Notes under the pieces: model-generated
Told to the model about the DNA's origin: nothing
Seen by the model: only the letters and a program-made list of their open reading frames with translations
Databases searched by the model: none
Translations under genes and position numbers: made by a program
NCBI RefSeq assembly: GCF_900172325.1
Contig: NZ_FWFR01000001.1
Coordinates: 1,876,335 to 1,940,334 of the forward strand
From: Oceanibacterium hippocampi
Lineage (GTDB): Bacteria; Pseudomonadota; Alphaproteobacteria; Sneathiellales; Sneathiellaceae
Direction: 5' to 3'
Length of the DNA: 64,000 bases
In this document: positions 1 to 64,000 of the stretch, piece by piece
Numbering within the stretch: the first letter of the stretch is position 1
Layout of the letters: each line of letters opens with the position of its first letter

Positions 1-332
1 AAAGCGGAAACGGCGATATCGAAGCTGTCATCCGGCAGGGTGAGGGCCTCCGCGTCACCCATGCGGATGTCGGCCGAGGGGGCTCTTGCCGCCGCGATCC
101 CGACCATGGTCGGTGAAAAGTCGACACCCGTGACCGTTGCGCCGCGGTCGCTCGCCGCAGCGGCAAGATCGCCCGGGCCGCAGCAGATGTCGAGCAGCCG
201 CTTTCCCTCCAGCGACCCGGCCGCGCCGAGGATCGGTTCGATTGCCTGGCGCGTGATACTCGCGAAGGCGGTGTCGTAGGCATCGGCCTTCTCGGTCCAG
301 CCGGCCTTCTCCTGTTCCTTGAACGTCGTCAT
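1..332 (-). CDS. Class I SAM-dependent methyltransferase, C-terminus beyond the window
   Basis: Reading leftward from an ATG at 332, the frame stays open to the window edge (about 110 residues), so only the N-terminal part is present. It shows the class I methyltransferase pattern: an N-terminal helix with GWTEKADAYD, motif I LLDICCGPGDLA for S-adenosylmethionine binding, then VDFSPTMV with the acidic residue that contacts the ribose, and GDAEALTLPDDSFD, the post-II/motif III region of the UbiE/Methyltransf_11 group. The substrate cannot be told from this part. The gene stands alone, transcribed away from the LysR remnant. Confidence 0.85.
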   Translation of the reverse strand, partial: MTTFKEQEKAGWTEKADAYDTAFASITRQAIEPILGAAGSLEGKRLLDICCGPGDLAAAASDRGATVTGVDFSPTMVGIAAARAPSADIRMGDAEALTLPDDSFDIAVSA

Positions 333-370
333 TACGCTGCCGCCCCCAGTTCGGCAAACGTCACGTCGGC

Positions 371-406
371 ATAAATATTAGTAAAATGGAACATATATCT
401 CAAGTA
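371..406. promoter_or_regulatory. AT-rich promoter-like stretch upstream of the methyltransferase
   Basis: In a very GC-rich window this stretch (ataaatattagtaaaatgg and what follows) is strikingly AT-rich and lies 40-75 bases upstream of the methyltransferase start, so it may hold that gene's promoter. It touches the 3' end of the LysR remnant. No clean -35/-10 pair can be fixed by eye. The remainder of the gene-free stretch 333-673 is the LysR remnant plus about 125 bases (547-673) with nothing recognisable beyond the GGAGG site of the next gene. Confidence 0.35.
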
Positions 407-546
407 CTGAGGCGGTTCATGCAGGAGGTCAGGCGCTCGACGAAGATGCGGGCGGCAAGGGCAAGGCGCTTCCGGGACGGCATGATGATCCCCATGCGCA
501 GACCGGAAAGCCATGGATCGACGAGCGGGATCGCTTCCAGGGCACC
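400..546 (-). pseudogene. Remnant of a LysR-family C-terminus
   Basis: In the minus frame ending at a TGA at 400, the last 44 residues match the last 44 residues of the intact LysR regulator at 2038-2937 at 37 positions (for example GII-PS-KRLA-AARIFVE-LTSCMNRLST). The match fades upstream of about 546 and there is no DNA-binding domain, so this is a fragment, not a gene. The DNA is diverged in parallel, so the copy is an old paralogue rather than a fresh duplication. Together with the intact gene it brackets the ferric-reductase-like gene as two direct repeats about 1.64 kb apart. Confidence 0.8.
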
Positions 547-673
547 TTGGCCATGCCCGGTCAGGCTGAGCGGGGCGCTCACGTGGCCGCCCCCGGGTGG
601 AAAATTGATGTCAGTCAAAGCGAACGGGCCCGGCACGACCTAGAAAGACCCCGAGCCAGTAACGGAGGTCGTC

Positions 674-2020
674 GTGCCGCGTACGAATGTCTGGATTTTC
701 TGGGGTTTCTGGGTCGTGCTGGGTCTGCTCTGGCTGGCCCTGAACCCGGCCATATTCTCCGCCGCGGATGTCTTCGCGTTCCGCCATCAGGTCATGCAGT
801 TCAGCGGTGTCCTGGCGATCGCGGCAATGAGCGTCGCGATGATCCTGTCGATCAGACCGCGCTGGCCCGAGGCAAGACTGGGCGGGCTCGACAAGGTTTA
901 CCGGCTGCACAAATGGCTCGGGATCGGTGCGCTCGGCCTTGCGGTCTTTCACTGGCTTTGGTCCGAGGCGCCGAAATGGGCGGTCGGGCTGGGTTGGCTC
1001 GACCGTCCCGCCCGGGGGCCGCGGGCGGAGATCACCGACCCGGTCCAGCGCTTCCTCCTCGACTATCGCGACGCGGCCGAAGGTCCCGGCGAATGGGCCT
1101 TCTACGGCATGCTCGTCCTTCTGTTGATCGCATTGATCAAGCTGATCCCCTATCGCCTGTTCCGCTACAGCCACCGGGTCATGCCGGTCGTCTATCTGCT
1201 GCTGGCATTTCACGCCGTCATCCTGCTGGACTACGAGATGTGGCTGACGCCGCTCGGCCTCGTCATGGCGATCCTGCTGGGTGCCGGCTGCCTCGCGGCC
1301 GTCGTCTCGCTCTTCGGGCGGATCGGCGCGGGCCGGCGCGTGGCCGGCGAAATCGTGGCGATGCATCACTACCCGGGCGTCCACTCGCTCGAGACCGTGG
1401 TCAGGCTCGGCCCCGGCTGGCCGGGGCACGAGGCCGGGCAGTTCGCCTTCGCCACTTCCGACAGGCTGGAAGGGGCACACCCCTATACGATCGCCTCCGC
1501 GTGGGATCCGGCCGAGCCGTGGATCACCTTCATTTCGAAGGAACTGGGCGACCATACAACTGGCCTGGTCGACCGTCTGAAGGTCGGGCAGAAGGTGACC
1601 GTCGAAGGCCCGTATGGCTGCTTCACCTTCCATGACGGCGCGCCGCGCCAGATCTGGGTCGGCGCGGGCATCGGGATCACACCCTTCGTCGCCCGGCTGA
1701 AGGAGATGGCGAAGCGCGACGGCGGCGCGGCGCGGCCCGGGATCGACCTGTTCCACAGCACGCGCGAGGTCGACGAGGCGGCGCTCGAACGCCTGGCGGA
1801 AGACGCCCGCGCCGCCAACGTCCGCCTCCATCTGCTGATCGACGGGCGCGACGGCCGGCTGACCGGCCAGCGCATTCGCGAAGCCGTTCCGGAATGGCGG
1901 GAGGCGAGCCTCTGGTTCTGTGGGCCCGGCGGCTTGGGCAAGGCCCTTCGGGCGGATTTCGCCGCCCGCGGCATGCCAGTCGACGCGGCCTTTCACCAGG
2001 AACTCTTCGAATTGCGCTAG
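674..2020 (+). CDS. Ferric-reductase-like transmembrane flavoprotein (predicted ferric reductase / NAD(P)H oxidoreductase)
   Basis: 448 residues from a GTG start with GGAGG six bases upstream (664-668). The N-terminal half has about six membrane segments with four histidines spaced as in ferric-reductase-like domains (about H79 in LHKWLGIG, H93 in FHWLW, H167 in YSHRVMP, H180 in AFHAVILL), expected to hold two haems. The C-terminal half is a ferredoxin-NADP reductase module: HPYTIAS (about 269-275, FAD), GAGIGITPF (about 330-338, nicotinamide) and WFCGPGG. It should pass electrons from NAD(P)H across the inner membrane; the acceptor is unknown. The gene is monocistronic and converges with the LysR gene with a 17-base gap. 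Confidence 0.85.
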   Translation: MPRTNVWIFWGFWVVLGLLWLALNPAIFSAADVFAFRHQVMQFSGVLAIAAMSVAMILSIRPRWPEARLGGLDKVYRLHKWLGIGALGLAVFHWLWSEAPKWAVGLGWLDRPARGPRAEITDPVQRFLLDYRDAAEGPGEWAFYGMLVLLLIALIKLIPYRLFRYSHRVMPVVYLLLAFHAVILLDYEMWLTPLGLVMAILLGAGCLAAVVSLFGRIGAGRRVAGEIVAMHHYPGVHSLETVVRLGPGWPGHEAGQFAFATSDRLEGAHPYTIASAWDPAEPWITFISKELGDHTTGLVDRLKVGQKVTVEGPYGCFTFHDGAPRQIWVGAGIGITPFVARLKEMAKRDGGAARPGIDLFHSTREVDEAALERLAEDARAANVRLHLLIDGRDGRLTGQRIREAVPEWREASLWFCGPGGLGKALRADFAARGMPVDAAFHQELFELR

Positions 2021-2037
2021 CGCACTGCCCTGCCGGC

Positions 2038-2937
2038 TCAGGTGCTCAGGCGGTTCATGCAGGAGGTCAGGTGCTCGACGAAGATGCGGGCGGCAAAGGC
2101 GAGGCGCTTCTCGGACGGCACGATGATCCCCATCCGGAGCTCGGAAAGCCGTGAATCGACCAGCGGGATCGCCATCAGCGTGCCTTCCTCCAGCTCCCGG
2201 CGGACGCCGATCTCGGTCAGGAAGCCGAGGCAGACATTCGCCGCGACGACCCGTTTCACCATGTCGAGCGCGTTGGTCTCGACCCGCGTCATCTGCGGCT
2301 CGGTGGTGGCGGCGAGTTCCTCGCGCAGGGAATCGGTGACGATCCGGCTGCCGTAGATCAGCGCCAGCGGGTAGCCGGCGCATTCCTGCAGGCGGACGAA
2401 GCGGCGGGTCGCCAGCGGATGCTGCGGCGAGACGATCAGCTTCAGCGGGGCCGGGATCTCCGCGACCACGTGGGCGAGCGGGAGCGAATCGGGCAGGAAC
2501 GAAATCCCGACATCGACCTCGCCGGTGGCGACCGCCTCGACGATCGCCTCCGGCGGCGCCTCGTTGACCGCGAAGGTGATGCCTGGGTGGTCGATGGCGA
2601 ATTCGCTGACCGCGTCGGGCAGGAATTCCAGCAGCAGCGATTCCAGCGCCGCGATGCTGACATGGCCGGTCTTGAGGTCGCGCATATGCTCGATGTCGGA
2701 CCGGGTGCGCTCGAACTCGTACAGCGTGTTCCGGGTATGGCGGATCAGGATCTCGCCGGCCCGGGTCAGGCGGACGCCGTCGGCGAGGCGCTCGAACAGG
2801 CGGGTGCCGAGTTCCTCCTCGAGCTTCAGGATCTGCCGGTTGACCGCCGAGGAGGCGACGTTCAGCGACTGCGCCGCCTTGCGGATCGAACCCCGGCGGG
2901 CGACCTCGTCGAAATAGCGGAGAACCACCGCATGCAT
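2038..2937 (-). CDS. LysR-family transcriptional regulator
   Basis: 299 residues. The N-terminal winged helix-turn-helix is typical (YFDEVARRGSIRKAAQSLNV, SSAVNRQILKLEEELGTRLFER), followed by the PBP2-like effector domain (about 90-295). It is divergent from the ABC-transporter/CoA-pathway cluster starting at 3164, so by the usual LysR logic it probably regulates that cluster in response to the transported compound or a metabolite of it. The last 44 codons exist again in degraded form at 400-546. The effector is unknown. Confidence 0.9.
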   Translation of the reverse strand: MHAVVLRYFDEVARRGSIRKAAQSLNVASSAVNRQILKLEEELGTRLFERLADGVRLTRAGEILIRHTRNTLYEFERTRSDIEHMRDLKTGHVSIAALESLLLEFLPDAVSEFAIDHPGITFAVNEAPPEAIVEAVATGEVDVGISFLPDSLPLAHVVAEIPAPLKLIVSPQHPLATRRFVRLQECAGYPLALIYGSRIVTDSLREELAATTEPQMTRVETNALDMVKRVVAANVCLGFLTEIGVRRELEEGTLMAIPLVDSRLSELRMGIIVPSEKRLAFAARIFVEHLTSCMNRLST

Positions 2938-3008
2938 GTTCCAGCTCCCCGTTCCGCGCCGCCATGGTGATGCCGAAAAGGCAGCGCTTAGAGCGAAAAA
3001 TTGCGCTT

Positions 3009-3019
3009 CTGATTATCAG
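3009..3019. promoter_or_regulatory. Possible LysR operator (perfect short palindrome)
   Basis: CTGATTATCAG is a perfect inverted repeat around a central T, located in the 226-base divergent region between the LysR gene and the binding-protein gene, in a locally AT-rich patch. LysR regulators usually bind a dyad of the T-N11-A kind in such regions. The assignment rests only on symmetry and position. Confidence 0.3.
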
Positions 3020-3163
3020 GGGTGCGTGTCACGCTTTCGTCAATCAGAAAGTCGAAAGCGGCGGAAAACGTCGCGCGGCCCCAGGGCCGGGACAGCCTTG
3101 TACAGGGTACCAGGCGCGCCAAGCGCCGGAACAGGTGAGACGGCAGGCAGGGAGAACCAGCCA

Positions 3164-4203
3164 ATGACACGACATTTCAGGTCCTTGAACCGGCGCCAGA
3201 TGCTGGCCGGGACGGCGATGACGGCCGCCGCCCTCGGCATGGGCGGAACGCTGCTCGGCATTTCGCGCCCGGCGCATGCGGCGACCACGGTCAACATGCA
3301 GCTCGGCTGGCTCGCCAGCAACGGCGTCATCGGCGAGGTGGTCGCCAGCAAGCTCGGCTATTACGCCGAGAGCGGCATCGAGCTCGAGATCACCCCGGGC
3401 GGGCCGAGCGTCGACGGCGTCGCCTCGGTGGCCGCCGGCCGCGCCATGGTCGGCCAGCTTTCCTCGAGCCCGTCGCTGATGCTCGCGCGTTCCGCCGGCA
3501 TCCCGATCAAATGCATCGCCGCCGGCTACCAGAAGCACCCCTTCACCTATTTCTCGCGCGAACAGGCGCCGATCCGCTCGGCCCAGGACATGGTCGGCAA
3601 GACCATCGCCACCAACAAGACCGCCTACATCCTGCTCCGCGCGCTGCTCGCCAAGAACGGCATTGCCGAGGACCAGGTCACCATCGTGCCGATGGGCAGC
3701 GACATGAACCAGCTGATGACCGGCCAGGCGCAGGCGGTGACCGGCTGGCTGACCAACACCAACGCGCTGAAGGTGATCGGCGACGACCGCGTCGACCTGA
3801 TGCTCTGGGACACCGGCATCCAGCTCTACGCCAATCCCTACTATGTCACCGACCAGACGCTGGACACGGAATTCGACACCGTCGTGAATTTCCTGAAGGG
3901 CTCCGCCCGCGGCTGGGAATACGCCTACAACAACCCGGAAAAGGCGGTCGACATGCTGGTCGAGGCCTATCCCCGGATGGAAAAGGCGTCCGAGATGGAG
4001 GCCATCCAGGGCGTCCTCGGCTTCTCCTTCACCGACAAGACGAAGGCCAAGGGCTGGGGCACCATGGAGACCGACAACTGGGCCGAGCAGATCGAGATCT
4101 ACGCCAAGCTCGACCAGTTCAAGGGCGAGGTGCCGAAGGTCGAGGATGTCATGACGCTCGCGGTCCTCGAGGCGACCGCCGACGTCAGGCCCAAGATCGG
4201 CTG

Positions 4204-4204
<1 letters not shown>
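3164..4204 (+). CDS. ABC transporter substrate-binding protein (NMT1/SsuA-like), Tat-exported
   Basis: 346 residues from an ATG with a GGGAG site about 10 bases upstream. The open frame extends further 5' but that extension is unlike any binding protein. The N-terminus has a twin-arginine signal ([10 protein letters not shown]10-R11), a hydrophobic segment and an SRPAHA cleavage site near residue 39, so a folded, periplasmic protein is expected. The mature part begins with [25 protein letters not shown], the start of NMT1/SsuA-type receptors for nitrate, sulfonate, thiamine precursors or small aromatic acids. It is the first gene of the cluster, and its stop overlaps the start of the ATPase (ATGA). 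Confidence 0.88.
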
Positions 4205-5015
<811 letters not shown>

Positions 5016-5016
<1 letters not shown>

Positions 5017-5837
5017 TGGCCGTCACCGAAGAAGCCGGCGCGACGCACGCCGCCGGCAAGAGCGAACGCAGCCTGCGCCTGGCAGCCTGGCGGCGGCGCT
5101 CGCCGCCCGTGCTCGCCGCGATCGCGATCCTGCTCGCCTGGCAACTGGGCGTCATGCTGTTCGGGGTGCCGGCCTATATCGCGCCGACCCCGCTCGACGT
5201 GCTCGGCGAGTTCGGCCGGGAATACAAGCTGCTGTTCGACAACCTGGTGCCGACGGCGCTGGAAAGCCTGGCCGGCTTCTTCGTCGGCAACCTGGTGGCG
5301 GTGCTGATCGCGATTTCCTTCGTCCACAACAAGACGGCGGAGCGCGCCTTCTACCCGCTCGCGGTCTTCGTCAACACCATCCCGATCCTCGCCATCGCGC
5401 CGATCCTGGTGCTGATCTTCGGCAACGGCTTCGCGCCCAAGGTGATGATCGCGGCGCTGATCTGCTTCTTCCCGACGCTGGTCAACATGGTGCGCGGGCT
5501 GGAATCTGTGAGCCCGCAGATGCTCGACCTGATGCGCATCCTGTCGGCCAGCAAGTCCGAGGTGTTCTGGAAGATCCGCATCCAGTCGTCGCTGCCCTTC
5601 CTGTTCGCGGCGCTGAAGATCGCCACCACGACCTGCGTCATCGGCGCCATCGTCGGCGAATGGATCGGCTCCAATTTCGGCCTCGGCGCGCTGATCCTGG
5701 AGGCGACCTACAACTTCCGCTCGCCGCTGCTCTACGCCACCGTCTTCGTTGCATCCGGCCTCGCGGTGGTCCTGTTCGCGTCGGTCACTGCAATCGAGAA
5801 GCGGTTGATCCGCTGGAAGCCGCCGACCGCCCACTAG
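5016..5837 (+). CDS. ABC transporter permease (BPD inner-membrane component)
   Basis: 273 residues with about six hydrophobic segments and the cytoplasmic coupling loop of SsuC/TauC-like permeases (region LMRILSASKSEVFWKIRIQ, which docks on the ATPase). The start overlaps the ATPase stop (ATGA), giving three genes in strict translational coupling. One permease subunit is expected to form a homodimer. The transported compound is not identifiable from the sequence. Confidence 0.9.
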
Positions 5838-5870
5838 GCCCGGCGCATCCGAATTCTGGAGGAAGAAGAG

Positions 5871-7223
5871 ATGAACGAGATCAAGACAGTGCGCGAAGCG
5901 GCCCGCGATGTGCCGGTCGTCTCGACCTCCGATGTGCTGGTGGTCGGCGGCGGCGCGGCCGGTCTCGGCGCGGCGGTCTCGGCGGCGCGGAACGGCGCCT
6001 CGGTCACCATGCTGGAACGCTATCCGCACCTGGGCGGCATGGCCTCGGGCGGCATGGTCCTGGTGCTCGACGACATGACCAACGGCGCCGAGATCACCGT
6101 TACCGGGATCATGAGCGAGGTGATCGAGCGGATCGACCGGATCGGCCTCGCCGTCTATCCGCCGGAGGACGACCGCCGCCTCGACGAGGCGATGTTCCGG
6201 CGCTGGGCGCGCTGGGGCTGCAACGATTTCCACCAGCCGGGCAAGCTGCAGCCGATCATCTATTCGGTCGCCTTCGACCCGGACGGCTGGAAGCGGGTCT
6301 CGCTCGACCTGGTCAAGGAAACCGGGGTCAACCTGCGGCTCCACAGCTGGTTCTCCGAGCCGATCGTCGAGGACGGCCGGATTCGCGGCGTGATCTGCGA
6401 GACCAAGATGGGCCGCCAGGCGATGCTGGCCGACGTGGTGATCGACGCCACCGGCGATCTCGACGTCGCCTACCGGTCCGGCGCCGAATTCACCCAGGGG
6501 GCCTATATCGTCACCACCGTGTTCCGGCTCGGCGGCGTAGACACCGACACCGCCGAGGCCTTCGAGTGGGAACAGCCGGACGTCTACCGGAAGCTCGACC
6601 GGCAGGCCCGGCGGATCATCGGCGGCGCGTGGGAGCGCTGGTGGCTCAAGACTCCGCTTCCGGGGATCGTCTGGTGCAATTGCCCGCACATGACCGGTTA
6701 CGACGGGCTCTCGGTCGAGCATCTGACGGCGGCCGAGTTCGACGGCCGCGAACGGATGGTCAACCTGCTCGAATTCGCCCGCGCCAACATGCCGGGCTTC
6801 GAGAAGTCCTACCTGCTCGACAGCGGCGAACAGATCGGCGTCCGCCAGACCCGCCTCCTGCAGGGCGATTATGTCGTCACCAAGGAGGATATCGTCAGCC
6901 GCCGCCACTTCCCCGACAGCGTCTGCCGGGGCCGCGACTACTACACGCCCTACCGCTCGCTGCTGCCGCGCGGGATCGAGCAGATGGTCGTTGCCGGGCG
7001 TCATTACTCGGCGACGCCGGAGGCCCAGAAGATGTCGCGCGAGATCCCGCCCTGCATGGCCCAGGGCGAGGCGGCGGGGATCGCCGCGTCGCTGGCGCTG
7101 AACGGCAACGTTCCGGTCCGCGAGGTCGATCCGGCGGCGATCCAGAAACAGATGCGCGCCCAGGGCGCCGATCCGGGCGACGTGCCGTCGGCCAATGCCG
7201 CGAGCCTCGACGCCGCAGAATGA
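5871..7223 (+). CDS. FAD-dependent oxidoreductase (FAD_oxidored family)
   Basis: 450 residues from an ATG preceded by GGAGGAAGAAG. A Rossmann FAD site sits near the N-terminus (VLVVGGGAAGLGAAVSAARNG, glycines about 26-32), and a second FAD contact is in VIDATGDLDVAYRSGA (the ATGD motif). The C-terminal YRSLLPRGIEQMVVAGRHYSATPEAQK region resembles the FAD_oxidored (PF12831) group. The 33-base gap after the permease suggests the same transcript. Its place next to a CoA-transferase, hydratase and ferredoxin suggests that it oxidises or reduces the imported compound, with electrons exchanged with that ferredoxin; this is inference. Confidence 0.85.
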   Translation: MNEIKTVREAARDVPVVSTSDVLVVGGGAAGLGAAVSAARNGASVTMLERYPHLGGMASGGMVLVLDDMTNGAEITVTGIMSEVIERIDRIGLAVYPPEDDRRLDEAMFRRWARWGCNDFHQPGKLQPIIYSVAFDPDGWKRVSLDLVKETGVNLRLHSWFSEPIVEDGRIRGVICETKMGRQAMLADVVIDATGDLDVAYRSGAEFTQGAYIVTTVFRLGGVDTDTAEAFEWEQPDVYRKLDRQARRIIGGAWERWWLKTPLPGIVWCNCPHMTGYDGLSVEHLTAAEFDGRERMVNLLEFARANMPGFEKSYLLDSGEQIGVRQTRLLQGDYVVTKEDIVSRRHFPDSVCRGRDYYTPYRSLLPRGIEQMVVAGRHYSATPEAQKMSREIPPCMAQGEAAGIAASLALNGNVPVREVDPAAIQKQMRAQGADPGDVPSANAASLDAAE

Positions 7224-7265
7224 CGCCGGCGCAAGCCATTCAGTCGTGAGAGAAGGGACGGGACC

Positions 7266-8453
7266 GTGTCCAACGGAACGCAATTGCCGCTCGACGGCAT
7301 CAGGATCATCGACCTGACCCAGGTCATGATGGGGCCGTGCGCCACCCAGGCGCTCGCCGATTTCGGCGCCGACGTGATCAAGATCGAACGGCCGGGCGCC
7401 GGCGACCTGTCGCGCGGCTCGATCGAGCCCACGCCGGGCAATGTCGACAACCCGGTCTTCTGCTCGCTCAACCGCAACAAGCGGAGCGTCACCCTCGACC
7501 TCCGCGGCGAGGCGGGGCAGGCGGTCGTTCGCGACCTGGTGCGCGAGGCCGACGTCATCGTCAACAATTTCCGCCCCGGCGTGATGGAACGGCTCAATCT
7601 CGGATACGAATCGCTGAAGGCGATCAATCCGCGCATCATCTACGCCTCGGGCTCGGGCTTCGGCTCCAGCGGACCGAATGTCCACAAGGGCGGGCAGGAC
7701 GTCCTCGCCCAGGCGGTGACCGGGGTGATGGCGCGCAAGCAGGACGAGCACCATCCGACCGCGGTCTACGCGACGGCGCTCTGCGACTACACCGCCGGCA
7801 TGCACATGGTGCAGGGCATCCTGGCGGCAATCATCGGGCGCGGCCGGACCGGCGAGGGCCAGGTGATCGAGGTCTCGCTCTACGATTCCATGCTCGCCAT
7901 GCAGATGCAGGAGGCGGCGATGCAGCTCATGCAGGGCAAGGACCTGAACTGGGCGGCGATGCCGCTGAGCGGCGTCTTCGAGACCACCGACCGCCCGGTC
8001 GTCCTGGTCGGCGCATTCAAGCAGAACCCGCTGCGCGACATCTGCGCCGCGCTCGAGATCGAGGACCTGTCGCTGCGCTATCCCGACCTGCCGTCCCAGC
8101 GCAAGGCCAAGGACGAGCTGCAGGCCCGCTTCCGCGCCGCCTTCGCCGGCAATTCCAGCGCCTACTGGCTGGCCCGGCTGGAGGAACAGGACCTGCTCTG
8201 CGCCCCGGTCCGCACGCTGGCCGAGGCGCTCGACGATCCGCAGACCGACCACAACGGCATGGTCGTCGAGGCCAAGCACCCGTCGATGGGCGCGATCCGC
8301 CTGGTCGGCTCGCCGGTCCACATGTCGGCGGCGCCGCTGACCATCCGTTATGCCCCGCCGGCGCTCGGCGCCGACACCGAGGCGGTGCTGGCCGAGGCCG
8401 GCTATTCCGAGGAACGTATCAGGGAACTGCGCAGCGGAGGCGTGCTCGGATGA
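7266..8453 (+). CDS. CaiB/BaiF family (class III) CoA-transferase
   Basis: 395 residues from a GTG with an AAGGGA site upstream. The start LDGIRIIDLTQVMMGPCATQ and the NRNKRSVTLDLR segment are hallmarks of formyl-CoA transferase-like enzymes. The aspartate in ALCDYTAGMH (about residue 173) fits the catalytic Asp that forms the mixed anhydride. It would move CoA from a donor thioester to the acid taken up by the adjacent transporter. The stop overlaps the start of the enoyl-CoA hydratase. The acid substrate is unknown. Confidence 0.92.
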   Translation: MSNGTQLPLDGIRIIDLTQVMMGPCATQALADFGADVIKIERPGAGDLSRGSIEPTPGNVDNPVFCSLNRNKRSVTLDLRGEAGQAVVRDLVREADVIVNNFRPGVMERLNLGYESLKAINPRIIYASGSGFGSSGPNVHKGGQDVLAQAVTGVMARKQDEHHPTAVYATALCDYTAGMHMVQGILAAIIGRGRTGEGQVIEVSLYDSMLAMQMQEAAMQLMQGKDLNWAAMPLSGVFETTDRPVVLVGAFKQNPLRDICAALEIEDLSLRYPDLPSQRKAKDELQARFRAAFAGNSSAYWLARLEEQDLLCAPVRTLAEALDDPQTDHNGMVVEAKHPSMGAIRLVGSPVHMSAAPLTIRYAPPALGADTEAVLAEAGYSEERIRELRSGGVLG

Positions 8454-9223
8454 GCATTCTGTACGAAGTCGCCGACCACGTCGCCCGCGTCACCATCGAC
8501 CGGCCGAAGAAGCTGAACGCCATCGACGAGGCGTCGGAGGCGGCGTTGCAACGGATCTGGACCGAGATCGAGAACGATCCGGAGGTCCGCGTCGTGGTGC
8601 TGACCGGGGCGGGCGACCGGGCCTTCTCGGCCGGCGCCGACATGAGCGATTCGGCCAAGAACGGGGTCGCCTACTGGACCAGTCCGCGGCCCGGCGGCTT
8701 CGGCGGCATCGCCATGCGTTCGACCCTGGACGTGCCGGTGATCGCCCGCGTCAACGGCTATGCGCTCGGCGGCGGCTTCGAAATGGTGCTCGGCTGCGAC
8801 ATCGCGATCGCCTGCGAGGAGGCCCAGATGGGCCTGCCCGAGCCGCGCGTCGGCCGCCTCGCGCTCGATGGCGGGATGGTCCAGCTGCCGCGCCAGATTC
8901 CGCGCAAACTGGCGATGGGGATGCTCCTGACCGGCAACCGGATCAAGGCCCCGGACGCCTTCCGCATGGGCCTGCTGAACGAGGTCGTGCCGCGCGCCGA
9001 GCTCGACGCCGCGGTCGACCGCTGGGTCGCCGACATCCTCGCCTGCGCGCCGCTCTCACTGAAGGCGGTCAAGCAGGTGGTCGGACGGACCGCCCACATG
9101 CGGGCCGACGAGGCGCTCGCCGCCCGCCTGCCCGGGCTGGTCGACGCGCTCGAATCCGAGGACGGCCTGGAAGGCGTCGCCGCCTTCATGGAGCGACGGC
9201 CGCCGGTCTGGTCCGGGCGCTGA
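8450..9223 (+). CDS. Enoyl-CoA hydratase/isomerase family protein
   Basis: 257 residues; the start codon overlaps the CoA-transferase stop (ATGA). Crotonase fold signatures: VTIDRPKKLNAID at the N-terminus, SAGADM (about 60-65) for the first oxyanion-hole amide, and NGYALGGGFEMVLGCDIAIA for the second. The acidic residues in GGFEM and LPEPR are placed as the usual catalytic glutamates. It probably hydrates, isomerises or cleaves the CoA ester made by the preceding enzyme. Crotonases are too versatile to name the reaction. Confidence 0.9.
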   Translation: MSILYEVADHVARVTIDRPKKLNAIDEASEAALQRIWTEIENDPEVRVVVLTGAGDRAFSAGADMSDSAKNGVAYWTSPRPGGFGGIAMRSTLDVPVIARVNGYALGGGFEMVLGCDIAIACEEAQMGLPEPRVGRLALDGGMVQLPRQIPRKLAMGMLLTGNRIKAPDAFRMGLLNEVVPRAELDAAVDRWVADILACAPLSLKAVKQVVGRTAHMRADEALAARLPGLVDALESEDGLEGVAAFMERRPPVWSGR

Positions 9224-9247
9224 GCGGGGCGGAACCGGGCAACGCCC

Positions 9248-9595
9248 ATGGCCTATGTCATCACCAGTCCCTGCATCGACGTGAAGGACGGCGCCTGCGT
9301 CGATGTCTGCCCGGTCGACTGCATCTACGAGGGCGGGCGGATGTTCTACATCCAGCCCGACGAATGCATCGATTGCGGGATCTGCGAATCGATCTGCCCG
9401 GTCGCGGCGATCTATCCCGATGACGACCTGCCGGCGGAGGAAGCGCCGTTCCTGGCCGCCAACCGGGCCTACTTTGGCGCCGAGGTCACTGGTCTCGGCC
9501 GGCCGGGCGGGGCCAGCGGCGAAAAGCATCGCCGTGACGCCGACCATCCGCTGATCGCCGCGGCACCGGCTAATCCGGACACGAAAGCGAGCTGA
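9248..9595 (+). CDS. 7Fe/8Fe ferredoxin with C-terminal extension
   Basis: 115 residues. Two cluster motifs are visible: C9-X7-C17-X3-C21-P with C25, as in FdxA-type [3Fe-4S]/[4Fe-4S] ferredoxins, and C40-X2-C43-X2-C46-X3-C50-P for a [4Fe-4S] cluster. The remaining C-terminus (about 55-115) is acidic and low in structure. It closes the catabolic cluster, 24 bases after the hydratase, and is the likely electron partner of the FAD oxidoreductase upstream. Confidence 0.9.
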   Translation: MAYVITSPCIDVKDGACVDVCPVDCIYEGGRMFYIQPDECIDCGICESICPVAAIYPDDDLPAEEAPFLAANRAYFGAEVTGLGRPGGASGEKHRRDADHPLIAAAPANPDTKAS

Positions 9596-9636
9596 GATCT
9601 GCTTGGCCGGCGCGCGGGAAACTGCGATAGCAGGGC

Positions 9637-10161
9637 ATGACCGGACCCATCCTCGAAACCCCGCGCCTCGTTCTGCGTCGCTGGAGCGACCGGGATCGTG
9701 CCCCCTTCGCGGCGATCTGCGCTGACCCGTAGGTCATGCGCTTCATCGTCGACGGCTCGGTGCGGACGGCGGAACAGGCATTCCGCGCGATCGACCTGTT
9801 CGAGCGGGAATGGGAGACGAGCGGCTTCGGCCTCTTCGCGGTGGAACGGAAGGACATCGGCGGGCTGATCGGCTTCACCGGTTTCGCGCGCCCCGATTTC
9901 CTGCCGGAGGTTCTGCCGGCGGTCGAGATCGGCTGGCGGTTCGCTCGTGCGCAGTGGGGTTCAGGTTTCGCGACCGAGGCCGCGACGGCGGCGCTCGCCT
10001 TCGGCACGGAGACGCTGCGGCTCGACGGGATCGTCAGCATTTGCCAGGTCGGGAACGACGCCTCCGCGCGGATCATGCGCAAGCTCGGCCTGGTTTTCGA
10101 TCGACGGACGGTGGATCCGGGTTGCGGCCGTGCCGTCCTGGTCTGGCGTCTGCCGCGCTGA
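9637..10161 (+). pseudogene. GNAT N-acetyltransferase interrupted by an in-frame TAG
   Basis: From an ATG at 9637 the frame encodes a RimJ/RimL-type GNAT N-terminus (ETPRLVLRRWSDRDRAPFAAI, CADP), then hits TAG at 9730-9732, and continues in the same frame with VMRFIVDGSVRTAEQ and a complete GNAT core (VEIGWRFARAQWGSGFATEA, NDASARIMRKLGL). In the family the interrupted position is usually an acidic residue before VMRF, so a GAG to TAG change is the simplest explanation. Reinitiation at the ATG at 9736 would give 141 residues lacking the first strand and helix. A sequencing error or suppression cannot be excluded. Confidence 0.8.
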
Positions 10162-10275
10162 GGGTGCAGACAGCGCCCCGCTGCGATGCATTCCGATTGA
10201 ACGGCGGGGCGAGCGGCTTATGCTCGGCGGCGCCCGCCGCGCGGGCGGGGACCGGCTGCAATCGGATCAAGAAAC

Positions 10276-11613
10276 GTGCGTGAACCCATCGCGACGCCCG
10301 GACGGGCGTCCCGTCGCGACTACTGGAATGTCTGGCTGATCGCCTGGCCGGTAATCCTGTCGAATTCCACGGTGCCGCTCTTGGGCGCCGTCGATACCGC
10401 CGTCATGGGGCATCTGCCCGAGGCCCGCTACATGGGCGCGGTGACGCTCGGCGCGACGATCTTCTCGCTGATCTACTGGGGATTCGGTTTCCTCCGCATG
10501 GGGACGACCGGGATGATTGCCCAGGCCGACGGGGCCGGCGACGGCGACGAGATGCGGGCGGCGCTCGGCCGGGCGCTGCTGATCGCCTTCGCGGTCGGGC
10601 TGGCGATCCTCGCCCTGCAACTGCCGATACTCTGGCTGGCGCTCTGGATCTACCCGGCGAGCGCCGGCGTCGAGGAGCTGACCGCCGGCTATTTCCTGGT
10701 CCGGGTCTGGAGCGCGCCGGCGGTGCTCGCCAACTACTGCTTTCTCGGCGTCTTCATCGGGCTGAGCCGGACGCGCGCCGCGCTTGGCCTGCAGGTCTGG
10801 ACCAACGGCGTCAACATCGCCCTCGACCTGCTGTTCGTCGTCGGCTTCGGCTGGGACGTGAAGGGGGTCGCGCTGGCGACCGTGATCGCCGACTGGAGCG
10901 CCATGCTGATCGGCGGCTGGATGGTCCTCCGCATGGTCCGGGGCGAGACGACCGGTATCGACTGGCGGCGGATCTTCGAGCCGACGGCGCTCAGGCGGAC
11001 CTTCTCGGTCAATGGCGACATCTTCATCCGCACGCTCTGCCTGACCGCCGGCTTCGCCTATTTCAACGCCGAGAGCGCGCGGTTCGGCGACGTGGTGCTG
11101 GCCGCCAACGCGGTGCTGATGAACTTCCAGCATATCCTGGCCTACGGTCTCGACGGTTTCGCCTTCGCCGCCGAGGGCCTGATCGGGCGGGCGATCGGGC
11201 GCCGGGACCTTGCCGCCTACCGGGTCGCGGTCCGGGCGACGACGGTCTGCGCGGTCGCCGTCGCGGTGCTCTACGCGCTCTTCTACGGGCTGTTCGGGCC
11301 GTTGCTGATCGACCTGCTGACCGATATCGAGAGCGTGCGCGGCCTGGCGCGCGACTATCTGCCGTGGGTGATCGTCTCGCCGATCATCTCGATCTGGTCG
11401 TTCCAGCTCGACGGGATCTTCATCGGCGCGACCCAGACCCGCGATATGCGGAACGCCATGATCCTGTCACTGGCGGGGCTGGTCGTCGCGATCCTGCTCG
11501 CCGTGCCGCCGCTCGGCAACCACGGCCTCTGGCTCGCGCTCACCCTCTTCATGGTCGTCCGCGCCATCACCCTCTGGCGCGTCTACCCCCGTATCGGCGC
11601 TCGGATCGGATGA
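10276..11613 (+). CDS. MATE-family multidrug/Na+ exporter (DinF-like)
   Basis: 445 residues from a GTG start, about 12 membrane segments. The start WNVWLIAWPVILSNSTVPLLGAVDTAVMGHL matches the MatE signature of DinF-type transporters, and the second half repeats the pattern (VVLAANAVLMNFQHILAYGLDGFAFAAEGLIG). It is an inner-membrane cation-coupled exporter; the substrate is unknown. Its last 147 bases overlap the end of the convergent AbrB-type gene. Confidence 0.9.
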   Translation: MREPIATPGRASRRDYWNVWLIAWPVILSNSTVPLLGAVDTAVMGHLPEARYMGAVTLGATIFSLIYWGFGFLRMGTTGMIAQADGAGDGDEMRAALGRALLIAFAVGLAILALQLPILWLALWIYPASAGVEELTAGYFLVRVWSAPAVLANYCFLGVFIGLSRTRAALGLQVWTNGVNIALDLLFVVGFGWDVKGVALATVIADWSAMLIGGWMVLRMVRGETTGIDWRRIFEPTALRRTFSVNGDIFIRTLCLTAGFAYFNAESARFGDVVLAANAVLMNFQHILAYGLDGFAFAAEGLIGRAIGRRDLAAYRVAVRATTVCAVAVAVLYALFYGLFGPLLIDLLTDIESVRGLARDYLPWVIVSPIISIWSFQLDGIFIGATQTRDMRNAMILSLAGLVVAILLAVPPLGNHGLWLALTLFMVVRAITLWRVYPRIGARIG

Positions 11614-12678
11614 ATGGTGGAACAGCGGCATGTGTCGCCGGGTCGGCGCCAGCACGCGGAATACCAGCGGCGCGACGAGCACGATCAGCAGGATCCGGAA
11701 GACATGCATCATCGAGACGAAGGCGGTGCCGATGCCGAGCGCCAGCGCGATCAGCGCCATCTCGGCCAGCCCGCCCGGCGCGAAGGCCAGCACCAGCGGT
11801 TCCCAGTCGATCCCGAGCGGCCCTGAGAGCGCGAAGGAAAGCCCGACGGTGATACCCAGCATCAGGGCCGTCGAGCCGATCGTGACGACGAGCGTGTGAC
11901 GGATCGCGGCCAGCCGGACGCCGCGGAAGCGCGAGCCGATCGCCGAGCCGATGACGACCTGCGATATCGCGATGGCCAGCGACGGCGGGGTCGAGCCGGT
12001 CAGGCCCGAGAGATGAACGACCACCGAGCAGATCATCGGCCCGAGCAGGGCGGCGGCCGGCAGCCGCAGTTTCTCGCCGCCCCACCAGCCGACGATCCCG
12101 CAGCCGACCAGCACCAGCCCGTCGACAAGCCCGATATGGGCGAAATCCTGCCATAGCCGGGCAGTTGCCTCGGCCAGCGGTGGCGGCGCGGCGCCGGCCT
12201 CGAGGAAGCGGAAGAAGATCGGGATGCCGCTGACGATCAGCAGGATCCGCATGGAATGGACGAGGGCGATCCGCCGGCCGTCGCCGCCGAGCGCGTCGCC
12301 CAGCTCGACCATCGTCGTGAGCCCGCCCGGGGCCGCGGAGAAATAGGCGGTGACGACGTCGAATCCGCCGACCATGCGGAACCAGAGGAAGACCAGGGCC
12401 GTCGAGAGCGACAGGTAGAAGGCGAGCGCGGCGATCGCCGCCGGCCATTTCGCCGCCTGGGCGATGATGTCGGGCGAGAAGGCGGAGCCGAGCATCACGC
12501 CGAGCACCGCGACCATGAGGGTGCGTAGCGACGACGGCACGGCGATGGCGCGCCCGAAGAGCGCGGCCGCGGTGGTGACGATGAGCGCGCCGAGCATCCA
12601 GGGCAGCGGCAGGCGCAGGACAAAGAACAGGATCCCGCCGGCCAGTCCGAGGCCGAGCGCGGTAACGACAGGTCTCAT
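11467..12678 (-). CDS. AbrB-family integral membrane protein with antisense-encoded tail
   Basis: 403 residues from an ATG that overlaps the stop of the upstream hydrolase gene (ATGA). Two related halves of membrane helices (LPLPWMLGALIVT near 30 and LRLPAAALLGPMICS near 225) mark the duplicated Gneg_AbrB domain (PF05145), whose function is unclear. The domain ends near VFRVLAPTRR. Beyond that a roughly 60-residue acidic, soluble tail (SADTGVDAPEGDGADDHEEG) is encoded antisense to the end of the MATE gene, making the protein longer than the roughly 350 residues usual for the family. Confidence 0.85.
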   Translation of the reverse strand: MRPVVTALGLGLAGGILFFVLRLPLPWMLGALIVTTAAALFGRAIAVPSSLRTLMVAVLGVMLGSAFSPDIIAQAAKWPAAIAALAFYLSLSTALVFLWFRMVGGFDVVTAYFSAAPGGLTTMVELGDALGGDGRRIALVHSMRILLIVSGIPIFFRFLEAGAAPPPLAEATARLWQDFAHIGLVDGLVLVGCGIVGWWGGEKLRLPAAALLGPMICSVVVHLSGLTGSTPPSLAIAISQVVIGSAIGSRFRGVRLAAIRHTLVVTIGSTALMLGITVGLSFALSGPLGIDWEPLVLAFAPGGLAEMALIALALGIGTAFVSMMHVFRILLIVLVAPLVFRVLAPTRRHMPLFHHSSDPSADTGVDAPEGDGADDHEEGEREPEAVVAERRHGEQDRDDQPRQ

Positions 12679-13634
12679 GCGGCGCGCTTTCCGAAACGGA
12701 CGGCGGTCAGCCCGGGACGGATCCGCGGCGAGGGCATCACCAGGTAGCAATCGTCGTAGGGGGTGACGATCTCGCGCCGGCCATCACGGGCAATCGGGGT
12801 GCCGGCCCGCGCGATGCAGGTCATGTTGCGGTAGCTTTCCAGGAAGGCGAAATCCCCGCTTCCGGCGGCGATCGCCTCGGTCACGTTAACGAAGACCTGC
12901 GGCCGGACGGGCGGCGGCGGAGCCGCGGCCTCCTCCAGCATGTCGAGCGCCGCCAGCAGGCGCAGTGTTGCGGTCAGCGCCATCTCGCCGCTCGCCGGGT
13001 CGAGATGCTGACCGCATTCGACGAGCAGGGCCGCGGCCCTGGCGCGCGGCGCGTCGAAGGCGCCGAAGTCGCGCATCCGGGTGCCGTTCTCGTGACCCCT
13101 GTCGGCGATCACGAATTCCGGGTACCCGACGCTTTCGGCGAGCCGGCGGCCCTTCGGCGCGGTGCCGGCGAGCGCCAGCGCCGCGCCCGGCGACTGCATC
13201 GAATGCAGGTCGAGAAGAATGTCCGCCGCCTCGACGAAGGGACGGATCTCGCGGGCGCGCTTCAGTTCGGCGCTGCTGCCGGCGCCGGACAGGCGCGGCT
13301 CCTCCCAGAGCCGGTTCATGTCCTCGTCGAGGAAACGGGCGGCAAGCGGTCGCGACGGGTCGTAGGTCTGGTAGGCCCGGACATTGCAGAAGATCAGCGT
13401 CAGCACACCCAGGAGCGGGCGGACATGGCGGCGCAACAGGTAGTCGAGGGCGATCAGCCCGCAGGGCTCGTTGCCATGCGTGATGGCGCTCACCACGACC
13501 GAGGGACCGGGCCGGCCGCTGTCCAGCCGGTGCACGTATTCGACCCCGCAGTTACCGCGCCGATAGGGCGCGATGTCGACGAGGGGAAGCTGTTGCGATG
13601 CCGTCTCCGTGCTGTCGGCCACGATTGCTGTCAT
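12675..13634 (-). CDS. Succinylglutamate desuccinylase/aspartoacylase family amidohydrolase
   Basis: 319 residues. Zinc-carboxypeptidase-like motifs are visible: SAITHGNEPCG (His and Glu ligands, about 51-58), DLHSM (second His ligand, about 143), ARFLDEDMNRLW and a late glutamate in LLVECGQHLD that fits the catalytic base. AstE/aspartoacylase relatives remove an acyl group from an N-acylated amino acid. It is translationally coupled to the AbrB-family membrane protein that follows, so that protein may handle the same compound; this is inference. Confidence 0.85.
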   Translation of the reverse strand: MTAIVADSTETASQQLPLVDIAPYRRGNCGVEYVHRLDSGRPGPSVVVSAITHGNEPCGLIALDYLLRRHVRPLLGVLTLIFCNVRAYQTYDPSRPLAARFLDEDMNRLWEEPRLSGAGSSAELKRAREIRPFVEAADILLDLHSMQSPGAALALAGTAPKGRRLAESVGYPEFVIADRGHENGTRMRDFGAFDAPRARAAALLVECGQHLDPASGEMALTATLRLLAALDMLEEAAAPPPPVRPQVFVNVTEAIAAGSGDFAFLESYRNMTCIARAGTPIARDGRREIVTPYDDCYLVMPSPRIRPGLTAVRFGKRAA

Positions 13635-13722
13635 CCGGTACTGGTTGCGCGAGGAGGATTAGCATTTGGGCGTAGGCGGAACAATCGTCGCGGCGCGATT
13701 TCCGGCGCGGGTCGGCCGGCCA

Positions 13723-14433
13723 TTACGGGAAGGCGAGCGGGCGGGCATGGTGTGCGAGCGCCAGGGTTGCGGCCCGTCGCCGCTCCCGGTCGCCGATCAG
13801 GCCGAGCAGGAAGGCGTCCGCCGGACCGGGATCGCCGATCAGGGCCTGGGCGAGGGCGAGGACCTCGGGCTGCGACATGCGGGCGAGCCCCGGCGCCTCG
13901 CCGGGAAGCGCCGACAGGGCGATCGGCCTGCCGTCGTCGAGCAGGGCGCCATAGCGGCTCAGATAGGCATGGGCCTCGATCGTCCGGGGCGTCCCGCCGC
14001 GCGGATCGACGGGCAGCGGGCCGAGGGAGACGAAGTCGTAATTGACGCCGAGCGCCTCGCTGGCGTGCATGCGTTCGAGCTGGGCCGGGTCGAGCCAGGT
14101 GACATGGACCGGTGCGACCGCGCCCGGATGCGGGATCAGCGTCGCCGGGATCGCGCCATAGCCCGCGAAATGCGCCGAATAGACGGTCGCGACATCGCGG
14201 AGAGTTGCCGTGGTGACCGGGATGACGCCGGCGTCGCCGGCGAACTTGTCGGCCAGCCGGGCCGGCGCCGCGTTCGAGCCGGCGGCGATCACCGCCGTCC
14301 GCCCGTCGAACAGGCCGGCCTCCGCCGCCGGATCGAGCGACCGGACGCCGCCGCCGAGCTGGAACAGGAAGGCGCCGGCGGGGCGGTCGTAGGGATAGTC
14401 GCGGGCGCGCGCGAGCCTGGCCGGGTCGTCCAT
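13723..14433 (-). CDS. Conserved protein of unknown function, possibly GGCT-like
   Basis: 236 residues starting at the ATG at 14433, just 14 bases after the GlxA/AraC regulator's stop. I do not recognise an established family. Visible features: YPYDRPAGAFLFQLGGG near the N-terminus, AVIAAGSNAAPARLADKFAG, VYSAHFAGYGAIPATLIPHPG and a conserved-looking MHASEALGVNYDF. GSN near the start plus a later glutamate recalls gamma-glutamylcyclotransferase folds, but this is weak. No signal peptide or membrane segment. The spacing suggests co-transcription with the regulator. Confidence 0.6.
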   Translation of the reverse strand: MDDPARLARARDYPYDRPAGAFLFQLGGGVRSLDPAAEAGLFDGRTAVIAAGSNAAPARLADKFAGDAGVIPVTTATLRDVATVYSAHFAGYGAIPATLIPHPGAVAPVHVTWLDPAQLERMHASEALGVNYDFVSLGPLPVDPRGGTPRTIEAHAYLSRYGALLDDGRPIALSALPGEAPGLARMSQPEVLALAQALIGDPGPADAFLLGLIGDRERRRAATLALAHHARPLAFP

Positions 14434-14447
14434 GAGCACCGCCGCCG

Positions 14448-15446
14448 TCAGGCGCCGGTGCCGGCGGTCTTGATCCGGCTCTTGCGCTCGTCGCCCGGCG
14501 TGTGGCCGTAATATTCCCGGTAGCATTTGGAGAAATGCGAGGCCGAGACGAAGCCGCAGGCCAGGGCCACGCCGATCACCGGCATCGAGGTCTGCTGCAG
14601 CAGGTTGCGGGCCCGGGTCAGGCGCAGTTCCAGGTAATAGCGGGTCGGCGTGCGGTTGAGATAGCGCCGGAACAGCCGTTCGAGCTGGCGGGTCGAGATC
14701 CCGGCGTTGCGGGCGAGCGCCAGCCGGCTCAGCGGTTCCTCCAGGTTGGCCTCCATCTCGGCGATCACCAGCACCAGCTTCGGATGCGAGATCCCGAGCC
14801 GTGACCGCAAGGTCATGCGCTGGAAATCCGCACCCTCGCGGATCCGCTCGTGGATCGACTGCTCGGAGACGATGGTCGCGAGTTCGAGCCCGTGCTGCTT
14901 CTCGATCAGGTGCAGCATCAGGTCGAGCGCCGCCGCCCCGCCGGCGCAGGTGAAGCGGTTGCGGTCGATGTCGAACAGGGTCGGCACCACCTCGATGTCG
15001 GGGAAGTCCTCCTCGAAGCTCGGGATGTTCTCCCAGTGCACCGTGCAGCGATAGCCGTCCAGCAGCCCGGCCCGGGCGAGATAGTGCGCGCCGGTGCAGA
15101 GCGCCCCGAGATCGGCGCCCAGACGGTCCATGCGGCGCAGGAACGAGGTGACGAAGCGGTCGTCGAAGGCATGGGTCTCGAGGCCGCCGACGACGACGAG
15201 CGTGCGAATCGCCTCCGCCTCGGCGAGTGGCCGGACCGGGGTCAGCGCGATGCCGGCCGAGGACGAGACCGGCTCGCCGTCGACGGTGAACATCTCCCAG
15301 GTATAGAGCTCCTCCGCCGACTGCCGGTTGGCGAGGCGCAGCGGCTCGATCGCCGAGACCACCGGCGCGAGGGAGAAATTCGGCAGCAACAGGAAGCCGA
15401 CCCGCTGCGGGCGGCTGACTTGCGAGTTACCCAGCATTCGTCGCAC
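14448..15446 (-). CDS. GlxA/AraC-family regulator, probable glycine betaine/dimethylglycine-sarcosine regulator (GbdR-like)
   Basis: 332 residues. The N-terminal DJ-1/PfpI-like domain ([23 protein letters not shown], then [18 protein letters not shown]) is followed by a C-terminal AraC double helix-turn-helix ([41 protein letters not shown]). This is the layout of GbdR/CdhR-type activators of methylated-amine catabolism. It is divergent from soxBDAG, which strongly suggests that it controls sarcosine oxidase. A perfect dyad lies in the shared upstream region. Confidence 0.85.
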
Positions 15447-15486
15447 CCATCACGCTTCACCCGAACCTACGCAGTCGGAGCAGGGG

Positions 15487-15504
15487 ATGTCGAATTCGCG
15501 ACAT
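15487..15504. promoter_or_regulatory. Candidate operator for the GlxA/AraC regulator
   Basis: ATGTCG-N6-CGACAT is a perfect inverted repeat with 6-base arms, 41 bases upstream of the regulator start and about 190 upstream of soxB, in the 247-base divergent region. Position and symmetry suit a regulator binding site; identity is not proven. Confidence 0.4.
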
Positions 15505-15603
15505 TCGATCTCATTAGCGCCTGTCATAACCACCGGCGTCAAGTGGGCAGCGATTCCCGGAGAATCGGCGGGCCGCGCGGTGCGGCGGGTGGTCGCGCCG
15601 GGC

Positions 15604-15633
15604 TTGTCGGCGATGTCGCTCGGGGCCTATGAT
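15604..15633 (+). promoter_or_regulatory. Candidate promoter for soxBDAG
   Basis: TTGTCG (15604-15609), 18 bases, TATGAT (15628-15633), reading toward soxB about 60 bases upstream of its start. It resembles a sigma-70 promoter and lies downstream of the dyad at 15487-15504, an order compatible with activation. Confidence 0.4.
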
Positions 15634-15693
15634 TGGCGGTCTCGAGAGGCGGACGGCAACCGTCCGGGAGCAGGTCAGGAGGAAGGCTTGAGC

Positions 15694-16950
15694 GTGAAGC
15701 GAGGGGCCTATTCGATCTGGAGCCTGATGCGCAATGCGCTCAGCTATCACGAGAACTGGCAGCGCGCCTGGCGCAGCCCCGACCCGAAACCCCGCTACGA
15801 CGTGATCATCGTCGGCGGTGGCGGCCACGGCCTCGCGACCGCCTATTATCTCGCGAAGGAACACGGCGTCCGCAATATCGCGGTGCTTGAGAAGGGCTGG
15901 CTCGGCGGCGGCAATACCGGCCGCAACACGACGATCATCCGCTCGAACTACCTGCAGGATGCCAGTGCCTCGCTCTACGAGCATTCGCTCAAGCTCTGGG
16001 AGGGACTGAGCCAGGAACTCAATTTCAACGTCATGTTCAGCCAGCGCGGGGTGATGAATCTCGCCCACAACGAGCACGACCTGCGCGAGCTGTCGCGGCG
16101 AACCCGCGCCAACTGGCTGAACGGCATCGATTCCGAGCTGCTCGACACCACCGGGGTGAAGCGCTTCTGCCCGATCATCAACGTCTCGCCGGAAAGCCGC
16201 TATCCGGTGCTGGGCGCGACCGTGCAGCGGCGCGGCGGCACCGCGCGCCATGACGCCGTCGCCTGGGGCTATGCCCGGGGCGCCGACGCGATGGGCGTCG
16301 ACATCATCCAGCAATGCGAAGTCACCGGCATGCGGATCGAGAAGGGCCGGATCACCGGCGTCGAGACGACCCGGGGCGCGATCGCCGCCGGCAAGGTCGC
16401 GGTCGTCGTCGCCGGCCATGCCTCGGTACTGGCGGCGATGGCCGGCCTGCGCCTGCCGATCGAGAGCCATCCGCTGCAGGCGCTCGTCTCCGAGCCGATC
16501 AAGCCGATCCTCGACACCGTGGTGATGTCGTCCTCGGTGCATGTCTACGTCAGTCAGTCCGACAAGGGCGAACTGGTCATGGGCGCCGGTATCGACGGCT
16601 ATACCTCCTACGCCCAGCGCGGCTCGCTGCCGATCATCGAGGAGATCATGGCCTCGACCATGGAACTGTTCCCGATGTTCTCACGCCTCAAGATGATGCG
16701 GAAGTGGGGCGGCATCGTCGATACCTCGCCCGACGCCAGCCCGATCATCTCCAAGATGCCGGTCGAGGGGCTCTACTTCAATTGCGGCTGGGGTACCGGC
16801 GGCTTCAAGGCGACGCCGGGCTCGGGCCATGTCTTCGCCCATACCATCGCCCGCGACCGGCCGCACCCGCTGAACCAGCGCCACACCTTCGAGCGCTTCC
16901 AGTCGGGCGAGCTGATCGAGGAACACGGCGCGGCCGCCGTCGCGCATTGA
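15694..16950 (+). CDS. soxB: Sarcosine oxidase subunit beta
   Basis: 418 residues from GTG 15694, with AGGAGG at 15677-15682 (11-base spacer). TTG 15688 (5-base spacer) is an alternative, adding two residues. The FAD site is [22 protein letters not shown] (DAO family), and [10 protein letters not shown] contains the histidine equivalent to the covalent FMN attachment site of heterotetrameric sarcosine oxidases. The length fits the family. With SoxA, SoxD and SoxG it demethylates sarcosine to glycine, giving 5,10-methylene-tetrahydrofolate and H2O2. It is the first gene of soxBDAG. Confidence 0.93.
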
Positions 16951-16972
16951 CCGGGAAGGGACAGGAAACGCG

Positions 16973-17263
16973 ATGCTGCTGATCGAATGCCCCTGGTGCG
17001 GCCCCCGCGACGAGCAGGAGTTCGGCTATGGCGGCGAGGCGCATATCGCCCGCCCGGCGAAGAGCGCCGCGCTCGACGATGCCGCCTGGGCCGACTACCT
17101 GTTTCACCGGACCAATCCGAAGGGCCTGCACTTCGAGCGCTGGTGGCACGCCCGTGGCTGCCGGCGCTGGTTCAACGTTGCCCGCGACACGGTGAGCCAC
17201 GAGATCCTTGCGGTCTACCGGATCGGCGAGGCGCGCCCCGACATCGCGGACGGTGACCGATGA
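16973..17263 (+). CDS. soxD: Sarcosine oxidase subunit delta
   Basis: 96 residues, the usual size for this zinc-binding subunit. ECPWCGPRDEQEFGYGGEAH provides the CxxC pair and a histidine of the zinc site, and the family's HARGCRRWFNVARDT stretch is present near the C-terminus. It stabilises the alpha/beta interface. The ATG is 22 bases after soxB, with GGGAAGGGACAGG upstream; its stop overlaps the soxA start (ATGA). Confidence 0.93.
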   Translation: MLLIECPWCGPRDEQEFGYGGEAHIARPAKSAALDDAAWADYLFHRTNPKGLHFERWWHARGCRRWFNVARDTVSHEILAVYRIGEARPDIADGDR

Positions 17264-20200
17264 CGACCGCCTTCCGCACCGCGAAGGGCGGACGCATCGA
17301 CCGCAGCCAGTCGATCGGCTTCCGCTTCGACGGCCAGAACTACTGGGGCAACGCCGGTGACACGCTGGCCTCGGCGCTGCTCGCCAACGGGGTCCACTTC
17401 GTCGGCCGCAGCTTCAAGTATCACCGTCCGCGCGGCATCATGACCGCTGGCTCGGAAGAACCGAACGCGCTGGTCCAGTTCGGCCTCGGCGATCGCACCG
17501 AGCCGAATGCCCGGGCGACGGTGGTCGAACTGCACGAGGGCCTGGTCGCCGCCAGCCAGAACGCCTGGCCGACGCTCGGCAGCGACGTCGGGGTCGTCAA
17601 CAGCTGGGCCTCCCGGCTGATCCCGGCGGGCTTCTACTACAAGACCTTCATGTGGCCGCGCTTCGGCTGGAAATTCTACGAGCGCGCGATCCGTCATGCC
17701 GCCGGCCTCGGCCGGGCGCCGGAGGGCAAGGATCCGGACCACTACGACAAGATGCATGCCCATTGCGACGTGCTGGTCGTCGGCGGCGGCCCGGCGGGGC
17801 TGTCCGCCGCGCGCGCCGCGGCGATGACCGGCGCCCGGGTGATCGTGATGGACGAGGGCCCCGAGTTCGGCGGCTCGCTGCTCTCGGAGACCGCCGAGAT
17901 CGCCGGCCGGCCGGCGATGGACTGGGTCGCCGGCGTGGTCGACGAACTGGCCGAGCGGTCGAACGTCCGGCTGCTGACGCGGACCAGCGCGGTCGGCTAT
18001 TACGACCACAACTTCCTCGTCGCCGTGGAGCGGGTCACCGATCACCTGGCGGCCCCGCCCGAGCATCTGCCGCGCCAGCGGCTCTGGAAGGTCCGGGCGA
18101 AGCAGGTGGTGCTCGCCCAGGGCGCGATCGAGCGGCCGCTGGTCTTCGCCGACAACGACCGGCCCGGGATCATGATGGCCGGGGCGGCCCGGAGTTACCT
18201 CAACCGCTATGGCGTCAAGGTCGGCAACCGGGTCGTCGTCGCGACCAACAACGACAGCGCCTATGCCGCCGCCGCCGACCTGCACGACGCCGGCGTTGCC
18301 GTGACGATCGTCGATATCCGCGACGAGCCGACCGGTGGCGACCTGCCGCTCGCGGCCTTCGGCAAGGGGATCGACGTCCTGAGCGGCCACGCGGTGATCG
18401 GCAGCGACGGCGGGCGGCGGGTCGAGGCGGCCTACGTTGCCCAGATCTCCCCGTCGGCGAAACGGATCGCGGGCTCGATCCAGCGCTTCGAGTGCGACGC
18501 GATCCTGATGTCGGGCGGATGGAACCCGAGCGTGCACCTGTTCTCGCAATCGGGCGGCAAGCTCGCCTACGATCGCGAGCGAACGATCTTCATCCCCGGC
18601 GAGACCCGCCAGCAGGCCCGCTCGACCGGCGCCGCGGCCGGCGACTTCTCGCTCGTCGACGCCCTCACGGACGGGCTCGCAGCCGGTCTCGAGGCGGCCG
18701 CCGACGCGGGCCACCGCAAGCGCGGCGGACGACCGCAGGCGCCGGCCGTGGCGCCAGTCATCACGGTCCCGCTGGAGCCGCTCTGGTCGGTGCCCGGCCG
18801 CGACCCGCGAGGCCGCACCAACAAGCATTTCGTCGATTTCCAGAACGACGTGACCGCCGCCGACGTGGCGCTCGCCGCCCGCGAGGGCTACCTGTCGGTC
18901 GAGCATCTGAAGCGCTACACGACGACCGGCATGGGGACCGACCAGGGCAAGAGCTCGAACGTGAATGCGCTGGCCCTGATGGCGGCGGCGAGCGGCCGGG
19001 ACATTCCCGAGGTCGGCACCACGACCTTCCGGCCGCCCTTCGTGCCGGTCAGCTTCGGCGCGCTTGCCGGGCGCAACGTGGATCATCTGGCCGATCCGGT
19101 CCGCAAGACCCCGATGCATCGCTGGCACGAGACCGCCGGCGCGGTGTTCGAGGATGTCGGCCAGTGGAAGCGGCCGTTCTATTATCCGCAACGCGGCGAG
19201 GGCAAGCAGGCGGCGGTCAACCGGGAGGTCCGCGCGGTCCGCAACAGCCTCGGCATTCTCGATGCCTCGACGCTCGGCAAGATCGATATCCGCGGCCCGG
19301 ACGCGCGCAAACTGCTCAACTGGGTCTATACCAATGCCTGGAACAAGCTCGAGGCCGGGCGCTGTCGCTACGGCCTGATGTGCCACGAGGACGGCATGGT
19401 GTTCGATGACGGCGTCACCGCCTGTCTCGACGAGAATCATTTCCTGATGCACACGACGACCGGCAATGCGGCGAGCGTGCTGGGCTGGATCGAGGAATGG
19501 CTGCAGACCGAATGGCCAAACCTCAAGGTCTGGTGCACCTCGGTCACCGAGCAGTTCGCGACGGTGACGATCTGCGGCCCGAATGCCCGCCGGCTGCTCG
19601 GCGAATTGTGCGGCGACATCGACCTGTCGAGCGAGGCTTTCCCCTTCATGTCGGTCCGCGAGGGTCATGTTGCCGGGCTCAGGGCCCGGGTTTTCCGGGT
19701 CTCCTTCACCGGCGAACTGTCCTACGAGATCAATGTCAGCGCCGATTGCGGGCTGGCACTCTGGAATGCCTGCATGATGGCCGGCGAGAAGTTCGGGATC
19801 ACCCCGTTCGGGACCGAGGCGATGCACGTGCTGCGGGCCGAGAAGGGCTACATCATCGTCGGCCAGGATACCGACGGCACGGTCACGCCGATCGATCTCG
19901 GGATGGGCTGGGCGGTATCCGCCACCAAGGATTTCCTCGGCAAGCGTTCGCTCGCCCGTGCCGCCACCGCCGCGCCGGGGCGCAAGGAACTGGTCGGGCT
20001 GATGACCGAGACGCCGACCGACGTGCTGCCCGAGGGCGCCCAGATCGTCGAGAAGGCGCTGGAAAGCGCGCCGATGCCGATGCTCGGCCATGTCACGTCG
20101 AGCTACTATTCGCCCAATCTCGGCCATTCGATCGCGCTCGCTCTGGTCCGCGACGGGCGTAACCGGATCGGCGAGACGCTGGAGGTGCCGCTGCCGGAGC

Positions 20201-20268
20201 GGACTTGCCGGGTGAGGCTGACCGACCCGGTCTTCTTCGACAAGGAAGGAGCGCGCCTCGATGGTTGA
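17260..20268 (+). CDS. soxA: Sarcosine oxidase subunit alpha
   Basis: 1,002 residues, the expected length. The N-terminal ferredoxin-like domain (FRFDGQNYWGNAGDTLASAL) is followed by a Rossmann NAD+ site near residue 175 (VLVVGGGPAGLSAARAA). The C-terminal 400 residues form a GcvT/aminomethyltransferase-like domain (LNWVYTNAWNKLEAGRCRYG, FTGELSYEINV), where the methylene group is passed to tetrahydrofolate. Overlaps soxD by 4 and soxG by 8 bases, so all four subunits are probably made from one coupled message. Confidence 0.95.
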   Translation: MTTAFRTAKGGRIDRSQSIGFRFDGQNYWGNAGDTLASALLANGVHFVGRSFKYHRPRGIMTAGSEEPNALVQFGLGDRTEPNARATVVELHEGLVAASQNAWPTLGSDVGVVNSWASRLIPAGFYYKTFMWPRFGWKFYERAIRHAAGLGRAPEGKDPDHYDKMHAHCDVLVVGGGPAGLSAARAAAMTGARVIVMDEGPEFGGSLLSETAEIAGRPAMDWVAGVVDELAERSNVRLLTRTSAVGYYDHNFLVAVERVTDHLAAPPEHLPRQRLWKVRAKQVVLAQGAIERPLVFADNDRPGIMMAGAARSYLNRYGVKVGNRVVVATNNDSAYAAAADLHDAGVAVTIVDIRDEPTGGDLPLAAFGKGIDVLSGHAVIGSDGGRRVEAAYVAQISPSAKRIAGSIQRFECDAILMSGGWNPSVHLFSQSGGKLAYDRERTIFIPGETRQQARSTGAAAGDFSLVDALTDGLAAGLEAAADAGHRKRGGRPQAPAVAPVITVPLEPLWSVPGRDPRGRTNKHFVDFQNDVTAADVALAAREGYLSVEHLKRYTTTGMGTDQGKSSNVNALALMAAASGRDIPEVGTTTFRPPFVPVSFGALAGRNVDHLADPVRKTPMHRWHETAGAVFEDVGQWKRPFYYPQRGEGKQAAVNREVRAVRNSLGILDASTLGKIDIRGPDARKLLNWVYTNAWNKLEAGRCRYGLMCHEDGMVFDDGVTACLDENHFLMHTTTGNAASVLGWIEEWLQTEWPNLKVWCTSVTEQFATVTICGPNARRLLGELCGDIDLSSEAFPFMSVREGHVAGLRARVFRVSFTGELSYEINVSADCGLALWNACMMAGEKFGITPFGTEAMHVLRAEKGYIIVGQDTDGTVTPIDLGMGWAVSATKDFLGKRSLARAATAAPGRKELVGLMTETPTDVLPEGAQIVEKALESAPMPMLGHVTSSYYSPNLGHSIALALVRDGRNRIGETLEVPLPERTCRVRLTDPVFFDKEGARLDG

Positions 20269-20887
20269 GACCGTTCTTCGCCAGAGCCCGCTCAGCACCT
20301 GCCATCCGGAAGTCGGCGCCCTTGCCGAAATCGGCGAGGCCGGGGCAGCGCTTCGCGAACGGCCCTACCGAACCAAGGTCAACCTGCGCGGCGACGCCGC
20401 CGACAAGGCCTTCCTGAAGGCAGTCGCCGGCGCCACCGGTATCGAGCTGCCGCTGGAGCCGAACCGGACGGCGGTGATCGAGCGCCAGTTCGGCCCGGTC
20501 GCGACCCTCTGGCTCGGCCCGAACGAGTGGCTGTTCACCGGTGCCCCGGACCAGGCGGCGGCGCTGGTCGAGGCACTCGACGGGGCCTTGATCGGCCGTC
20601 ACGCGGCGGTCAACGACCTGTCCGGCAGCCGCACGACGATCGAGCTTTCCGGCCCCCGCCATCTCGACCTGCTGGCAAAGGGCTGCGCGCTCGACCTCGA
20701 CCTCGCCGCTTTTCCCGTAGGGGCCTGCGCGCAAACCCATATCGCCCGGGCGCTGGTCATCCTGCACCGCACTGCCGAGGATCGGGTCGAGATCCATGTG
20801 GCCCGCTCGTTCGCCGAGTATCTCTGGCTCTGGCTGCTCGATGCCGGCGCCGAATACGGGGTCGTCACCCTCGCTGGCGCGCCCTAG
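20261..20887 (+). CDS. soxG: Sarcosine oxidase subunit gamma
   Basis: 208 residues, GcvT-like fold (LGPNEWLFTGAPDQ, VNDLSGSRTTIELSGPRHLDLLAKG), matching the SoxG family in length and motifs. It is the last gene of soxBDAG; its stop overlaps the stop of the convergent SDR gene. No serine hydroxymethyltransferase or folate gene follows, unlike in some sox operons. Confidence 0.9.
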   Translation: MVETVLRQSPLSTCHPEVGALAEIGEAGAALRERPYRTKVNLRGDAADKAFLKAVAGATGIELPLEPNRTAVIERQFGPVATLWLGPNEWLFTGAPDQAAALVEALDGALIGRHAAVNDLSGSRTTIELSGPRHLDLLAKGCALDLDLAAFPVGACAQTHIARALVILHRTAEDRVEIHVARSFAEYLWLWLLDAGAEYGVVTLAGAP

Positions 20888-21672
20888 AGCCGCTTGGTCA
20901 GGACCCGCGGCCCGAGATGGGCGCCGCCGTCGAGGCGGATCGTCTCGCCGGTCGTGAGATTGGCGCCGCTGACCAGCCAGAGCACGGTCTGGGCGATGTC
21001 CTCGGGCTTCGAGACGCGGCCGAGCGGGATCGAATCCTCGAGCCGCTTCTTCAGCGATTCATAGCGTTCCTCGCCGTAGCCCTCGCGCAGCCAGCGCGTC
21101 TCGATCATGCTCGGGCAGATCGCGTTGACCCGGACTTCCGGCGCCAGCGAGCGGGCGAGCGACATGGTCATGGTGTTGAGCGCGCCCTTGGAGGCGGCAT
21201 AGGCGATCGAGGAGCCGATGCCGCTCAGGCCGGCAACCGAGGAAATCATGATCACGCTGCCCTCGCCGCTCGCCTTCAGCGCCGGGGCCGCGGCCCGGGT
21301 CATCTGGTAGGTGCCGACCACGTTGACCGCGTAGATCTTGTGGAAGTCCTCCGCGTCGAGGGCCTCGAGATCGGAATGGGCGGCGAACTTGGTGGTCCCG
21401 GCATTGTTGACGAGAATGTCGATCCGGCCCCATTTCGCGGTCGCCGCGTCGGCGAGCCGGCGGCAATCGGCATCGACCGAGATGTCGCCCTGCACGAGCA
21501 GCGTCTCGACGCCTTCCGCGGCGCAGGCCTTCTCGGTCTCCTCCGCCTCGGCCAGGCTCTTCGTGTAGTTGATCACCACGTTCACGCCGTTCCGGGCGAG
21601 CAGCAGCGCGCAACCGGCGCCGACGCCCGTCGCCGATCCGGTCACGATCGCGACCTTTCCTGCAAGCGACAT
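20884..21672 (-). CDS. Short-chain dehydrogenase/reductase
   Basis: 262 residues, classical SDR: cofactor motif TGSATGVG (about 11-18), NNAG (about 90), catalytic Ser in MISSVAG and the YAASK Tyr/Lys pair (about 158-162), and substrate-loop region CPSMIETRW. The SPLGRV-like C-terminal region and DGGAHLGPR fit FabG-like oxidoreductases. The substrate is unknown. It is transcribed toward sox, so it is not part of that operon. Confidence 0.9.
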   Translation of the reverse strand: MSLAGKVAIVTGSATGVGAGCALLLARNGVNVVINYTKSLAEAEETEKACAAEGVETLLVQGDISVDADCRRLADAATAKWGRIDILVNNAGTTKFAAHSDLEALDAEDFHKIYAVNVVGTYQMTRAAAPALKASGEGSVIMISSVAGLSGIGSSIAYAASKGALNTMTMSLARSLAPEVRVNAICPSMIETRWLREGYGEERYESLKKRLEDSIPLGRVSKPEDIAQTVLWLVSGANLTTGETIRLDGGAHLGPRVLTKRL

Positions 21673-21699
21673 CAGTTCGTTCCTTCCTGTTCGGACAAG

Positions 21700-22680
21700 T
21701 CAATCGAGAGCCAGGGCATAGAGCGCGACCGGTTCGGTCTTGCCCCGGAGGGAGACGGGGCCGAGGGCCTCGGGTCGGGCCCAGGCGGGCAGGGCAAGCT
21801 CGCCGAGCAGGCTTTCCGAGAGCAGGCAATCATGGCCGAGCGTGCGGCAGCTCTGTTCGATCCGCGCCGCCGTGTTGACGGTGTCGCCGAGAAAGACGAT
21901 TTCCTGGCGCACGTCGCCCATTTCGCCGGTCACGACCGGTCCGCCGTGCAGTCCGGCCCAGAATCCGGGGGAGACGCCGTAGCGCTTCTCGAAGACCGGT
22001 GACCGCGCGACGAGGGCGCGGTGGCAGGCGGCGACGCAATCGAGGGCGCGCGCGTTGGCGTCCCGGCCGGCCATCGGCCAGGTCACGATGATCTCGTCGC
22101 CGACATATTTGTGGATCTCGCCGCGATGGCTGAGGATCGGCCTGGTGACGGCATAGATCACGTCGTTCATCAGCCGGTGGAATTCCAGCGGGCCGATCCG
22201 TTCGGCGATCTCGGTCGAGCCTTTGAGGTCGATGAACAGGAAGATCCGCTTCTCCTCGCGCGGCCGGTGGTAACGGCCGGTGACGAAGCGTGCGAGCACG
22301 CCGGGCCCGAGCAGCCGGCGGATCGCGAAATAGATGTTGAACAGCAGGCCGAGCGCCGAGGCGAAGGCGAGCGAGATCAGCGTCTGGCTGTTCCAGCCGA
22401 TTGTGCCGCGGGCGTCGTCGATCGGCACGACCGCCTCGCCGAACCAGAGCCCGCCGATGAAGACCGCGAGATAGCAGAGCGTGCGAAAGGCGAGCAGGGC
22501 GGTGAAGGGAAGGCGCCGGAACCGGTTGTCGTTGCCGGCATTCAGCAGCCCGACCTCGAGCGTCAGCAGGAGCGCCGTGATCGGGCCGCCGGTTGCCGCC
22601 CCGCGCAGCGCCCCGGCGAGTTCGCCGTCGCTGACGATCACCCCGAACAGCGCGCCGGAAAGCATGCCGACGAGCGTCAT
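21700..22680 (-). CDS. Membrane-anchored class III adenylate/guanylate cyclase
   Basis: 326 residues. The first half has about four membrane segments; the catalytic domain (about 145-320) contains the metal-binding IFLFIDLKGST, the second aspartate in KYVGDEIIVTW and the FLGDTVNTAARIE stretch with the transition-state Asn and Arg. It should make cAMP (or cGMP) at the inner membrane, controlled by an unknown signal. An in-frame stop lies shortly upstream of the ATG at 22680, which supports this start. The SDR gene follows after 27 bases. Confidence 0.88.
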   Translation of the reverse strand: MTLVGMLSGALFGVIVSDGELAGALRGAATGGPITALLLTLEVGLLNAGNDNRFRRLPFTALLAFRTLCYLAVFIGGLWFGEAVVPIDDARGTIGWNSQTLISLAFASALGLLFNIYFAIRRLLGPGVLARFVTGRYHRPREEKRIFLFIDLKGSTEIAERIGPLEFHRLMNDVIYAVTRPILSHRGEIHKYVGDEIIVTWPMAGRDANARALDCVAACHRALVARSPVFEKRYGVSPGFWAGLHGGPVVTGEMGDVRQEIVFLGDTVNTAARIEQSCRTLGHDCLLSESLLGELALPAWARPEALGPVSLRGKTEPVALYALALD

Positions 22681-22739
22681 GATCAGGTAGAAGCGAATTC
22701 TCAGCCGACGTCACCGACCGCACCCGGCCGGTCCCCCTT

Positions 22740-22770
22740 TTGTCCCGTCGCCGCCATTTGGCGCTATAGT
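22740..22770 (+). promoter_or_regulatory. Possible promoter of psuG
   Basis: TTGTCC (22740-22745), 19 bases, TATAGT (22765-22770). The -10 box is good but the spacer is long. If used, transcription would start near 22777, which favours the ATG at 22831 over the in-frame ATG at 22771. Confidence 0.3.
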
Positions 22771-22830
22771 ATGCGTCGCGGCAAGGCCGTGAGAGTAGCG
22801 GTGCGGACAAACTCTGGGAAAGTGCTTTCG

Positions 22831-23763
22831 ATGTCACCAGTCACGATCGACCTGAGCGATGAGGTTCGGGCCGCGCTCGCCGATGGCGGCGCCGTTGTCG
22901 CGCTCGAATCGACCATCATCTCGCATGGCTTTCCCCATCCGGAGAATCTCGCGCTCGCCGGGGCGCTGGAGGACGAGGTGCGGGCCGCCGGCGCCGTGCC
23001 GGCGACGATCGCGATCATCGACGGTCGCCTGACGGCGGGGCTGGACACCGCCGCGCTCGAACGCCTGGCGCTCGGACCGGCCGTCAAGTGCACGACCCGC
23101 GATCTCGCGCCCGTCATGGCGGCGGGCGGGCTCGGCGCGACCACCGTGGCGGCGACCGCCTGGGTGGCGGCGCATCTCGGGATCGCCGTCTTCGCGACCG
23201 GCGGCATCGGCGGCGTCCATCGGACGGCGCCGGGTGAGGCGGCCTTCGACGTCTCGGCCGATCTCCTGGAACTGGCCCGGACCCCGGTCGCGGTAATCTC
23301 GGCCGGCGCGAAATCGATCCTCGACCTGCCGGCGACACTGGAGGTTCTGGAAAGCTACGGGGTGCCGGTGATCGGCTACCGGACCGACGATTTCCCCGCC
23401 TTCCACGCCCGCTCGAGCGGATTGCCGGTGCCGCACCGGGCCGACGACGTGGCAGGCCTCGCCCGGATCGTCGCCTGCCATCGCGATCTCGGGATCGGTT
23501 CGGCGATGCTGGTCTGCAACCCGCCGCCGGAGGAGATTGCCTTCGCCCGCGAGGACATGGAGGCGATGGTCGGCGACGCGCTCGCGGCGGCGTCCGCGGC
23601 GGGAATCTCCGGACCGGCCTCGACGCCGTTCCTGCTCGCCCATCTGCATCACCTGTCGGGCGGGCGGACAAGCGTGGTCAACCGGGGACTGGCGATCTCG
23701 AACGCGGCACTCGGCGCGCAACTGGCCGTCGCGCTCGCCGGCCTCGCTTCCGGAAAGGAATAA
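22831..23763 (+). CDS. psuG: Pseudouridine-5'-phosphate glycosidase
   Basis: 310 residues from ATG 22831, the usual length; in-frame GTG 22801 is an alternative. Family motifs: VVALESTIISHGFPHPEN (the glutamate is a metal/catalytic contact), CTTRDLAPVMAAGGLGATTVAAT, FATGGIGGVHR and VISAGAKSILDLPATLE, which contains the lysine that forms the ring-opened ribose adduct. It splits pseudouridine 5'-phosphate into uracil and ribose 5-phosphate. No psuK kinase is adjacent. Confidence 0.93.
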   Translation: MSPVTIDLSDEVRAALADGGAVVALESTIISHGFPHPENLALAGALEDEVRAAGAVPATIAIIDGRLTAGLDTAALERLALGPAVKCTTRDLAPVMAAGGLGATTVAATAWVAAHLGIAVFATGGIGGVHRTAPGEAAFDVSADLLELARTPVAVISAGAKSILDLPATLEVLESYGVPVIGYRTDDFPAFHARSSGLPVPHRADDVAGLARIVACHRDLGIGSAMLVCNPPPEEIAFAREDMEAMVGDALAAASAAGISGPASTPFLLAHLHHLSGGRTSVVNRGLAISNAALGAQLAVALAGLASGKE

Positions 23764-23764
23764 A

Positions 23765-25069
23765 CTAGCTGCGCAGCGGGTCGCGGGTGATGTCGCCGTC
23801 CGGCGTGACGATCCAGCAGCTCACGCCGATATCGACGAGGCGCTGGCAGGCCTGGCTCGCATCCTCGACCTGGAAGCCGCCGAGCCGGGCGCGGTAGAGC
23901 AGCTGGTTCCCGGTCCTGGTCGGCTCGATCATGAATTCGCGGCTGTGCAGAACCTGCGGCAGCAAGCCGACCGCCTGGTGCAGGCGGGTGCGCGCGTTCA
24001 GCAGGTCCTGATAGGCGCCAAGCTGGATACCCCAGTTGGCGGCGCCCTTCTCTTGCGGCAGGGGCGCGGGCGCCCGCAGGGCCGCCGGGCCGACTTCCGC
24101 CGGCTTGCCGTGCAGGGCGACGACGGCGGCGCGGACCGGCCGGCCGGCAGAGGCGACGACGACCGGTTCCGCCTCGACGGCGGCGGTGCGAACCGTCGGC
24201 TTGGCGCGCGGCAGCGGCACGCCCACCGGGGTGTCGATGTCGATCATCGCGAAGCTGCGGTCGAACAGCTTCTTCATCTGGGCGTCGCGCGACTTCGGCG
24301 TACGGCCGCCGAAGACGACGCCGATCAGGCGCCGTTCGCCGCGCCGGACCGAGGCCACCAGGTTGAAGCCCGAGGCGCGGATGTAGCCGGTCTTGATGCC
24401 GTCGGTGCCCTCGTAATTGCCGAGCAGGCCGTTGTGATTGTCATAGGTCCGGCCGGCATAGGTGAAGCTGCGCTGCGAGAAATAGTGATAGTGCTGCGGG
24501 AAATCCCGAAGCATGGCGACAGCCAGCGTCGCCATGTCGCGCGCGGTCGAGCGCTGGTGCCGGTTCGGCAGCCCGGTGGCGTTGCGGAAACTGGTCCGCC
24601 GCATGCCGAGCTTGCGGGCCCGTTCGGTCATCGCGATGGCGAAGGCGGCCTCGGTCGGGGCCAGCGCCTCGGCCAGCACGGTGGCGGCATCGTTGGCCGA
24701 TTTGGTGACGAGCGCGAGCACGGCGTCCTCGACCCGGATCGTCGAGCCCCGCTTGAGGCCGAGCTTGGTCGGGGCCTGTCCCTCGGCCCGGGCCGAGACC
24801 TTGAGCCGCTGGTCGAAGCGCAGTTCCCCGCGCTCGATCGCCTCGAACACCATGTAAAGGGTCATGATCTTGGTCAGCGAGGCCGGATAAAGTCGCTGGT
24901 CGGCGTTGCGGGCGTAGAGCACCTGGCCGTTGTCGGCATCGATGATGATGCCGGCATAGCGGGCTTCCGCCGGCGTTCCGGCAAAGGTGAGAATGGCGAC
25001 CGTCAGCGACAACAGCAGGGTCGCGATATCCAGACGCGGGAGGCGGCCCCAGCCGAACAATTGCCTCAT
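23765..25069 (-). CDS. D-alanyl-D-alanine carboxypeptidase (PBP5/6-like) with C-terminal SPOR domain
   Basis: 434 residues with an N-terminal signal/anchor (about 14-36). Serine-peptidase S11 motifs are complete: S64-L-T-K67, S124-A-N126 and K226-T-G228. After a proline/alanine linker, a SPOR domain (about 350-425, WGIQLGAYQDLLNARTRL) should bind denuded glycan at division sites. The enzyme trims the terminal D-Ala of peptidoglycan stem peptides in the periplasm. The upstream region holds four GANTC sites and a CtrA-type box, suggesting cell-cycle timing. Confidence 0.92.
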   Translation of the reverse strand: MRQLFGWGRLPRLDIATLLLSLTVAILTFAGTPAEARYAGIIIDADNGQVLYARNADQRLYPASLTKIMTLYMVFEAIERGELRFDQRLKVSARAEGQAPTKLGLKRGSTIRVEDAVLALVTKSANDAATVLAEALAPTEAAFAIAMTERARKLGMRRTSFRNATGLPNRHQRSTARDMATLAVAMLRDFPQHYHYFSQRSFTYAGRTYDNHNGLLGNYEGTDGIKTGYIRASGFNLVASVRRGERRLIGVVFGGRTPKSRDAQMKKLFDRSFAMIDIDTPVGVPLPRAKPTVRTAAVEAEPVVVASAGRPVRAAVVALHGKPAEVGPAALRAPAPLPQEKGAANWGIQLGAYQDLLNARTRLHQAVGLLPQVLHSREFMIEPTRTGNQLLYRARLGGFQVEDASQACQRLVDIGVSCWIVTPDGDITRDPLRS

Positions 25070-25108
25070 CGTGCCTACTTTCTCAACTTGGGCGTATAAA
25101 CTGTTCTC

Positions 25109-25155
25109 GAATCAATCAGAATCCGAACATTTCGATTCTAGGAAATCGGCGATTC
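25109..25155. promoter_or_regulatory. Cluster of four GANTC (CcrM) methylation sites
   Basis: GAATC at 25109 and 25119 and GATTC at 25134 and 25151: four GANTC sites within 47 bases, directly upstream (40-86 bases) of the carboxypeptidase start. GANTC is the recognition site of the alphaproteobacterial cell-cycle methyltransferase CcrM, and such clusters mark promoters sensitive to methylation state. This belongs to the gene-free stretch 25070-25374, which also holds the CtrA box and no coding sequence. Confidence 0.6.
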
Positions 25156-25255
25156 CCTGTCCAATGCAATTTTCCGCACGGGCAGGGGTCGCGATCGTTC
25201 CGGAGGCAGCGGCGGGTGCCGCTTGCGACCGGACACAATGATGCCAACATTGACC

Positions 25256-25270
25256 TTAACAGGGCCTTAA
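25256..25270. promoter_or_regulatory. Perfect CtrA-type box (TTAA-N7-TTAA)
   Basis: TTAACAGGGCCTTAA fits the CtrA consensus of two TTAA half-sites seven bases apart. It lies in the divergent region, 105 bases before the lipoprotein gene and about 190 before the carboxypeptidase gene. The surroundings are GC-rich, so chance occurrence is unlikely. Confidence 0.6.
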
Positions 25271-25374
25271 GCGCCGCTTTCGGCGGCCTGCGCTGTCCGA
25301 TCCCGGTGCCCGGCCGCGGCATGGGCCGGGGTCCGGCGTGAGGCGCGCGGTCTTTTTTGCCGAAGGAGTTTTCG

Positions 25375-26070
25375 ATGCGGTTCGCCTTGCTGTTTGTCGC
25401 CCTTGTCCTTGCGGGCTGCACCGCCGATGGCCGCGCCGGGAATCCGGTCAGCCGGATCGCGACCTGGTTCTCCTATCTGAACGGCGACGATCTGCGGGCC
25501 CGTTGCGACCCGGGCGCGGTGCCGCGCTATCGCTTCGTCTACAATGCCGTCTATCTGGAACAGGTCCGGATCTACGACCTCGCCCCGGCGGACAACGGCG
25601 CCTTCCTCCTCGACAGCAAGGTCACCGCCGGTCGGCTTCCGGCGACGCTGGAGATCGACGAGAACGGCATCCGCTTTCCCGGGTTGGCCGGCGAGACCCG
25701 CCGGCTGATCGGCGGCGGAGACGTGGCGCAGCTTTTCCAGGCACTGGCCGACGACGGGTTCGGGCGGCCGACGCCGCGCGGCCGGGTCCTGCATTCGGAC
25801 AGCTATTACTGGCTGGCGATGGGCTGCCATGGCGGCCGCTTCGTCTACCAGGCGTGGAGCTGGCCGGAGGATCGTCTCGGCTCGCTCCGCTTCGCCGATC
25901 GGCTGCTCGCCCATGACGATACCGGCGTGAAGGCGAAGGCGCCGCGCGATTCGGACTTCCTGACGCCGGGCTCGCGGCCGCGTGGCGGCGGGCGTGCGAA
26001 CGAGGACAACGGGCCCTATTTCAGCCTGCAGGTCGGCGACAACGGTCTGAACATCGGGCCGCGATTCTGA
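25375..26070 (+). CDS. Predicted lipoprotein of unknown function
   Basis: 231 residues from an ATG with AAGGAG seven bases upstream. A short signal peptide ends in the lipobox LVLAG-C15, so the mature protein should be lipid-anchored. I recognise no domain. The rest is soluble with aromatic-rich stretches (TWFSYLNGDD, YWLAMGCHGGRFVYQAWSW) and a disordered Gly/Arg-rich C-terminus. It is divergent from the SPOR carboxypeptidase and shares its CtrA/GANTC-containing region, so an envelope role is plausible. Confidence 0.75.
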   Translation: MRFALLFVALVLAGCTADGRAGNPVSRIATWFSYLNGDDLRARCDPGAVPRYRFVYNAVYLEQVRIYDLAPADNGAFLLDSKVTAGRLPATLEIDENGIRFPGLAGETRRLIGGGDVAQLFQALADDGFGRPTPRGRVLHSDSYYWLAMGCHGGRFVYQAWSWPEDRLGSLRFADRLLAHDDTGVKAKAPRDSDFLTPGSRPRGGGRANEDNGPYFSLQVGDNGLNIGPRF

Positions 26071-26175
26071 CCGTCGGCGATTGATTCTCCGGCTCTTTTC
26101 CTTTCGGCGGCGATCCGCCAGCGGCGGCGCCTTTCGGCTTTGCAGCGATTTTGTTGCAGCGCACAAAAAATCCGG

Positions 26176-26203
26176 TTGACATGCGCAATCGGTTCCTTAT
26201 ATC
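26176..26203 (+). promoter_or_regulatory. Strong sigma-70-like promoter of the phasin gene
   Basis: TTGACA (26176-26181), 16 bases, TATATC (26198-26203): a perfect -35 and a good -10, the best promoter match seen in the window. It lies 110 bases upstream of the phasin start, as expected for a highly expressed granule protein. Confidence 0.65.
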
Positions 26204-26205
26204 TC

Positions 26206-26225
26206 GTGCATATTGCACTGCAGCA
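26206..26225. promoter_or_regulatory. TGC-rich palindrome over the phasin transcription start, candidate PhaR operator
   Basis: GTGCA-TAT-TGCAC is a perfect dyad (26206-26218), followed at once by CTGCAG and GCAA, just downstream of the -10 box. Two further TGCAGCG copies lie upstream of the -35 (26141 and 26155). The phasin repressor PhaR of other alphaproteobacteria binds TGC-rich sites at phaP promoters, so autoregulated PhaR control is the likely reading. Confidence 0.45.
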
Positions 26226-26314
26226 AATTGGTACGGCTTAGTACTGCGGGGCAAGAGGAACAACAGCGGATGCAGGGCCAAGGCCCCACCGCGTTACCGA
26301 GAGGAACCCGAAAC

Positions 26315-26836
26315 ATGGCCACCGCCAAGAAGAATTCCACCGAGACCGTCACCGGCAACTTCGAAGAGATCGTCGAAGCCGGCAAGGAGACCATCGAGAG
26401 CGCCATCAAGGCCGGCACCGAAGCCGCCTCTGGCCAGTATCAGAAGGCCTTTGCCGTGAGCCAGGAGAGCCTTGACGCCACTGTCCGCGCCTATTCGGAC
26501 ATTGCCGGCGTGAACAAGGAGCAGCTCGAGGCCGTCGTCGCCGCCGGCAAGCTTGCCGCCGAGGGCGGTGAGAAGGTCAACGCCGAGATCCTGTCGATGA
26601 CCCGCACCGCGGTCGACGACTATTTCACGCTCGCCCGTTCGCTGGTCGGCGTGAAGACCGTCAAGGAGGCTTTCGAGCTCCAGAGCGCCTTCGCGAAGAA
26701 TGTCTACGAGTCCTATGTCCAGGGCGCGACCCGCATCTCCAGCCTCGGCGTCGAGGTTGCGCAGGCTGCGGTCGAGCCGATGGGCAAGCAGTTCACCGCG
26801 TCGGTCGAGAAGTTCATGAAGCCGATGTCGGCCTGA
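26315..26836 (+). CDS. Phasin family protein
   Basis: 173 residues from an ATG preceded by GAGAGGAA. It is almost fully helical and amphipathic, with the phasin_2 pattern (NFEEIVEAGKETIESAIKAG, LDATVRAYSDIAGVNKEQLEA, LVGVKTVKEAFELQSAFAK, YVQGATRISSLGVEVAQ). Phasins coat polyhydroxyalkanoate granules; no PHA synthase gene is in the window. It is monocistronic, with a strong promoter and a strong terminator. Confidence 0.92.
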   Translation: MATAKKNSTETVTGNFEEIVEAGKETIESAIKAGTEAASGQYQKAFAVSQESLDATVRAYSDIAGVNKEQLEAVVAAGKLAAEGGEKVNAEILSMTRTAVDDYFTLARSLVGVKTVKEAFELQSAFAKNVYESYVQGATRISSLGVEVAQAAVEPMGKQFTASVEKFMKPMSA

Positions 26837-26944
26837 ACGAGCCGACCGTCGGGCGGTCCGGCCGCCGGCATGTCGCGTAGCGCAACAGTCGCGTTTGACA
26901 TGCCGTCCCGGTCCCGATGAGCACCGAGTACGAGTAGTGTTGGA

Positions 26945-26983
26945 GAAGGCCCGGCCCGCGAGGACCGGGCCTTCTTCGTTTTC
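26945..26983 (+). terminator. Rho-independent terminator downstream of the phasin gene
   Basis: A 10-base perfect stem, GAAGGCCCGG (26945-26954) with CCGGGCCTTC (26965-26974), a 10-base loop, then TTCGTTTTC. It is about 110 bases after the phasin stop and isolates it from clpS. Confidence 0.8.
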
Positions 26984-27114
26984 AGCGCGGCGGATCGCGG
27001 CCGGGAAGGTCCGCTTTTCGCCTTTTCGGGATCGGGCAGCGGCAGGGTCTTTTATTCGCGCGGCTGAATCCGATATCCTATGCAGACAGTACCCGGGGAT
27101 CGGCGTTTCGACTG

Positions 27115-27441
27115 ATGAGTGACGACAAGCAGAACGGGCAGCAGGGCAACCAGATCGGGGTTGTCACCAAGACGCGTCCGAAGGTCAAGAAACCTTCGAT
27201 GTGGCGGGTGATGCTGCTCAACGACGACTTCACGCCGATGGAGTTCGTCGTCTATGTGCTGGAGCGCTTTTTTCACAAGGGTCGTGAGGAAGCCACCCAG
27301 ATCATGTTGCATGTACACCAGAAAGGTGTCGGAATATGCGGAGTGTTTCCTTACGAGGTCGCTGAAACGAAGGTCATGCAGGTGATCGATTTCGCTCGCC
27401 AGAATCAGCATCCCCTTCAATGCACAATGGAAAAAGAGTAG
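27115..27441 (+). CDS. clpS: ATP-dependent Clp protease adaptor ClpS
   Basis: 108 residues with the ClpS core: [25 protein letters not shown] (N-degron pocket with NDD), [20 protein letters not shown] and a flexible N-terminus that engages ClpA. It delivers N-end-rule substrates to ClpAP. It directly precedes clpA, sharing one base with it. Confidence 0.97.
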
Positions 27442-29810
27442 TGCCTTCATTCTCGAAGACCCTGGAGCAGAGCCTCCACCGCGCGATGGCGCTGGCGACG
27501 GAACGTCGGCACGAACTGGCGACGCTCGAGCATCTCTTGCTCGCGCTCACCGAGGACCAGGACGCGATGGCGGTCATGCGCGCCTGCAATGTCGACATCG
27601 ACAAGCTGCGCGAGGCGCTGACCCAGTTCCTGAACGGGGAACTCGACGATCTCGCCACCGCCTCCTTCGAGGAGGCGCGACCGACGCTGTCCTTCCAGCG
27701 GGTCGTGCAGCGGGCGCTCATCCATGTCCAGTCCTCGGGCCGGGAGGAAGTGACCGGTTCCAACGTGCTGGTCGCGATCTTCGCCGAGCGCGAGAGCCAC
27801 GCCGCCTTTTTCCTGCAGCAGCAGAACATGACCCGCTACGACGCGGTCCGCTACATCAGCCACGGCATCGCCAAGGCGCCGGGCATGAGCGTGCAGCGCC
27901 CGGTGCGCGGCTCCGAGGGTGACGACGACAAGGGCGGCGAGAGCGGCCCGGCCGGACCCGAGCCCGATGCCGAGATGCCGGCCGAGGAGCGCGAGACGCC
28001 GGAGGCGCTGGCCGCCTATTGCGTCGACCTCAACCGCAAGGCCCGCGATGGCAAGATCGATCCGCTGATCGGCCGCGAGAAGGAGATCGAGCGGACCATC
28101 CAGGTGCTCTGCCGGCGCTCGAAGAACAATCCGCTCTATGTCGGCGATCCGGGGGTCGGCAAGACGGCGATCGCCGAGGGCCTGGCCCGGCGCATCGTCA
28201 ACGGCGAGGTGCCGGAGGTTCTGGCCAACGCCACCATCTTCGCCCTCGACATGGGTTCGCTGCTCGCCGGCACGCGCTACCGCGGCGATTTCGAGGAGCG
28301 GCTGAAATCCGTTCTCTCCGAACTCGAGACGATCGAGGGCGCGATCCTGTTCATCGACGAGATGCACACGGTGATCGGCGCCGGGGCGACCTCGGGCGGC
28401 GCGATGGATGCCTCGAACCTGCTCAAGCCGGCGCTCGCCGGCGGCATCCTGCGCTGCATGGGCTCGACCACCTACAAGGAATATCGCGGCTATATCGAGA
28501 AGGACCGGGCGCTGCTCCGGCGCTTCCAGAAGATCGACGTGAACGAGCCGACGCCGGACGACGCGGTCAAGATCCTGCAGGGCCTGAAGCCCTATTTCGA
28601 GTCCTATCACAACATCCGCTACACCAACGACGCGATCCGCACCGCCGTCGAGCTGTCGGCCCGTTACATCAACGACCGCAAGCTGCCCGACAAGGCGATC
28701 GACGTGATCGACGAGGTCGGCGCCGCGCAGATGCTGAAGCCGGAAAGCCGCCGGAAGAAGGTCATCGGGGTCCGCGACGTCGAGGATATCGTCGCCAAGA
28801 TCGCCCGCATCCCGGCGAAGAACGTCTCGCGCCAGGACAGCGCCAACCTGCGCAGCCTGGACACCGACCTGAAGCGCGTCGTGTTCGGCCAGGACGCTGC
28901 GATCGACGCGCTGTCGAGCGCTATCAAGCTCGCTCGCGCCGGCCTGCGCGAGCCGGAAAAGCCGATCGGCAGCTACCTCTTCTCCGGCCCGACCGGCGTC
29001 GGCAAGACCGAGGTCGCGCGCCAGCTCGCCGCCATCCAGTCGGTCGAGCTGATCCGCTTCGACATGTCGGAATACATGGAGCGGCATACCGTCAGCCGCC
29101 TGATCGGCGCCCCGCCGGGCTATGTCGGTTTCGACCAGGGCGGCCTGCTGACCGACGCGATCGACCAGAACCCGCATTGCGTGCTGCTGCTCGACGAGAT
29201 CGAGAAGGCCCATCCGGACCTGTTCAACATCCTCCTGCAGGTCATGGATCACGGCAAGCTGACCGACCATAACGGCAAGCAGATCGACTTCCGGAACGTC
29301 ATCCTGATCATGACGACCAATGCCGGCGCCGCCGAGATGAACAAGAAGGCGATCGGTTTCGGCCGGGAGGAGCGGACCGGCGAGGACGAGGAGGCGATCA
29401 AGCGCCTGTTCACGCCGGAGTTCCGCAACCGGCTGGACGCGGTCATCCCCTTCGCGGCGCTCGCGCCCGACATCGTCGCCCGCGTGGTCGACAAGTTCGT
29501 CCTCCAGCTCGAGGCGCAGCTCGCCGACCGGAACGTCACGATCCAGCTGTCCGACGCGGCCCGCGAATGGCTCGCCGAGCGCGGCTACGATCCGCTTTAC
29601 GGCGCGCGTCCGCTGTCCCGGGTGATCCAGGAGCATATCAAGAAGCCGCTGGCGGAAGAGCTCCTGTTCGGCAAGCTGGAGAAGGGCGGCCATGTGACGG
29701 TCGGCTTCGACGGCGAGAAGCTCACCTTCGAGCTCGAGGCCGCCAGCCCGCCCAAGGGCAAGCGCGGCGGCGGCGGGACGCCGAAGAAGGAACCGGCGCT
29801 GGTCGACTGA
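27441..29810 (+). CDS. clpA: ATP-dependent Clp protease ATP-binding subunit ClpA
   Basis: 789 residues starting at the GTG that shares its first base with the clpS TAG stop. This start gives the family N-terminus [15 protein letters not shown]; an in-frame ATG at 27420 inside clpS is less likely. Repeat N-domain, then AAA-1 with Walker A GDPGVGKT and AAA-2 with [22 protein letters not shown] and sensor/arginine residues. It unfolds substrates for ClpP in the cytoplasm. An acidic linker (residues about 155-180) separates the N-domain from AAA-1. Confidence 0.97.
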
Positions 29811-29832
29811 CCGGCCGGCGCACCGTCCGGCG

Positions 29833-30396
29833 ATGACCGAGGCCGGCATCACGATCGGGCGCGCGACCGGGGACGACCTCGGCATCCTCGCCGGGATCGA
29901 GCGCGACGGTGCCCAGCTCTATCGGGCCATCGGCTACGATTTCTGCGCCGACGGCCCGGTCCGCGAACCCCATGAACATGCCCGGGCGCTCAACGAGGGA
30001 ACGATCCTCGTTGCCCGGACGGACACGGGCCATGGCGAGGCGGAGGGGCCCGTCGCCTTCGCCATGCTCTGGCCCTGCGACGGCCGCGCCCATCTGGCCG
30101 AGTTGTCGGTCCGTCTCGCCTGGCAGAACCGGGGCGTCGGTCGCCGGCTGCTCGACGGCGCGGAAGCCTGGGCCAGGACCGCGGGCTACCCGGAAATCAC
30201 CCTGACGACCTTTCGCGATGTCGCCTGGAATGCGCCGGTCTATGCGCGCCGGGGCTACCGCGTTTTCGTGCCCGGGCTGGAGCGGCCGGCGCTGCGCGCG
30301 GTCATTGCTGAGGAGGCCGGGGCCGGCTTTCATGTCCGGCCGCGTGTCGTCATGGCGAAGCGGCTCAGCGTGTCCGCTTCCGCGTGTGATAGGTGA
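29833..30396 (+). CDS. GNAT family N-acetyltransferase
   Basis: 187 residues; the start ITIGRATGDDLGILAGIE and the acetyl-CoA loop LAWQNRGVGRRLLDGAEAWA (Q/RxxGxG/A) are clear, with NAPVYARRGYR near the end. The acceptor is unknown. It lies 22 bases after clpA, so read-through is possible, and its last 32 bases overlap the convergent DUF1801 gene. Confidence 0.85.
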   Translation: MTEAGITIGRATGDDLGILAGIERDGAQLYRAIGYDFCADGPVREPHEHARALNEGTILVARTDTGHGEAEGPVAFAMLWPCDGRAHLAELSVRLAWQNRGVGRRLLDGAEAWARTAGYPEITLTTFRDVAWNAPVYARRGYRVFVPGLERPALRAVIAEEAGAGFHVRPRVVMAKRLSVSASACDR

Positions 30397-30817
30397 GCGC
30401 GAGCGCGATGCAGTGGCCGAGTTCGGCCACCGGGAGCGGCTTGCCGGCGGGCAGCAGGATCGCCCGCTTGCCCTCGAAGGCGAGGCGGTCGCCGTATAGT
30501 TCCCGATAGGTCGCGATCAGGTCGGTCGCGCAATGGCAATACAGTGCGATCCCGCCCGAGCCGTCCTTGCGGCGGTCGATGCGGATCGTCGAGCCGCTTT
30601 TCGTCAGGCTCGTGAGATAGGCCGGCTGACCCCACTTCAGCGTTTCGCCGAGCGGGCCGACGCCCCCGGTCCGGGCCGCCGTCGCGAAGATCAGCCGACG
30701 GAGCGCCAGCAGCTCGCCGCGGACATCATCGGGAAACTCGGCAAAGGCGGTCGCGACGGCCGGCTCGGCGAAGGGCGGATCGCCATCCGCCATCGTGTCC
30801 GCCGCGGCCCGGGTCAT
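30365..30817 (-). CDS. DUF1801 domain-containing protein
   Basis: 150 residues from an ATG that overlaps the stop of the upstream MFS gene (ATGA); an internal ATG eight codons later is an alternative. GPLGETLKWGQPAYLT and the later GIALYCHCATDLIATYREL match the YdhG/DUF1801 fold, a small SCP2-like domain of unknown function. It is coupled to the MFS transporter. Confidence 0.75.
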   Translation of the reverse strand: MTRAAADTMADGDPPFAEPAVATAFAEFPDDVRGELLALRRLIFATAARTGGVGPLGETLKWGQPAYLTSLTKSGSTIRIDRRKDGSGGIALYCHCATDLIATYRELYGDRLAFEGKRAILLPAGKPLPVAELGHCIALALTYHTRKRTR

Positions 30818-32151
30818 CCGGCCGGATTGGGCCGGTCGGGGCCTTTCGGCGGCGGCGAGGAGGGGCCCGGCTTGCCCGGCGGCACGGGCGGCTGGGACGG
30901 CGGCGACGGATCGTCCGCGCCGTCGGCGCCGTCCAGCATCGGATCGACGTTCGACAGGGTCTGCGCCATGATGATCGATTCGGTGAACGGCTGGCGCTCT
31001 TCCTCGGTGACCTTCGGGCGGAGCCGCATCCGGTAGAGCGTGAAGATCGCCATCAGCACGTGAATGGTCGCGGTATAGCCGAACAGGGCGTCCGGCGAGA
31101 TCACGCGCATCAGCGACGAGGCGAGCATCGGCCCGATCACCGCGCCGCCGGCGAAGACCAGCAGCAGGCCGCTCGAGGCCTCGACGAAGCCATTCGCCTC
31201 GACATGGTCGTTCATGTGCGCGGCGGCCAGCGAATAGAGCGGGAAGGCGGCGGTGCCGAACAGGAAGCCGGCGGCGAGCAGCGCGCGCGGCCAGTAGAGC
31301 CCGGTCAGGACCAGGGCGACACCGGCCAGTGCGGCGATCGTGCAGGCCAGCACGATGACGATGCGCCGGTCGGTATGGTCCGACAGCTTGCCGAACGGCC
31401 ATTGCCCGATCGCCCCGGCCAGCACGCAGACGCTCATGAAGATCGCGATCGCGCCGGTGCCCATCCCGGTTCGCTGGCCGAACAGCGGCGCCAGCGCCCA
31501 GAAGGAGCCGTTGGCCAGCCCGACCGCGATCGCGCCGGCGAAGCCGACCGGCGAGATCCGCCAGAGATGGGCGAGGCGGACCTTGACGGTCAGGATCGGC
31601 GCCGGCGCCTCGGCCGTGGTCATCGCGACCGGGACGGCGGCCAGCGACACCAGGATCGAGGCGAGTGCGAACAGCGCGAAGCTTTCCGGCGAGACGATCG
31701 TCAGGATGAGTTGGCCGATGGTGATGACGGTCAGGTTGATGATCGTGTAGACCGAGAAGACGGCGCCGCGCGTCTTGTTCGTCGCCTTCTCGTTGAGCCA
31801 GCTCTCGATCACCATGTAGAGGACGGCGAAGCAGAAGCCGGTGGCGCCACGGGCGATCCACCAGATCGCCGGGACCAGCAGCACCGCGTGGATGAGCGCC
31901 GTCGTGGAGGCGATCGCGACCATCGCGGTGAAGGTCCGGATGTGCCCGGCGCGGCGGACCAGCAGCGGCCCGATCAGGCAGCCGGCGCCGAAGCCGAAGA
32001 AATAGGACGAACCGAGGATGCCGATGGAGAGCGCCGAGAAATTTTCGATGCCGGCGCGGACCGGCAGCAGCGTGCCCTGGAGGCCGTTGCCCATCAACAG
32101 GATGGCGACACTAAGGAGTACGGCGGAGACCGGGGCAATGGCTGAACGCAT
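30814..32151 (-). CDS. MFS transporter with proline-rich C-terminal tail
   Basis: 445 residues from ATG 32151, chosen because the first membrane segment (VSAVLLSVAILLMGNGLQGTLL) begins ten residues later. About 12 membrane segments; the loop 2-3 region LIGPLLVRRAGHIRTF is MFS-like, and the subgroup resembles the YcaD type. The C-terminus ends in a cytoplasmic proline-rich stretch (PSPPSQPPVPPGKPGPSSPP). The substrate is unknown. Confidence 0.87.
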   Translation of the reverse strand: MRSAIAPVSAVLLSVAILLMGNGLQGTLLPVRAGIENFSALSIGILGSSYFFGFGAGCLIGPLLVRRAGHIRTFTAMVAIASTTALIHAVLLVPAIWWIARGATGFCFAVLYMVIESWLNEKATNKTRGAVFSVYTIINLTVITIGQLILTIVSPESFALFALASILVSLAAVPVAMTTAEAPAPILTVKVRLAHLWRISPVGFAGAIAVGLANGSFWALAPLFGQRTGMGTGAIAIFMSVCVLAGAIGQWPFGKLSDHTDRRIVIVLACTIAALAGVALVLTGLYWPRALLAAGFLFGTAAFPLYSLAAAHMNDHVEANGFVEASSGLLLVFAGGAVIGPMLASSLMRVISPDALFGYTATIHVLMAIFTLYRMRLRPKVTEEERQPFTESIIMAQTLSNVDPMLDGADGADDPSPPSQPPVPPGKPGPSSPPPKGPDRPNPAG

Positions 32152-32345
32152 GAAGGACCGGGGCTTCTTCGAAAGGCCTGGGCGAGGGGCGGGTGAAGGC
32201 GCGGGGCGACGGCTCCCGTCTCGGCGCGACGCGCGGCTCCGTGCCGCGCCGGGTTCGTATCCCACGATATCGTGGCGACCCCTACATGGAAAGGCCCGGT
32301 CATGCCAGAATAACCTGACCAGGCGACGACAAGGGGCTGGAACGA

Positions 32346-33332
32346 ATGGGTGACGAGCAGAACATGCGGCGTATCTTCCGCTTCGACGGCGCCGGGCAGG
32401 GCCGGCCGGTCACGCCGGAGGACGTGGCGGCGCGGGGCCCCGACGGTGGCTGGTACTGGGTCCATGCGAGCCGCGATGCGACCGGCCTTGCCGACTGGCT
32501 GCACCGGGATCTCGGGCTGCCCCGCCCGATCATCGCCGCGCTGGTGGCCGAGGAAACCCGGCCCCGCTGCACGGCCATGGGGGCCGGCGTGCTGCTCATC
32601 CTGCGTGGCGTCAATCTCAACCCCGGCGCCGATCCCGAGGACATGGTATCGCTCCGCCTCTGGATCGAGAAGGACCGGGTGATCTCGATTCGCCTGCGCC
32701 GCCTGCTCGCGGTCGCGGCCCTGACCGAGGAGATCGAGGCCGGCCTGCTGGTCCGCAGCCCGCTCGACCTGATCGCCTTGCTCAGCGACGGGCTGGTCGA
32801 CCGCATGGGCCCGGTGCTCGACGGCATCGACGACCGGCTCGACGAGTTGGAGGACCGCATCATCGAGGACCAGGGCAGCGACCTGCGGGGCGAGCTTTCC
32901 CACCTGCGCCGCCAGGCGATCATCCTGCGCCGCTACATCGCGCCCCAGCGCGAGGCGCTGATGCAGCTTCTCACCTATGGCTCGACCAATGGCACGCTGG
33001 TGACCGAGGAGGGGGTGCGCGACCGGATCCGCGAGACCGCCGACAAGGTGACGCGCTACACCGAGGATCTCGACGCCGCCCGCGAACGCGCCGCCGTGGT
33101 CCACGAGGAACTCGGCAACCGGCTGTCCGAGCGGATGAATCGCAACATGTACGTGCTGTCGCTGGTCGCCGGGCTGTTCCTGCCGCTCGGCTTCCTGACC
33201 GGGCTGCTCGGCATCAACGTCGGCGGTGTCCCGGGGGTCGAGACGCCCTGGGCCTTCACCGCCGTCGTCGTTGCCATGGTGGTCGCCGGAATCGTCGAGA
33301 TCTGGCTGTTCAAGCGCCTGAAATGGCTGTGA
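32346..33332 (+). CDS. zntB: ZntB-type CorA-family divalent cation transporter
   Basis: 328 residues. A large cytoplasmic N-terminal domain with a long helix is followed by two C-terminal membrane segments (about 265-285 and 300-320). The GxN selectivity motif is in GFLTGLLGINVGGVPG, the form typical of ZntB zinc transporters rather than the MPEL-bearing CorA. It is divergent from the MFS gene. Confidence 0.88.
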   Translation: MGDEQNMRRIFRFDGAGQGRPVTPEDVAARGPDGGWYWVHASRDATGLADWLHRDLGLPRPIIAALVAEETRPRCTAMGAGVLLILRGVNLNPGADPEDMVSLRLWIEKDRVISIRLRRLLAVAALTEEIEAGLLVRSPLDLIALLSDGLVDRMGPVLDGIDDRLDELEDRIIEDQGSDLRGELSHLRRQAIILRRYIAPQREALMQLLTYGSTNGTLVTEEGVRDRIRETADKVTRYTEDLDAARERAAVVHEELGNRLSERMNRNMYVLSLVAGLFLPLGFLTGLLGINVGGVPGVETPWAFTAVVVAMVVAGIVEIWLFKRLKWL

Positions 33333-33350
33333 CCGGCAGGCTCGGCGAGG

Positions 33351-33920
33351 CTACTCGACGACGCCGCTCTCGGGCAGCCGGGGGAAGGTGCTGTCGATCC
33401 GCTCGCGCAGCTCCGGCGGGCAGTCCTGGCCGGATTCGACGTATTTGCTGACCTGCTCGCCCATGAACTCGCCATGGATGAGCGACAGCAGGAACAGTTC
33501 GCGGTCGGTCATCTTGCGGCGATGCTTGCCGTAGACCAGCATCGGCAGGTAGCTGCGCTTGTAATCGAGCCCGCACCATTGCGTCGCGGCCGAGCGCATC
33601 GCGAAATAGATCGCCGCCCGGGCGTCGTCGGGGGTGAGCGGCGGATTGGCGAATTCCTCCGCGCTCGCCAGCCGGCACATGTCGTCGCCCTGGCAGAGTT
33701 CCGGCCGGATCGTCCTGAGCGCCTGCTGCAGCGCCTCGCGGGCCAGCGCCTCGGGGATCAGCTCGCGGATCTTCTCGTCAAGCTGGTCGTTGGCGGCCGC
33801 GCCGCCGTCGGCCGGGGCCTGGTTCTGCGCATGCGCGGGCGTGCCGGCCAGCAGCCCCGCCAGGGCCAGCAGGCAGGCGGCAGGGAGAAGGCGCCGGCGG
33901 CCCGGCGTGCCGCCGCTCAA
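33351..33920 (-). CDS. Secreted cysteine-containing protein of unknown function
   Basis: 189 residues read from a TTG whose last two bases lie in the TGA stop of the upstream PPOX gene (TTGA); no ATG or GTG gives the signal peptide. The N-terminus is a clear signal peptide (RRRLLPAACLLALAGLLAG, cleavage after TPAHA). The mature part has four cysteines (ELCQGDDMC, QWCGLDYKRS, QDCPPEL), suggesting disulfides in the periplasm. I recognise no family. It converges with zntB. Confidence 0.7.
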   Translation of the reverse strand: MSGGTPGRRRLLPAACLLALAGLLAGTPAHAQNQAPADGGAAANDQLDEKIRELIPEALAREALQQALRTIRPELCQGDDMCRLASAEEFANPPLTPDDARAAIYFAMRSAATQWCGLDYKRSYLPMLVYGKHRRKMTDRELFLLSLIHGEFMGEQVSKYVESGQDCPPELRERIDSTFPRLPESGVVE

Positions 33921-34555
33921 TAGAGCCGGTCCCGGATGCTCTCTTCCATCACCGCGTCCAGTTCGCTGACGCTCCGGCCGGTCTCGACCTGATCGGCCAG
34001 CATCTGCCCGAGCGTCGGGAAGTCGCCTTTCGCGACCCGGTAATCCTCGCCCCAGAGACGGCTCCGGATGAGCGCCTTGGCGCAATGCAGGTAGGCTTCC
34101 TCGACGGTCACCAGGATGCCGGAGAGCGGCGCCTTGCCGTTGACGGCGAGCGGCGCCAGTGCCTCCCCGTCGCGAACGATACGGGCCCAGCCGTTGACCC
34201 GGAGCGTCTCGTTGACGCCCGGGATGAAGAAGATCAGCCCGACCCGGGGATTGGCGAGGATGTTGCGCAGGCTGTCGAGGCGCTTGTTGCCCGGCCGGTC
34301 GGGGATCAGCAGCGTGTGGTCGTCGAGCACCTGAACGAAGCCCGGCGGATCGCCGCGCGGGCTGACGTCGGCCCGGCCCTCGGCATCGCTCGTCGCCATG
34401 CAGAGAAACGGCGATTGCGCGATGAAATTGCGGCAATGCTTCTCCAGCGCCGGCAATTGCTTGCGCCTGACGATCTCGGAGGGCTCGCCATAGGCCTCGC
34501 GCAGCGCCGCCTCGTCGGCGAAGGCGTCCGCCATCCCGTCCGGCTTCCGATCCAT
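33917..34555 (-). CDS. FMN-dependent PPOX-type flavoprotein (MSMEG_1061/DR2398 group)
   Basis: 212 residues, pyridoxamine-5'-phosphate-oxidase-like split barrel: FLCMATSDAEGRADVSPRGDPPGFVQV, LLIPDRPGNKRLDSLRNILANPRVGLIFF and the late GEDYR. Members bind FMN, and the substrate is generally unknown. The end of this gene overlaps the TTG start of the secreted protein gene. Confidence 0.85.
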   Translation of the reverse strand: MDRKPDGMADAFADEAALREAYGEPSEIVRRKQLPALEKHCRNFIAQSPFLCMATSDAEGRADVSPRGDPPGFVQVLDDHTLLIPDRPGNKRLDSLRNILANPRVGLIFFIPGVNETLRVNGWARIVRDGEALAPLAVNGKAPLSGILVTVEEAYLHCAKALIRSRLWGEDYRVAKGDFPTLGQMLADQVETGRSVSELDAVMEESIRDRLY

Positions 34556-34648
34556 CCCTGTCTCCCGCGTCGCATTCGGTCGGCGCAGTCTAGTGCAGCA
34601 TCCGCCGGCTTGGAAATGCCCGGATTGCCCGCGCCGGTCGAGGCGGCC

Positions 34649-35056
34649 TCAGCGCGGCGGCAGCCCCTCGAAGGCGGGCAGGCCGTCCGGAATATGGTTG
34701 AAGGCCTGCTTCCCGCTCGTGTAGATCGCCATCTGCTGGGCGCCGAACAGGGCCGGGTCGTCCAGCGTGCCGGCCTTGATGATGACCGCCTTCACGCCCG
34801 GCCGGCGGGTCAGGATCTGGGTGCCGCAGTCGCCGCAGAATTCCCGCGTTACCGCGTTTTCCAGGTCCGGCCTGGTGAAGGATTTCGGCGTCCCGCTGGT
34901 GTAGCGGAAGCCTTTCTCCGACAGCACCACGAACAGGTTCGGCGCCCCGCCCGAGAAATAGGCGCAGGGCCGGCAGTGGCATTCCGCCTTCATCCGGGGT
35001 TCCCCCTCGGCCACGTAGCGCAGCGCGCCGCAATAGCATCCGCCTTCGTAGGTCAT
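34649..35056 (-). CDS. GFA family (glutathione-dependent formaldehyde-activating enzyme-like) protein
   Basis: 135 residues; its ATG overlaps the DUF482 stop (ATGA). Zinc cysteines are arranged as in the family: GGCYCGALRY, ECHCRPCAYFSGG, EFCGDCGTQI. The founding member was described as joining formaldehyde to glutathione; for most members the reaction is unproven. Confidence 0.88.
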   Translation of the reverse strand: MTYEGGCYCGALRYVAEGEPRMKAECHCRPCAYFSGGAPNLFVVLSEKGFRYTSGTPKSFTRPDLENAVTREFCGDCGTQILTRRPGVKAVIIKAGTLDDPALFGAQQMAIYTSGKQAFNHIPDGLPAFEGLPPR

Positions 35057-36237
35057 TGTCCGCTCCCCTGATTGCCGCCCTTCCTGAACGGGCTGTGCTC
35101 GCCGAGATAGCTGATTTCCGCCTCGACCTCGCGCCGCTCGGCCGTGAGGAAGCGTTCGACCGCCTCGTGGAAGCCGGGATCGCGGAGCCAGTGCGCCGAC
35201 CAGGTCTTCACCGGGACATAGCCGCGGGCGAGCTTGTGCGGGCCCTGGGCCCCGGCCTCGACGCGGGCAAGGCGGTGCTCGATCGCGTAGTCGATGGCGC
35301 GGTAGTAGCAGGTCTCGAAATGCAGGAAGCGGTGGTCCTCGACGGCGCCCCAGTAGCGGCCGTAGAGCGCCTCGGTGCCGGCGAGGTTGAGGGCGCCGGC
35401 GATCGGCCGGCCGCCCCGGCTGACCAGCATCAGCACGACGCGATCGCCGAGCCGTTCGCCCAAGAGCGAGAAGAAGGTCCGGTTGAGATAGGGCGTGCCC
35501 CATTTGCGGTTGCCGGTATCGATGTAGAAATGGAAGAAGGCGTCCCAGTGTTCCTCGCGGATCCCGGCGCCTGTGAGCGTCTCGAAGGTGAAGGAGGGAT
35601 CCTGCGCCTCGCGCCGCTCCTTCCGGATCGCCTTGCGCTTGCGCGAGGCGAGATCGTCGAGGAAGTCGTCGAAGCGCGCGTAACCCCGGTTTTCCCAGTG
35701 GAACTGCTCCCCGTTCCGGAGCAGCAGGCCGAACTCGCCGAGCCGGCGCGCCTCGGCCTCCTCCGGGAAGGTGACGTGGAAGGACGAGACCTTGTGCCGC
35801 TCGGCGACCTGGAGCGCCGCGGCGATGAGCCCGCGTGACGCATCGCCGGCCGGCATGTCCGGGCGGACCATCAGGCGCGGCCCGGTCACCGGGGTGAAGG
35901 GGACGGCCGACTGCAGCTTCGGGTAATAGCGCCCGCCGGCCCGCTCGTAGGCATGCGCCCAGGCATGGTCGAAGACATATTCGCCGTAGGAATGGTTCTT
36001 CAGGTAAAGCGGCATGACCGCGGCGACGGTGCCGTCGGCGGCCTCGAGCGCCAGGTGCTGCGGCGCCCAGCCGGTCTCGGCCGAGACCGAGCCGGAATCC
36101 TCCAGCGCCCGGAGAAAGGCGTGCGAGACGAACGGATTGACCGACCCGGCGCAGGCGTCCCACGCGCCGGCATCGATCGCGCCGATATCCTCCACCACGC
36201 GCGCGGTGACGAACGCCGCCTCCGCATCACCCATCAC
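35053..36237 (-). CDS. FemAB-like GNAT protein (DUF482)
   Basis: 394 residues matching the DUF482 pattern: ACAGSVNPFVSHAFLRALEDSG at the start, PLYLKNHSYGEYVFDHAWAHAYERAGGRYYPKLQ, FTPVTGPRLMVRP, and YYRAIDYAIEH near the C-terminus. This peptidogalycan-like N-acyltransferase family is of unproven activity. It is coupled to the GFA gene. Confidence 0.87.
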   Translation of the reverse strand: MMGDAEAAFVTARVVEDIGAIDAGAWDACAGSVNPFVSHAFLRALEDSGSVSAETGWAPQHLALEAADGTVAAVMPLYLKNHSYGEYVFDHAWAHAYERAGGRYYPKLQSAVPFTPVTGPRLMVRPDMPAGDASRGLIAAALQVAERHKVSSFHVTFPEEAEARRLGEFGLLLRNGEQFHWENRGYARFDDFLDDLASRKRKAIRKERREAQDPSFTFETLTGAGIREEHWDAFFHFYIDTGNRKWGTPYLNRTFFSLLGERLGDRVVLMLVSRGGRPIAGALNLAGTEALYGRYWGAVEDHRFLHFETCYYRAIDYAIEHRLARVEAGAQGPHKLARGYVPVKTWSAHWLRDPGFHEAVERFLTAERREVEAEISYLGEHSPFRKGGNQGSGQ

Positions 36238-36317
36238 GCAACTCCCCGCTCGCGGGCCTCGCCCTCACGGGAACGAAGGTAGCGCCTGCGCGGGCAAGCG
36301 CAAGGGCAGGGGGCGCG

Positions 36318-37064
36318 TCACGGCGAGACGTTCTCGAAGATCACGTTGTCGGCGAAGCGGCGGGCGCGTTCCAGCGCCGCCTCGTCGCGGATCGTCCAGG
36401 CGAGCAGGGGACGGCCGCCGAGCCTCGACCGTTGCGGCGCGTGGGCGTCGATCGCCTTGACGTCGTAGGCGACATAGTGGGGATCGCTGATCCGGTTGAC
36501 CATCAGCGTTTCGAGGGCGAAGCGCTGGTGCCAGGAAAGCCCGTCCTCGCCGCCCCGGAACTTGCCGGCGATCTGGCCGCGCACGACGTCCGGCGCATGG
36601 GCGCGGAACCAGGCGAGGATGTGGGGATTGAAGCTCTGCACCGTGTAGGGGCCGCGATAGGATTCGAGCACCGCCCAGGTCTGCGCCGCGCGGCGGGCCG
36701 CCTCGGCGCCCCGGCCCCGGCCCTTGATTTCGACCAGGATCGGCGTCCGCCCGGCGACCGCGGCGAGCGTCGCCGCCAGCGTCGGGATGGTTTCGTCGCT
36801 GTCCTTCAGGCGGATCGCGCCGAGCGCCGCCGCCCGCTGGCGGGCCAGCGCGCCGCTTTCGCCGGTCAGCCGGTCAAGGCTGTCGTCATGGAAGACCATC
36901 GGTACCGCGTCGGCGGAGAGCTGCACGTCGAGCTCGATGCCGTAGCCGTTCCCGACCGCCGCCTGGAAGGCGGCGATCGAGTTTTCCGGCAGCCCGGTGC
37001 GCGGCCCGTGCAGGCCGCGGTGGGCGAAGGGCGTGGCTTTCAGCCAGCCGGGCAGGGTGGTCAT
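36318..37064 (-). CDS. Glycerophosphodiester phosphodiesterase, cytoplasmic (UgpQ-like)
   Basis: 248 residues, no signal peptide. GDPD motifs: FAHRGLHGPRTGLPENSIAAF with the catalytic His-Arg and Glu-Asn, GIELDVQLSADAVPMVFHDD with the second His, LVEIKGRG, and VQSFNPHILAW. It hydrolyses glycerophosphodiesters to glycerol 3-phosphate. A second, exported GDPD lies at 56927-57919. Confidence 0.9.
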   Translation of the reverse strand: MTTLPGWLKATPFAHRGLHGPRTGLPENSIAAFQAAVGNGYGIELDVQLSADAVPMVFHDDSLDRLTGESGALARQRAAALGAIRLKDSDETIPTLAATLAAVAGRTPILVEIKGRGRGAEAARRAAQTWAVLESYRGPYTVQSFNPHILAWFRAHAPDVVRGQIAGKFRGGEDGLSWHQRFALETLMVNRISDPHYVAYDVKAIDAHAPQRSRLGGRPLLAWTIRDEAALERARRFADNVIFENVSP

Positions 37065-37106
37065 GATGGCGGCACGCTCATGCTGGAAGCGGGGCAGATA
37101 GGCGGT

Positions 37107-37574
37107 TCAGTCGACCTCGATGACGGCGTCGATCTCGACCGCGATGCCGAGCGGCAAGGCGTTCGTGCCGACCGCGAAGCGGGCATGGCGGCCGGCGTCG
37201 CCGAAGGCCAGCACCATCAGGTCGGAGGCGCCGTTGATGACCTTCGGCTGGTCGGTATAGTCGTCCGTGCAGTTCACGAAACCGCCGAGCTTCACGACCC
37301 GCCTGACCCGGCCGAGATCGCCGTCGAGCGCCGCCTTGGCCTGGCCGATGATGTTGAGCCCGACCAGCCGCGCGCAGGCCTGCGCCTCCTCGGTGGTGAA
37401 GTCGCGCCCGACCTTGCCCTTGTAGGTGACCTCGCCGTTGACCAGCGGGATCTGGCCGGAAATGAACAGCAGGTTGCCGGTCCGCACCACGGGCACGTAG
37501 TTCGCCGCCGGGGCGGCCGCCTCCGGCACGCTCAGGCCCGCTTCCTTCAGCCGTGCTTCGACAGTATCGGTCAT
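37107..37574 (-). CDS. RidA family protein
   Basis: 155 residues. LLFISGQIPLVNGEVTYKGKVG and the C-terminal ARFAVGTNALPLGIAVEIDAVIEV fit the RidA/YjgF family, but the arginine that RidA itself uses for deamination (before the conserved VARLP-type stretch) is not evident, so it may belong to a non-archetypal Rid group with another activity. It follows the aldehyde dehydrogenase by 93 bases. Confidence 0.85.
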   Translation of the reverse strand: MTDTVEARLKEAGLSVPEAAAPAANYVPVVRTGNLLFISGQIPLVNGEVTYKGKVGRDFTTEEAQACARLVGLNIIGQAKAALDGDLGRVRRVVKLGGFVNCTDDYTDQPKVINGASDLMVLAFGDAGRHARFAVGTNALPLGIAVEIDAVIEVD

Positions 37575-37667
37575 CGTCTTGCTTCCTCTTGCTTGGGGTC
37601 TCGTTCCGGGCCGCGACGGGTCCGGCGCCTGTTCGATCCGCGCAGGGCCAGCCGTCCGGCCGTCCGT

Positions 37668-39143
37668 TCAGCCGCCGGGCCGGCCGCCGCCGCCGGCGGC
37701 GATCCGGATCCCGACATTCTTCGACTGCACGTAGTTCAGCAGCGCCTCCTGGCCCTTCTCGCGCCCGTAGCCCGACCGCTTCGTGCCGCCGAACGGCGTC
37801 TCGATGCCGCCGGCGAACCACTCGTTGACGAAGACCTGGCCGGCGACCAGCCGGTTGGCGGCCCAGTGCGCGGTCTGCAGGTCGCGGGTATAGACCCCGG
37901 CGCAGAGCCCGTAGTCGGTGCCGTTGGCGATCGCGAGCGCCTCTTCCGGCTCGTCGAAGGGAATGACGGCAAGCACCGGCCCGAAGACCTCCTCGCGGGC
38001 GATGGTCATCTCGGGCGAGACACCCACATAGATCGAGGGCTGCATGAAATGGCCGGGCATGCTCTCGATCCGGCGGCCGCCGGTCGCCGCCTCGGCGCCC
38101 TGCTGTTCCGCGCCGAGGCAGAAGCCCTCGACCTTGGCGGCCTGCGGGGCGGAAATCAGCGGCGTCAGGTCGTGGCCGTCGATGCCCGGGCCGATCGAGA
38201 GCGATTCCGCCCTGGCGACCAGCATCTCGGCGAGCCGGTCAAGGACTGAGCGATGGACGACCAGCCGCGACTGGGCCGAGCAGACCTGGCCGGCATTGGA
38301 GAAGATGCCGGCGGCGGTCGAGGCGACGGTCTGCTCCAGGTCGGCGTCAGGGAAGACGATTCCGGCCGACTTGCCGCCGAGTTCCATGACGCAGGGGATG
38401 ATGCGTTCGGCGGCCGCCTTCAGGATGCTGCGCCCGGTCGGGACCGAGCCGGTGAAGACGATGTGGTCGACCTCCTCGTGCGCCACCAGGTAGGCGCCGG
38501 CGTCGTGGCCATAGCCGCAGATCACGTTGACCGCGCCCTTCGGCACGCCGGCGCGTTCGCAGGCGGTGGCGAGGAAGGTGCAGGCAAGCGGCGACAGTTC
38601 GGGCGTCTTGACCACCACGGTGTTGGCGGTGGCGAGCGCGCAGGCGATCGAGCGGGCGGCGATCTGCAGCGGGAAATTCCACGGCACGATCTGCGCCGAG
38701 ACGCCGAACGGCGCGGGGATCGTGTAGTCGACGTAATTGCCGCCGAGCGGGATCATCCGCCCCTCGACCTTGTCGGCGAGACCGCCGTAATAGGTGAAGT
38801 AACGCGCCGCGGCGAGCGCCTCGTTGCGGCCGCCGGCCAGCGACTTGCCGTTGTCGAGGCATTCGGCCAGCGCGATCTCGTCGGCCATCGCCTCGATCTC
38901 GCGGGCGATGCGGAACATCAGCTGGCCGCGCTCGACCGGTCGGACGTCCTGCAACTCCCGGCTGTCGAAGGCGCGCCGCGCAGCCGCCAGCGCGGCGTCC
39001 ACGTCGGCCCGGCCGGCCCGCGCGATCTCGGCGATGGTCTCGCCGGTCGCCGGGTTCTCGACGGCGATCCAGTCGCCGTCCGCGCCGTCCCGCCAGCCGC
39101 CGTCGATGTAGTTCTGCCAGCGCCGTTTCAGTTCCTGAGCCAT
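37668..39143 (-). CDS. NAD(P)+-dependent aldehyde dehydrogenase
   Basis: 491 residues from ATG 39143. ALDH signatures: PWNFPLQIAARSIACALATANTVV (cofactor Asn), VMELGGKSAGIV with the catalytic Glu and FSNAGQVCSAQSRL with the catalytic Cys, EEVFGPVLAV and ETPFGGTKRSGYGREKG. The N-terminus (YIDGGWRDGADGDWI) is typical. The C-terminal Gly-rich tail is short. It is the first gene of the leftward ALDH-RidA-GDPD-DUF482-GFA run; the substrate is unknown. Confidence 0.9.
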   Translation of the reverse strand: MAQELKRRWQNYIDGGWRDGADGDWIAVENPATGETIAEIARAGRADVDAALAAARRAFDSRELQDVRPVERGQLMFRIAREIEAMADEIALAECLDNGKSLAGGRNEALAAARYFTYYGGLADKVEGRMIPLGGNYVDYTIPAPFGVSAQIVPWNFPLQIAARSIACALATANTVVVKTPELSPLACTFLATACERAGVPKGAVNVICGYGHDAGAYLVAHEEVDHIVFTGSVPTGRSILKAAAERIIPCVMELGGKSAGIVFPDADLEQTVASTAAGIFSNAGQVCSAQSRLVVHRSVLDRLAEMLVARAESLSIGPGIDGHDLTPLISAPQAAKVEGFCLGAEQQGAEAATGGRRIESMPGHFMQPSIYVGVSPEMTIAREEVFGPVLAVIPFDEPEEALAIANGTDYGLCAGVYTRDLQTAHWAANRLVAGQVFVNEWFAGGIETPFGGTKRSGYGREKGQEALLNYVQSKNVGIRIAAGGGGRPGG

Positions 39144-39303
39144 GCCCGTTATCCGCTTGTCGCTCCGAGGCCGCGATACTAGCGGTGACGCGGGCGCAGG
39201 CAAACGGGCGAATTCGGGAAGCCGCCTTGTCCGTTTCGCACGCTGGACGCTTCGGGCAATTCCCCTATATGGAGGACCCCAAGGCTGGTAAAACGGAATT
39301 CCA

Positions 39304-40602
39304 ATGGCCACAACCGAATCCGGCATCGCAAGAGCCAATCCTCCGGCAATCGCCGCTGCCGTCCCGGCGCACGACTTCGCGCCCGACGACTGGCCGGTCG
39401 TCGACTGGCTGATTCGCGCGGGGCTGGGCGACGCCGACCTGGCGACCCTGTTCGAGGGATTCTGCGACAAGCTTCTCGAGGTCGGCCTGCCGGTGTGCCG
39501 GGCGAGCATCGGCATGAGCACACTGCACCCGCTCTATCGCGGCTATTTCTACATCTGGAAACGCGGCGAGAGCATCACCGAGGCCACCCAGCAGTTGCAT
39601 TCCGAGCTGCCCGGTGAAGGCTGGATCCACTCCCCGTTCCATTACATGATCTCGAACAAGCTCAGCCATCTGCGCCGGCGGCTGGCCGGGCCCGGGGCGG
39701 AAACCGACTTCCCGGTACTCGCCGAATTCGCCCGTGCCGGTCTGACCGACTGGTTCGCCAATGGTTTCGACCTTGGCTGGAACCATTCGCAGGCCGCGCG
39801 CGAGCTGCTCGGCGCGGTCGCGACGATTGCCACCGATTGCGCGGAGGGTTTCAGCGATCGCGATATCGAACGGCTCAACGCGCTGCTTCCGGTCTTCGCG
39901 CTGACCGTCAAGAGCACCGAGACCGACCGGATGACCCGGACGGTGCTGGCGACCTATATCGGCAGCCGGGTTGCCGATCGCGTGCTGAGCGGGGAAATCC
40001 GGCGCGGCTCGGTCGAATCGATGCGCGCGGTCCTGGTATTCTCCGACCTGCAGGGATTCACCGCGCTCTCCGACAGCCTGCCGCGCAACGAACTGGTGCC
40101 GCTGCTCGACGATTATCTCGAGGCGCTGACCCGGCCGATCGAGGCGCGCGGCGGGCAGGTCCTGAAATTCATGGGCGACGGTGTGCTGTCGGTCTTCGAT
40201 CTGGACGATCCGGCGGATGACGACACATGTTCGAACGGCCTCTGCGCGGCCATCGACTGCGCCGAGGCGATTGCCGCGCTCAACGCCGAGAGGCGAGGCA
40301 AGGGACTGACCGTCACCGAAGTCGATATCGCGGTTCACCTGGGCGAAGTGCTGTACGGTAACGTCGGTTCGGAAGGGCGGCTCGACTTCACCGTGATCGG
40401 GCCGGCCGTCAACGAGGTCAGCCGCATGGAACTGCTCTGCCAGAAACTCGGCGAGCGCATCGTGATCAGCGAGGATTTCGTCAGCCAGTCCGCGGCGGAC
40501 TGCCGGCCGGCCCTTCGCTCGCTCGGCCGGCACAGCCTGCGTGGCGTTGCCCGCGAGGCGGAACTTTTCGGAATCAACAAGGGCGACGGACTGTCAGCAT
40601 GA
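39304..40602 (+). CDS. Soluble class III adenylate/guanylate cyclase
   Basis: 432 residues without membrane segments. An N-terminal sensor-like region (about 1-210, resembling GAF-type folds: DWLIRAGLGDADLATLFEGF, WIHSPFHYMISN) precedes the cyclase domain (about 230-420), with metal Asp in VFSDLQGFTALSD, KFMGDGVLSVF and DFTVIGPAVNEVSRM holding the conserved Asn and Arg. The stop overlaps the start of aguA (ATGA), tying a second-messenger enzyme to putrescine synthesis. Confidence 0.87.
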   Translation: MATTESGIARANPPAIAAAVPAHDFAPDDWPVVDWLIRAGLGDADLATLFEGFCDKLLEVGLPVCRASIGMSTLHPLYRGYFYIWKRGESITEATQQLHSELPGEGWIHSPFHYMISNKLSHLRRRLAGPGAETDFPVLAEFARAGLTDWFANGFDLGWNHSQAARELLGAVATIATDCAEGFSDRDIERLNALLPVFALTVKSTETDRMTRTVLATYIGSRVADRVLSGEIRRGSVESMRAVLVFSDLQGFTALSDSLPRNELVPLLDDYLEALTRPIEARGGQVLKFMGDGVLSVFDLDDPADDDTCSNGLCAAIDCAEAIAALNAERRGKGLTVTEVDIAVHLGEVLYGNVGSEGRLDFTVIGPAVNEVSRMELLCQKLGERIVISEDFVSQSAADCRPALRSLGRHSLRGVAREAELFGINKGDGLSA

Positions 40603-41639
40603 GCGAGACACCAGCAAACCTCGGCTTCCGCATGCCGGCCGAATGGGCGCCGCATGCCCGTTGCTGGATGGCATGGCCCTGCCGGGCCGAGCTCTGGGGC
40701 GAGGAAATCCGTGAGGCGCGGCTGGCCTTCGCCGAGGTCGCCTCGGAAATCGCCGCCTTCGAGCCGGTCACCATGGTCGCCCGGCCCGAGGACGTGCCCG
40801 AGGCCTCGATGCGCTGCGGCGCCGGGGTCGACGTCCTGCCGCGATCGCTCGACGATTCCTGGATGCGCGACATCGGCCCGACCTTCCTGCTCGACGGGGC
40901 CGGCCAGCTCGCCGGCGTCGACTGGCAGTTCAATGCCTGGGGCGGCAAGTATCCGCCGTTCGACCAGGACGCGCGGATCGCCGCCGAGATCCTCGAGCAT
41001 CTCGATGTCCGCTCCTTCCAGGCGCCGCTGATCCTCGAGGGCGGCTCGATTCACGTCGACGGGGAAGGGACCTGCCTGGTCACCGAGCAGTGCCTGCTGA
41101 ACCCGAACCGCAATCCGTCGCTCGACCGGGCGGCGATCGAGCGGCATCTGAAGGACTACCTCGGGGTGCGCACGATCATCTGGCTCGGCCAGGGCCTCGA
41201 GAACGACGAGACCGACGGCCACATCGACAACCTGGCCTGCTTCGCCCGGCCGGGCCTCGTGTTGCTGCATGACTGCACCGACAGCGACGACGCCAACTAC
41301 CGGGTCAGCCAGGAGGCCCGCGAACGGCTCGCGCAGGCCCGTGACGCCGCCGGCAACCCGATCGAGGTGGTCGGCCTGCCGCAACCGAAGGCGCAGTTCC
41401 ACAACGGCGAGCGCATGCCGCTCTCCTACGTCAATTTCTACCTGGCGAACGGGGCGGTGATCATGCCGGCCTTCGACGACAGCGCCGACAAGAAGGCGGC
41501 CGCGATACTCGCCGAGGTTTTCCCGGATCGCGTGGTCGTTCCGGTGTCCGGAACGGTCATCGCCACCGGGGGCGGCAACATCCACTGCATCACCCAGCAG
41601 CAGCCGGCGGCGGCGCCGGCTGGCGGGAACGAGGATTGA
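40599..41639 (+). CDS. aguA: Agmatine deiminase
   Basis: 346 residues. Guanidino-modifying fold with MPAEWAPHARCWMAWP, SWMRDIGPTFLLD, WGGKYPPFDQD, LEGGSIHVDGEGTCLVTEQCLLNPNRNPS, TDGHIDNLACF and the catalytic Cys in GGGNIHCITQQQP. It converts agmatine to N-carbamoylputrescine and ammonia. It is coupled to the upstream cyclase by ATGA and followed directly by aguB. Confidence 0.95.
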   Translation: MSETPANLGFRMPAEWAPHARCWMAWPCRAELWGEEIREARLAFAEVASEIAAFEPVTMVARPEDVPEASMRCGAGVDVLPRSLDDSWMRDIGPTFLLDGAGQLAGVDWQFNAWGGKYPPFDQDARIAAEILEHLDVRSFQAPLILEGGSIHVDGEGTCLVTEQCLLNPNRNPSLDRAAIERHLKDYLGVRTIIWLGQGLENDETDGHIDNLACFARPGLVLLHDCTDSDDANYRVSQEARERLAQARDAAGNPIEVVGLPQPKAQFHNGERMPLSYVNFYLANGAVIMPAFDDSADKKAAAILAEVFPDRVVVPVSGTVIATGGGNIHCITQQQPAAAPAGGNED

Positions 41640-41644
41640 ACGCG

Positions 41645-42517
41645 ATGTCGAAGGTAACGCTTGCCGCGACCCAGATGGCCTGCAGCGACGACGCGGCGGA
41701 GAATGTCGCCAATGCCGAGGCGCTGGTCCGCGAGGCCGCCGCCGCCGGGGCGCAGATCATCCTGCTGCAGGAACTGTTCGAGGGACGCTATTTCTGCCAG
41801 GAGCAGAAGCCCGAGCATTTCGCCCGGGCCCATCCGGCCGAGGGCAACACGATGCTGGCCCGCATGCAGGCGCTCGCCGCCGAGCTCGGCGTGGTGCTGC
41901 CGGTCAGCTTCTTCGAGCGCGCCAACAACGCCTATTACAACAGCCTCCAGGTGATCGACGCCGACGGCCGGGCGCTCGGCATCTATCGCAAGTCGCATAT
42001 TCCGGACGGCCCGGGCTACCAGGAGAAGTTCTATTTCAATCCGGGCGACACCGGCTTCCGGGTCTGGAAGACCCGCTTCGCGACGATCGGCGTCGGCATC
42101 TGCTGGGACCAGTGGTTCCCGGAATCGGCCCGGGCGATGGCGCTGATGGGGGCGGAAATCCTGTTCTATCCGACCGCAATCGGGTCGGAGCCGCAGGATT
42201 CCTCGATTGTCTCGACCGGCCACTGGCAGCGGGTGATGCAGGGCCACGCCGGCGCCAACCTGATGCCGCTGGTGGCCTCGAACCGGATCGGCCGGGAAGT
42301 CTACGACGGGTCGGAGATCACCTTCTACGGCTCGTCCTTCATCGCCGGACCGAAGGGCGACATGGTGACGACGGCCGACGACCGCGGTCGCGCCGTGCTG
42401 ACGGCCGAGTTCGACCTCGACGAGATCCGCCTGATGCGGGCCTCCTGGGGGCTGTTCCGCGATCGCCGGCCCGAACTCTACCGTCCGCTGCTCAGCCTCG
42501 ACGGCGGCAACGGCTAG
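41645..42517 (+). CDS. aguB: N-carbamoylputrescine amidase
   Basis: 290 residues from ATG 41645 (GAGGA nine bases upstream); an in-frame TTG at 41636 overlapping the aguA stop is an alternative. The nitrilase triad is visible: Glu in LLQELFEGRYFC, Lys in YRKSHIPDGPGYQEKFYFNPG and Cys in GVGICWDQWFPE. It hydrolyses N-carbamoylputrescine to putrescine, CO2 and ammonia, completing the agmatine route with AguA. Confidence 0.95.
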   Translation: MSKVTLAATQMACSDDAAENVANAEALVREAAAAGAQIILLQELFEGRYFCQEQKPEHFARAHPAEGNTMLARMQALAAELGVVLPVSFFERANNAYYNSLQVIDADGRALGIYRKSHIPDGPGYQEKFYFNPGDTGFRVWKTRFATIGVGICWDQWFPESARAMALMGAEILFYPTAIGSEPQDSSIVSTGHWQRVMQGHAGANLMPLVASNRIGREVYDGSEITFYGSSFIAGPKGDMVTTADDRGRAVLTAEFDLDEIRLMRASWGLFRDRRPELYRPLLSLDGGNG

Positions 42518-42535
42518 CGCGCCACCCGGACCCGA

Positions 42536-43240
42536 TCAGTTGGTCCGGCAGCGCCGCCGGTTCCGCTTGTCGCGATACATGGCAAGATCGGCCGAACGCA
42601 GGACATCCTCGGCCTCGGCGCTGCCGTCGAAGGCAGAGGCGCCGACACTGGCGCCGAGCGGCAATTCCTTCTTGCCGATATGCAGCGGCGAGGAAGCGAG
42701 CGCCTCCTGCAGGCGGGCGGCCTTGACCAGCCCCTGCTTCCGGTCGGCGCGGACGAGGACGACGACGAATTCGTCGCCACCGACGCGGGCGACGAAGTCG
42801 GAGGCCCGGACATTCTCGGCCAGCACCCGCGCCACATGGCGGATCGCCGCGTCGCCGATGTCGTGACCGCATTCGTCGTTGATGGTCTTCAGATTGTCGA
42901 CGTCGAGGAAGACCACGACCCCGCCTTCGCCGTGACGGCGGGCGGCAGCGATCGTCCGGTTCAGGTTGTCCATCAGGCCGCGCCGGTTGAGCAGTCCGGT
43001 CAGTTCGTCGCTCATCGAGATCGATTTGAGCTCGGCGATGCGACTTTCCTGCTGGATCAGGCGTTGTTCGGCCGTGGCTGCGAAAGCCAGCACCTCCTCG
43101 ATCAGCCGCCGGTCGGCGGCGTTGCCGAGCTTGGTGCGCTTCAGCAGGGCATTCAGACGCTCGGCATCGGGACCGAGCTGGCCGTCGAATACGGGGAAGA
43201 CCGTGGAACCGAAATTCTCCGCAATCGCAACGTGGGACAT
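42536..43240 (-). CDS. Diguanylate cyclase (GGDEF domain)
   Basis: 234 residues. The N-terminal roughly 75 residues form a helical segment, then MSDELTGLLNRRGLMDNL opens the GGDEF domain. The active site RVGGDEFVVVL is intact, and an RASD motif five residues upstream gives an intact inhibitory I-site. It should make cyclic di-GMP with product inhibition. No membrane segment. It converges with aguB with an 18-base gap. Confidence 0.9.
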   Translation of the reverse strand: MSHVAIAENFGSTVFPVFDGQLGPDAERLNALLKRTKLGNAADRRLIEEVLAFAATAEQRLIQQESRIAELKSISMSDELTGLLNRRGLMDNLNRTIAAARRHGEGGVVVFLDVDNLKTINDECGHDIGDAAIRHVARVLAENVRASDFVARVGGDEFVVVLVRADRKQGLVKAARLQEALASSPLHIGKKELPLGASVGASAFDGSAEAEDVLRSADLAMYRDKRNRRRCRTN

Positions 43241-43491
43241 CTCGACTACTCCTCTCTACGACGGACCATCGGTTTTCTTCTGTAAGTGCCCGCGTCAATT
43301 GGGGAAGCAAGGAGTGTGCCAGCTTGATTTCGGCGCTTTCGGCGCAATATCGCCACGATCATGGGCAAGAACTGCCGGTCGATCGCGGCTTGGCGGCCGC
43401 CGGGGGACAAATTTTGCCGCCCCTGCGGGAAAAGTGCGGATACCGGCGGGTGCTCGCCCTATGATGGCTTCAGATGACCGAGAGGATTGAG

Positions 43492-44295
43492 ATGCGTCGA
43501 TATTGTTTGTCCGTCCTGGTGCTGATCGCGATGTCCGCCGGCGCCGCGGCGGAAGCGGCCGACTTCAAGCTGATGTCGCATCGCGCGATCTACGAACTGT
43601 CGCTCGGCAAGAGCCGGCAGGCAGGCGAGGTGGCGGGCATCCGGGGCCGGATGGTCATGGAATGGAGCAATGCCTGCGACGGCCGGACCCACAATCAGCG
43701 CATGCATATGGAAGTGCAGCGCGCCGACGGCGGGGTGACGGCGACCGAGTTCACGATCTCATCCTGGGAGGCCTTCGACGGCAACCTGCTGCGCTACGCG
43801 ATCCGCAATCATGTCAACGAGCAACTGGTCGAGGAATACCGCGGGCGGGCCGAGCGCAACGGCGCCGACGGTGCCGGCGAGGCCATCTTCGAGCGGCCGG
43901 AAGGCATGTCGGTCCAGTTGCCGGCCGGAACGCTGTTTCCCGATGCTCATTCCGACAAGCTGGTCGCGGCGGCGCTCGAGGGCCGCAGCTTCCTCTCCGC
44001 GCGCGTCTTCGACGGCAGCGGCGAGGAGGGCCTGAACACGGTCACGGCCTTCATCGGGCAGGCCCGGGAGGAGCCGAAGATCGCCGAACGCTTTCCGCCG
44101 CTCGCCGGCAAGCAGGCCTGGCCGGTACGGATGGCCTTCTACGATATCGATGCCGGCGACGAGCGGCCGAGCTACGAGGTCGGCCTGAACATGTATGCCA
44201 ACGGCGTCGCGAGCGGTTTCGAGCTCGATTACGAGAGTTTCACCGTCCTGGGCGCGCTTTCCCGCCTGGATGTGCTGGCGGAGCCGTCCTGCTGA
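43492..44295 (+). CDS. eipB: Envelope integrity protein EipB-like (DUF1849)
   Basis: 267 residues from ATG 43492 with GAGAGG six bases upstream; an ATG six codons earlier is possible. Signal peptide CLSVLVLIAMSAGAAAEA. The mature protein matches DUF1849 (SHRAIYELSLGKSR, VMEWSNACDGRTHNQR, PAGTLFPDAHSDKLVAAALEG). A single mature cysteine (about C62) and the final residue cysteine fit the conserved disulfide of the periplasmic beta-spiral protein EipB. The last 56 bases overlap the convergent dinB. Confidence 0.87.
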   Translation: MRRYCLSVLVLIAMSAGAAAEAADFKLMSHRAIYELSLGKSRQAGEVAGIRGRMVMEWSNACDGRTHNQRMHMEVQRADGGVTATEFTISSWEAFDGNLLRYAIRNHVNEQLVEEYRGRAERNGADGAGEAIFERPEGMSVQLPAGTLFPDAHSDKLVAAALEGRSFLSARVFDGSGEEGLNTVTAFIGQAREEPKIAERFPPLAGKQAWPVRMAFYDIDAGDERPSYEVGLNMYANGVASGFELDYESFTVLGALSRLDVLAEPSC

Positions 44296-45568
44296 GCCGC
44301 TTGTCGCCGGTCAGCCCGCGTCCCTTGCCGATCGCCTCCACGCCGAACCGGTCGCGCACCCGGTCGAGCGCCGCCTCGACCTGACGGCGCCTCTCGGCAC
44401 CCGGATCGAGCAGGTCGGGCAGGTCCGCCTCGACCGCATCGACGATGCCGCTGACGCCGACGCCGAGCAGGCGGAAGCGCAGGCGGCCGTCGGCCTCGCG
44501 CCGAAGCAATGGCTCGGCATGGCGGAACAGCACCTCGGCAAGCTGGCTCGGAGCCGGCATCGACTGGGCCCGGGTCAGGATCCGGAAACGGTCGGTCTTG
44601 AGCTTCAGGTTGACCGTTCGCCCGGCCAGCCCCTTCTTCTTGAGACGCCGCGACAGGGTCTCGCAGAGCCGCCAGAGCCGCGCGGAGAGATCGTCGAAGG
44701 CGGCGATGTCGTCTTCGAAGGTGGTCTCGGAGGAAACGCTCTTGGCCGCCTGCCGGGGGACCACCGGGCGATCGTCCTCGCCGCGGGCGAAATGATAGAG
44801 CCGCCGGCCCATGCTGCCGTACCGGGCCATCAGCTCGCTTTCCTGGCGGCCCTGGAACTGGCCGATGGTGATGATCCCGTCCTTCCTGAGCTTGGCCTGG
44901 AGGGCCTTGCCGACGCCCCAGATGTCGCCGACCGGGAGCGGCGCCAGGTAGGCCTTCGCCTCGGCCCGGCCGATCAGCGCGAAGCCGCGCGGCTTGTCGC
45001 GCTCGGAGGCGAGCTTGGCCAGAGACTTGTTGTAGGAGAGCCCGATCGAGACGGTGATCCCGATCTGCTTCTCGATGGTCGCCGCGAGCCGGGCGAGCGT
45101 CGTCGCCGGACTTGCCCCGTGCAGCCGTTCGGTGCCATGCAGGTCGAGAAAGGCCTCGTCGAGCGAGAGCGGCTGGACCAGCGGTGTCACCGCCTGGAAC
45201 AGTTCCCGGACCTCGCGTCCGACGGCGGTGTATTTCTCGATGTCCGGGCGAATCACCACTGCCTTCGGACAGCGCGCGAGGGCCTTGAACATCGGCATCG
45301 CCGAATGCACGCCGTCCAGCCGGGCGATATAGCAGGCCGTCGAGACGACGCCGCGCCGTCCGCCGCCGATGATCAGCGGCCGGTCCCGCAGGCTCGGATC
45401 GTCGCGCTTCTCGATCGCCGCGTAGAAGGCGTCGCAGTCGATGTGGGCAATATGCAGTTCATGCAGCTCGGGATGGGCGATCAGCCGCGTGCTGCCGCAG
45501 CCCGGACAGCGCCGGGGCGGTTCGGTCCGGTCGATGCGTATCAGGCAGTCGCGACAGAGCGCGTCCAT
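44240..45568 (-). CDS. dinB: DNA polymerase IV (Y-family) with N-terminal zinc-finger-like extension
   Basis: 442 residues. An N-terminal CRDC...CPGC segment (about 5-25) precedes the usual polymerase start, IAHIDCDAFYAAIEKRDDPSL, where metal-binding Asp and the steric-gate Phe/Tyr lie, then SLDEAFLDLHG with the catalytic acidic pair, a little-finger domain (about 240-370) and a long basic tail. It performs error-prone lesion bypass. The N-terminal cysteine extension is known in alphaproteobacterial DinB. Confidence 0.92.
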   Translation of the reverse strand: MDALCRDCLIRIDRTEPPRRCPGCGSTRLIAHPELHELHIAHIDCDAFYAAIEKRDDPSLRDRPLIIGGGRRGVVSTACYIARLDGVHSAMPMFKALARCPKAVVIRPDIEKYTAVGREVRELFQAVTPLVQPLSLDEAFLDLHGTERLHGASPATTLARLAATIEKQIGITVSIGLSYNKSLAKLASERDKPRGFALIGRAEAKAYLAPLPVGDIWGVGKALQAKLRKDGIITIGQFQGRQESELMARYGSMGRRLYHFARGEDDRPVVPRQAAKSVSSETTFEDDIAAFDDLSARLWRLCETLSRRLKKKGLAGRTVNLKLKTDRFRILTRAQSMPAPSQLAEVLFRHAEPLLRREADGRLRFRLLGVGVSGIVDAVEADLPDLLDPGAERRRQVEAALDRVRDRFGVEAIGKGRGLTGDKRLSRTAPPAHPGGKARPGR

Positions 45569-45586
45569 TGGTGCCAGGCCTTCCGC

Positions 45587-46261
45587 TCAGCTCCCGCCGG
45601 TCGGGATGCGTGCCTCGATCTCGCGTTGCAGCGCCGGCCAGTCGTCGTGCCGGGCGTGGCTTTCCTCGGCCGGGCCGAGCAGCCGGGCGAGGCGGGGATC
45701 GCCGATGAAATGCAGGCGATCGACATGGCCCGCGCTTTCCTTGACCGAGGCCAGGTTGAGCGGGCTGTCGTCGATGAACACGGTCGGCGCCGCGGCCAGG
45801 GCGGAGAGCCGGCGGACCGCCTCGCCCTTCATCCCGCTGTTGGTGATGAGCGGGTAGGGCATGTCGTTGGCGGCGAGGGCGCGACGCCGGGCCTCGCCCT
45901 GGGCATGCGGCAGGTTGGAGAGAACGACGATCTGCGCCCGTTGGCTGAGCGCGGCCAGGCCCGCGGCGGCGCCCGGAACCGTCGGCAGCGCCTCGGTATG
46001 ATTCTCGAAGAAGCTGTAGATATGCCCGCGCACCTCGGTCGCCTCGATCGGCAGATCGTCGGCGCGGCGCCGGATGTTCCCGGTCAGCGCGTAGGAGGAC
46101 CAGTCGAAATAGAGCGACCGGCCTTCCAGGTAGTCGGCGAATCCCTGGAGGAACAGGAACAGCACCTCGTCGGCGTCGGTGATCACCAGTGGCCGGCCGG
46201 GCTCGATCCTGATGGCGTCGATCTGTCGCGCCGTCTCGTCCGAGATCGCGGTCGTGCTCAT
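45587..46261 (-). CDS. HAD-superfamily hydrolase
   Basis: 224 residues; the ATG overlaps the stop of the DUF3572 gene (ATGA). HAD motifs: I VITDADEVLF (nucleophile D29, acid D31), II IVVLSNLP, III the lysine in NSGMKGEAV, IV FIDDSPLN. The substrate is unknown. Encoded between DUF3572 and dinB. Confidence 0.85.
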   Translation of the reverse strand: MSTTAISDETARQIDAIRIEPGRPLVITDADEVLFLFLQGFADYLEGRSLYFDWSSYALTGNIRRRADDLPIEATEVRGHIYSFFENHTEALPTVPGAAAGLAALSQRAQIVVLSNLPHAQGEARRRALAANDMPYPLITNSGMKGEAVRRLSALAAAPTVFIDDSPLNLASVKESAGHVDRLHFIGDPRLARLLGPAEESHARHDDWPALQREIEARIPTGGS

Positions 46262-46545
46262 GCCCCGCTCCATTCGTCACCGATGTCGGCGCCGGGCAGT
46301 GCGCGGCGGGCCGCCGCCGGGAGCCGCGGGTCGAGGCCCTCGCTTTCCGAGAAGGCGAGCAGCCGGCTCTCGTTGCCGAGCAGGAAATCCAGCACCCCGC
46401 CGAGAATCTCCGGGTCGCCGGCGCGCGGCGCCAGCGTCTCGGGCGCGATGCCGGTCATGCGCAGGAAGCCGTTCAGCGCCTCCGGGTCGGAGGCGATGAA
46501 GGCCAGCGCCCGAATCGCGATCGTTTCTGCTTCTTCCGCTTTCAT
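46258..46545 (-). CDS. DUF3572 family protein
   Basis: 95 residues, a small helical protein: EEAETIAIRALAFIASDPEALNGFLRMTG, then LAPRAGDPEILGGVLDFLLGNESRLLAF. In alphaproteobacteria this family is typically found divergent from divK, exactly as here; its function is unknown. Confidence 0.88.
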   Translation of the reverse strand: MKAEEAETIAIRALAFIASDPEALNGFLRMTGIAPETLAPRAGDPEILGGVLDFLLGNESRLLAFSESEGLDPRLPAAARRALPGADIGDEWSGA

Positions 46546-46909
46546 GTCCCGCTCCGTCCGGCCGAGATCGCCGGCAACACCGTTCAGCGGATATTCGCCC
46601 CGGGGCGGGATACGATCAAGCCGTCGCTCGCGGCGGCCGGGCTTGCCGCGAAATCGGAATGATTCCGGATCGCGTGTACGCTACTATGGTTACGCACCAT
46701 ATGGGCGAATCCGATGTCGAAGCCGGCGTCCGCCCCCTCGGTCGACGCCGCGCCGGAATCGGCGGCGGGGCGCGCCGCCGCGCCGTCCGTCCGCGGGCTT
46801 TCGCGAGGCCCGTCGCGGCGCGCCGGAGGGATATGGGAAATTTAAAGAAAAATTAAGCCGATGCGGCCATCTTTTGATAAGGAGGGGATGGTATCCAAGA
46901 GGGTAGATC
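46546..46909. other. Divergent regulatory region between DUF3572 and divK
   Basis: This 364-base stretch has no convincing gene. It holds GANTC sites at 46661 and 46707, a CtrA-type box at 46842-46856, and the first copy of a 13-base direct repeat, GCCGATGCGGCCA (46857; the second is at 46937, in the leader frame). Its last 60 bases are AT-rich. Short open frames here are low-complexity and lack ribosome sites. Confidence 0.5.
46842..46856. promoter_or_regulatory. Perfect CtrA-type box upstream of divK
   Basis: TTAAAGAAAAATTAA is TTAA-N7-TTAA, the CtrA consensus, 157 bases upstream of divK. divK is a known CtrA target in Caulobacter, so function here is likely. Confidence 0.65.
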
Positions 46910-47017
46910 ATGTGGTCCGCAGCTGAGCAGGACACTGCCGATGCGGCCAACGATGATGCCGAATCATACCTTCCCAGTCATGTCCGCCTATTGCGGCAAC
47001 GAGAAGACCGGCGATGA
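46910..47017 (+). CDS. Possible 35-residue leader peptide coupled to divK
   Basis: ATG at 46910, with AGAGGG six bases upstream, opens a frame of 35 codons (begins [16 protein letters not shown], ends LLRQREDRR) whose TGA overlaps the divK ATG (ATGA). The spacing is that of a coupled gene, and the peptide is mixed in composition, but it resembles nothing I know. It could equally be untranslated leader. Confidence 0.35.
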
Positions 47018-47379
47018 CCAAAACCGTACTGATCGTTGAAGACAACGATTTGAACATGAAGCTCTTCCACGACCTGCTGGATGCGCATGGCTATGCCACG
47101 CTGCAGACGAAGGACGGCATGGAGGCGCTTTCCCTGGCTCGCGAGCATCAGCCGGATCTGATCCTCATGGACATCCAGTTGCCGGAGGTCTCGGGCCTCG
47201 AGGTCACCAAGTGGATCAAGGAGGATGACGATCTCCGCGCCATCCCGGTGATCGCGGTGACCGCCTTCGCGATGAAGGGCGATGAAGAGAAAATTCGTGA
47301 AGGCGGTTGCGAAGCCTACATCGCCAAGCCGATCTCGGTCGGCAAGTTCATAGAGACCGTCAAGTCTTTCCTGGGTTGA
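47014..47379 (+). CDS. divK: Single-domain response regulator DivK
   Basis: 121 residues consisting of one receiver domain: [20 protein letters not shown], phospho-acceptor D53 in [17 protein letters not shown]-type [13 protein letters not shown] and K in [11 protein letters not shown]. This is the DivK sequence pattern. Phosphorylated DivK controls DivJ/PleC/DivL and hence CtrA activity. Followed after 6 bases by pleD, and preceded by a CtrA box. Confidence 0.96.
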
Positions 47380-47385
47380 GGCTGT

Positions 47386-48753
47386 ATGTCCGCGCGTGTG
47401 CTCGTCGTCGATGATGTCCTGCCGAATGTGAAGGTCCTCGAGGCCAAGCTGACGGCGGAGTATTTCGATGTCCTGACTGCCTTCAACGGCCGTGATGCGC
47501 TCGAGACGATCTACAACGAACATCCCGACATCGTGCTGCTCGACGTCATGATGCCGATCATGGACGGCTTCGAGGTCTGCCAGAAGATCAAGGCCGACCC
47601 GGCTATCGCCCATATCCCGGTCGTCATGGTGACCGCGCTAAGCGGCCAGCAGGACCGCGTGCGCGGGCTCGAGGCGGGCGCCGACGACTTCCTGACCAAG
47701 CCGGTCGACGACGTCGCCCTGTTCGCCCGCGTCCGCTCCCTCGTCCGCCTCAAGATGATGATGGACGAGCTCCGGCTCCGCGAGGAGACCGGCCAGGATT
47801 TCGGCGTCATCGACAGCACCGCCGCCAGCGACGGTTCCGAGGTGCGCGGCCGCGTCCTGGTGATCGAGGATTACGAGATCTCCGCCGAGGCGATCCGCGA
47901 AACGCTGGGCGACCAGCATGACATCCAGATCGAGCCCGACTGCGCCCACGCGCTGGAGCGGGCGACCACCGAATCGTTCGATCTCGTGATCGTCTCCATG
48001 GCGGTCGAGAACTACGATCCGCTGCGCTTCTGCTCGCAGATCCGGTCGACTGAGGAAACCCGGCAGCTGCCGATCCTGACGCTGGTCGACGAAGGCGATT
48101 CGGCGCGCCTGATCAAGGGGCTGGAACTCGGCGTCAGCGACTATCTGATGCGGCCGCTGGAGCGGCACGAACTGACCGCGCGGACCCGGACGCAGATCCG
48201 CCGCAAGCATTACCAGGATCGCCTGCGCAGCAACTACCAGCGGTCGATGGCGATGGCGGTGACCGACAGCCTGACCGGGCTGTTCAACCGCCGCTACCTG
48301 AACAACCACCTGGAGAACCTGCTCTCGCACCGCGAGGACGAGGGCAAGCCGCTGTCGATGCTGATCCTCGACATCGACCATTTCAAGCGGATCAACGACA
48401 CCCACGGCCATGGCGTCGGCGACGAGGTCCTGAAGCAGTTCGCCCAGCGCATGGGGCTCAACCTGCGCGGCGTCGACCTGGCCGCGCGGATCGGTGGCGA
48501 GGAATTCGTCGTCGTCATGCCGAGCACCGACCTGGCGCTCGCCGAGGGTATCGCCGAACGCCTGCGCCGGGCCGTCGGCGACGAGCCGTTCAAGGTCAAC
48601 GGGACCGACCAGCCGCTTGAGGTCACCTGCTCGATCGGCGTCATCACCGCGCGCAGCGGCGAATCCCCGAAGGAGGCGCTGGCGCGCGCCGACGCGGCCC
48701 TCTACGAGGCCAAGCATCGTGGCCGCAACAAGGTCGTGAAGCGCATCGCCTGA
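47386..48753 (+). CDS. pleD: Response regulator/diguanylate cyclase PleD
   Basis: 455 residues with the PleD layout: receiver 1 (VLVVDDVLPNVKVLEAKL, D53 in LLDVMMPIMDG), degenerate receiver 2 (about 155-270) and a GGDEF domain with SLTGLFNRRYLNNHL and active site RIGGEEFVVVM (about 368-378). An RGVD I-site precedes it by five residues. It makes cyclic di-GMP during the swarmer-to-stalk transition. Same transcript as divK. Confidence 0.97.
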   Translation: MSARVLVVDDVLPNVKVLEAKLTAEYFDVLTAFNGRDALETIYNEHPDIVLLDVMMPIMDGFEVCQKIKADPAIAHIPVVMVTALSGQQDRVRGLEAGADDFLTKPVDDVALFARVRSLVRLKMMMDELRLREETGQDFGVIDSTAASDGSEVRGRVLVIEDYEISAEAIRETLGDQHDIQIEPDCAHALERATTESFDLVIVSMAVENYDPLRFCSQIRSTEETRQLPILTLVDEGDSARLIKGLELGVSDYLMRPLERHELTARTRTQIRRKHYQDRLRSNYQRSMAMAVTDSLTGLFNRRYLNNHLENLLSHREDEGKPLSMLILDIDHFKRINDTHGHGVGDEVLKQFAQRMGLNLRGVDLAARIGGEEFVVVMPSTDLALAEGIAERLRRAVGDEPFKVNGTDQPLEVTCSIGVITARSGESPKEALARADAALYEAKHRGRNKVVKRIA

Positions 48754-48821
48754 GCGAGATTGTTGCCGCAGGCGCCTGATCCCAAACGATAATCGCTGTC
48801 CGCACGCGCGCGGCACCCGAC

Positions 48822-48847
48822 CGGGCGGAACCGCCTGTTTCCGCCCG
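48822..48847. terminator. Inverted repeat between convergent pleD and ALDH genes
   Basis: CGGGCGGAA (48822-48830) pairs perfectly with TTCCGCCCG (48839-48847) around an 8-base loop. It sits between two convergent genes but lacks a T-run on either side, so termination is a guess. Confidence 0.35.
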
Positions 48848-48906
48848 ACCGGATGAGGCCGCGCCGAAGGCGGCGTTTCGGTTTCCGCCAGGCCGTGCGG
48901 CGGTCG

Positions 48907-50409
48907 CTACTTGCCGATCTGGATCCAGGTGGTCTTGAGCTGGCTGTATTTGTCGATCGCGTGCAGCGAGCGGTCGCGGCCGAAGCCTGACTGCTTGAAG
49001 CCGCCGAACGGGGTCGACATGTCGGCCATGTCGTAGCTGTTGACCCAGACCGTGCCGGCCCGGAGCCGGCGGGCGACCTTGTGCGCGGTCGTCACGTCGC
49101 GGGTCCAGACGCTGGCGGCGAGGCCGTAGACGCTGTCGTTGGCGATCGTCACCGCCTCCTCGACATCCTTGAAGGTGATGGTCGAAAGCACCGGCCCGAA
49201 AATCTCTTCCTGGGCGATCTTCATGTCGTTCTTCACGTTGTCGAAGATGGTCGGCGCGATGTAGTAGCCGCCGGTCTCGCCACGCGCGCGCTCGCCACCG
49301 ATGCGCAGCGCCGCGCCGCCCGACTTGCCGTCCTCGATATAGCGCATCACGCGATCGGTCTGGGTATCGTCGACCATCGCCCCCATGAAGGTCTTCGGGT
49401 CGAGCGGGTCGCCCGGCTGCAGGCGCTGGCCGAAGGCCACGACCTTCTCCAGGAACTCGTCCTTGATCTCCTCCTGGACGAGCAGGCGGGAGGCGGCGTT
49501 GCAGACCTCGCCCTGGTTGAAGAAGATGCCGACAGCCGAGGTCTTGGCGGCGGCGTCGAGGTCCGGGGCGTCGGCGAGCACGATGTTCGGCGACTTGCCG
49601 CCGCATTCCAGGCTGACCTGCTTCATGTTGCTTTCGCCGGAATAGCGCAGGAAGAACTTGCCGACCTCGGTCGAGCCGGTGAAGGCAATGGCGTCCACGT
49701 CCATGTGCCGGCCGAGCGCCTGCCCGGCGGTCTCGCCGAAGCCCGGCAGGACGTTCAGGACGCCGTCGGGAATGCCGGCCTCGGCAGCCAGTTCGGCGAT
49801 CCGGAGCGCCGTCAGCGGCGACTGCTCGGCCGGCTTGAGGATGACGCTGTTGCCGGCGGCGAGCGCCGGGCCGAGCTTCCACGAGGCCATCAGCAGCGGG
49901 AAGTTCCACGGCACGACGGCGGCGACGACGCCGACCGGCTCGCGGGTGATGAAGGCGACCGCGCTCGGATCGGTCGGCGCGATCTCGTCGTAGATCTTGT
50001 CGATCGCCTCGCCGTACCAGGCAATGCAGTTGGCGGCGCCGGGGATGTCGACCGTGGTCGAGAACTTGATCGGCTTGCCCATGTCGAGCGTCTCGAGCAG
50101 GGCGAGCTCGTCCTTGTGCGAGAGGATCAGGGCGGCGAATTTCTGCAGCACCTTCTTGCGCCGGGCCGGGGCCAGGCGCGACCAGTAACCGGCGTCGAAG
50201 GCGGCGCGGGCGGCGGCGACGGCGCGGTCGACATCGGCCGTGTCGCAGGCCGCGACCCGGGTCAGCACCTTGCCGTCGACCGGGCTCACGCAATCGAAGG
50301 TCTTGCCACTCGCGGCATCGACATATTGCCCGTTGATGAAGGCCTGGTTGCGGTAGGAGAGGCGGCCGGCCTGCTCCTTCCAGTCGTCAAGTGACAGCGC
50401 GGCGGACAT
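48907..50409 (-). CDS. Aldehyde dehydrogenase (PuuC/aminobutyraldehyde dehydrogenase-like)
   Basis: 500 residues from ATG 50409. SPVDGKVLTRVAACDTADVDRAV, PWNFPLLMASWKLGPALAAGNSVILKPAEQSP, LECGGKSPNIVLAD with catalytic Glu, FFNQGEVCNAASRLLVQ with catalytic Cys, and STPFGGFKQSGFGRDRSLHA. The pattern is close to PuuC, which oxidises gamma-aminobutyraldehyde-type substrates, so it might act downstream of putrescine, but the family is broad. The transposon begins 115 bases upstream of its start. Confidence 0.9.
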   Translation of the reverse strand: MSAALSLDDWKEQAGRLSYRNQAFINGQYVDAASGKTFDCVSPVDGKVLTRVAACDTADVDRAVAAARAAFDAGYWSRLAPARRKKVLQKFAALILSHKDELALLETLDMGKPIKFSTTVDIPGAANCIAWYGEAIDKIYDEIAPTDPSAVAFITREPVGVVAAVVPWNFPLLMASWKLGPALAAGNSVILKPAEQSPLTALRIAELAAEAGIPDGVLNVLPGFGETAGQALGRHMDVDAIAFTGSTEVGKFFLRYSGESNMKQVSLECGGKSPNIVLADAPDLDAAAKTSAVGIFFNQGEVCNAASRLLVQEEIKDEFLEKVVAFGQRLQPGDPLDPKTFMGAMVDDTQTDRVMRYIEDGKSGGAALRIGGERARGETGGYYIAPTIFDNVKNDMKIAQEEIFGPVLSTITFKDVEEAVTIANDSVYGLAASVWTRDVTTAHKVARRLRAGTVWVNSYDMADMSTPFGGFKQSGFGRDRSLHAIDKYSQLKTTWIQIGK

Positions 50410-50515
50410 GACGTGGTCTCCCGTCTCTGAACGTTGTGCATTTCGATCGATTGCCGGTGAGCTTAGCGCGGCCCGGAAGGACAATAAAGACGCCGTCGCG
50501 GGGCGCCGTCCGGGC

Positions 50516-50523
50516 AATAAAAA
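50516..50523. repeat. Left 8-bp target-site duplication
   Basis: AATAAAAA immediately before the left inverted repeat; the identical octamer follows the right inverted repeat at 53476-53483. Eight bases is the usual duplication of the IS1595 family. Confidence 0.9.
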
Positions 50524-50547
50524 GGCGATTATATACTTGACGAACCC
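50524..50547. repeat. Left terminal inverted repeat (IRL)
   Basis: Begins GGCGATTATATACTT and matches the reverse complement of 53452-53475 at 21 of 24 positions. Read outward (minus strand) it contains a perfect TATAAT (50528-50533) pointing to the aldehyde dehydrogenase gene, with a weak TCGACC 16 bases upstream of it. Confidence 0.9.
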
Positions 50548-50585
50548 ACGGTCGATCCCCATCTCTAAGGAGAAGGAGTTGACCC

Positions 50586-51512
50586 ATGAGCGTACTATCC
50601 AAGGCATACTTTCACGACGAGGCTGCGGCCTTCGCGAAGCTTGAGGAAATCGTCTGGCCGGATGGCCCTGTCTGCCCTCACTGCGGCGGCATGGAGCGGG
50701 CCTACGACCTGACCAAGACGCGCCTTGGATTGAAGAAGTGCGGTCATTGCCGGAAGCAGTTCACGGTACGGGTGGGCACGGTATTCGAGGCAAGCCACGT
50801 TCCGCTGCACAAGTGGTTCCAGGCGACCTTCCTGATGGTGTCGAGCAAGAAGGGCATCAGCGCCCACCAGCTCCACCGGGTTCTTGAGGTCACGTACAAG
50901 ACGGCGTGGTTCATGGCGCACCGTATTCGCGAGGCGATGCGCTCGGGTGATCTGTCCCCGTTCGGCATCGACGGCGGCGCGGTCGAGGTTGACGAGACGT
51001 TCATCGGCAACGACCGCACCATCAAGCCGAAGGGCCAGAAGAAGGGACGCGGCTTCCATCACAAGCACAAGGTACTGGCGCTGGTTGACCGGAACACCGG
51101 CAAGGCCCGGACGATGGTTGTTGACGATCTCAAGGCCACGACGTTGGCCCCGGTCGTTCGCGAGAACCTTGCCCGCGAAGCACGACTGATGACGGATGAG
51201 GCGTCCTACTACACCAAGGTCGGGCAGGAGTTTGCCGAGCACGGCGTGGTGCATCACAATCGCGGCGAGTATGGCCGTGGCGATGTCTACACAAACACCG
51301 TTGAAGGCTACTTCTCGATCTTCAAGCGCGGCATGAAGGGCGTCTACCAGCACTGCGGCAAGAAGCATCTGCACCGCTACGTGGCCGAGTTCGAGTTCCG
51401 CTACAACGAGCGCGACATCAGCGACGTGGAGCGAGCAGGCGAGGCATTGAAGGGCATCAGCGGCAAGAGGCTGACGTACAACCAACCTTGTGAAACACAA
51501 ATTGCTTCGTGA
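50586..51512 (+). CDS. IS1595-family (ISXO2-like) transposase
   Basis: 308 residues from an ATG with AAGGAGAAGGAG upstream. N-terminal zinc ribbon (C30-PH-C33, C52-GH-C55), then the ISXO2-like domain with D136 (VEVDETF), D204 (LMTDEASYY) and N237 (YTNTVEGYFSIFKRGMKG), matching the DD-N type active site of the family. The reading frame is intact, so the element may still be active. Confidence 0.95.
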   Translation: MSVLSKAYFHDEAAAFAKLEEIVWPDGPVCPHCGGMERAYDLTKTRLGLKKCGHCRKQFTVRVGTVFEASHVPLHKWFQATFLMVSSKKGISAHQLHRVLEVTYKTAWFMAHRIREAMRSGDLSPFGIDGGAVEVDETFIGNDRTIKPKGQKKGRGFHHKHKVLALVDRNTGKARTMVVDDLKATTLAPVVRENLAREARLMTDEASYYTKVGQEFAEHGVVHHNRGEYGRGDVYTNTVEGYFSIFKRGMKGVYQHCGKKHLHRYVAEFEFRYNERDISDVERAGEALKGISGKRLTYNQPCETQIAS

Positions 51513-51515
51513 AGA

Positions 51516-52313
51516 TTAGAGTTTCTTCCTATAATCGAGATACCCCCTTGGGCCGAACGGTTGGGTCGAACCCGACACCGCCACTGAATTGTGGCTAGGC
51601 CCTTGGGGACCCTTCGACAACTTGATATGCCAAATTTTAAAGTGCCGTTTGTCGATAGGGGATTCCTCAGTCAGTGATAGAAGGCACGCTCTCCGACGGA
51701 TATGGTCGGCCATTCTCTCTTTTGGGGAGTTGGCTCCGAGCCGCCCGTTAAGAGACGCACCTATCGCGCCGATAAGGATGTCCGAAATCCAGAAAACTGG
51801 CTCCTCACGATAATCGATATGATCGACCGAGAGGCATGGGGAGCAGTCTTTCCCAAAGCGAGCACGTCCCATTCCGTTAAGGTATTCGTTGAATTTTCCT
51901 AGATCGTGGCGGCTATTGCGGTTTGCGTAGAGATGGCGAATGCGACCACTCTTGCCCATGTTGCGCTTAAAGGCGAAGAGATGCTGGATAACAAATTTGT
52001 TGAATCCAAGTTCACTGTCGCCATCGTTAAAAGTGGCATGATCCGTATCTGATGTCTTGACAACAGCCGCGTGAAAATCAACGAGATGCTCTTTGTTGAA
52101 ATCGAAAAATTGATCTATGAGGCGCTCGTATCGAAGATAATTTCCTCGTCGAATGCGCGTCCATTTTAGTGCGTCTGGGAAATCTCCTTTAGCTGACATG
52201 GTGGCGGCGCGAAGATCTCTCGCGATAGGTGCTTTACAGAGCACACCGCCGATTACCACGTATCGCTCATTAATTGAGCTTTCGTCACTAAATGAAGCGT
52301 AACGGCAAAGCAT
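51516..52313 (-). CDS. DUF3800 domain-containing protein (transposon passenger)
   Basis: 265 residues from ATG 52313 (a TTG three codons earlier is possible). The DUF3800 pattern is present: FSDESSINERYVVIGGVLC at the start (D10, E11), KWTRIRR, LVDFHAAVV, RHLYANRNSRHD in the centre and the acidic SVDHIDYREEPVFWISDILIGAIG near the C-terminus. The family has an RNase H-like fold and is frequent near mobile and defence loci, but its biochemical role is unsettled. The DNA is much more AT-rich than the host. Divergent from the two tiny genes at 52325-52611. Confidence 0.85.
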   Translation of the reverse strand: MLCRYASFSDESSINERYVVIGGVLCKAPIARDLRAATMSAKGDFPDALKWTRIRRGNYLRYERLIDQFFDFNKEHLVDFHAAVVKTSDTDHATFNDGDSELGFNKFVIQHLFAFKRNMGKSGRIRHLYANRNSRHDLGKFNEYLNGMGRARFGKDCSPCLSVDHIDYREEPVFWISDILIGAIGASLNGRLGANSPKERMADHIRRRACLLSLTEESPIDKRHFKIWHIKLSKGPQGPSHNSVAVSGSTQPFGPRGYLDYRKKL

Positions 52314-52324
52314 CGGAGCCAAGG

Positions 52325-52477
52325 ATGAACAGCGACAAACGAGTACCTCAATCCGAAAAATTCAAAGAAGCCGCCCGTGAGGTCGAAGCCGACGATAGCG
52401 AGGCCGGGTTCGAGGAAAAGCTGAAACGGTTGGCGAAGGCTAAGTTGAAACCGAAGAAGGAGGTGCCGGACAAATGA
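52325..52477 (+). CDS. 50-residue charged protein (transposon passenger)
   Basis: Starts at ATG 52325 with GGAG six bases upstream; an in-frame ATG at 52292 would overlap the DUF3800 start. The product (MNSDKRVPQSEKFKEAAREV ... KKEVPDK) is rich in Lys, Glu and Asp with a single predicted amphipathic helix. The type, a short protein opening with NSDKRVPQSEKFKEAARE, seems widespread as an unnamed hypothetical. It sits 11 bases from the divergent DUF3800 gene, and its stop overlaps the next tiny gene. Confidence 0.75.
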   Translation: MNSDKRVPQSEKFKEAAREVEADDSEAGFEEKLKRLAKAKLKPKKEVPDK

Positions 52478-52611
52478 GACGATGGATTCTATTTTCTACG
52501 CCGGTCAACTGGGTTGCGCGGATTGGCGGTTGGATTATTGAGCAACGGTCCAAAGAGGTTCTCAGGATTGCCGGACTTGATGGTGTTGGAGCCAGTTCCA
52601 ACCACCAGTGA
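52474..52611 (+). CDS. 45-residue protein with hydrophobic N-terminus (transposon passenger)
   Basis: The ATG overlaps the stop of the preceding gene (ATGA) and is preceded by a strong AAGGAGG at 52457-52463. The peptide begins MRRWILFSTPVNWVARIGGW, a mostly hydrophobic segment with tryptophans that could associate with a membrane, and ends in a polar tail. The good ribosome site and coupling argue for real expression. The last 50 bases overlap the convergent gene at 52562-52906. Confidence 0.65.
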   Translation: MRRWILFSTPVNWVARIGGWIIEQRSKEVLRIAGLDGVGASSNHQ

Positions 52612-52906
52612 AAACATGTCCCGAGCCTGTGTAGGTCTCGCCAACCTCCAGGATTAAGAATGCGTCATCGCTGACGCTTTCGGTGCTCCCTTCTAACGCC
52701 ATCCGGATTTCTCTCGCCGATTTCTGAGAATTGGCAAAGAACCCAGCTAAACTCGTATCCTTAGATCTAAATGCCAGCAGGTAATCCTTGTTGGATAACC
52801 GCTCTATGACCACCTTGATGCCGGAGAATGCATCCGCTAGTTCAGCCAAGCTGGCGGTTTTGTGGATGGAAACGACGATCAGATAGGTTCTGGGTTCTGG
52901 ACTCAT
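52562..52906 (-). CDS. Small protein of unknown function, possibly SinR/Cas2-fold-like (transposon passenger)
   Basis: 114 residues. RTYLIVVSIHKTASLAELADAF, VIERLSNKDYLLAF, SAREIRMALEG and DDAFLILEVGETYTG form an alternating strand-helix-strand-strand pattern like the small ferredoxin-fold proteins annotated SinR-like or Cas2-like. The resemblance is to the pattern only; key Cas2 residues cannot be claimed, and no CRISPR array is present. AT-richer than the host. Confidence 0.55.
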   Translation of the reverse strand: MSPEPRTYLIVVSIHKTASLAELADAFSGIKVVIERLSNKDYLLAFRSKDTSLAGFFANSQKSAREIRMALEGSTESVSDDAFLILEVGETYTGSGHVFTGGWNWLQHHQVRQS

Positions 52907-52948
52907 TCTCCACCCGATAATGATGAAGTATATGTGTCGCGCCGAGGA

Positions 52949-53284
52949 TCAGGGCACGTCGCCTATCTTTTCGAATGCTACTTGAACGGGCTTGTTCATT
53001 ATCTTGATCTGCTGAGCCGATCCATCAGCGAACGTAGCCGGCCAAACTGCGGATAACTGCAACGATGTTCCCGCAGCAAGTTGATCACCGGTAACGAGTG
53101 TTGCGCCGCCCTGCGGGGCAGTAAGTGTTCCGGACAGGGCCATGTTCCCCCCGGATTCTGTATAGGTGCCGGTGTATCGGCCGTTCGATACATCAACACC
53201 GACGAACATTCCCTTACCAATGTAGACAGCTCCAAATCCCGTACCCGCCGAGCCGAGATATCGGATCGCGTACAAAGCGCTCAT
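52949..53284 (-). CDS. GrlR-like small beta-rich protein (transposon passenger)
   Basis: 111 residues from ATG 53284 with GGAGG four bases upstream; the frame is open further 5' but has no good site. MSALYAIRYLGSAGTGFGAVY, FVGVDVSNGRYTGTYTESGG and LSGTLTAPQGGATLV resemble the glycine-rich strands of GrlR-type proteins (LYAIRF..G.G.G, GxD...YxGTY). GrlR itself is a regulator in attaching-effacing bacteria; here the role is unknown. Confidence 0.6.
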   Translation of the reverse strand: MSALYAIRYLGSAGTGFGAVYIGKGMFVGVDVSNGRYTGTYTESGGNMALSGTLTAPQGGATLVTGDQLAAGTSLQLSAVWPATFADGSAQQIKIMNKPVQVAFEKIGDVP

Positions 53285-53305
53285 GTGACCTCCGGAGAAT
53301 ATGAA

Positions 53306-53470
53306 ATGTGCAAAGAGAAGAACGACGCTCAGACCAAAATCGAACGGCTCATCGCGGCGATGGACCGCCTCGCCCAAACCATAGAGGCGAGCACCGCACA
53401 CGATCACCAAAAGCTCGAACATTGTGACTCGAGCACAACCAAAGAGTCAATGGGTGCGGGAAGTATATAA
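53306..53470 (+). CDS. 54-residue helical protein ending inside the right inverted repeat (transposon passenger)
   Basis: Starts at ATG 53306 with GGAG eight bases upstream, 21 bases from the divergent GrlR-like gene. KEKNDAQTKIERLIAAMDRL and AQTIEASTAHDHQK suggest a helix or short coiled coil. The TAA stop (53468-53470) lies within the right terminal repeat, so the transposon end itself supplies the end of the gene. Confidence 0.6.
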   Translation: MCKEKNDAQTKIERLIAAMDRLAQTIEASTAHDHQKLEHCDSSTTKESMGAGSI

Positions 53471-53475
53471 TCGCC
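53452..53475. repeat. Right terminal inverted repeat (IRR)
   Basis: Ends AAGTATATAATCGCC, the perfect reverse complement of the first 15 bases of the left end; 21 of 24 positions match overall. It also contains an outward TATAAT (53466-53471) and the last codons of the 54-residue gene. Confidence 0.9.
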
Positions 53476-53483
53476 AATAAAAA
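53476..53483. repeat. Right 8-bp target-site duplication
   Basis: AATAAAAA, identical to 50516-50523. It belongs to the T-tract (minus strand) of the rpmG terminator. Confidence 0.9.
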
Positions 53484-53506
53484 AGGCCGCGATGAACGCG
53501 GCCTTT
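53479..53506 (-). terminator. Rho-independent terminator of rpmG
   Basis: On the minus strand, AAAGGCCGCG pairs with CGCGGCCTTT around a TTCAT loop, and the run continues as TTTTTTATT. It lies 24-50 bases after the rpmG stop. The transposon cut the T-tract, and the target duplication restored it. Confidence 0.85.
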
Positions 53507-53529
53507 GTCGATGCAGGATCAAGCGGTTG

Positions 53530-53697
53530 CTACTTGATCTTGGCTTCCTTGAACATCACGTGCTTGCGCGCGACCGGGTCGTATTTCTTGACCTCGAGCT
53601 TCTCGGTCAGAGTCCGAGGATTCTTCTTGGTCACGTAGAAATAGCCGGTGCCGGCACTGCTCACGAGCCTGATCTTCAGCGTGGTTGGCTTGGCCAT
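53530..53697 (-). CDS. rpmG: 50S ribosomal protein L33
   Basis: 55 residues, the normal L33 length: begins [20 protein letters not shown], then [20 protein letters not shown] and the conserved [14 protein letters not shown] end. No zinc-binding cysteines, so it is the C-minus form. It sits in the customary pleD-rpmG neighbourhood, here interrupted by an ALDH gene and the transposon. Confidence 0.96.
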
Positions 53698-53775
53698 CTT
53701 AAAAACTCCGGAATCCCTGGCGGCGCCGGTACGCCCGGCGGCGAGACGCGAAAGATACGGATGCGGCCCGCTTTG

Positions 53776-54951
53776 TCAAGCACTAGAGGTGGGCTTCCGG
53801 CGGTGATGGCGCCAGAGACCGATGGCAAGAAAGACGAGCCCGCCGGCGGCCAGCGTGCCCGGCATGCCCTCCTTGCCGAAACGGTCCATCGCCTCGCCTG
53901 CGATCACCGGTCCGGTGATCCCGCCGATCCCCCACAGCGCCGCGAAGGCGGCGTTGCCGACGACCAGTTCGGGCCCGGTGAAGCGTTGCCCGAGCAGCGT
54001 CATCGCGACCGTGTAGAGGCCGAAGCAGGCGCCGCACCAGAGCAGCAGCATCGGCCAGAGCAGGATCGACTTGCCGGCAACGAACGGCAGCAGGAGCGCG
54101 CCCGCGACCAGCCCGACGCCGCAGCCGAGGAAGACCTTCTGCCGGTCGACGTGATCGGCAAGCCAGCCGATCGGATACTGCAGCAGCAGGCTGCCGAGCG
54201 CTCCGACGGTGATCATCAGCGCCGAGGCGCTTGCCGAGAGGCCCGAGCGGAGCCCGTAGACCGGCAGCAGCGAAATCAGCACGGCGTCGACATAGCCGGT
54301 CAGCAGAACCGCGAGCGACAGCGTCGGCGCGCGCGCGACGAACCCCATCAGGCCGTGCGAGGCGGTCCCGTCGAGGTCCGGCAGACCGGGCCCGGTGAGC
54401 GAGAGCGGCAGCAGGCCGGTGAGGATGATCCCGGTCGCGACCGCGAAGGGCAGCCAGCCCTCGGTCCCGACCAGCCCGAGCAGGGCCGGGCCGATCGCGA
54501 AGCCGGCCGCCATGACGCTGGTATAGATCGCCAGCACGCGGCCGCGGCGGGCGTCGCCGGCCAGCATGTTGATCCAGCTCTCGCTGACCGAGAACAGGAT
54601 GCCGTCGGCGACCCCCATGGCGATCCGGAGCAGGAACCAGCAGGGCAGGTTGTCGAGCACCGGCAGCAGGCCGACGCTGGCGGCCACGGTCAGCAGCGAG
54701 ATCCAGGCAAGCGGGCGGGCGCCGACGATGCGGACCAGCCGGGCGACGAACGGCGCGATGGCGAACAGGGCGACGGAGGGGGTCGCGGCGAGCAGGCCGA
54801 TCAGGCCGCTCGAGTAGCCGCGCGATTCCAGCACGAAGGAAACCAGCGGGATCGAGATCCCGTAGGACAGCGCCATGGTCATCATCATCGCGATCACCGG
54901 GACGATCTGGCGCGGACTGCCGCCAGGCGCCGGTGTCGCGCTGTCAGCCAT
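53776..54951 (-). CDS. MFS transporter
   Basis: 391 residues, about 12 membrane segments (start PVIAMMMTMALSYGISIPLVSFVLE). The loop after TM2 and the repeat YPIGWLADHVDRQKV in the second half are MFS signatures. Overlaps the upstream NUDIX gene by 8 bases, so it is co-transcribed with it. The substrate is unknown. Confidence 0.87.
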   Translation of the reverse strand: MADSATPAPGGSPRQIVPVIAMMMTMALSYGISIPLVSFVLESRGYSSGLIGLLAATPSVALFAIAPFVARLVRIVGARPLAWISLLTVAASVGLLPVLDNLPCWFLLRIAMGVADGILFSVSESWINMLAGDARRGRVLAIYTSVMAAGFAIGPALLGLVGTEGWLPFAVATGIILTGLLPLSLTGPGLPDLDGTASHGLMGFVARAPTLSLAVLLTGYVDAVLISLLPVYGLRSGLSASASALMITVGALGSLLLQYPIGWLADHVDRQKVFLGCGVGLVAGALLLPFVAGKSILLWPMLLLWCGACFGLYTVAMTLLGQRFTGPELVVGNAAFAALWGIGGITGPVIAGEAMDRFGKEGMPGTLAAGGLVFLAIGLWRHHRRKPTSSA

Positions 54952-55564
54952 GGCGGATGCGGGCGCGGCCGCCGCGGTAGTGGAACAGCGGCAGCGGCCC
55001 GAGCGGCGGGATCTCGCCGCGTTCGAGCGCCAGCACGTGGCCGAGCACGAATTCGGTCACGTCGATGATCGGCAGGTGCAGCGCCTTCTCGATCGGAATC
55101 CAGTCGAGGTCGAGCAGTTCGCCGTTACCCCGGAGCGTGCCGCTGGCATCCTCCGCGTCGGCGATGAAGAACCGGGCATGGAAGCGCCGCGGGCTCTGCG
55201 GCGGGGTGATCGCGCGGGCGACGACGGCCAGGCGGTCGAGGGCGGGGCGGAAACTGTCCTCGCCGTCGCGCTCGCCGAACACGAGGCCGGTCTCCTCGAA
55301 GGTCTCGCGCACCGCGGCAACCGCCAGCGCGCGGGACTGGGCCGGCTTGCCGGGCAGCCGGGCGGCCTGCTCGTGGGTCAGCTCGGTCAGCGGTTCGATG
55401 GTCCGGTCGGCAGCATCCAGCGTGCCGCCCGGAAAGACGAATACGTCGGGAAAGGAGCGATGCTGCTTGGCGCGCCGGCCGAGCAGCACGCGCGGGCCGC
55501 CGGCCTGGCGGTCGACAATGATGAGGCTCGCCGCGTCACGCGGCCTGACAGGGCGTGCCGGCAT
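54944..55564 (-). CDS. NUDIX hydrolase (first of a tandem pair)
   Basis: 206 residues from ATG 55564; a GTG at 55573 directly after the upstream stop is an alternative. The Nudix box is split by an insertion: GGTLDAADR, then AVAAVRETFEETGLVFGE with the REx2EE core. It shares RPRDAASL, ITPPxxPxRF and xARFFxADAE stretches with the next gene, so the two are duplicates. A diphosphate-containing substrate, perhaps an acyl-CoA as in NUDT19 relatives, is likely but unproven. Confidence 0.85.
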   Translation of the reverse strand: MPARPVRPRDAASLIIVDRQAGGPRVLLGRRAKQHRSFPDVFVFPGGTLDAADRTIEPLTELTHEQAARLPGKPAQSRALAVAAVRETFEETGLVFGERDGEDSFRPALDRLAVVARAITPPQSPRRFHARFFIADAEDASGTLRGNGELLDLDWIPIEKALHLPIIDVTEFVLGHVLALERGEIPPLGPLPLFHYRGGRARIRHG

Positions 55565-55573
55565 GGTCCGCAC

Positions 55574-56299
55574 CTATTCTTCGGTAAATTCGCGACGCCC
55601 GTGCCGCATGCGGAAAAGCGGGACCGGCCGCGCCGGATCGGGTGCCGGCGGGTTGGCGATCATCTCTCGCACCACGCCGAGCATGATACGCGTGACGATC
55701 AGCGTCTCCTTGGCATTCTCATGTTCCTCGATCGGCACCCAGACGAGCTCGGTGAACTCCCCTGTCGGTGCCGGTTCGCCGATCGCTTCCCGGGCCTCGG
55801 CGAGGAAGAAGCGCACGTCGAAGCGGATCGGCCGGATCGGCGGGGTGATCGCGCGTCCGACATAATCGAGCCGGTCGAGTGCCGGCAGATAGCCGCCGGC
55901 GCAGAATTCCCGCCAGTTTTCCGGCACCTTGCCCCGGGGCGGATCGCCGGGACGGGCGAGCCGCAGGCCGGTTTCCTCGTACAGCTCGCGAACCGCGGCC
56001 AGGGCGAGCGCGCGGGCCCGGCCGGGCCGGGTCGAGCGCTGCAGGCGGGCCAGCACGTCCTCGCGCGGCGCGTCGCCGGCACGGAAGCGGCTGTCGGTGG
56101 CGTCGACGCGGCCGCCGGGAAAAACCATCTGGTCGGGCATGAAGCGGTGCTTGCCGTGGCGCAGACCCATCAGCACCTCGGGGCGGCCATCGGCGCCGCG
56201 CCGATGCAGGACCAGCGTCGCGGCGTCGCGCGGACGCGGTGCGGGGTCTGTCGAGGGCGGCGAATCGGGCCGGACGACACCGGTGAATGCACGGGTCAT
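55574..56299 (-). CDS. NUDIX hydrolase (second of a tandem pair)
   Basis: 241 residues from ATG 56299. RPRDAATLVLHRRG, FMPDQMVFPGGRVDATDSRF, then LALAAVRELYEETGLRLA: the insertion between the Gly and REx2EE parts of the Nudix box is longer than in the neighbour. RAITPPIRPIRFDVRFFLAEA is almost repeated in the downstream paralogue. The two genes are adjacent without spacer. Confidence 0.87.
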   Translation of the reverse strand: MTRAFTGVVRPDSPPSTDPAPRPRDAATLVLHRRGADGRPEVLMGLRHGKHRFMPDQMVFPGGRVDATDSRFRAGDAPREDVLARLQRSTRPGRARALALAAVRELYEETGLRLARPGDPPRGKVPENWREFCAGGYLPALDRLDYVGRAITPPIRPIRFDVRFFLAEAREAIGEPAPTGEFTELVWVPIEEHENAKETLIVTRIMLGVVREMIANPPAPDPARPVPLFRMRHGRREFTEE

Positions 56300-56400
56300 G
56301 AAACAATCGTTCGTTGGCGGTGGGCTTCCCGCAGAGAATGCCCGCCCGCCGCGCGGCTGTCCAGTCGATGCGTCACCGGCCGCGCCGGGCCGACCGGAAC

Positions 56401-56808
56401 TCAGTCGTCGTGGCCGCCGAAACCGTGCATGTAGCGCGACCACTGGAGGCCGATCAGCGCCCCCTTGATTCGCGGCAGCATCCAGAGCGTGAGCAGCAGG
56501 GTGATCGGCAGCCAGACCGCCATATGCACCCATTCCGGCGGCGCGTAGAGCTTTTCCGTGACGAGGACGCCGGCGATGACCACGTGGCCGACGATGGAGA
56601 TCGTGAAATACGGCGGCGCGTCGTCGGCGCGCTGGTGATGCAGTTCGAGACCGCAGGTCGGGCAGGTCCGCCTGACCTTGATATAGCCGTCGTACATGCG
56701 GCTGTTCGCGCAGTCCGGACAGCGCTTCCGCCAGCCGTTCAGCAGGGCACGGCCCAGCGACCGGACCGGGCGCTCGTCCTGCACGACACTCGGATACTCG
56801 ATGCTCAC
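56401..56808 (-). CDS. DUF983 family membrane protein
   Basis: 135 residues. Two zinc-finger-like cysteine pairs (RCPDCANSRM, TCPTCGLELHHQRADDAPPYF) precede two membrane segments (about 70-88 and 98-115). This matches DUF983, of unknown function, commonly encoded near rnr and NUDIX genes in alphaproteobacteria. Confidence 0.88.
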   Translation of the reverse strand: MSIEYPSVVQDERPVRSLGRALLNGWRKRCPDCANSRMYDGYIKVRRTCPTCGLELHHQRADDAPPYFTISIVGHVVIAGVLVTEKLYAPPEWVHMAVWLPITLLLTLWMLPRIKGALIGLQWSRYMHGFGGHDD

Positions 56809-56926
56809 GAAAGTGTTCCTTCCTGACTTGCCACCGGCCTTATGTTGCGCACCGGCGGCTTCGCGGCACTGTGGCAGGTTGCCGCATTGGCCCGAACCGC
56901 CCTGCGGGACGCCGGCCGGCGCGCGA

Positions 56927-57919
56927 TCACGGTTCGACCGGCGTGGCCTCGGGCAGCGGCAGGCCGCGCTTCTCCATGACCTCGCGCAGGCGGTCGGGAT
57001 AGTCGGTGATGATGCCGTCGACCCCGCGTTCGATCAGCAGGGTCATGTCGAGCGGATCGTTCACCGTCCAGACGACGACCTCGAGGCCGATCTCGTGCGC
57101 CTCGGCGAGCGCCGCGTCGGTGAGATCGCGGTGATAGGGCGACCAGACGGCGCAGCCGGCCTTCTGCACGAGGCGCGGCAGAGAGCCGCCCTCCCTGTCG
57201 ATGTCGAGCCCGGCTGTCCAGGGCGAGCTGTCCGGGCGACCGCGCTGGATATTGTTCAGCCAGTCCCGCTCGGCGCTCAGGCAGACCGTGGGGATCGCCG
57301 GTGCGAGTGCGCGCGCGGTCCGCAGTGTCGCCCAGTCGAACGACTGGATCATGGCGCGGTCGCCGATGCCGAGTCTCTCGATCTCCCGGACCAGCCGCGC
57401 GGCGAAGGCATCGGTCGGCAGGGTCCCGTCGGGACGGGTCGGGTCGACCTTGGTCTCGATGTTGAAGCGGACGCGGTCGTTGCCGCTCTTCCGCACCAGC
57501 GCGACCAGCGCCTCCAGCGTCGGAATGCGTGTGCCGTCGACCGCCTGCTGGTCGGGAAAGCGCTTCGCCTGACGGCTCTCCGGGTCGATGCGGCCGACGT
57601 CGTAGCCCTCCAGTTCGGCGTAGGGCAGGGCGCGGATCAGTGGCCGGGGGCCGGTCAGCCAGGCGCCGTCCGGCCCGCGCGTGATCGCCGGGTCGAGCGC
57701 CGGGTCGTGGCTGATCGCGACCACGTCGTCGGCGGTGATGGCGATGTCCAGTTCCAGCACGTCGACACCGAGCGTGAGCGCGCGGGCAAAGGCGGGCAGG
57801 CTGTTCTCCGGCATCAGGCCGCGGGCACCGCGATGGCCCTGGATCTCGACCGCGGATGCCGGAACGGCGCAGGCCAGTGCCGCGGCGAAGGCGGCCGGAA
57901 TGCCGTATTTCCTGATCAT
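56927..57919 (-). CDS. Glycerophosphodiester phosphodiesterase, periplasmic (GlpQ-like)
   Basis: 330 residues with a signal peptide (AAFAAALACAVPASA). EIQGHRGARGLMPENSLPAFARAL, VLELDIAITADDVVAISHDP and VRFNIETKVDPTRPDG contain the catalytic His pair and the metal-binding Glu/Asp. Its ATG overlaps the rnr stop (ATGA). It complements the cytoplasmic GDPD at 36318-37064. Confidence 0.9.
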   Translation of the reverse strand: MIRKYGIPAAFAAALACAVPASAVEIQGHRGARGLMPENSLPAFARALTLGVDVLELDIAITADDVVAISHDPALDPAITRGPDGAWLTGPRPLIRALPYAELEGYDVGRIDPESRQAKRFPDQQAVDGTRIPTLEALVALVRKSGNDRVRFNIETKVDPTRPDGTLPTDAFAARLVREIERLGIGDRAMIQSFDWATLRTARALAPAIPTVCLSAERDWLNNIQRGRPDSSPWTAGLDIDREGGSLPRLVQKAGCAVWSPYHRDLTDAALAEAHEIGLEVVVWTVNDPLDMTLLIERGVDGIITDYPDRLREVMEKRGLPLPEATPVEP

Positions 57920-60219
57920 TTCGATTTCCTCGCCTTCCTTTTCCCGGGCGCAGCCGCGGTCTTCCCGGCGGCCTTGGCCTTGCGTTTCCGCACCGCTTTC
58001 GGTGTCGTCCGCTTGACCGTCTTGCGCCGCTTGGCAAGGCCGGCCTTGGCGCGGCCGCGCGTCACCTCCTCGGTGACCTTGAGCAGCTTGAAGATCAGCC
58101 CGCCGGTGACGGTGTTGGCCTCCATCAGCTCGACCTCGACGCCGTCGCCCAGGTGATATTCCTTGCCACTCGCCTCGCCGATCAGGGCGTGCCGGGTCGC
58201 ATCATGCCGAAAATACTCGTAGCCGAGGCTGGAAATCGGGATCAGGCCGTCGGCACCGGTATCGGCGATGCGGACGAACAGGCCGGCCCGCGTCGCGCCG
58301 GAGACGCGCGCGGCGAAGACGGCGCCGACCCGGTCGGCCATGAACACCGCCGTGAAGCGGTCGAGCGCGTCGCGCTCCGCCGCCGAGGCGCGCCGCTCGT
58401 GTCCGGAAATGGCCTCGCCGATCTCGGCGAACTTCTCGATGTCCTCGGGCCTGAGACCGCCCGGCCCGAAGCCGAGCGCGCCGATCAGCGAGCGGTGGAC
58501 GAGCAGGTCCGCGTAGCGCCGGATCGGCGAGGTGAAATGGGCGTAGCGCCGCAGGTTGAGGCCGAAATGGCCGTAATTCTCCGGCGAATACTCGGCCTGC
58601 GCCTGGCAGCGCAGGATCACCTCGTTGATGATATGGGCGTTCGCGCTGTCCGCCGCCTGGGCGAGGATGCCGTTGAAATGGGCCGGCTTGATCACCTGGC
58701 CCTTGGCGAGACGGATGTCGAATTCCTGCAGGTAGTCGGCCAGCGCGACCACCTTTTCCGCCGCCGGACGGTCATGCACCCGGTACATGCAGGGCGCCTT
58801 GCGCGCTTCCAGCATCTCGGCCGCCGCGACATTGGCCTGGATCATGAACTCCTCGACCAGGCGGTGGGCATCCAGCCTTTCGACCGGATGCACGGCGGCG
58901 ATATAGCCGTCCTCGCCGATCTCGACCCGTCGTTCGGGCAGGTCGAGGTCGAGCGGCGCCCGTTTCGTCCGCGCCGCGTCGAGGATGTGCCAGGCGTCGT
59001 AGAGCCGCGTCACATGCTCGCGCACGTCGCGGTCGTCGGGGCCGGCGATCTTGCCGTCGCGGATCGCCTGCGCCTGGCGGTAGGTCAGCCGGCAATGGAC
59101 CCGGATCATGGCGCGCGAGAAGCTGTGGCCGATCTTGTTGCCGTCCGCATCGAAACGCATCTTGGCGACCATGCAGGGGCGGTCGGTGCCGGCGATCAGC
59201 GAGCAGAGGTCGGCGGACAGTTCCTCGGGCAGCATCGGCACGACGCGGTCGGGGAAATAGGCCGAGTTGCCGCGTTCCAGCGCCGCCTTGTCGAGCGCCG
59301 AGCCGGGCCGGACATAATGGGCGACGTCGGCGATCGCGACGACGGCGTGGAAGCCGCCCGGATTGGCCGGGTCGTCGTCCGGCGCGGCCCAGACCGCGTC
59401 GTCGAAGTCGCGCGCGTCGGCCGGGTCGATGGTCAGCAGCGGCAGGGCCCTGAGATCCTCGCGGCCCTTCATCTCGGCCGGAGTCGCGGCGCGCGCTTCG
59501 GCAAGCGCCGCCTCGCTGAACTCGGTCGGCAGGCCCTGTCGGTGTATCGCGATCAGGCTGAGCGCGCGCGGATCGTCGATGCGGCCGAAGCGCTCGACGA
59601 CGCGGCCCTCGATGACGGCGCGGCGATGGCCGGGTTCGAGCGTGCAGAGCACCAGGTCGCCGGTCTCCGCGCCCAGCGAATGCTCGCCCCGGATGACCAG
59701 CTCGTGCTTGATGCGGCGGTCGGTCGGCTGCACCCGTCCGTCGGCGCCGACGGCGGTGAAGACGCCCAGCACCGCGCCCGGCGGGGCTTCGAGCCGGCGG
59801 ATGACGCGGGCGAGATAGCTGCCGTCGGCCTGACGGTCGAGGCGGGCGAGGATGCGATGGCCGATCGCCGGCGGGGTCGGCGTGCGCTGTCCCGGCACCA
59901 CGTAGATGCGCGGCGGGGCGACGTCATTCGACCAGCTTGCCGGGCGGGCCAGCAGTTCGCCGTCGACGTCCTGTTCGTGAATGTCGAGCACCGCGACCGC
60001 GGGCAGGGCGTCGGGTGGTGCCACCTTGCGCTTCGCCCCGCGTCCGATCAGACCCTCGTCGGCGAGCTCGCGGAGCATCGCCTTGAGCGGGATCCGGTCG
60101 CTGCCTGTGATGTTGAAGGCCCGCGCGATTTCCCGCTTGCCGACGGGGGTCGTGCTCTTCCGGATGAAGTCGAGGACTTCCTCGCGGCTCGGCAACCGGC
60201 CCCTGTCGCGCCCGGTCAT
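57916..60219 (-). CDS. rnr: Ribonuclease R
   Basis: 767 residues from ATG 60219; a Arg-rich upstream extension is not credible. N-terminal helix-turn-helix (SREEVLDFIRKSTTPVGKREIARAFN), cold-shock domains, RNB catalytic domain with LPLLTIDPADARDFDDAVWA (metal-binding Asp residues), PDRVVPMLPEELSADLCSL and HFTSPIRRYADLLVHRSL, an S1 domain and a Lys/Arg-rich tail. It degrades structured RNA 3' to 5'. The lysine-rich tail is encoded where the gene overlaps the GDPD start. Confidence 0.96.
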   Translation of the reverse strand: MTGRDRGRLPSREEVLDFIRKSTTPVGKREIARAFNITGSDRIPLKAMLRELADEGLIGRGAKRKVAPPDALPAVAVLDIHEQDVDGELLARPASWSNDVAPPRIYVVPGQRTPTPPAIGHRILARLDRQADGSYLARVIRRLEAPPGAVLGVFTAVGADGRVQPTDRRIKHELVIRGEHSLGAETGDLVLCTLEPGHRRAVIEGRVVERFGRIDDPRALSLIAIHRQGLPTEFSEAALAEARAATPAEMKGREDLRALPLLTIDPADARDFDDAVWAAPDDDPANPGGFHAVVAIADVAHYVRPGSALDKAALERGNSAYFPDRVVPMLPEELSADLCSLIAGTDRPCMVAKMRFDADGNKIGHSFSRAMIRVHCRLTYRQAQAIRDGKIAGPDDRDVREHVTRLYDAWHILDAARTKRAPLDLDLPERRVEIGEDGYIAAVHPVERLDAHRLVEEFMIQANVAAAEMLEARKAPCMYRVHDRPAAEKVVALADYLQEFDIRLAKGQVIKPAHFNGILAQAADSANAHIINEVILRCQAQAEYSPENYGHFGLNLRRYAHFTSPIRRYADLLVHRSLIGALGFGPGGLRPEDIEKFAEIGEAISGHERRASAAERDALDRFTAVFMADRVGAVFAARVSGATRAGLFVRIADTGADGLIPISSLGYEYFRHDATRHALIGEASGKEYHLGDGVEVELMEANTVTGGLIFKLLKVTEEVTRGRAKAGLAKRRKTVKRTTPKAVRKRKAKAAGKTAAAPGKRKARKSK

Positions 60220-60274
60220 CGGATCGCTGCGGCCGGCGCCCCGGCGAGGCGTCGCCGCGACCGGCCGTTCCCCG

Positions 60275-62926
60275 TCATTCCGCCGACACCGCTCCGCGCG
60301 CCTTGGCGGGCTTCGCCGTCTTCGCGGCCTTGGTGGTCTTGGTCGCCTTCTTGGCCTTCGCCGGCGCCTTCCGCTTGGCGGCACCGCCGGCCTTCTTCTT
60401 CGGGCTGGCGGCGGCCTTGGCGGCGAGCAGGGCGACCGCCTGTTCCATCGTCACGGTTTCCGGGGTCACGTCCTGGGGCAGGGTGGCATTGATGCCATCA
60501 TGCTTCAGGTATGGGCCGTAACGGCCACTCATGACGGCGATATTCTGGCCGCTCTCCGGATGCGTGCCGACGATCCGCAAGGGCTCGGCGCCGCCCCGGC
60601 CACGGCCGGATTTCGACTGGGCGAGGGCATCCACGGCACGGTTGAGGCCGACCGTCAGCGCTTCCTCGGTCGAGGTCAGCCGGCCGTACTTGCCGTCGCA
60701 TTCGACATAGGGCCCGTAGCGGCCGAGCCCGGCGCGGATCGGCTTGCCGGTTTCCGGGTGGGGGCCGAGGTCGCGCGGCAGCGAGAGCAGGCGGACGGCG
60801 AGAGCGAAGTCGACGTTCTCGAGCTCGATATCCTTCGGGATCGAGACCCGCTTCGGCTTCTTCTTTTCCTTCGGAACGGCCTCGCCAAGCTGCAGGTAGT
60901 GGCCGTAGGGTCCCTTGCGCAGCGTCATGTCGGCGCCGCTTTCCGGATCCTGGCCGAGCAGCTTCGGGCCTTCCTCGGCCGCGTCCTCGCCATTGCCGCC
61001 CGCCGGTGCGCCGAGCGGCCGGGTATAGCGGCATTCCGGGTACTTGTTGCAGCCGATGAAGGCGCCGTAGCGGCTGGTCTTGAGCGACAGCCGGCCATCG
61101 CCGCAGGTCGGGCAGACCCGCAGGTCGCGGCCGTCCGTGGCCTCGTCCTCGGGGAAGATGTGGGCGGCGAGAACCTCGTTCAGCTTCTCCAGCACGTCGC
61201 TGACGCGAAGCTCCTTGGTACCGTCGACGGCGGCATGGAAGTCGGTCCAGAAATTCCGGAGCACGGTCTTCCAGTCGACCTCGGCGGCGGAAACCTCGTC
61301 GAGCTGCTCTTCCAGGTTGGCAGTGAAGTCGTAGCCGACATAGCGGTTGAAGAAATTGTCGAGGAAGGCGGTGACCAGGATGCCGTTGTCCTCGGGCACG
61401 AAACGGCGCTGGTCGAGCGTCACGTAGCCGCGATCCTGCAGCACGGTCAGGATCGAGGCATAGGTCGACGGGCGGCCGATGCCGAGTTCTTCCAGTTTCT
61501 TCACCAGGGTCGCTTCCGAGTAACGCGGCGGCGGCTCGGTGAAATGCTGTTCCGGCTTGATCGCTTCCTGGGCCATCGCCGTGCCGACGGTGATCTTCGG
61601 CAGCCGGCGGCCGTCCTCGTCATCGGCGCTGTCGTCGCGGCCTTCCTCGTAGAGCTTGAGGAAGCCCGGGAACAGCACGACGCTGCCGGTCGCCCGCAGC
61701 ACGGTCTGCGCCGCGGCGTCGCCGATGTCGATCGCGGTCTGTTCGAGGCGCGCGCTTTCCATCTGGCTGGCCAGCGTGCGCTTCCAGATCAGCGCGTAGA
61801 GCTTCGCCTGCTCGTCGGAGAGGAAGCGCGCCATGTCCTGCGGCAGGCGGCTGAGATCGGTCGGACGGACCGCCTCGTGCGCCTCCTGGGCATTCTTCGA
61901 CTTGGTCTTGTAGAAGCGCGGCTTCTCCGGAACGTAGTCGGCGCCATACTCGCGGCCGATCACCTCGCGGCAGGCCGCCATGGCCTCGTTGGCGATCTGC
62001 ACGCCGTCGGTCCGCATGTAGGTGATCAGGCCGACGGTCTCGCCGTTGATCGTGGCGCCTTCATAGAGCTTCTGGGCGACCTGCATGGTCCGCTTGGCGC
62101 CGAAGCCGAGCTTGCGCGAGGCCTCCTGCTGCAGGGTCGAGGTGGTGAAGGGCGGGGCCGGGTTGCGCCGGGTCGGCTTGACCGCGACGTCGAGGACGCG
62201 GAGTTCGGCGGCCTCGATCGTGCGCTTGGCGGCCTCGGCGGCCTCGGCATTGCCGAGATCGAACTTCTGCAGCTTGCGCCCGTCCAGCTGGGTCAGCCGG
62301 GCGGCGACGCTGTCGTTCTGTTCGGTCCGGAGCAGCGCCTCGACGGTCCAGTATTCCTGTGCCCGGAAGGCGTCGATCTCGAGTTCCCGCTCGACCACGA
62401 GGCGGAGCGCCACCGATTGCACCCGGCCGGCCGACTTGGCGCCGGGCAGCTTGCGCCAGAGCACCGGCGAGAGCGTGAAACCGACCAGATAGTCCAGCGC
62501 CCGGCGGGCCTGCTGGGCATTGACCAGCGCCATGTCGAGTTCGCGCGGGTTGGCGACCGCGTCGAGCACGGCGCGCTTGGTGATCTCGTTGAAGACGATG
62601 CGATGGACCTTGACGTCCTTCAGGGCCTTGCGGCGCTTCAGTTCCTCCAGCACGTGCCAGGCAATGGCCTCGCCCTCGCGATCCGGGTCAGTCGCGAGAT
62701 AGAGGTGATCCGACGACTTGACCGCGTCGGCGATCGCCTTGAGATGCTTGGCCGATTTCGGATCGGCCTCGTAAGTCATGCGGAAATCGTCGTCGGGATC
62801 GACGCTGCCGTCCTTCGGCGGGAGATCCCGGACATGGCCGTAGGAAGCCAGAACCTCGAAGTCCTTGCCGAGATACTTGTTGATCGTTTTCGCCTTCGCG
62901 GGCGATTCCACTACAACGACGTTCAT
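60275..62926 (-). CDS. topA: DNA topoisomerase I
   Basis: 883 residues. TOPRIM at the start (VVVVESPAKAKTINKYLG, LATDPDREGEAIAWH), catalytic tyrosine in GLITYMRTDG, one zinc finger (CPTCGDGRLSLKTSRYGAFIGC), several C-terminal repeat modules (ATLKHPGYGPYxxYxG-type, seen as GPYGHYLQLGE, GRYGPYVECDGKYG, GRYGPYLKHDG) and a roughly 40-residue Lys/Ala-rich tail. It relaxes negatively supercoiled DNA. Located between dprA and rnr, as usual. Confidence 0.97.
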   Translation of the reverse strand: MNVVVVESPAKAKTINKYLGKDFEVLASYGHVRDLPPKDGSVDPDDDFRMTYEADPKSAKHLKAIADAVKSSDHLYLATDPDREGEAIAWHVLEELKRRKALKDVKVHRIVFNEITKRAVLDAVANPRELDMALVNAQQARRALDYLVGFTLSPVLWRKLPGAKSAGRVQSVALRLVVERELEIDAFRAQEYWTVEALLRTEQNDSVAARLTQLDGRKLQKFDLGNAEAAEAAKRTIEAAELRVLDVAVKPTRRNPAPPFTTSTLQQEASRKLGFGAKRTMQVAQKLYEGATINGETVGLITYMRTDGVQIANEAMAACREVIGREYGADYVPEKPRFYKTKSKNAQEAHEAVRPTDLSRLPQDMARFLSDEQAKLYALIWKRTLASQMESARLEQTAIDIGDAAAQTVLRATGSVVLFPGFLKLYEEGRDDSADDEDGRRLPKITVGTAMAQEAIKPEQHFTEPPPRYSEATLVKKLEELGIGRPSTYASILTVLQDRGYVTLDQRRFVPEDNGILVTAFLDNFFNRYVGYDFTANLEEQLDEVSAAEVDWKTVLRNFWTDFHAAVDGTKELRVSDVLEKLNEVLAAHIFPEDEATDGRDLRVCPTCGDGRLSLKTSRYGAFIGCNKYPECRYTRPLGAPAGGNGEDAAEEGPKLLGQDPESGADMTLRKGPYGHYLQLGEAVPKEKKKPKRVSIPKDIELENVDFALAVRLLSLPRDLGPHPETGKPIRAGLGRYGPYVECDGKYGRLTSTEEALTVGLNRAVDALAQSKSGRGRGGAEPLRIVGTHPESGQNIAVMSGRYGPYLKHDGINATLPQDVTPETVTMEQAVALLAAKAAASPKKKAGGAAKRKAPAKAKKATKTTKAAKTAKPAKARGAVSAE

Positions 62927-62987
62927 ACCTGCTCGCGGGCTCCGTTCGTCGCTTCCAGCACACGGGAAGAATTCGGGACTGCCGGTC

Positions 62988-64000
62988 TCACGCCTCGGCG
63001 CGATCCATCGGCAAGACGGCCGTTACCCGGTTTCCTGGATGCCGTTCCAGACGCCCGGCAAGCTCCAGTTCGAGCAGCACCGTCAGAATGATTGCTGGTG
63101 GTACTTGGCACTGTCTAACGAGTTCGTCAACATCTACCGGGGTCGCGCCGAGCTTCTCGACGATCGTCGGACGGTGCCGCGAAAGAGCGTCCTCGGCGAC
63201 CGCCGCGGGCGCCGGGCCGGCGAAATCGGCGCCGTCCTGATCGGCTCCGGCCGGCCGCGCGACCGCGTTCAGCACGGCCAGCACGTCGCCGGCGCCCTCG
63301 ACCAGCGTGGCGCCGTCGCGGATCAGCCCGTTGCAGCCGCGCGCCCGGGGATCGAGCGGCGAGCCGGGCACCGCGAAGACCTCCCGGCCCTGGTCGGCGG
63401 CCATCCGCGCGGTGATCAGCGAGCCGGAGCGGAGCGCCGCCTCGACCACCAGGACCCCGAGCGACAGGCCCGAGATCAGCCGGTTGCGGCGCGGGAAATG
63501 GCTCGCCTGGGGCTGCGTCCCGAGCGGCTGTTCGGCGACCAGGCAGCCGCTTTCGGCCATGCGCTCGTACAGCCCGGCATTCTCGCGCGGATAGACGATG
63601 TCGATGCCGCCGCCGAGCACGCCGATGGTGCCGCTGGCGAGCGCCGCCTCGTGTGCTGCCGCGTCGTGGCCGCGGGCCAGGCCGGAGACGATGACCAGGC
63701 CTGCCTCGCCCAGTTCGGCGGCGATCGCGCGGGTGAAGCGGAGCGCCGCGGCCGAGGCATTCCGCGCGCCGACGATGGCGAACAGTCGCCGGCCGAGCAG
63801 TTCGGGGTGGCCGCGCACGGAGAGCACCGGCGGCGCGTCGTCGATGGCGCGGAGCGCCTTCGGGTAATAGCTGTCGGGCAGCGCCAGAAGGTGGCCGCCG
63901 AGGGCCTCCAGCGCGGCCGCCTCGGCCTCGATCTCGGCCCTGGCCGGAACCCGGATGCGCCGTTTCAGGCCGCCGCGCCGGGCCAGTTCGGGCAGGGCGT
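62988..64000 (-). CDS. dprA: DNA-processing protein DprA, N-terminus beyond the window
   Basis: The frame is open from the window edge to 62988 (about 336 codons visible). The Rossmann-like core is clear: LLALPDSYYPKALRAID upstream, LFAIVGARNASAAALRFTRAIAA, VIVSGLARGHDAAAHEAAL, GTIGVLGGGIDIVYPREN, FPRRNRLISGLSLGVLVVEAALRSGSLITARMAADQGREVFAVPG. A C-terminal winged-helix DprA_WH domain (about the last 65 residues) is present. It loads RecA on incoming single strands in transformation. Divergent spacing to topA is 61 bases on the same strand. Confidence 0.95.
   Translation of the reverse strand, partial: ALPELARRGGLKRRIRVPARAEIEAEAAALEALGGHLLALPDSYYPKALRAIDDAPPVLSVRGHPELLGRRLFAIVGARNASAAALRFTRAIAAELGEAGLVIVSGLARGHDAAAHEAALASGTIGVLGGGIDIVYPRENAGLYERMAESGCLVAEQPLGTQPQASHFPRRNRLISGLSLGVLVVEAALRSGSLITARMAADQGREVFAVPGSPLDPRARGCNGLIRDGATLVEGAGDVLAVLNAVARPAGADQDGADFAGPAPAAVAEDALSRHRPTIVEKLGATPVDVDELVRQCQVPPAIILTVLLELELAGRLERHPGNRVTAVLPMDRAEA

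Follow-up and report, generated by a model that had tools for sequence, protein, structure and literature searches.

The closest described systems are the transporter IS (tIS) of the IS1595 family, such as ISNha5, which are described as insertion sequences with passenger genes, a transcription regulator for example (Siguier, Gagnevin and Chandler 2009, as cited in PMC11891212, PMC8101967 and PMC3129680). The element described here shares with them an IS1595-type transposase with a zinc ribbon, 8-bp duplications and passengers dispensable for transposition, but differs in that it stands in a whole clade with changing cargo resembling defence or toxin-antitoxin genes, a constant small gene and probable terminator targeting. 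Toxin-antitoxin modules also travel aboard Tn3-family transposons (Lima-Mendez et al. 2020, PMC7157771), where, as here, small PIN, HEPN and other modules of this type are exchanged at a fixed place of the backbone. Tn3 elements, however, have another transposase and a resolvase, and often further cargo, whereas we see a minimal element whose cargo extends to nucleases, methylases and restriction-type proteins. As regards target choice, IS1272 recognises a stem-loop and not a sequence (Wan et al. 2017, PMC5678879). IS1272 replaces the stem-loop, whereas the present element leaves the hairpin in place and duplicates the adjoining T-tract. Group IIC introns likewise choose sites immediately downstream of the stems of intrinsic terminators, but are retroelements with an RNA-based mechanism and have neither inverted repeats nor duplications. 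We give a probability of about 0.85 to the reading that the present element is an IS1595 transporter IS of a cargo-bearing, small-gene-bearing clade.

Anatomy of the element

The window, a stretch of 64,000 nucleotides from Oceanibacterium hippocampi, contains at 50524-53475 a unit of 2,952 bp (2.95 kb) with the layout IRL, transposase, cargo and small gene, IRR. Its features and those of the target site are as follows.

50516-50523, no strand: left target duplication AATAAAAA, identical to 53476-53483
50524-50547, plus: IRL GGCGATTATATACTTGACGAACCC, 21/24 identical to IRR; the motif recurs at the ends of relatives
50586-51512, plus: IS1595-family transposase, 308 aa, zinc ribbon and intact D136-D204-E240 (PF12762, PF12760; conserved columns)
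51516-52322, minus: main passenger, DUF3800-type, PADLOC PDC-M04A, predicted RNase HII-like fold (profiles, model); start TTG 52322 or ATG 52313
52325-52477, plus: conserved 50-aa small protein MNSDKRVPQSEKFKEAAREVEADDSEAGFEEKLKRLAKAKLKPKKEVPDK, probably transposon backbone; relatives in 72/78 elements
52562-52906, minus: 114-aa ORF, passenger, uncertain gene; 0 Pfam families, weak match to PADLOC HEC-05 (E=0.0026)
52949-53284, minus: 111-aa ORF, passenger; homologues in 5/384 other alphaproteobacterial genomes (best E=4e-14, 40% identity)
53306-53470, plus: 54-aa short ORF reaching into the right end, doubtful gene; from the ORF list only, no family
53452-53475, minus: IRR GGCGATTATATACTTCCCGCACCC (repeat search; comparison with IRL)
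53476-53483, no strand: right target duplication AATAAAAA, the opening 8 nt of the T-tract in the rpmG terminator (minus strand)
53484-53504, minus: hairpin from rpmG's intrinsic terminator, AGGCCGCG-TTCAT-CGCGGCCT, directly next to the duplication, -15.7 kcal/mol
53530-53697, minus: rpmG, ribosomal protein L33, host gene with the targeted terminator (Pfam Ribosomal_L33, E=4e-17)

A repeat search of the window returned 25-nt arms (50524-50548 and 53451-53475) that are 88% complementary, with the first 15 of the 24 terminal positions matching perfectly, and the octamers on both sides are exact. The transposase matches DDE_Tnp_IS1595 (PF12762) with E=5e-36 and 124.6 bits, the cut-off being 27, and Zn_ribbon_IS1595 (PF12760) with E=3e-13 and 49.8 bits; its zinc cysteines C30/C33/C52/C55 and acidic residues D136/D204/E240 are about invariant among 69 aligned relatives. 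An N-terminal zinc ribbon is typical of all IS1595 groups but IS1016. With DDE domain, zinc ribbon, terminal inverted repeats and 8-bp duplications all present, the element is by its sequence a member of the IS1595 family with an intact DDE transposase, and, as in a tIS, genes with no part in transposition lie within the IS ends: the passenger at 51516-52322 is inside the repeats, and 77 analogous elements exist. The earlier note had proposed a complete passenger-carrying IS1595/ISXO2 element with a perfect target duplication, a true right end at 53452-53475 and cargo differing from the host in composition; the ends, octamers and transposase bear this out, as does a G+C content of 68% in the flanks, 61% in the transposase and 51% in the cargo. 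The unit is a complete element of this family, probably still intact.

A second copy with other 8-bp repeats had been named as further support. The exact unit was seen once: a whole-genome search found a single copy in its own genome, and a DNA match to the element occurred in 0/25 genomes of the same family. Since no identical second copy turned up there, mobility is supported instead by relatives of the same architecture, present in 77 other places. Scanned against Rfam, the 48-56 kb region yielded no match near any gathering score.

Related elements

Both ends could be located in 78 elements, 68 of which have exact 8-bp duplications; they are 1.86-4.3 kb long, with a cargo tail of 0.83-3.3 kb downstream of the transposase. 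Many of these loci lie in draft or metagenome-assembled genomes, and elements not closable where contigs end or ends diverge are not counted. Every one of the 78 carries cargo, a bare IS being found in 0/78, and the G+C content of the cargo is below that of the transposase in 78/78 and below that of the flanks in 77/78. At the window locus as in the relatives, octamers enclose the unit as a whole. A chance origin of the element boundaries is ruled out, because the same GGCGATTATATAC ends and 8-bp duplications bound relatives in dozens of genomes.

It could be argued that the transposase belongs to an ordinary IS of about 1 kb beside an unrelated island, the right end and octamers being coincidental or the remnant of a second IS in a composite arrangement. 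Outgroup IS1595 members at 30-34% identity (ISKpn3, ISAcr1 and a Phyllobacterium copy) are indeed bare and 1.03-1.19 kb long, and just one large passenger is well supported in the window. We nevertheless regard this explanation as extremely improbable, given the exact octamers and the 21/24 repeats, the same long architecture in the 77 relatives, and a unit that has neither a right-end repeat directly behind the transposase nor a second transposase. The longer unit is therefore retained, and its relatives very likely form a widespread and little described clade whose members consist of IRL, transposase, variable cargo with a constant small gene, and IRR.

The target site

The target of the window element is the T-tract of the rpmG terminator, the stem of which ends directly at the right duplication. 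The sister genus has a terminator of this kind, unbroken, behind rpmG; genome L174 has GGCCGC-loop-GCGGCCTTTTTTATTGG after rpmG, with TTTTTATT present once. The unbroken junction predicted for relatives is thus seen on the rpmG side, with the single octamer, and only this side can be compared because ALDH is not the neighbour in the sister genus.

Across the clade, 15 of 75 scored sites are terminator T-tracts directly abutting a hairpin, with 0.08 expected, and in all 15 the stem ends directly at the duplication. About four fifths of the elements lie outside any clear terminator, and terminator targeting is patchy over the tree (10 changes). Octamers in which one strand has 7 T or more are far commoner among the duplications than at control positions. 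This would also suit a mere preference for T-rich 8-mers, which G+C-rich genomes have mainly in terminators, with the terminator association as its by-product. Control runs of at least 7 T do abut hairpins above average (14/96); however, given at least 7 T, the hairpin is abutted on 13/17 sides at the elements (Fisher p=7e-7), and this, together with the stems ending at the duplication in 15/15 terminator sites, makes the by-product explanation unlikely, although it keeps some weight. A preference for the T-tract at the terminator foot, strong in part of the clade, is probable from these site comparisons.

The conserved small protein

The gene at 52325-52477 probably belongs to the transposon itself, to judge from its distribution: flanking ORFs have no relatives of the small protein, save a neighbouring element and matches at chance level, and genome-wide its genes adjoin IS1595 transposases. 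Its subtypes change 5 times on the transposase tree vs 23 when shuffled, and type-1 genes lie on the transposase strand in 40/40 cases while cargo orientation varies; for type-2 proteins, distances do not follow those of the transposase (Mantel 170/2000). Amid changing cargo, the small protein keeps to the transposase in subtype and strand, and for this reason we read it, a two-helix protein, most probably as an accessory factor of the transposon, either a regulator or helper of transposition or a keeper of the cargo. The earlier note took all six passengers to be unrelated to transposition, which probably does not hold for this gene, conserved as it is whatever the cargo.

Alternatively, the small protein could be a constant antidote to variable toxins, pairing with each cargo effector as its antitoxin or immunity protein. 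Many cargo families resemble toxin-antitoxin genes, and in most elements the small gene overlaps or abuts a cargo ORF, co-directionally or divergently; in the window element some 11 bp separate its start from the DUF3800-type gene, which is divergent. A single protein paired with PIN, DUF3800, AlbA_2, methylase and further cargo has, to our knowledge, no precedent, and neither the strand constancy of type-1 genes nor the agreement of subtypes with the transposase tree is what a cargo partner would show. Moreover, a 1.87-kb plasmid element (L192) keeps the small gene as its sole annotated gene besides the transposase. We thus consider the antidote role doubtful and prefer the accessory factor.

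The annotated records seen name the small protein only 'hypothetical'.

Passenger genes

The main passenger matches the PADLOC candidate PDC-M04A over nearly the full profile (E=1e-21, positions 5-229 of 232), PDC entries being defence candidates, and Pfam DUF3800 below threshold (E=0.008, 17.3 bits, cut-off 21), which proteins of other clade elements pass. The partner gene of PDC-M04 is, by contrast, not recognised, as the other two window cargo proteins scanned gave no match. Passengers of two other elements (L026 and L028) are 28-31% identical to it, and the N-terminal D11-E12 is kept in three relatives. A structural model of moderate confidence (pLDDT 63) has as its top 24 structure matches exclusively RNase HII/H2/HIII (TM 0.35-0.45), and the protein, with this predicted RNase HII-like fold, is most likely a nuclease of defence or toxin-antitoxin type. 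Searches for its relatives gave none in viral contigs, a single 25% match in plasmids and, itself aside, one in 385 alphaproteobacterial genomes.

The earlier note counted six passenger genes, which is too many. One large DUF3800-type gene and the conserved small gene are well supported and the 111-aa ORF has homologues; the 114-aa ORF has a weak match only, and the other short ORFs are unsupported. A sequence search against solved structures gave nothing significant for the 111-aa and 114-aa ORFs. An assignment by eye of the 111-aa ORF as GrlR-like was dropped for want of Pfam support.

Among 147 cargo ORFs of the clade, we found DUF3800 (10), PIN (9, plus 2 PIN_10), SocA/Panacea (5), DUF1828 (4), and AlbA_2, GmrSD, Mrr, methylase and HEPN (2 each), as well as BstA, PD-T4-2 and others, with restriction enzymes and methyltransferases represented. 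A PADLOC 'pAgo' match in two relatives was rejected as Argonaute, Pfam assigning AlbA_2 and a RecG-C-type domain. Control ORFs from the flanks (138, length-matched) belong to housekeeping families, with just 8 scattered PADLOC families. The word 'defence-like' covers only the recognisable part, since Pfam leaves the majority of cargo ORFs unmatched. Cargo turnover is directly visible: the elements with the nearest transposases (L022, L019, L076 and L130; about 68-77% identity) carry different cargo, and relatives of the window passenger accompany other transposases. That the cargo is random host DNA, caught via a distant end and kept without selection for function, would agree with such exchange between close relatives and with the many ORFs outside known families; it is very improbable, however, in view of the recurrent families slanted towards defence and toxin-antitoxin systems, absent from the flanking-gene controls, and of a G+C content consistently under both transposase and host. 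As judged by family matches, the cargo is instead varied, interchangeable, rich in defence and toxin-antitoxin-like families and unlike the flanking genes.

Discussion

Transporter IS as a kind are known; what sets this clade apart is the swappable defence-like cargo, the probable second backbone gene and the probable terminator targeting. The literature searched, with most subscription journals outside it, contained no report of IS1595 elements with terminator targets or with defence cargo, and none was found of a conserved small protein in such elements. We propose that the transposase binds the GGCGATTATATA ends and that the unit would be inserted by 8-bp staggered joins, favouring the T-tract at the foot of an intrinsic terminator. 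The duplication would keep the hairpin and T-run whole beside the element, and therefore no gene would be disturbed and the upstream gene would still terminate. The cargo, here a DUF3800-type protein with a predicted RNase HII-like fold, may pay for the ride. On a wider reading, to which we give about even odds, the clade consists of minimal transposons specialised for moving interchangeable anti-phage or toxin-antitoxin genes, with a near-universal, unannotated backbone protein of 40-60 aa, landing at the terminator foot through recognition of hairpin and T-tract and harmless to genes and termination.

If this class reading is true, few self-contained carriers of defence-like genes would be smaller than these elements of 2-4 kb, and the cargo slot, since most of its ORFs match no Pfam family, would be a convenient hunting place for undescribed systems. 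The small protein, constant across very different cargo, would be a second transposon gene, and the rule of the T-tract at the terminator foot would account for the harmless spread of such elements.

The window element and its insertion site

The IS1595-family element spans 50524-53475 (2,952 bp) and lies beside rpmG.

Features of the element and its neighbour
50586-51512, transposase, IS1595 DDE domain and IS1595 zinc ribbon, both far over cut-off
51516-52322, minus strand, DUF3800-type passenger (PADLOC PDC-M04A)
52325-52477, small protein of 50 aa, with relatives in elements of otherwise unrelated cargo
52562-52906, cargo ORF, almost without support
52949-53284, cargo ORF, homologues in five other genomes
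53530-53697, minus strand, rpmG

An unprompted repeat search recovered inverted arms at 50524-50548 and 53451-53475 (88% complementarity), and the 24-bp terminal repeats named by an earlier note were found as described, with 21 of 24 bp matched and the first 15 identical. The flanking octamer that it had reported, AATAAAAA, indeed lies at 50516-50523 and is repeated at 53476-53483, while the transposase, claimed to be intact, possesses the zinc cysteines together with D136, D204 and E240, all about invariant among 69 relatives. The element is present as a single copy in its own genome (4.83-Mb assembly, 18 contigs), the only species of Oceanibacterium in our genome sample.

On the minus strand, rpmG is followed 3′ by AGGCCGCG-TTCAT-CGCGGCCT and then TTTTTATT, and the duplication corresponds exactly to the first 8 nt of the rpmG terminator T-tract. 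Hairpins resembling intrinsic terminators are found 3′ of rpmG in nearly all of 20 genomes of the sister genus; in one genome (L174) the rpmG tract reads GGCCGC-loop-GCGGCCTTTTTTATTGG, with TTTTTATT present once. As the T-tract was duplicated, hairpin and T-run still adjoin rpmG, so that, judging from the sequence, termination is probably retained despite the insertion.

The protein encoded at 51516-52322 falls under the Pfam cut-off for DUF3800, matches PADLOC PDC-M04A over nearly its full length (E=1e-21) and is 28-31% identical to passengers of two related elements (L028 and L026). The top 24 PDB matches to its predicted structure (pLDDT 63) are all RNase HII, H2 or HIII (best E=1.3e-4, TM about 0.4), and D11-E12, close to its N-terminus, is conserved. 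RNase HII carries a DE motif at the corresponding N-terminal place. Our best guess is a putative nuclease effector. All four elements with the nearest transposases bear cargo differing from that of the window, and cargo has therefore been exchanged.

A clade of cargo-bearing elements

IS1595 elements that carry passengers have been described under the name transporter IS (Siguier et al., 2009, as cited in PMC11891212, PMC3129680 and PMC8101967). A transposase scan of genome contigs gave 440 loci, the best 80 of which, together with the window copy, yielded 47 elements closed at both ends. A set of 385 evenly sampled alphaproteobacterial genomes contained 45 transposase places in 35 genomes and added 28 closed elements; three more reside on plasmids pMOC1 (Methylobacterium oryzae CBMB20), p1318-1 (Roseomonas marmotae) and P1 (Pseudosulfitobacter pseudonitzschiae). 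Relatives were selected by transposase similarity from a sample comprising partly draft and metagenome-assembled contigs, and our statements therefore hold for this clade only.

Exact 8-bp duplications flank 68 of these 78 elements, which measure 1,857-4,306 bp, with 834-3,291 bp between transposase and right end. None of the 78 is bare, in a search that permitted bare forms; bare IS1595 relatives occur at 30-34% identity (ISKpn3, 1,031 bp; ISAcr1, 1,080 bp; a Phyllobacterium copy, 1,190 bp). Another distant IS1595 relative (36%) with differing ends (CCCTATTATCC), on a Ponticoccus alexandrii plasmid (L195:3284-5057), has about 600 bp without annotated gene past its transposase and is possibly intermediate between bare and cargo-bearing forms. 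At another locus (L139; G103:C85, about 86-90 kb), a closely spaced pair of complete members of the clade points in opposite orientations, each with its own 8-bp duplication, a type-2 small gene (see below) and different cargo.

Cargo is lower in G+C than the transposase in 78/78 elements and than the flanks in 77/78. Most of the cargo ORFs belong to no Pfam family; in the 147 scanned (minimum length 85 aa), the commonest families at E ≤0.001 were DUF3800 (10), PIN (9, plus 2 PIN_10), SocA/Panacea (5) and DUF1828 (4), followed at two each by AlbA_2 with HATPase_c_4, GmrSD, Mrr, N6/N4 methylase and HEPN; others include NYN, RelA/SpoT, Cas2, KilA-N and HNH. PADLOC added BstA (best E=9e-116), PD-T4-2_A, PDC-M04A, PDC-S33 and many methylase models. 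Its pAgo label for L042:7041-8612 and L046:6947-8512 is misleading, these proteins being AlbA_2 (Schlafen) plus RecG-C-type. In 138 length-matched ORFs beside the same loci, the 25 Pfam families listed include housekeeping ones (e.g., CoA transferase, ATP synthase, tryptophan synthase, ribosomal L27), and PADLOC gave only eight single matches, several of them probably look-alikes of housekeeping proteins; the comparison concerns families found, not per-protein totals, and hence carries no single enrichment figure. A two-gene cargo recurs at L019:6948-8143, L191:1713-3114 and L194:5427-6805, where a protein of ~250-290 aa without known family accompanies a PIN/VapC-type gene and the small gene comes immediately after them; the first protein could be an antitoxin or co-factor that has escaped recognition.

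Terminators as target sites

A duplication was scored as terminator-type if one strand held five or more T and the duplication abutted a hairpin at least as stable as -8 kcal/mol. By this rule 15 of 75 elements qualified, against an expectation of 0.08 calculated over every position of their flanks. In each of the 15 the stem runs right up to the duplication, the hairpin lying left of the element in nine and right in six; L022 is a probable sixteenth case, its bulged stem being missed by the rule. T-richness alone does not appear to account for this association, because among sides with at least 7 T, 13/17 observed and 14/96 control sides abut a hairpin (Fisher p=7e-7, p-values being guides only since related elements are not independent observations). 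Terminator targeting is scattered unevenly over the tree (10 changes), and is therefore clear in part of the clade only. Structure-directed targeting is known from IS1272, which replaces a stem-loop (PMC5678879), whereas here the terminator T-tract is duplicated.

A small protein as a proposed constant second gene

Iterated profile searches of six-frame ORFs found the small protein in 72 of the 78 elements; the elements counted had also served for building the profiles, and a flank control and a genome survey act as checks on this. Type 1 (40 elements; Q..KFK.AARE...DE.E.AF...L..IAK.KP) always lies on the transposase strand (40/40), and type 2 (32 elements; RD.VLRRML.TPPKPHK plus basic tail) mostly on the opposite one. 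The nearest cargo ORF abuts or overlaps the small gene in most elements, in varying orientation. Among 11,587 flanking ORFs, type 1 had no match, and type 2 matched only the neighbouring element of a close pair and three ORFs at chance level. In the genome survey, which queried 318 genomes (some also used in profile building) with the small-protein profiles alone, an IS1595 transposase lay within 1.5 kb at 37 of 52 fetched loci; two more fell inside elements already mapped (L132, L135), and some of the remainder, with a lone right end nearby, resemble decayed copies. Three loci (L263, L272, L274) combine the small gene with a lone right-end repeat close by and no transposase, and are apparently decayed elements.

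The division into two types agrees with the transposase tree, on which it takes 5 changes as against 23 in shuffles. Type-1 distances correlate with transposase distances (r=0.44, 0/2000 permutations), and type-2 distances do not track them (170/2000). The shortest plasmid element (L192:4432-6300, 1,869 bp, Pseudosulfitobacter plasmid P1) is near-minimal, and the small gene is the sole one annotated besides its transposase; this transposase also matched many other Pseudosulfitobacter plasmid records.

Swappable toxin-antitoxin modules in a transposon backbone are already known from Tn3 elements (PMC7157771); the combination of passenger IS1595, constant second gene and terminator T-tract duplication was not found in the literature searched, whose coverage was incomplete. 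The model of the small protein (pLDDT 72) shows a hairpin of two helices plus a tail. We read the gene as part of the transposon backbone, where it might help transposition, regulate it or tend the cargo.

Follow-up and report, generated by a model that had tools for sequence, protein, structure and literature searches.

A conserved tiny protein accompanies the transposase of an IS1595-family transposon that carries a DUF3800-type gene

In Oceanibacterium hippocampi, a gene for a DUF3800-type protein stands head to head with a very short reading frame, into whose stop codon a second short frame is coupled. Is this a self-contained module, in which an RNase H-like enzyme is paired with tiny effector-regulator, toxin-antitoxin or anti-phage partners, as a preliminary description of the locus had proposed, or are its genes parts of something larger? 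We addressed this question in a stretch of 64,000 nucleotides (the window). The gene layout given in that description was confirmed: the DUF3800 gene occupies 51516–52313 on the minus strand, and its ATG at 52313 is separated by 11 bp from the divergent ATG at 52325 of a 50-residue frame (52325–52477, plus strand), here called SMALL. A 45-residue frame (52474–52611, plus strand) overlaps the stop of SMALL by ATGA and has an AAGGAGG upstream.

All of these frames lie inside an intact IS1595-family transposon of 2,952 bp (50524–53475, plus strand), and the earlier view of them as transposon cargo, for which no boundaries had been given, was thus substantiated with both ends. The element is bounded by 25-bp inverted repeats (50524–50548 and 53451–53475; family consensus GGCGATTATATACTTGACAAACCC) whose arms are 88% complementary, and it is flanked by an exact 8-bp repeat, AATAAAAA, at 50516–50523 and 53476–53483; an 8-bp target duplication is the expectation for IS1595. 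The transposase (308 residues, 50586–51512, plus strand) is intact and matches PF12762 (DDE_Tnp_IS1595, 4.6e-36), PF12760 (an N-terminal zinc ribbon, 3.2e-13) and the NCBIfam model NF033547 (transpos_IS1595, 4.2e-62), and residues D136, D204, N237 and E240 are invariant in the transposase alignment. A DDE transposase with a zinc ribbon, together with inverted repeats and an 8-bp duplication, places the element in the IS1595 family, and the host genome holds one copy of it. The inverted repeats of the window element contain a TATAAT facing outward, and the family consensus has in addition a TTGACA facing inward; an outward promoter and a -35 box for the transposase may possibly reside in these repeats. 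Passenger genes are known among IS1595 members; the family is the subject of ISfinder and of Siguier et al. (2009).

The recurrence of the genes within the element bears on which of them belong together. SMALL was found in 89 IS1595 elements, in all of them on the transposase strand and downstream of the transposase, and inverted repeats with a target duplication were found for 64 of these 89. It was present in 22 of the 59 loci of the first locus set (by an iterated profile) and in 66 of 80 loci that had been fetched by transposase only, while four loci (L047, L158, L161 and L162) have an apparent divergent SMALL variant immediately behind the transposase gene. When a profile was run against 385 genomes of the class, with the transposase left out of account, most of the loci recovered were those already found, and the nearest plasmid transposases have SMALL homologues beside quite different cargo. 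As a single query SMALL gave no match in plasmids or in other genomes of the host family, where the profile alone succeeds, and no family was found for it in Pfam, NCBIfam, PHROGs or PADLOC. Its pooled dN/dS is 0.25 over 19 independent pairs; judged by these substitutions, the protein is under purifying selection and well beyond a chance frame. AlphaFold2 predicts two helices, at residues 9–19 and 26–38, between unstructured charged tails (pLDDT 77.5), of which the C-terminal one is rich in lysine.

SMALL follows the transposase and not the cargo. Across 83 elements its identity correlates with that of the transposase (partial r 0.58, with 0 of 1000 permutations as high), whereas the partial correlation with cargo class is 0.05 (52 of 1000 permutations), and SMALL is concentrated in one clade of the transposase tree. 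Two unusual forms were also encountered: in L043 the C-terminus of SMALL is fused to a domain of about 100 residues, adjoining a PIN pair, and L097 contains a 1,042-bp derivative (1432–2473 of the oriented locus) with ends, target duplication and a truncated transposase, which retains SMALL and then a coupled hydrophobic open reading frame (ORF).

The cargo itself varies from element to element. Elements with ends found measure 1.0–4.3 kb (median 2.8 kb), and the usual cargo slot reaches from the stop of the transposase to the ribosome-binding site of SMALL. When cluster representatives were scanned with Pfam, the clusters comprised PIN-domain pairs (18 elements), PIN-like (5) and PIN_10 (4) proteins, SocA-like Panacea (7) and DUF1828 (5) proteins and an unnamed minus-strand family (9), with Schlafen AlbA_2 (2) and XRE-ImmA (1) as rarer cargo. 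DUF3800 is the cargo of 16 elements, L158 among them, and falls into three or more divergent groups. Plus-strand cargo often has its stop codon overlapped by SMALL; in a subset (L016, L019, L104, L142, L154 and L177), SMALL stands 18–31 bp after the transposase and is followed by opposite-strand cargo. Cargo of the DUF3800 type is encoded on the strand opposite SMALL, with start-to-start distances of 6–14 bp in the nine elements in which both starts are clear (that of the window, L106, L110, L137, L140, L156, L164, L168 and L172). The exception is L061, whose ends were not found and in which DUF3800 is convergent with SMALL; in L158 the SMALL variant sits between the transposase and DUF3800. 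Hence a DUF3800 gene facing the 50-residue protein is a recurrent arrangement, as anticipated. The check proposed in that description, a joint occurrence of all three genes outside this transposon, failed: related IS1595 elements are the sole setting in which DUF3800 and SMALL were seen together, and the 45-residue frame never recurs.

The DUF3800-type protein of the window may start at its ATG or possibly at a TTG at 52322, and its identity needs some qualification. It scores 17.3 bits against Pfam DUF3800 (PF12686; E 0.0082), below the gathering score of 21. We nevertheless retain the assignment because the protein matches the PADLOC model PDC-M04A (PDLC04353) at 9.7e-22, because homologues, L111 and L158 among them, exceed the Pfam cut-off, and because of its predicted fold; the same PDC-M04A model is matched by the homologues of elements L111, L155, L156 and L158. 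An AlphaFold2 model built from ten transposon-borne DUF3800 proteins (pLDDT 78, pTM 0.79) retrieves RNase HII/H2 by Foldseek (probability 1.00, E 2.3e-4) and aligns with RNase H2 in VIA-align over 161 residues (Z 12.0, 3.1 A), so that the RNase H-like enzyme of the preliminary description gains a predicted RNase HII fold. Acidic residues at D10, E11, E101 and D178 are present in nearly all homologues compared and are kept in the window protein, and residue 48, a Glu in 11 of 11 homologues compared, is Ala here. That the protein had been stripped of its catalytic residues was considered and rejected, since a better alignment retains all four of these acidic positions and replaces E48 alone. The predicted fold, of RNase H type, and the acidic residues that it retains accord with DUF3800 membership, with one conserved Glu changed to Ala, and the protein may be taken as a putative nuclease whose substrates would be RNA or RNA-DNA hybrids. 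The Ala at position 48 weighs against assuming that this copy is active, and we treat it only as a predicted nuclease. In the transposon-borne DUF3800 pairs compared, pN is well below a near-saturated pS. Pattern scanning of genome contigs with the protein returned no relative, whereas alignment of the transposase did retrieve relatives; sequence searches gave no solved structure for DUF3800 or the 50-residue protein, and no Rfam DUF3800 RNA motif was found up to E=1 within 50300–53700.

Of the two tiny proteins originally proposed, the 50-residue one is real and conserved, and the 45-residue one is considerably more doubtful. No homologue of the latter was found among 142 oriented related loci, its maximum 19-residue hydropathy (1.06) is not clearly membrane-like, and the Shine-Dalgarno-like AAGGAGG before it doubles as coding sequence for the Lys/Glu-rich tail of SMALL; for these three reasons we regard the frame as only putative. 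Coupling as such does occur. ORFs are coupled to the stop of SMALL in 25 of 87 cases vs 13.0+-2.7 when the downstream sequence is shuffled (0 of 300 shuffles), and 9 hydrophobic coupled ORFs were observed vs 0.7 in shuffles, an excess which indicates that some elements do possess a genuine third gene coupled to SMALL. The coupled ORFs are mostly unrelated to one another and that of the window is unlike the membrane-type ones, and the idea that the 45-residue frame represents a general feature of the family was rejected.

Two more frames occupy the right part of the window element. A 114-residue tail-region protein (52562–52906, minus strand) has a homologue at the same position and on the same strand in L108 (8.4e-13). 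A protein of about 111 residues (MSALYAIRYLGSAGTGFGAVYIG...; 52949–53284, minus strand) is encoded by an open frame; it matched no family in Pfam, NCBIfam, PHROGs or PADLOC, and we take it to be reminiscent of GrlR-type regulators. Near the right end of several other elements (L006, L042, L110, L114, L146 and L148) a protein of about 90 residues recurs, mostly on the minus strand, and the 114-residue protein of the window occupies the same place. The L042 copy of this tail protein corresponds to PHROG 1090, and the recurrent protein may have a ferredoxin fold of the Cas2/SinR type.

If SMALL were a partner of the cargo, it should accompany the same cargo where this occurs elsewhere. Where two-gene PIN modules occur independently of the transposons (L200, L201, L202, L204 and L205), no SMALL lay alongside. 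Strong PDC-M04A matches elsewhere in alphaproteobacteria lie mostly inside type I restriction loci, and those we inspected (L191, L192, L194 and L195) had no convincing SMALL alongside; one weak 37-residue match to the SMALL profile, more than 2 kb away in L191, was not counted. This absence disfavours SMALL as a partner of the cargo. PDC-M04A was next to PDC-M04B in both cases tested, L191 and L009, of which the latter is likewise a type I restriction locus; PDC-M04B was not found in the window element, whose 50-, 45-, 114- and 111-residue proteins were all unmatched. Two other loci, L093 and L095, keep SMALL next to the same cargo types with no transposase detected. They may be decayed elements, but since SMALL persists there with cargo, a function connected with the cargo retains some plausibility.

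We interpret the locus as an intact IS1595 transposon in which the transposase and SMALL form a backbone that serves the element, and DUF3800 is exchangeable nuclease cargo, and we give this reading a probability of about 60%. It draws on the ends and target duplication, on the conservation, strand, position and co-inheritance of SMALL with the transposase, on the variable cargo and on the absence of SMALL from cargo elsewhere. SMALL and the transposase remain together while the element diverges, and the cargo slot has different occupants in different elements, in this case a DUF3800/PDC-M04A protein of predicted RNase HII fold; this protein would be a nuclease that acts on RNA or on RNA-DNA hybrids, and could be defence-like or addiction-like cargo. 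SMALL would most likely assist or regulate transposition or the expression of the transposon's genes, perhaps while bound to the transposase or to the element ends. Since SMALL is constant with the transposase and DUF3800 is one of many cargoes, the pair does not behave as a self-contained toxin-antitoxin or anti-phage unit. Besides L093 and L095, two considerations weigh against the backbone role. SMALL is coupled to the cargo or abuts it and could have a role related to it, and physical linkage without joint function would also yield co-inheritance with the transposase.

The proximity of the two genes invites the reading that the DUF3800 nuclease has its cognate antitoxin or regulator in SMALL, with or without the 45-residue frame, the whole forming an addiction module. 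In several DUF3800 subfamilies the divergent starts are indeed only 6–14 bp apart, and such a pairing could also claim the frequent overlap of SMALL with the stop of plus-strand cargo and its place beside cargo in the two loci with no detected transposase. However, the type II toxin-antitoxin pattern is a toxin-specific partner, and one SMALL family is common to effectors as unrelated as PIN, Panacea, DUF1828 and Schlafen proteins, tracks the transposase, and is missing from DUF3800 and PIN modules elsewhere; the partner of PDC-M04A elsewhere is moreover PDC-M04B, a model that found no match among the proteins tested from the window element. The single effector-regulator or toxin-antitoxin module of the preliminary description is thus not supported by the distribution of SMALL, and we consider it quite improbable. 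A looser link to the cargo fares somewhat better and is still unlikely: SMALL might be a generic RNA- or DNA-binding factor that aids the expression of whichever effector fills the slot rather than transposition. Adjacency to cargo in nearly all elements, stop overlap in many and persistence near cargo in L093 and L095 are consistent with this, but in the six elements with SMALL 18–31 bp after the transposase the opposite-strand cargo lies beyond it, and homologous cargo elsewhere does without it.

That the DUF3800 gene and the tiny frames simply ride along in the element, serving no function under selection there, is very improbable. The dN/dS of SMALL reflects purifying selection, and DUF3800 recurs in 16 related elements and in three or more divergent groups with pN well below pS. 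What this explanation does account for is the lack of conservation of the 45-residue frame and the divergence of the window DUF3800, which misses one conserved Glu.

The interpretation of SMALL as part of the backbone gains from a comparison with the sister transposase clade. There, 27 elements (L044, L049, L051-L053, L055-L058, L060, L064-L067, L071, L073, L075, L076, L078, L081-L083, L089, L115, L118, L132 and L181) encode a tiny basic protein, consensus ..RRDELLRRLLKTPPQPRPKR.., that is unrelated to SMALL. It is mostly encoded on the strand opposite that of the transposase and was in no case accompanied by SMALL at a confident score, and a profile search of the class with this family returned mostly IS1595 loci again. 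A second tiny family in a sister clade supports the view that elements of this kind consistently require a tiny protein. It is conceivable, and we put it forward tentatively as somewhat less than an even chance, that SMALL is an undescribed functional component of an IS1595 lineage, that in sister clades two tiny charged proteins, unrelated to each other, answer one need, and that the elements are platforms which shuttle toxin-like and candidate-defence modules among alphaproteobacteria.

Short defence-like and toxin-like modules move often, and the elements that transport them are seldom observed with both of their ends. In the 64 complete elements, PIN, DUF3800, Panacea and DUF1828 modules take each other's place next to a tiny gene that stays constant, and the set therefore serves as a catalogue of candidate defence and toxin modules. 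For the biology of mobile elements it raises the question of what SMALL contributes to the IS1595 transposase.

The literature that we searched contains no description of an IS1595 element with a constant, co-inherited tiny protein and a slot for toxin- or defence-like cargo. DUF3800 proteins have been assigned an RNase H fold and reported beside Cas12a2 (PMC10910872), and they are reported in some type VI-F and V-A2 CRISPR loci (PMC12669027). The DUF3800 of the window shares the RNase H fold, in its case a predicted one, and the defence association with these proteins, but it stands alone in a transposon, without a CRISPR or TPR partner. In the candidate defence system PDC-M04 (PADLOC-DB 2.0.0) it corresponds to component A, which elsewhere lies inside type I restriction loci with component B alongside in the cases tested, whereas component B was not found in the window element. 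With RNase HII/RNase H2 it has in common the predicted fold and the N-terminal Asp-Glu pair, at about 12% identity. The element that carries it is like other IS1595 insertion sequences and transposons in its transposase domains, its inverted repeats and its 8-bp duplication.
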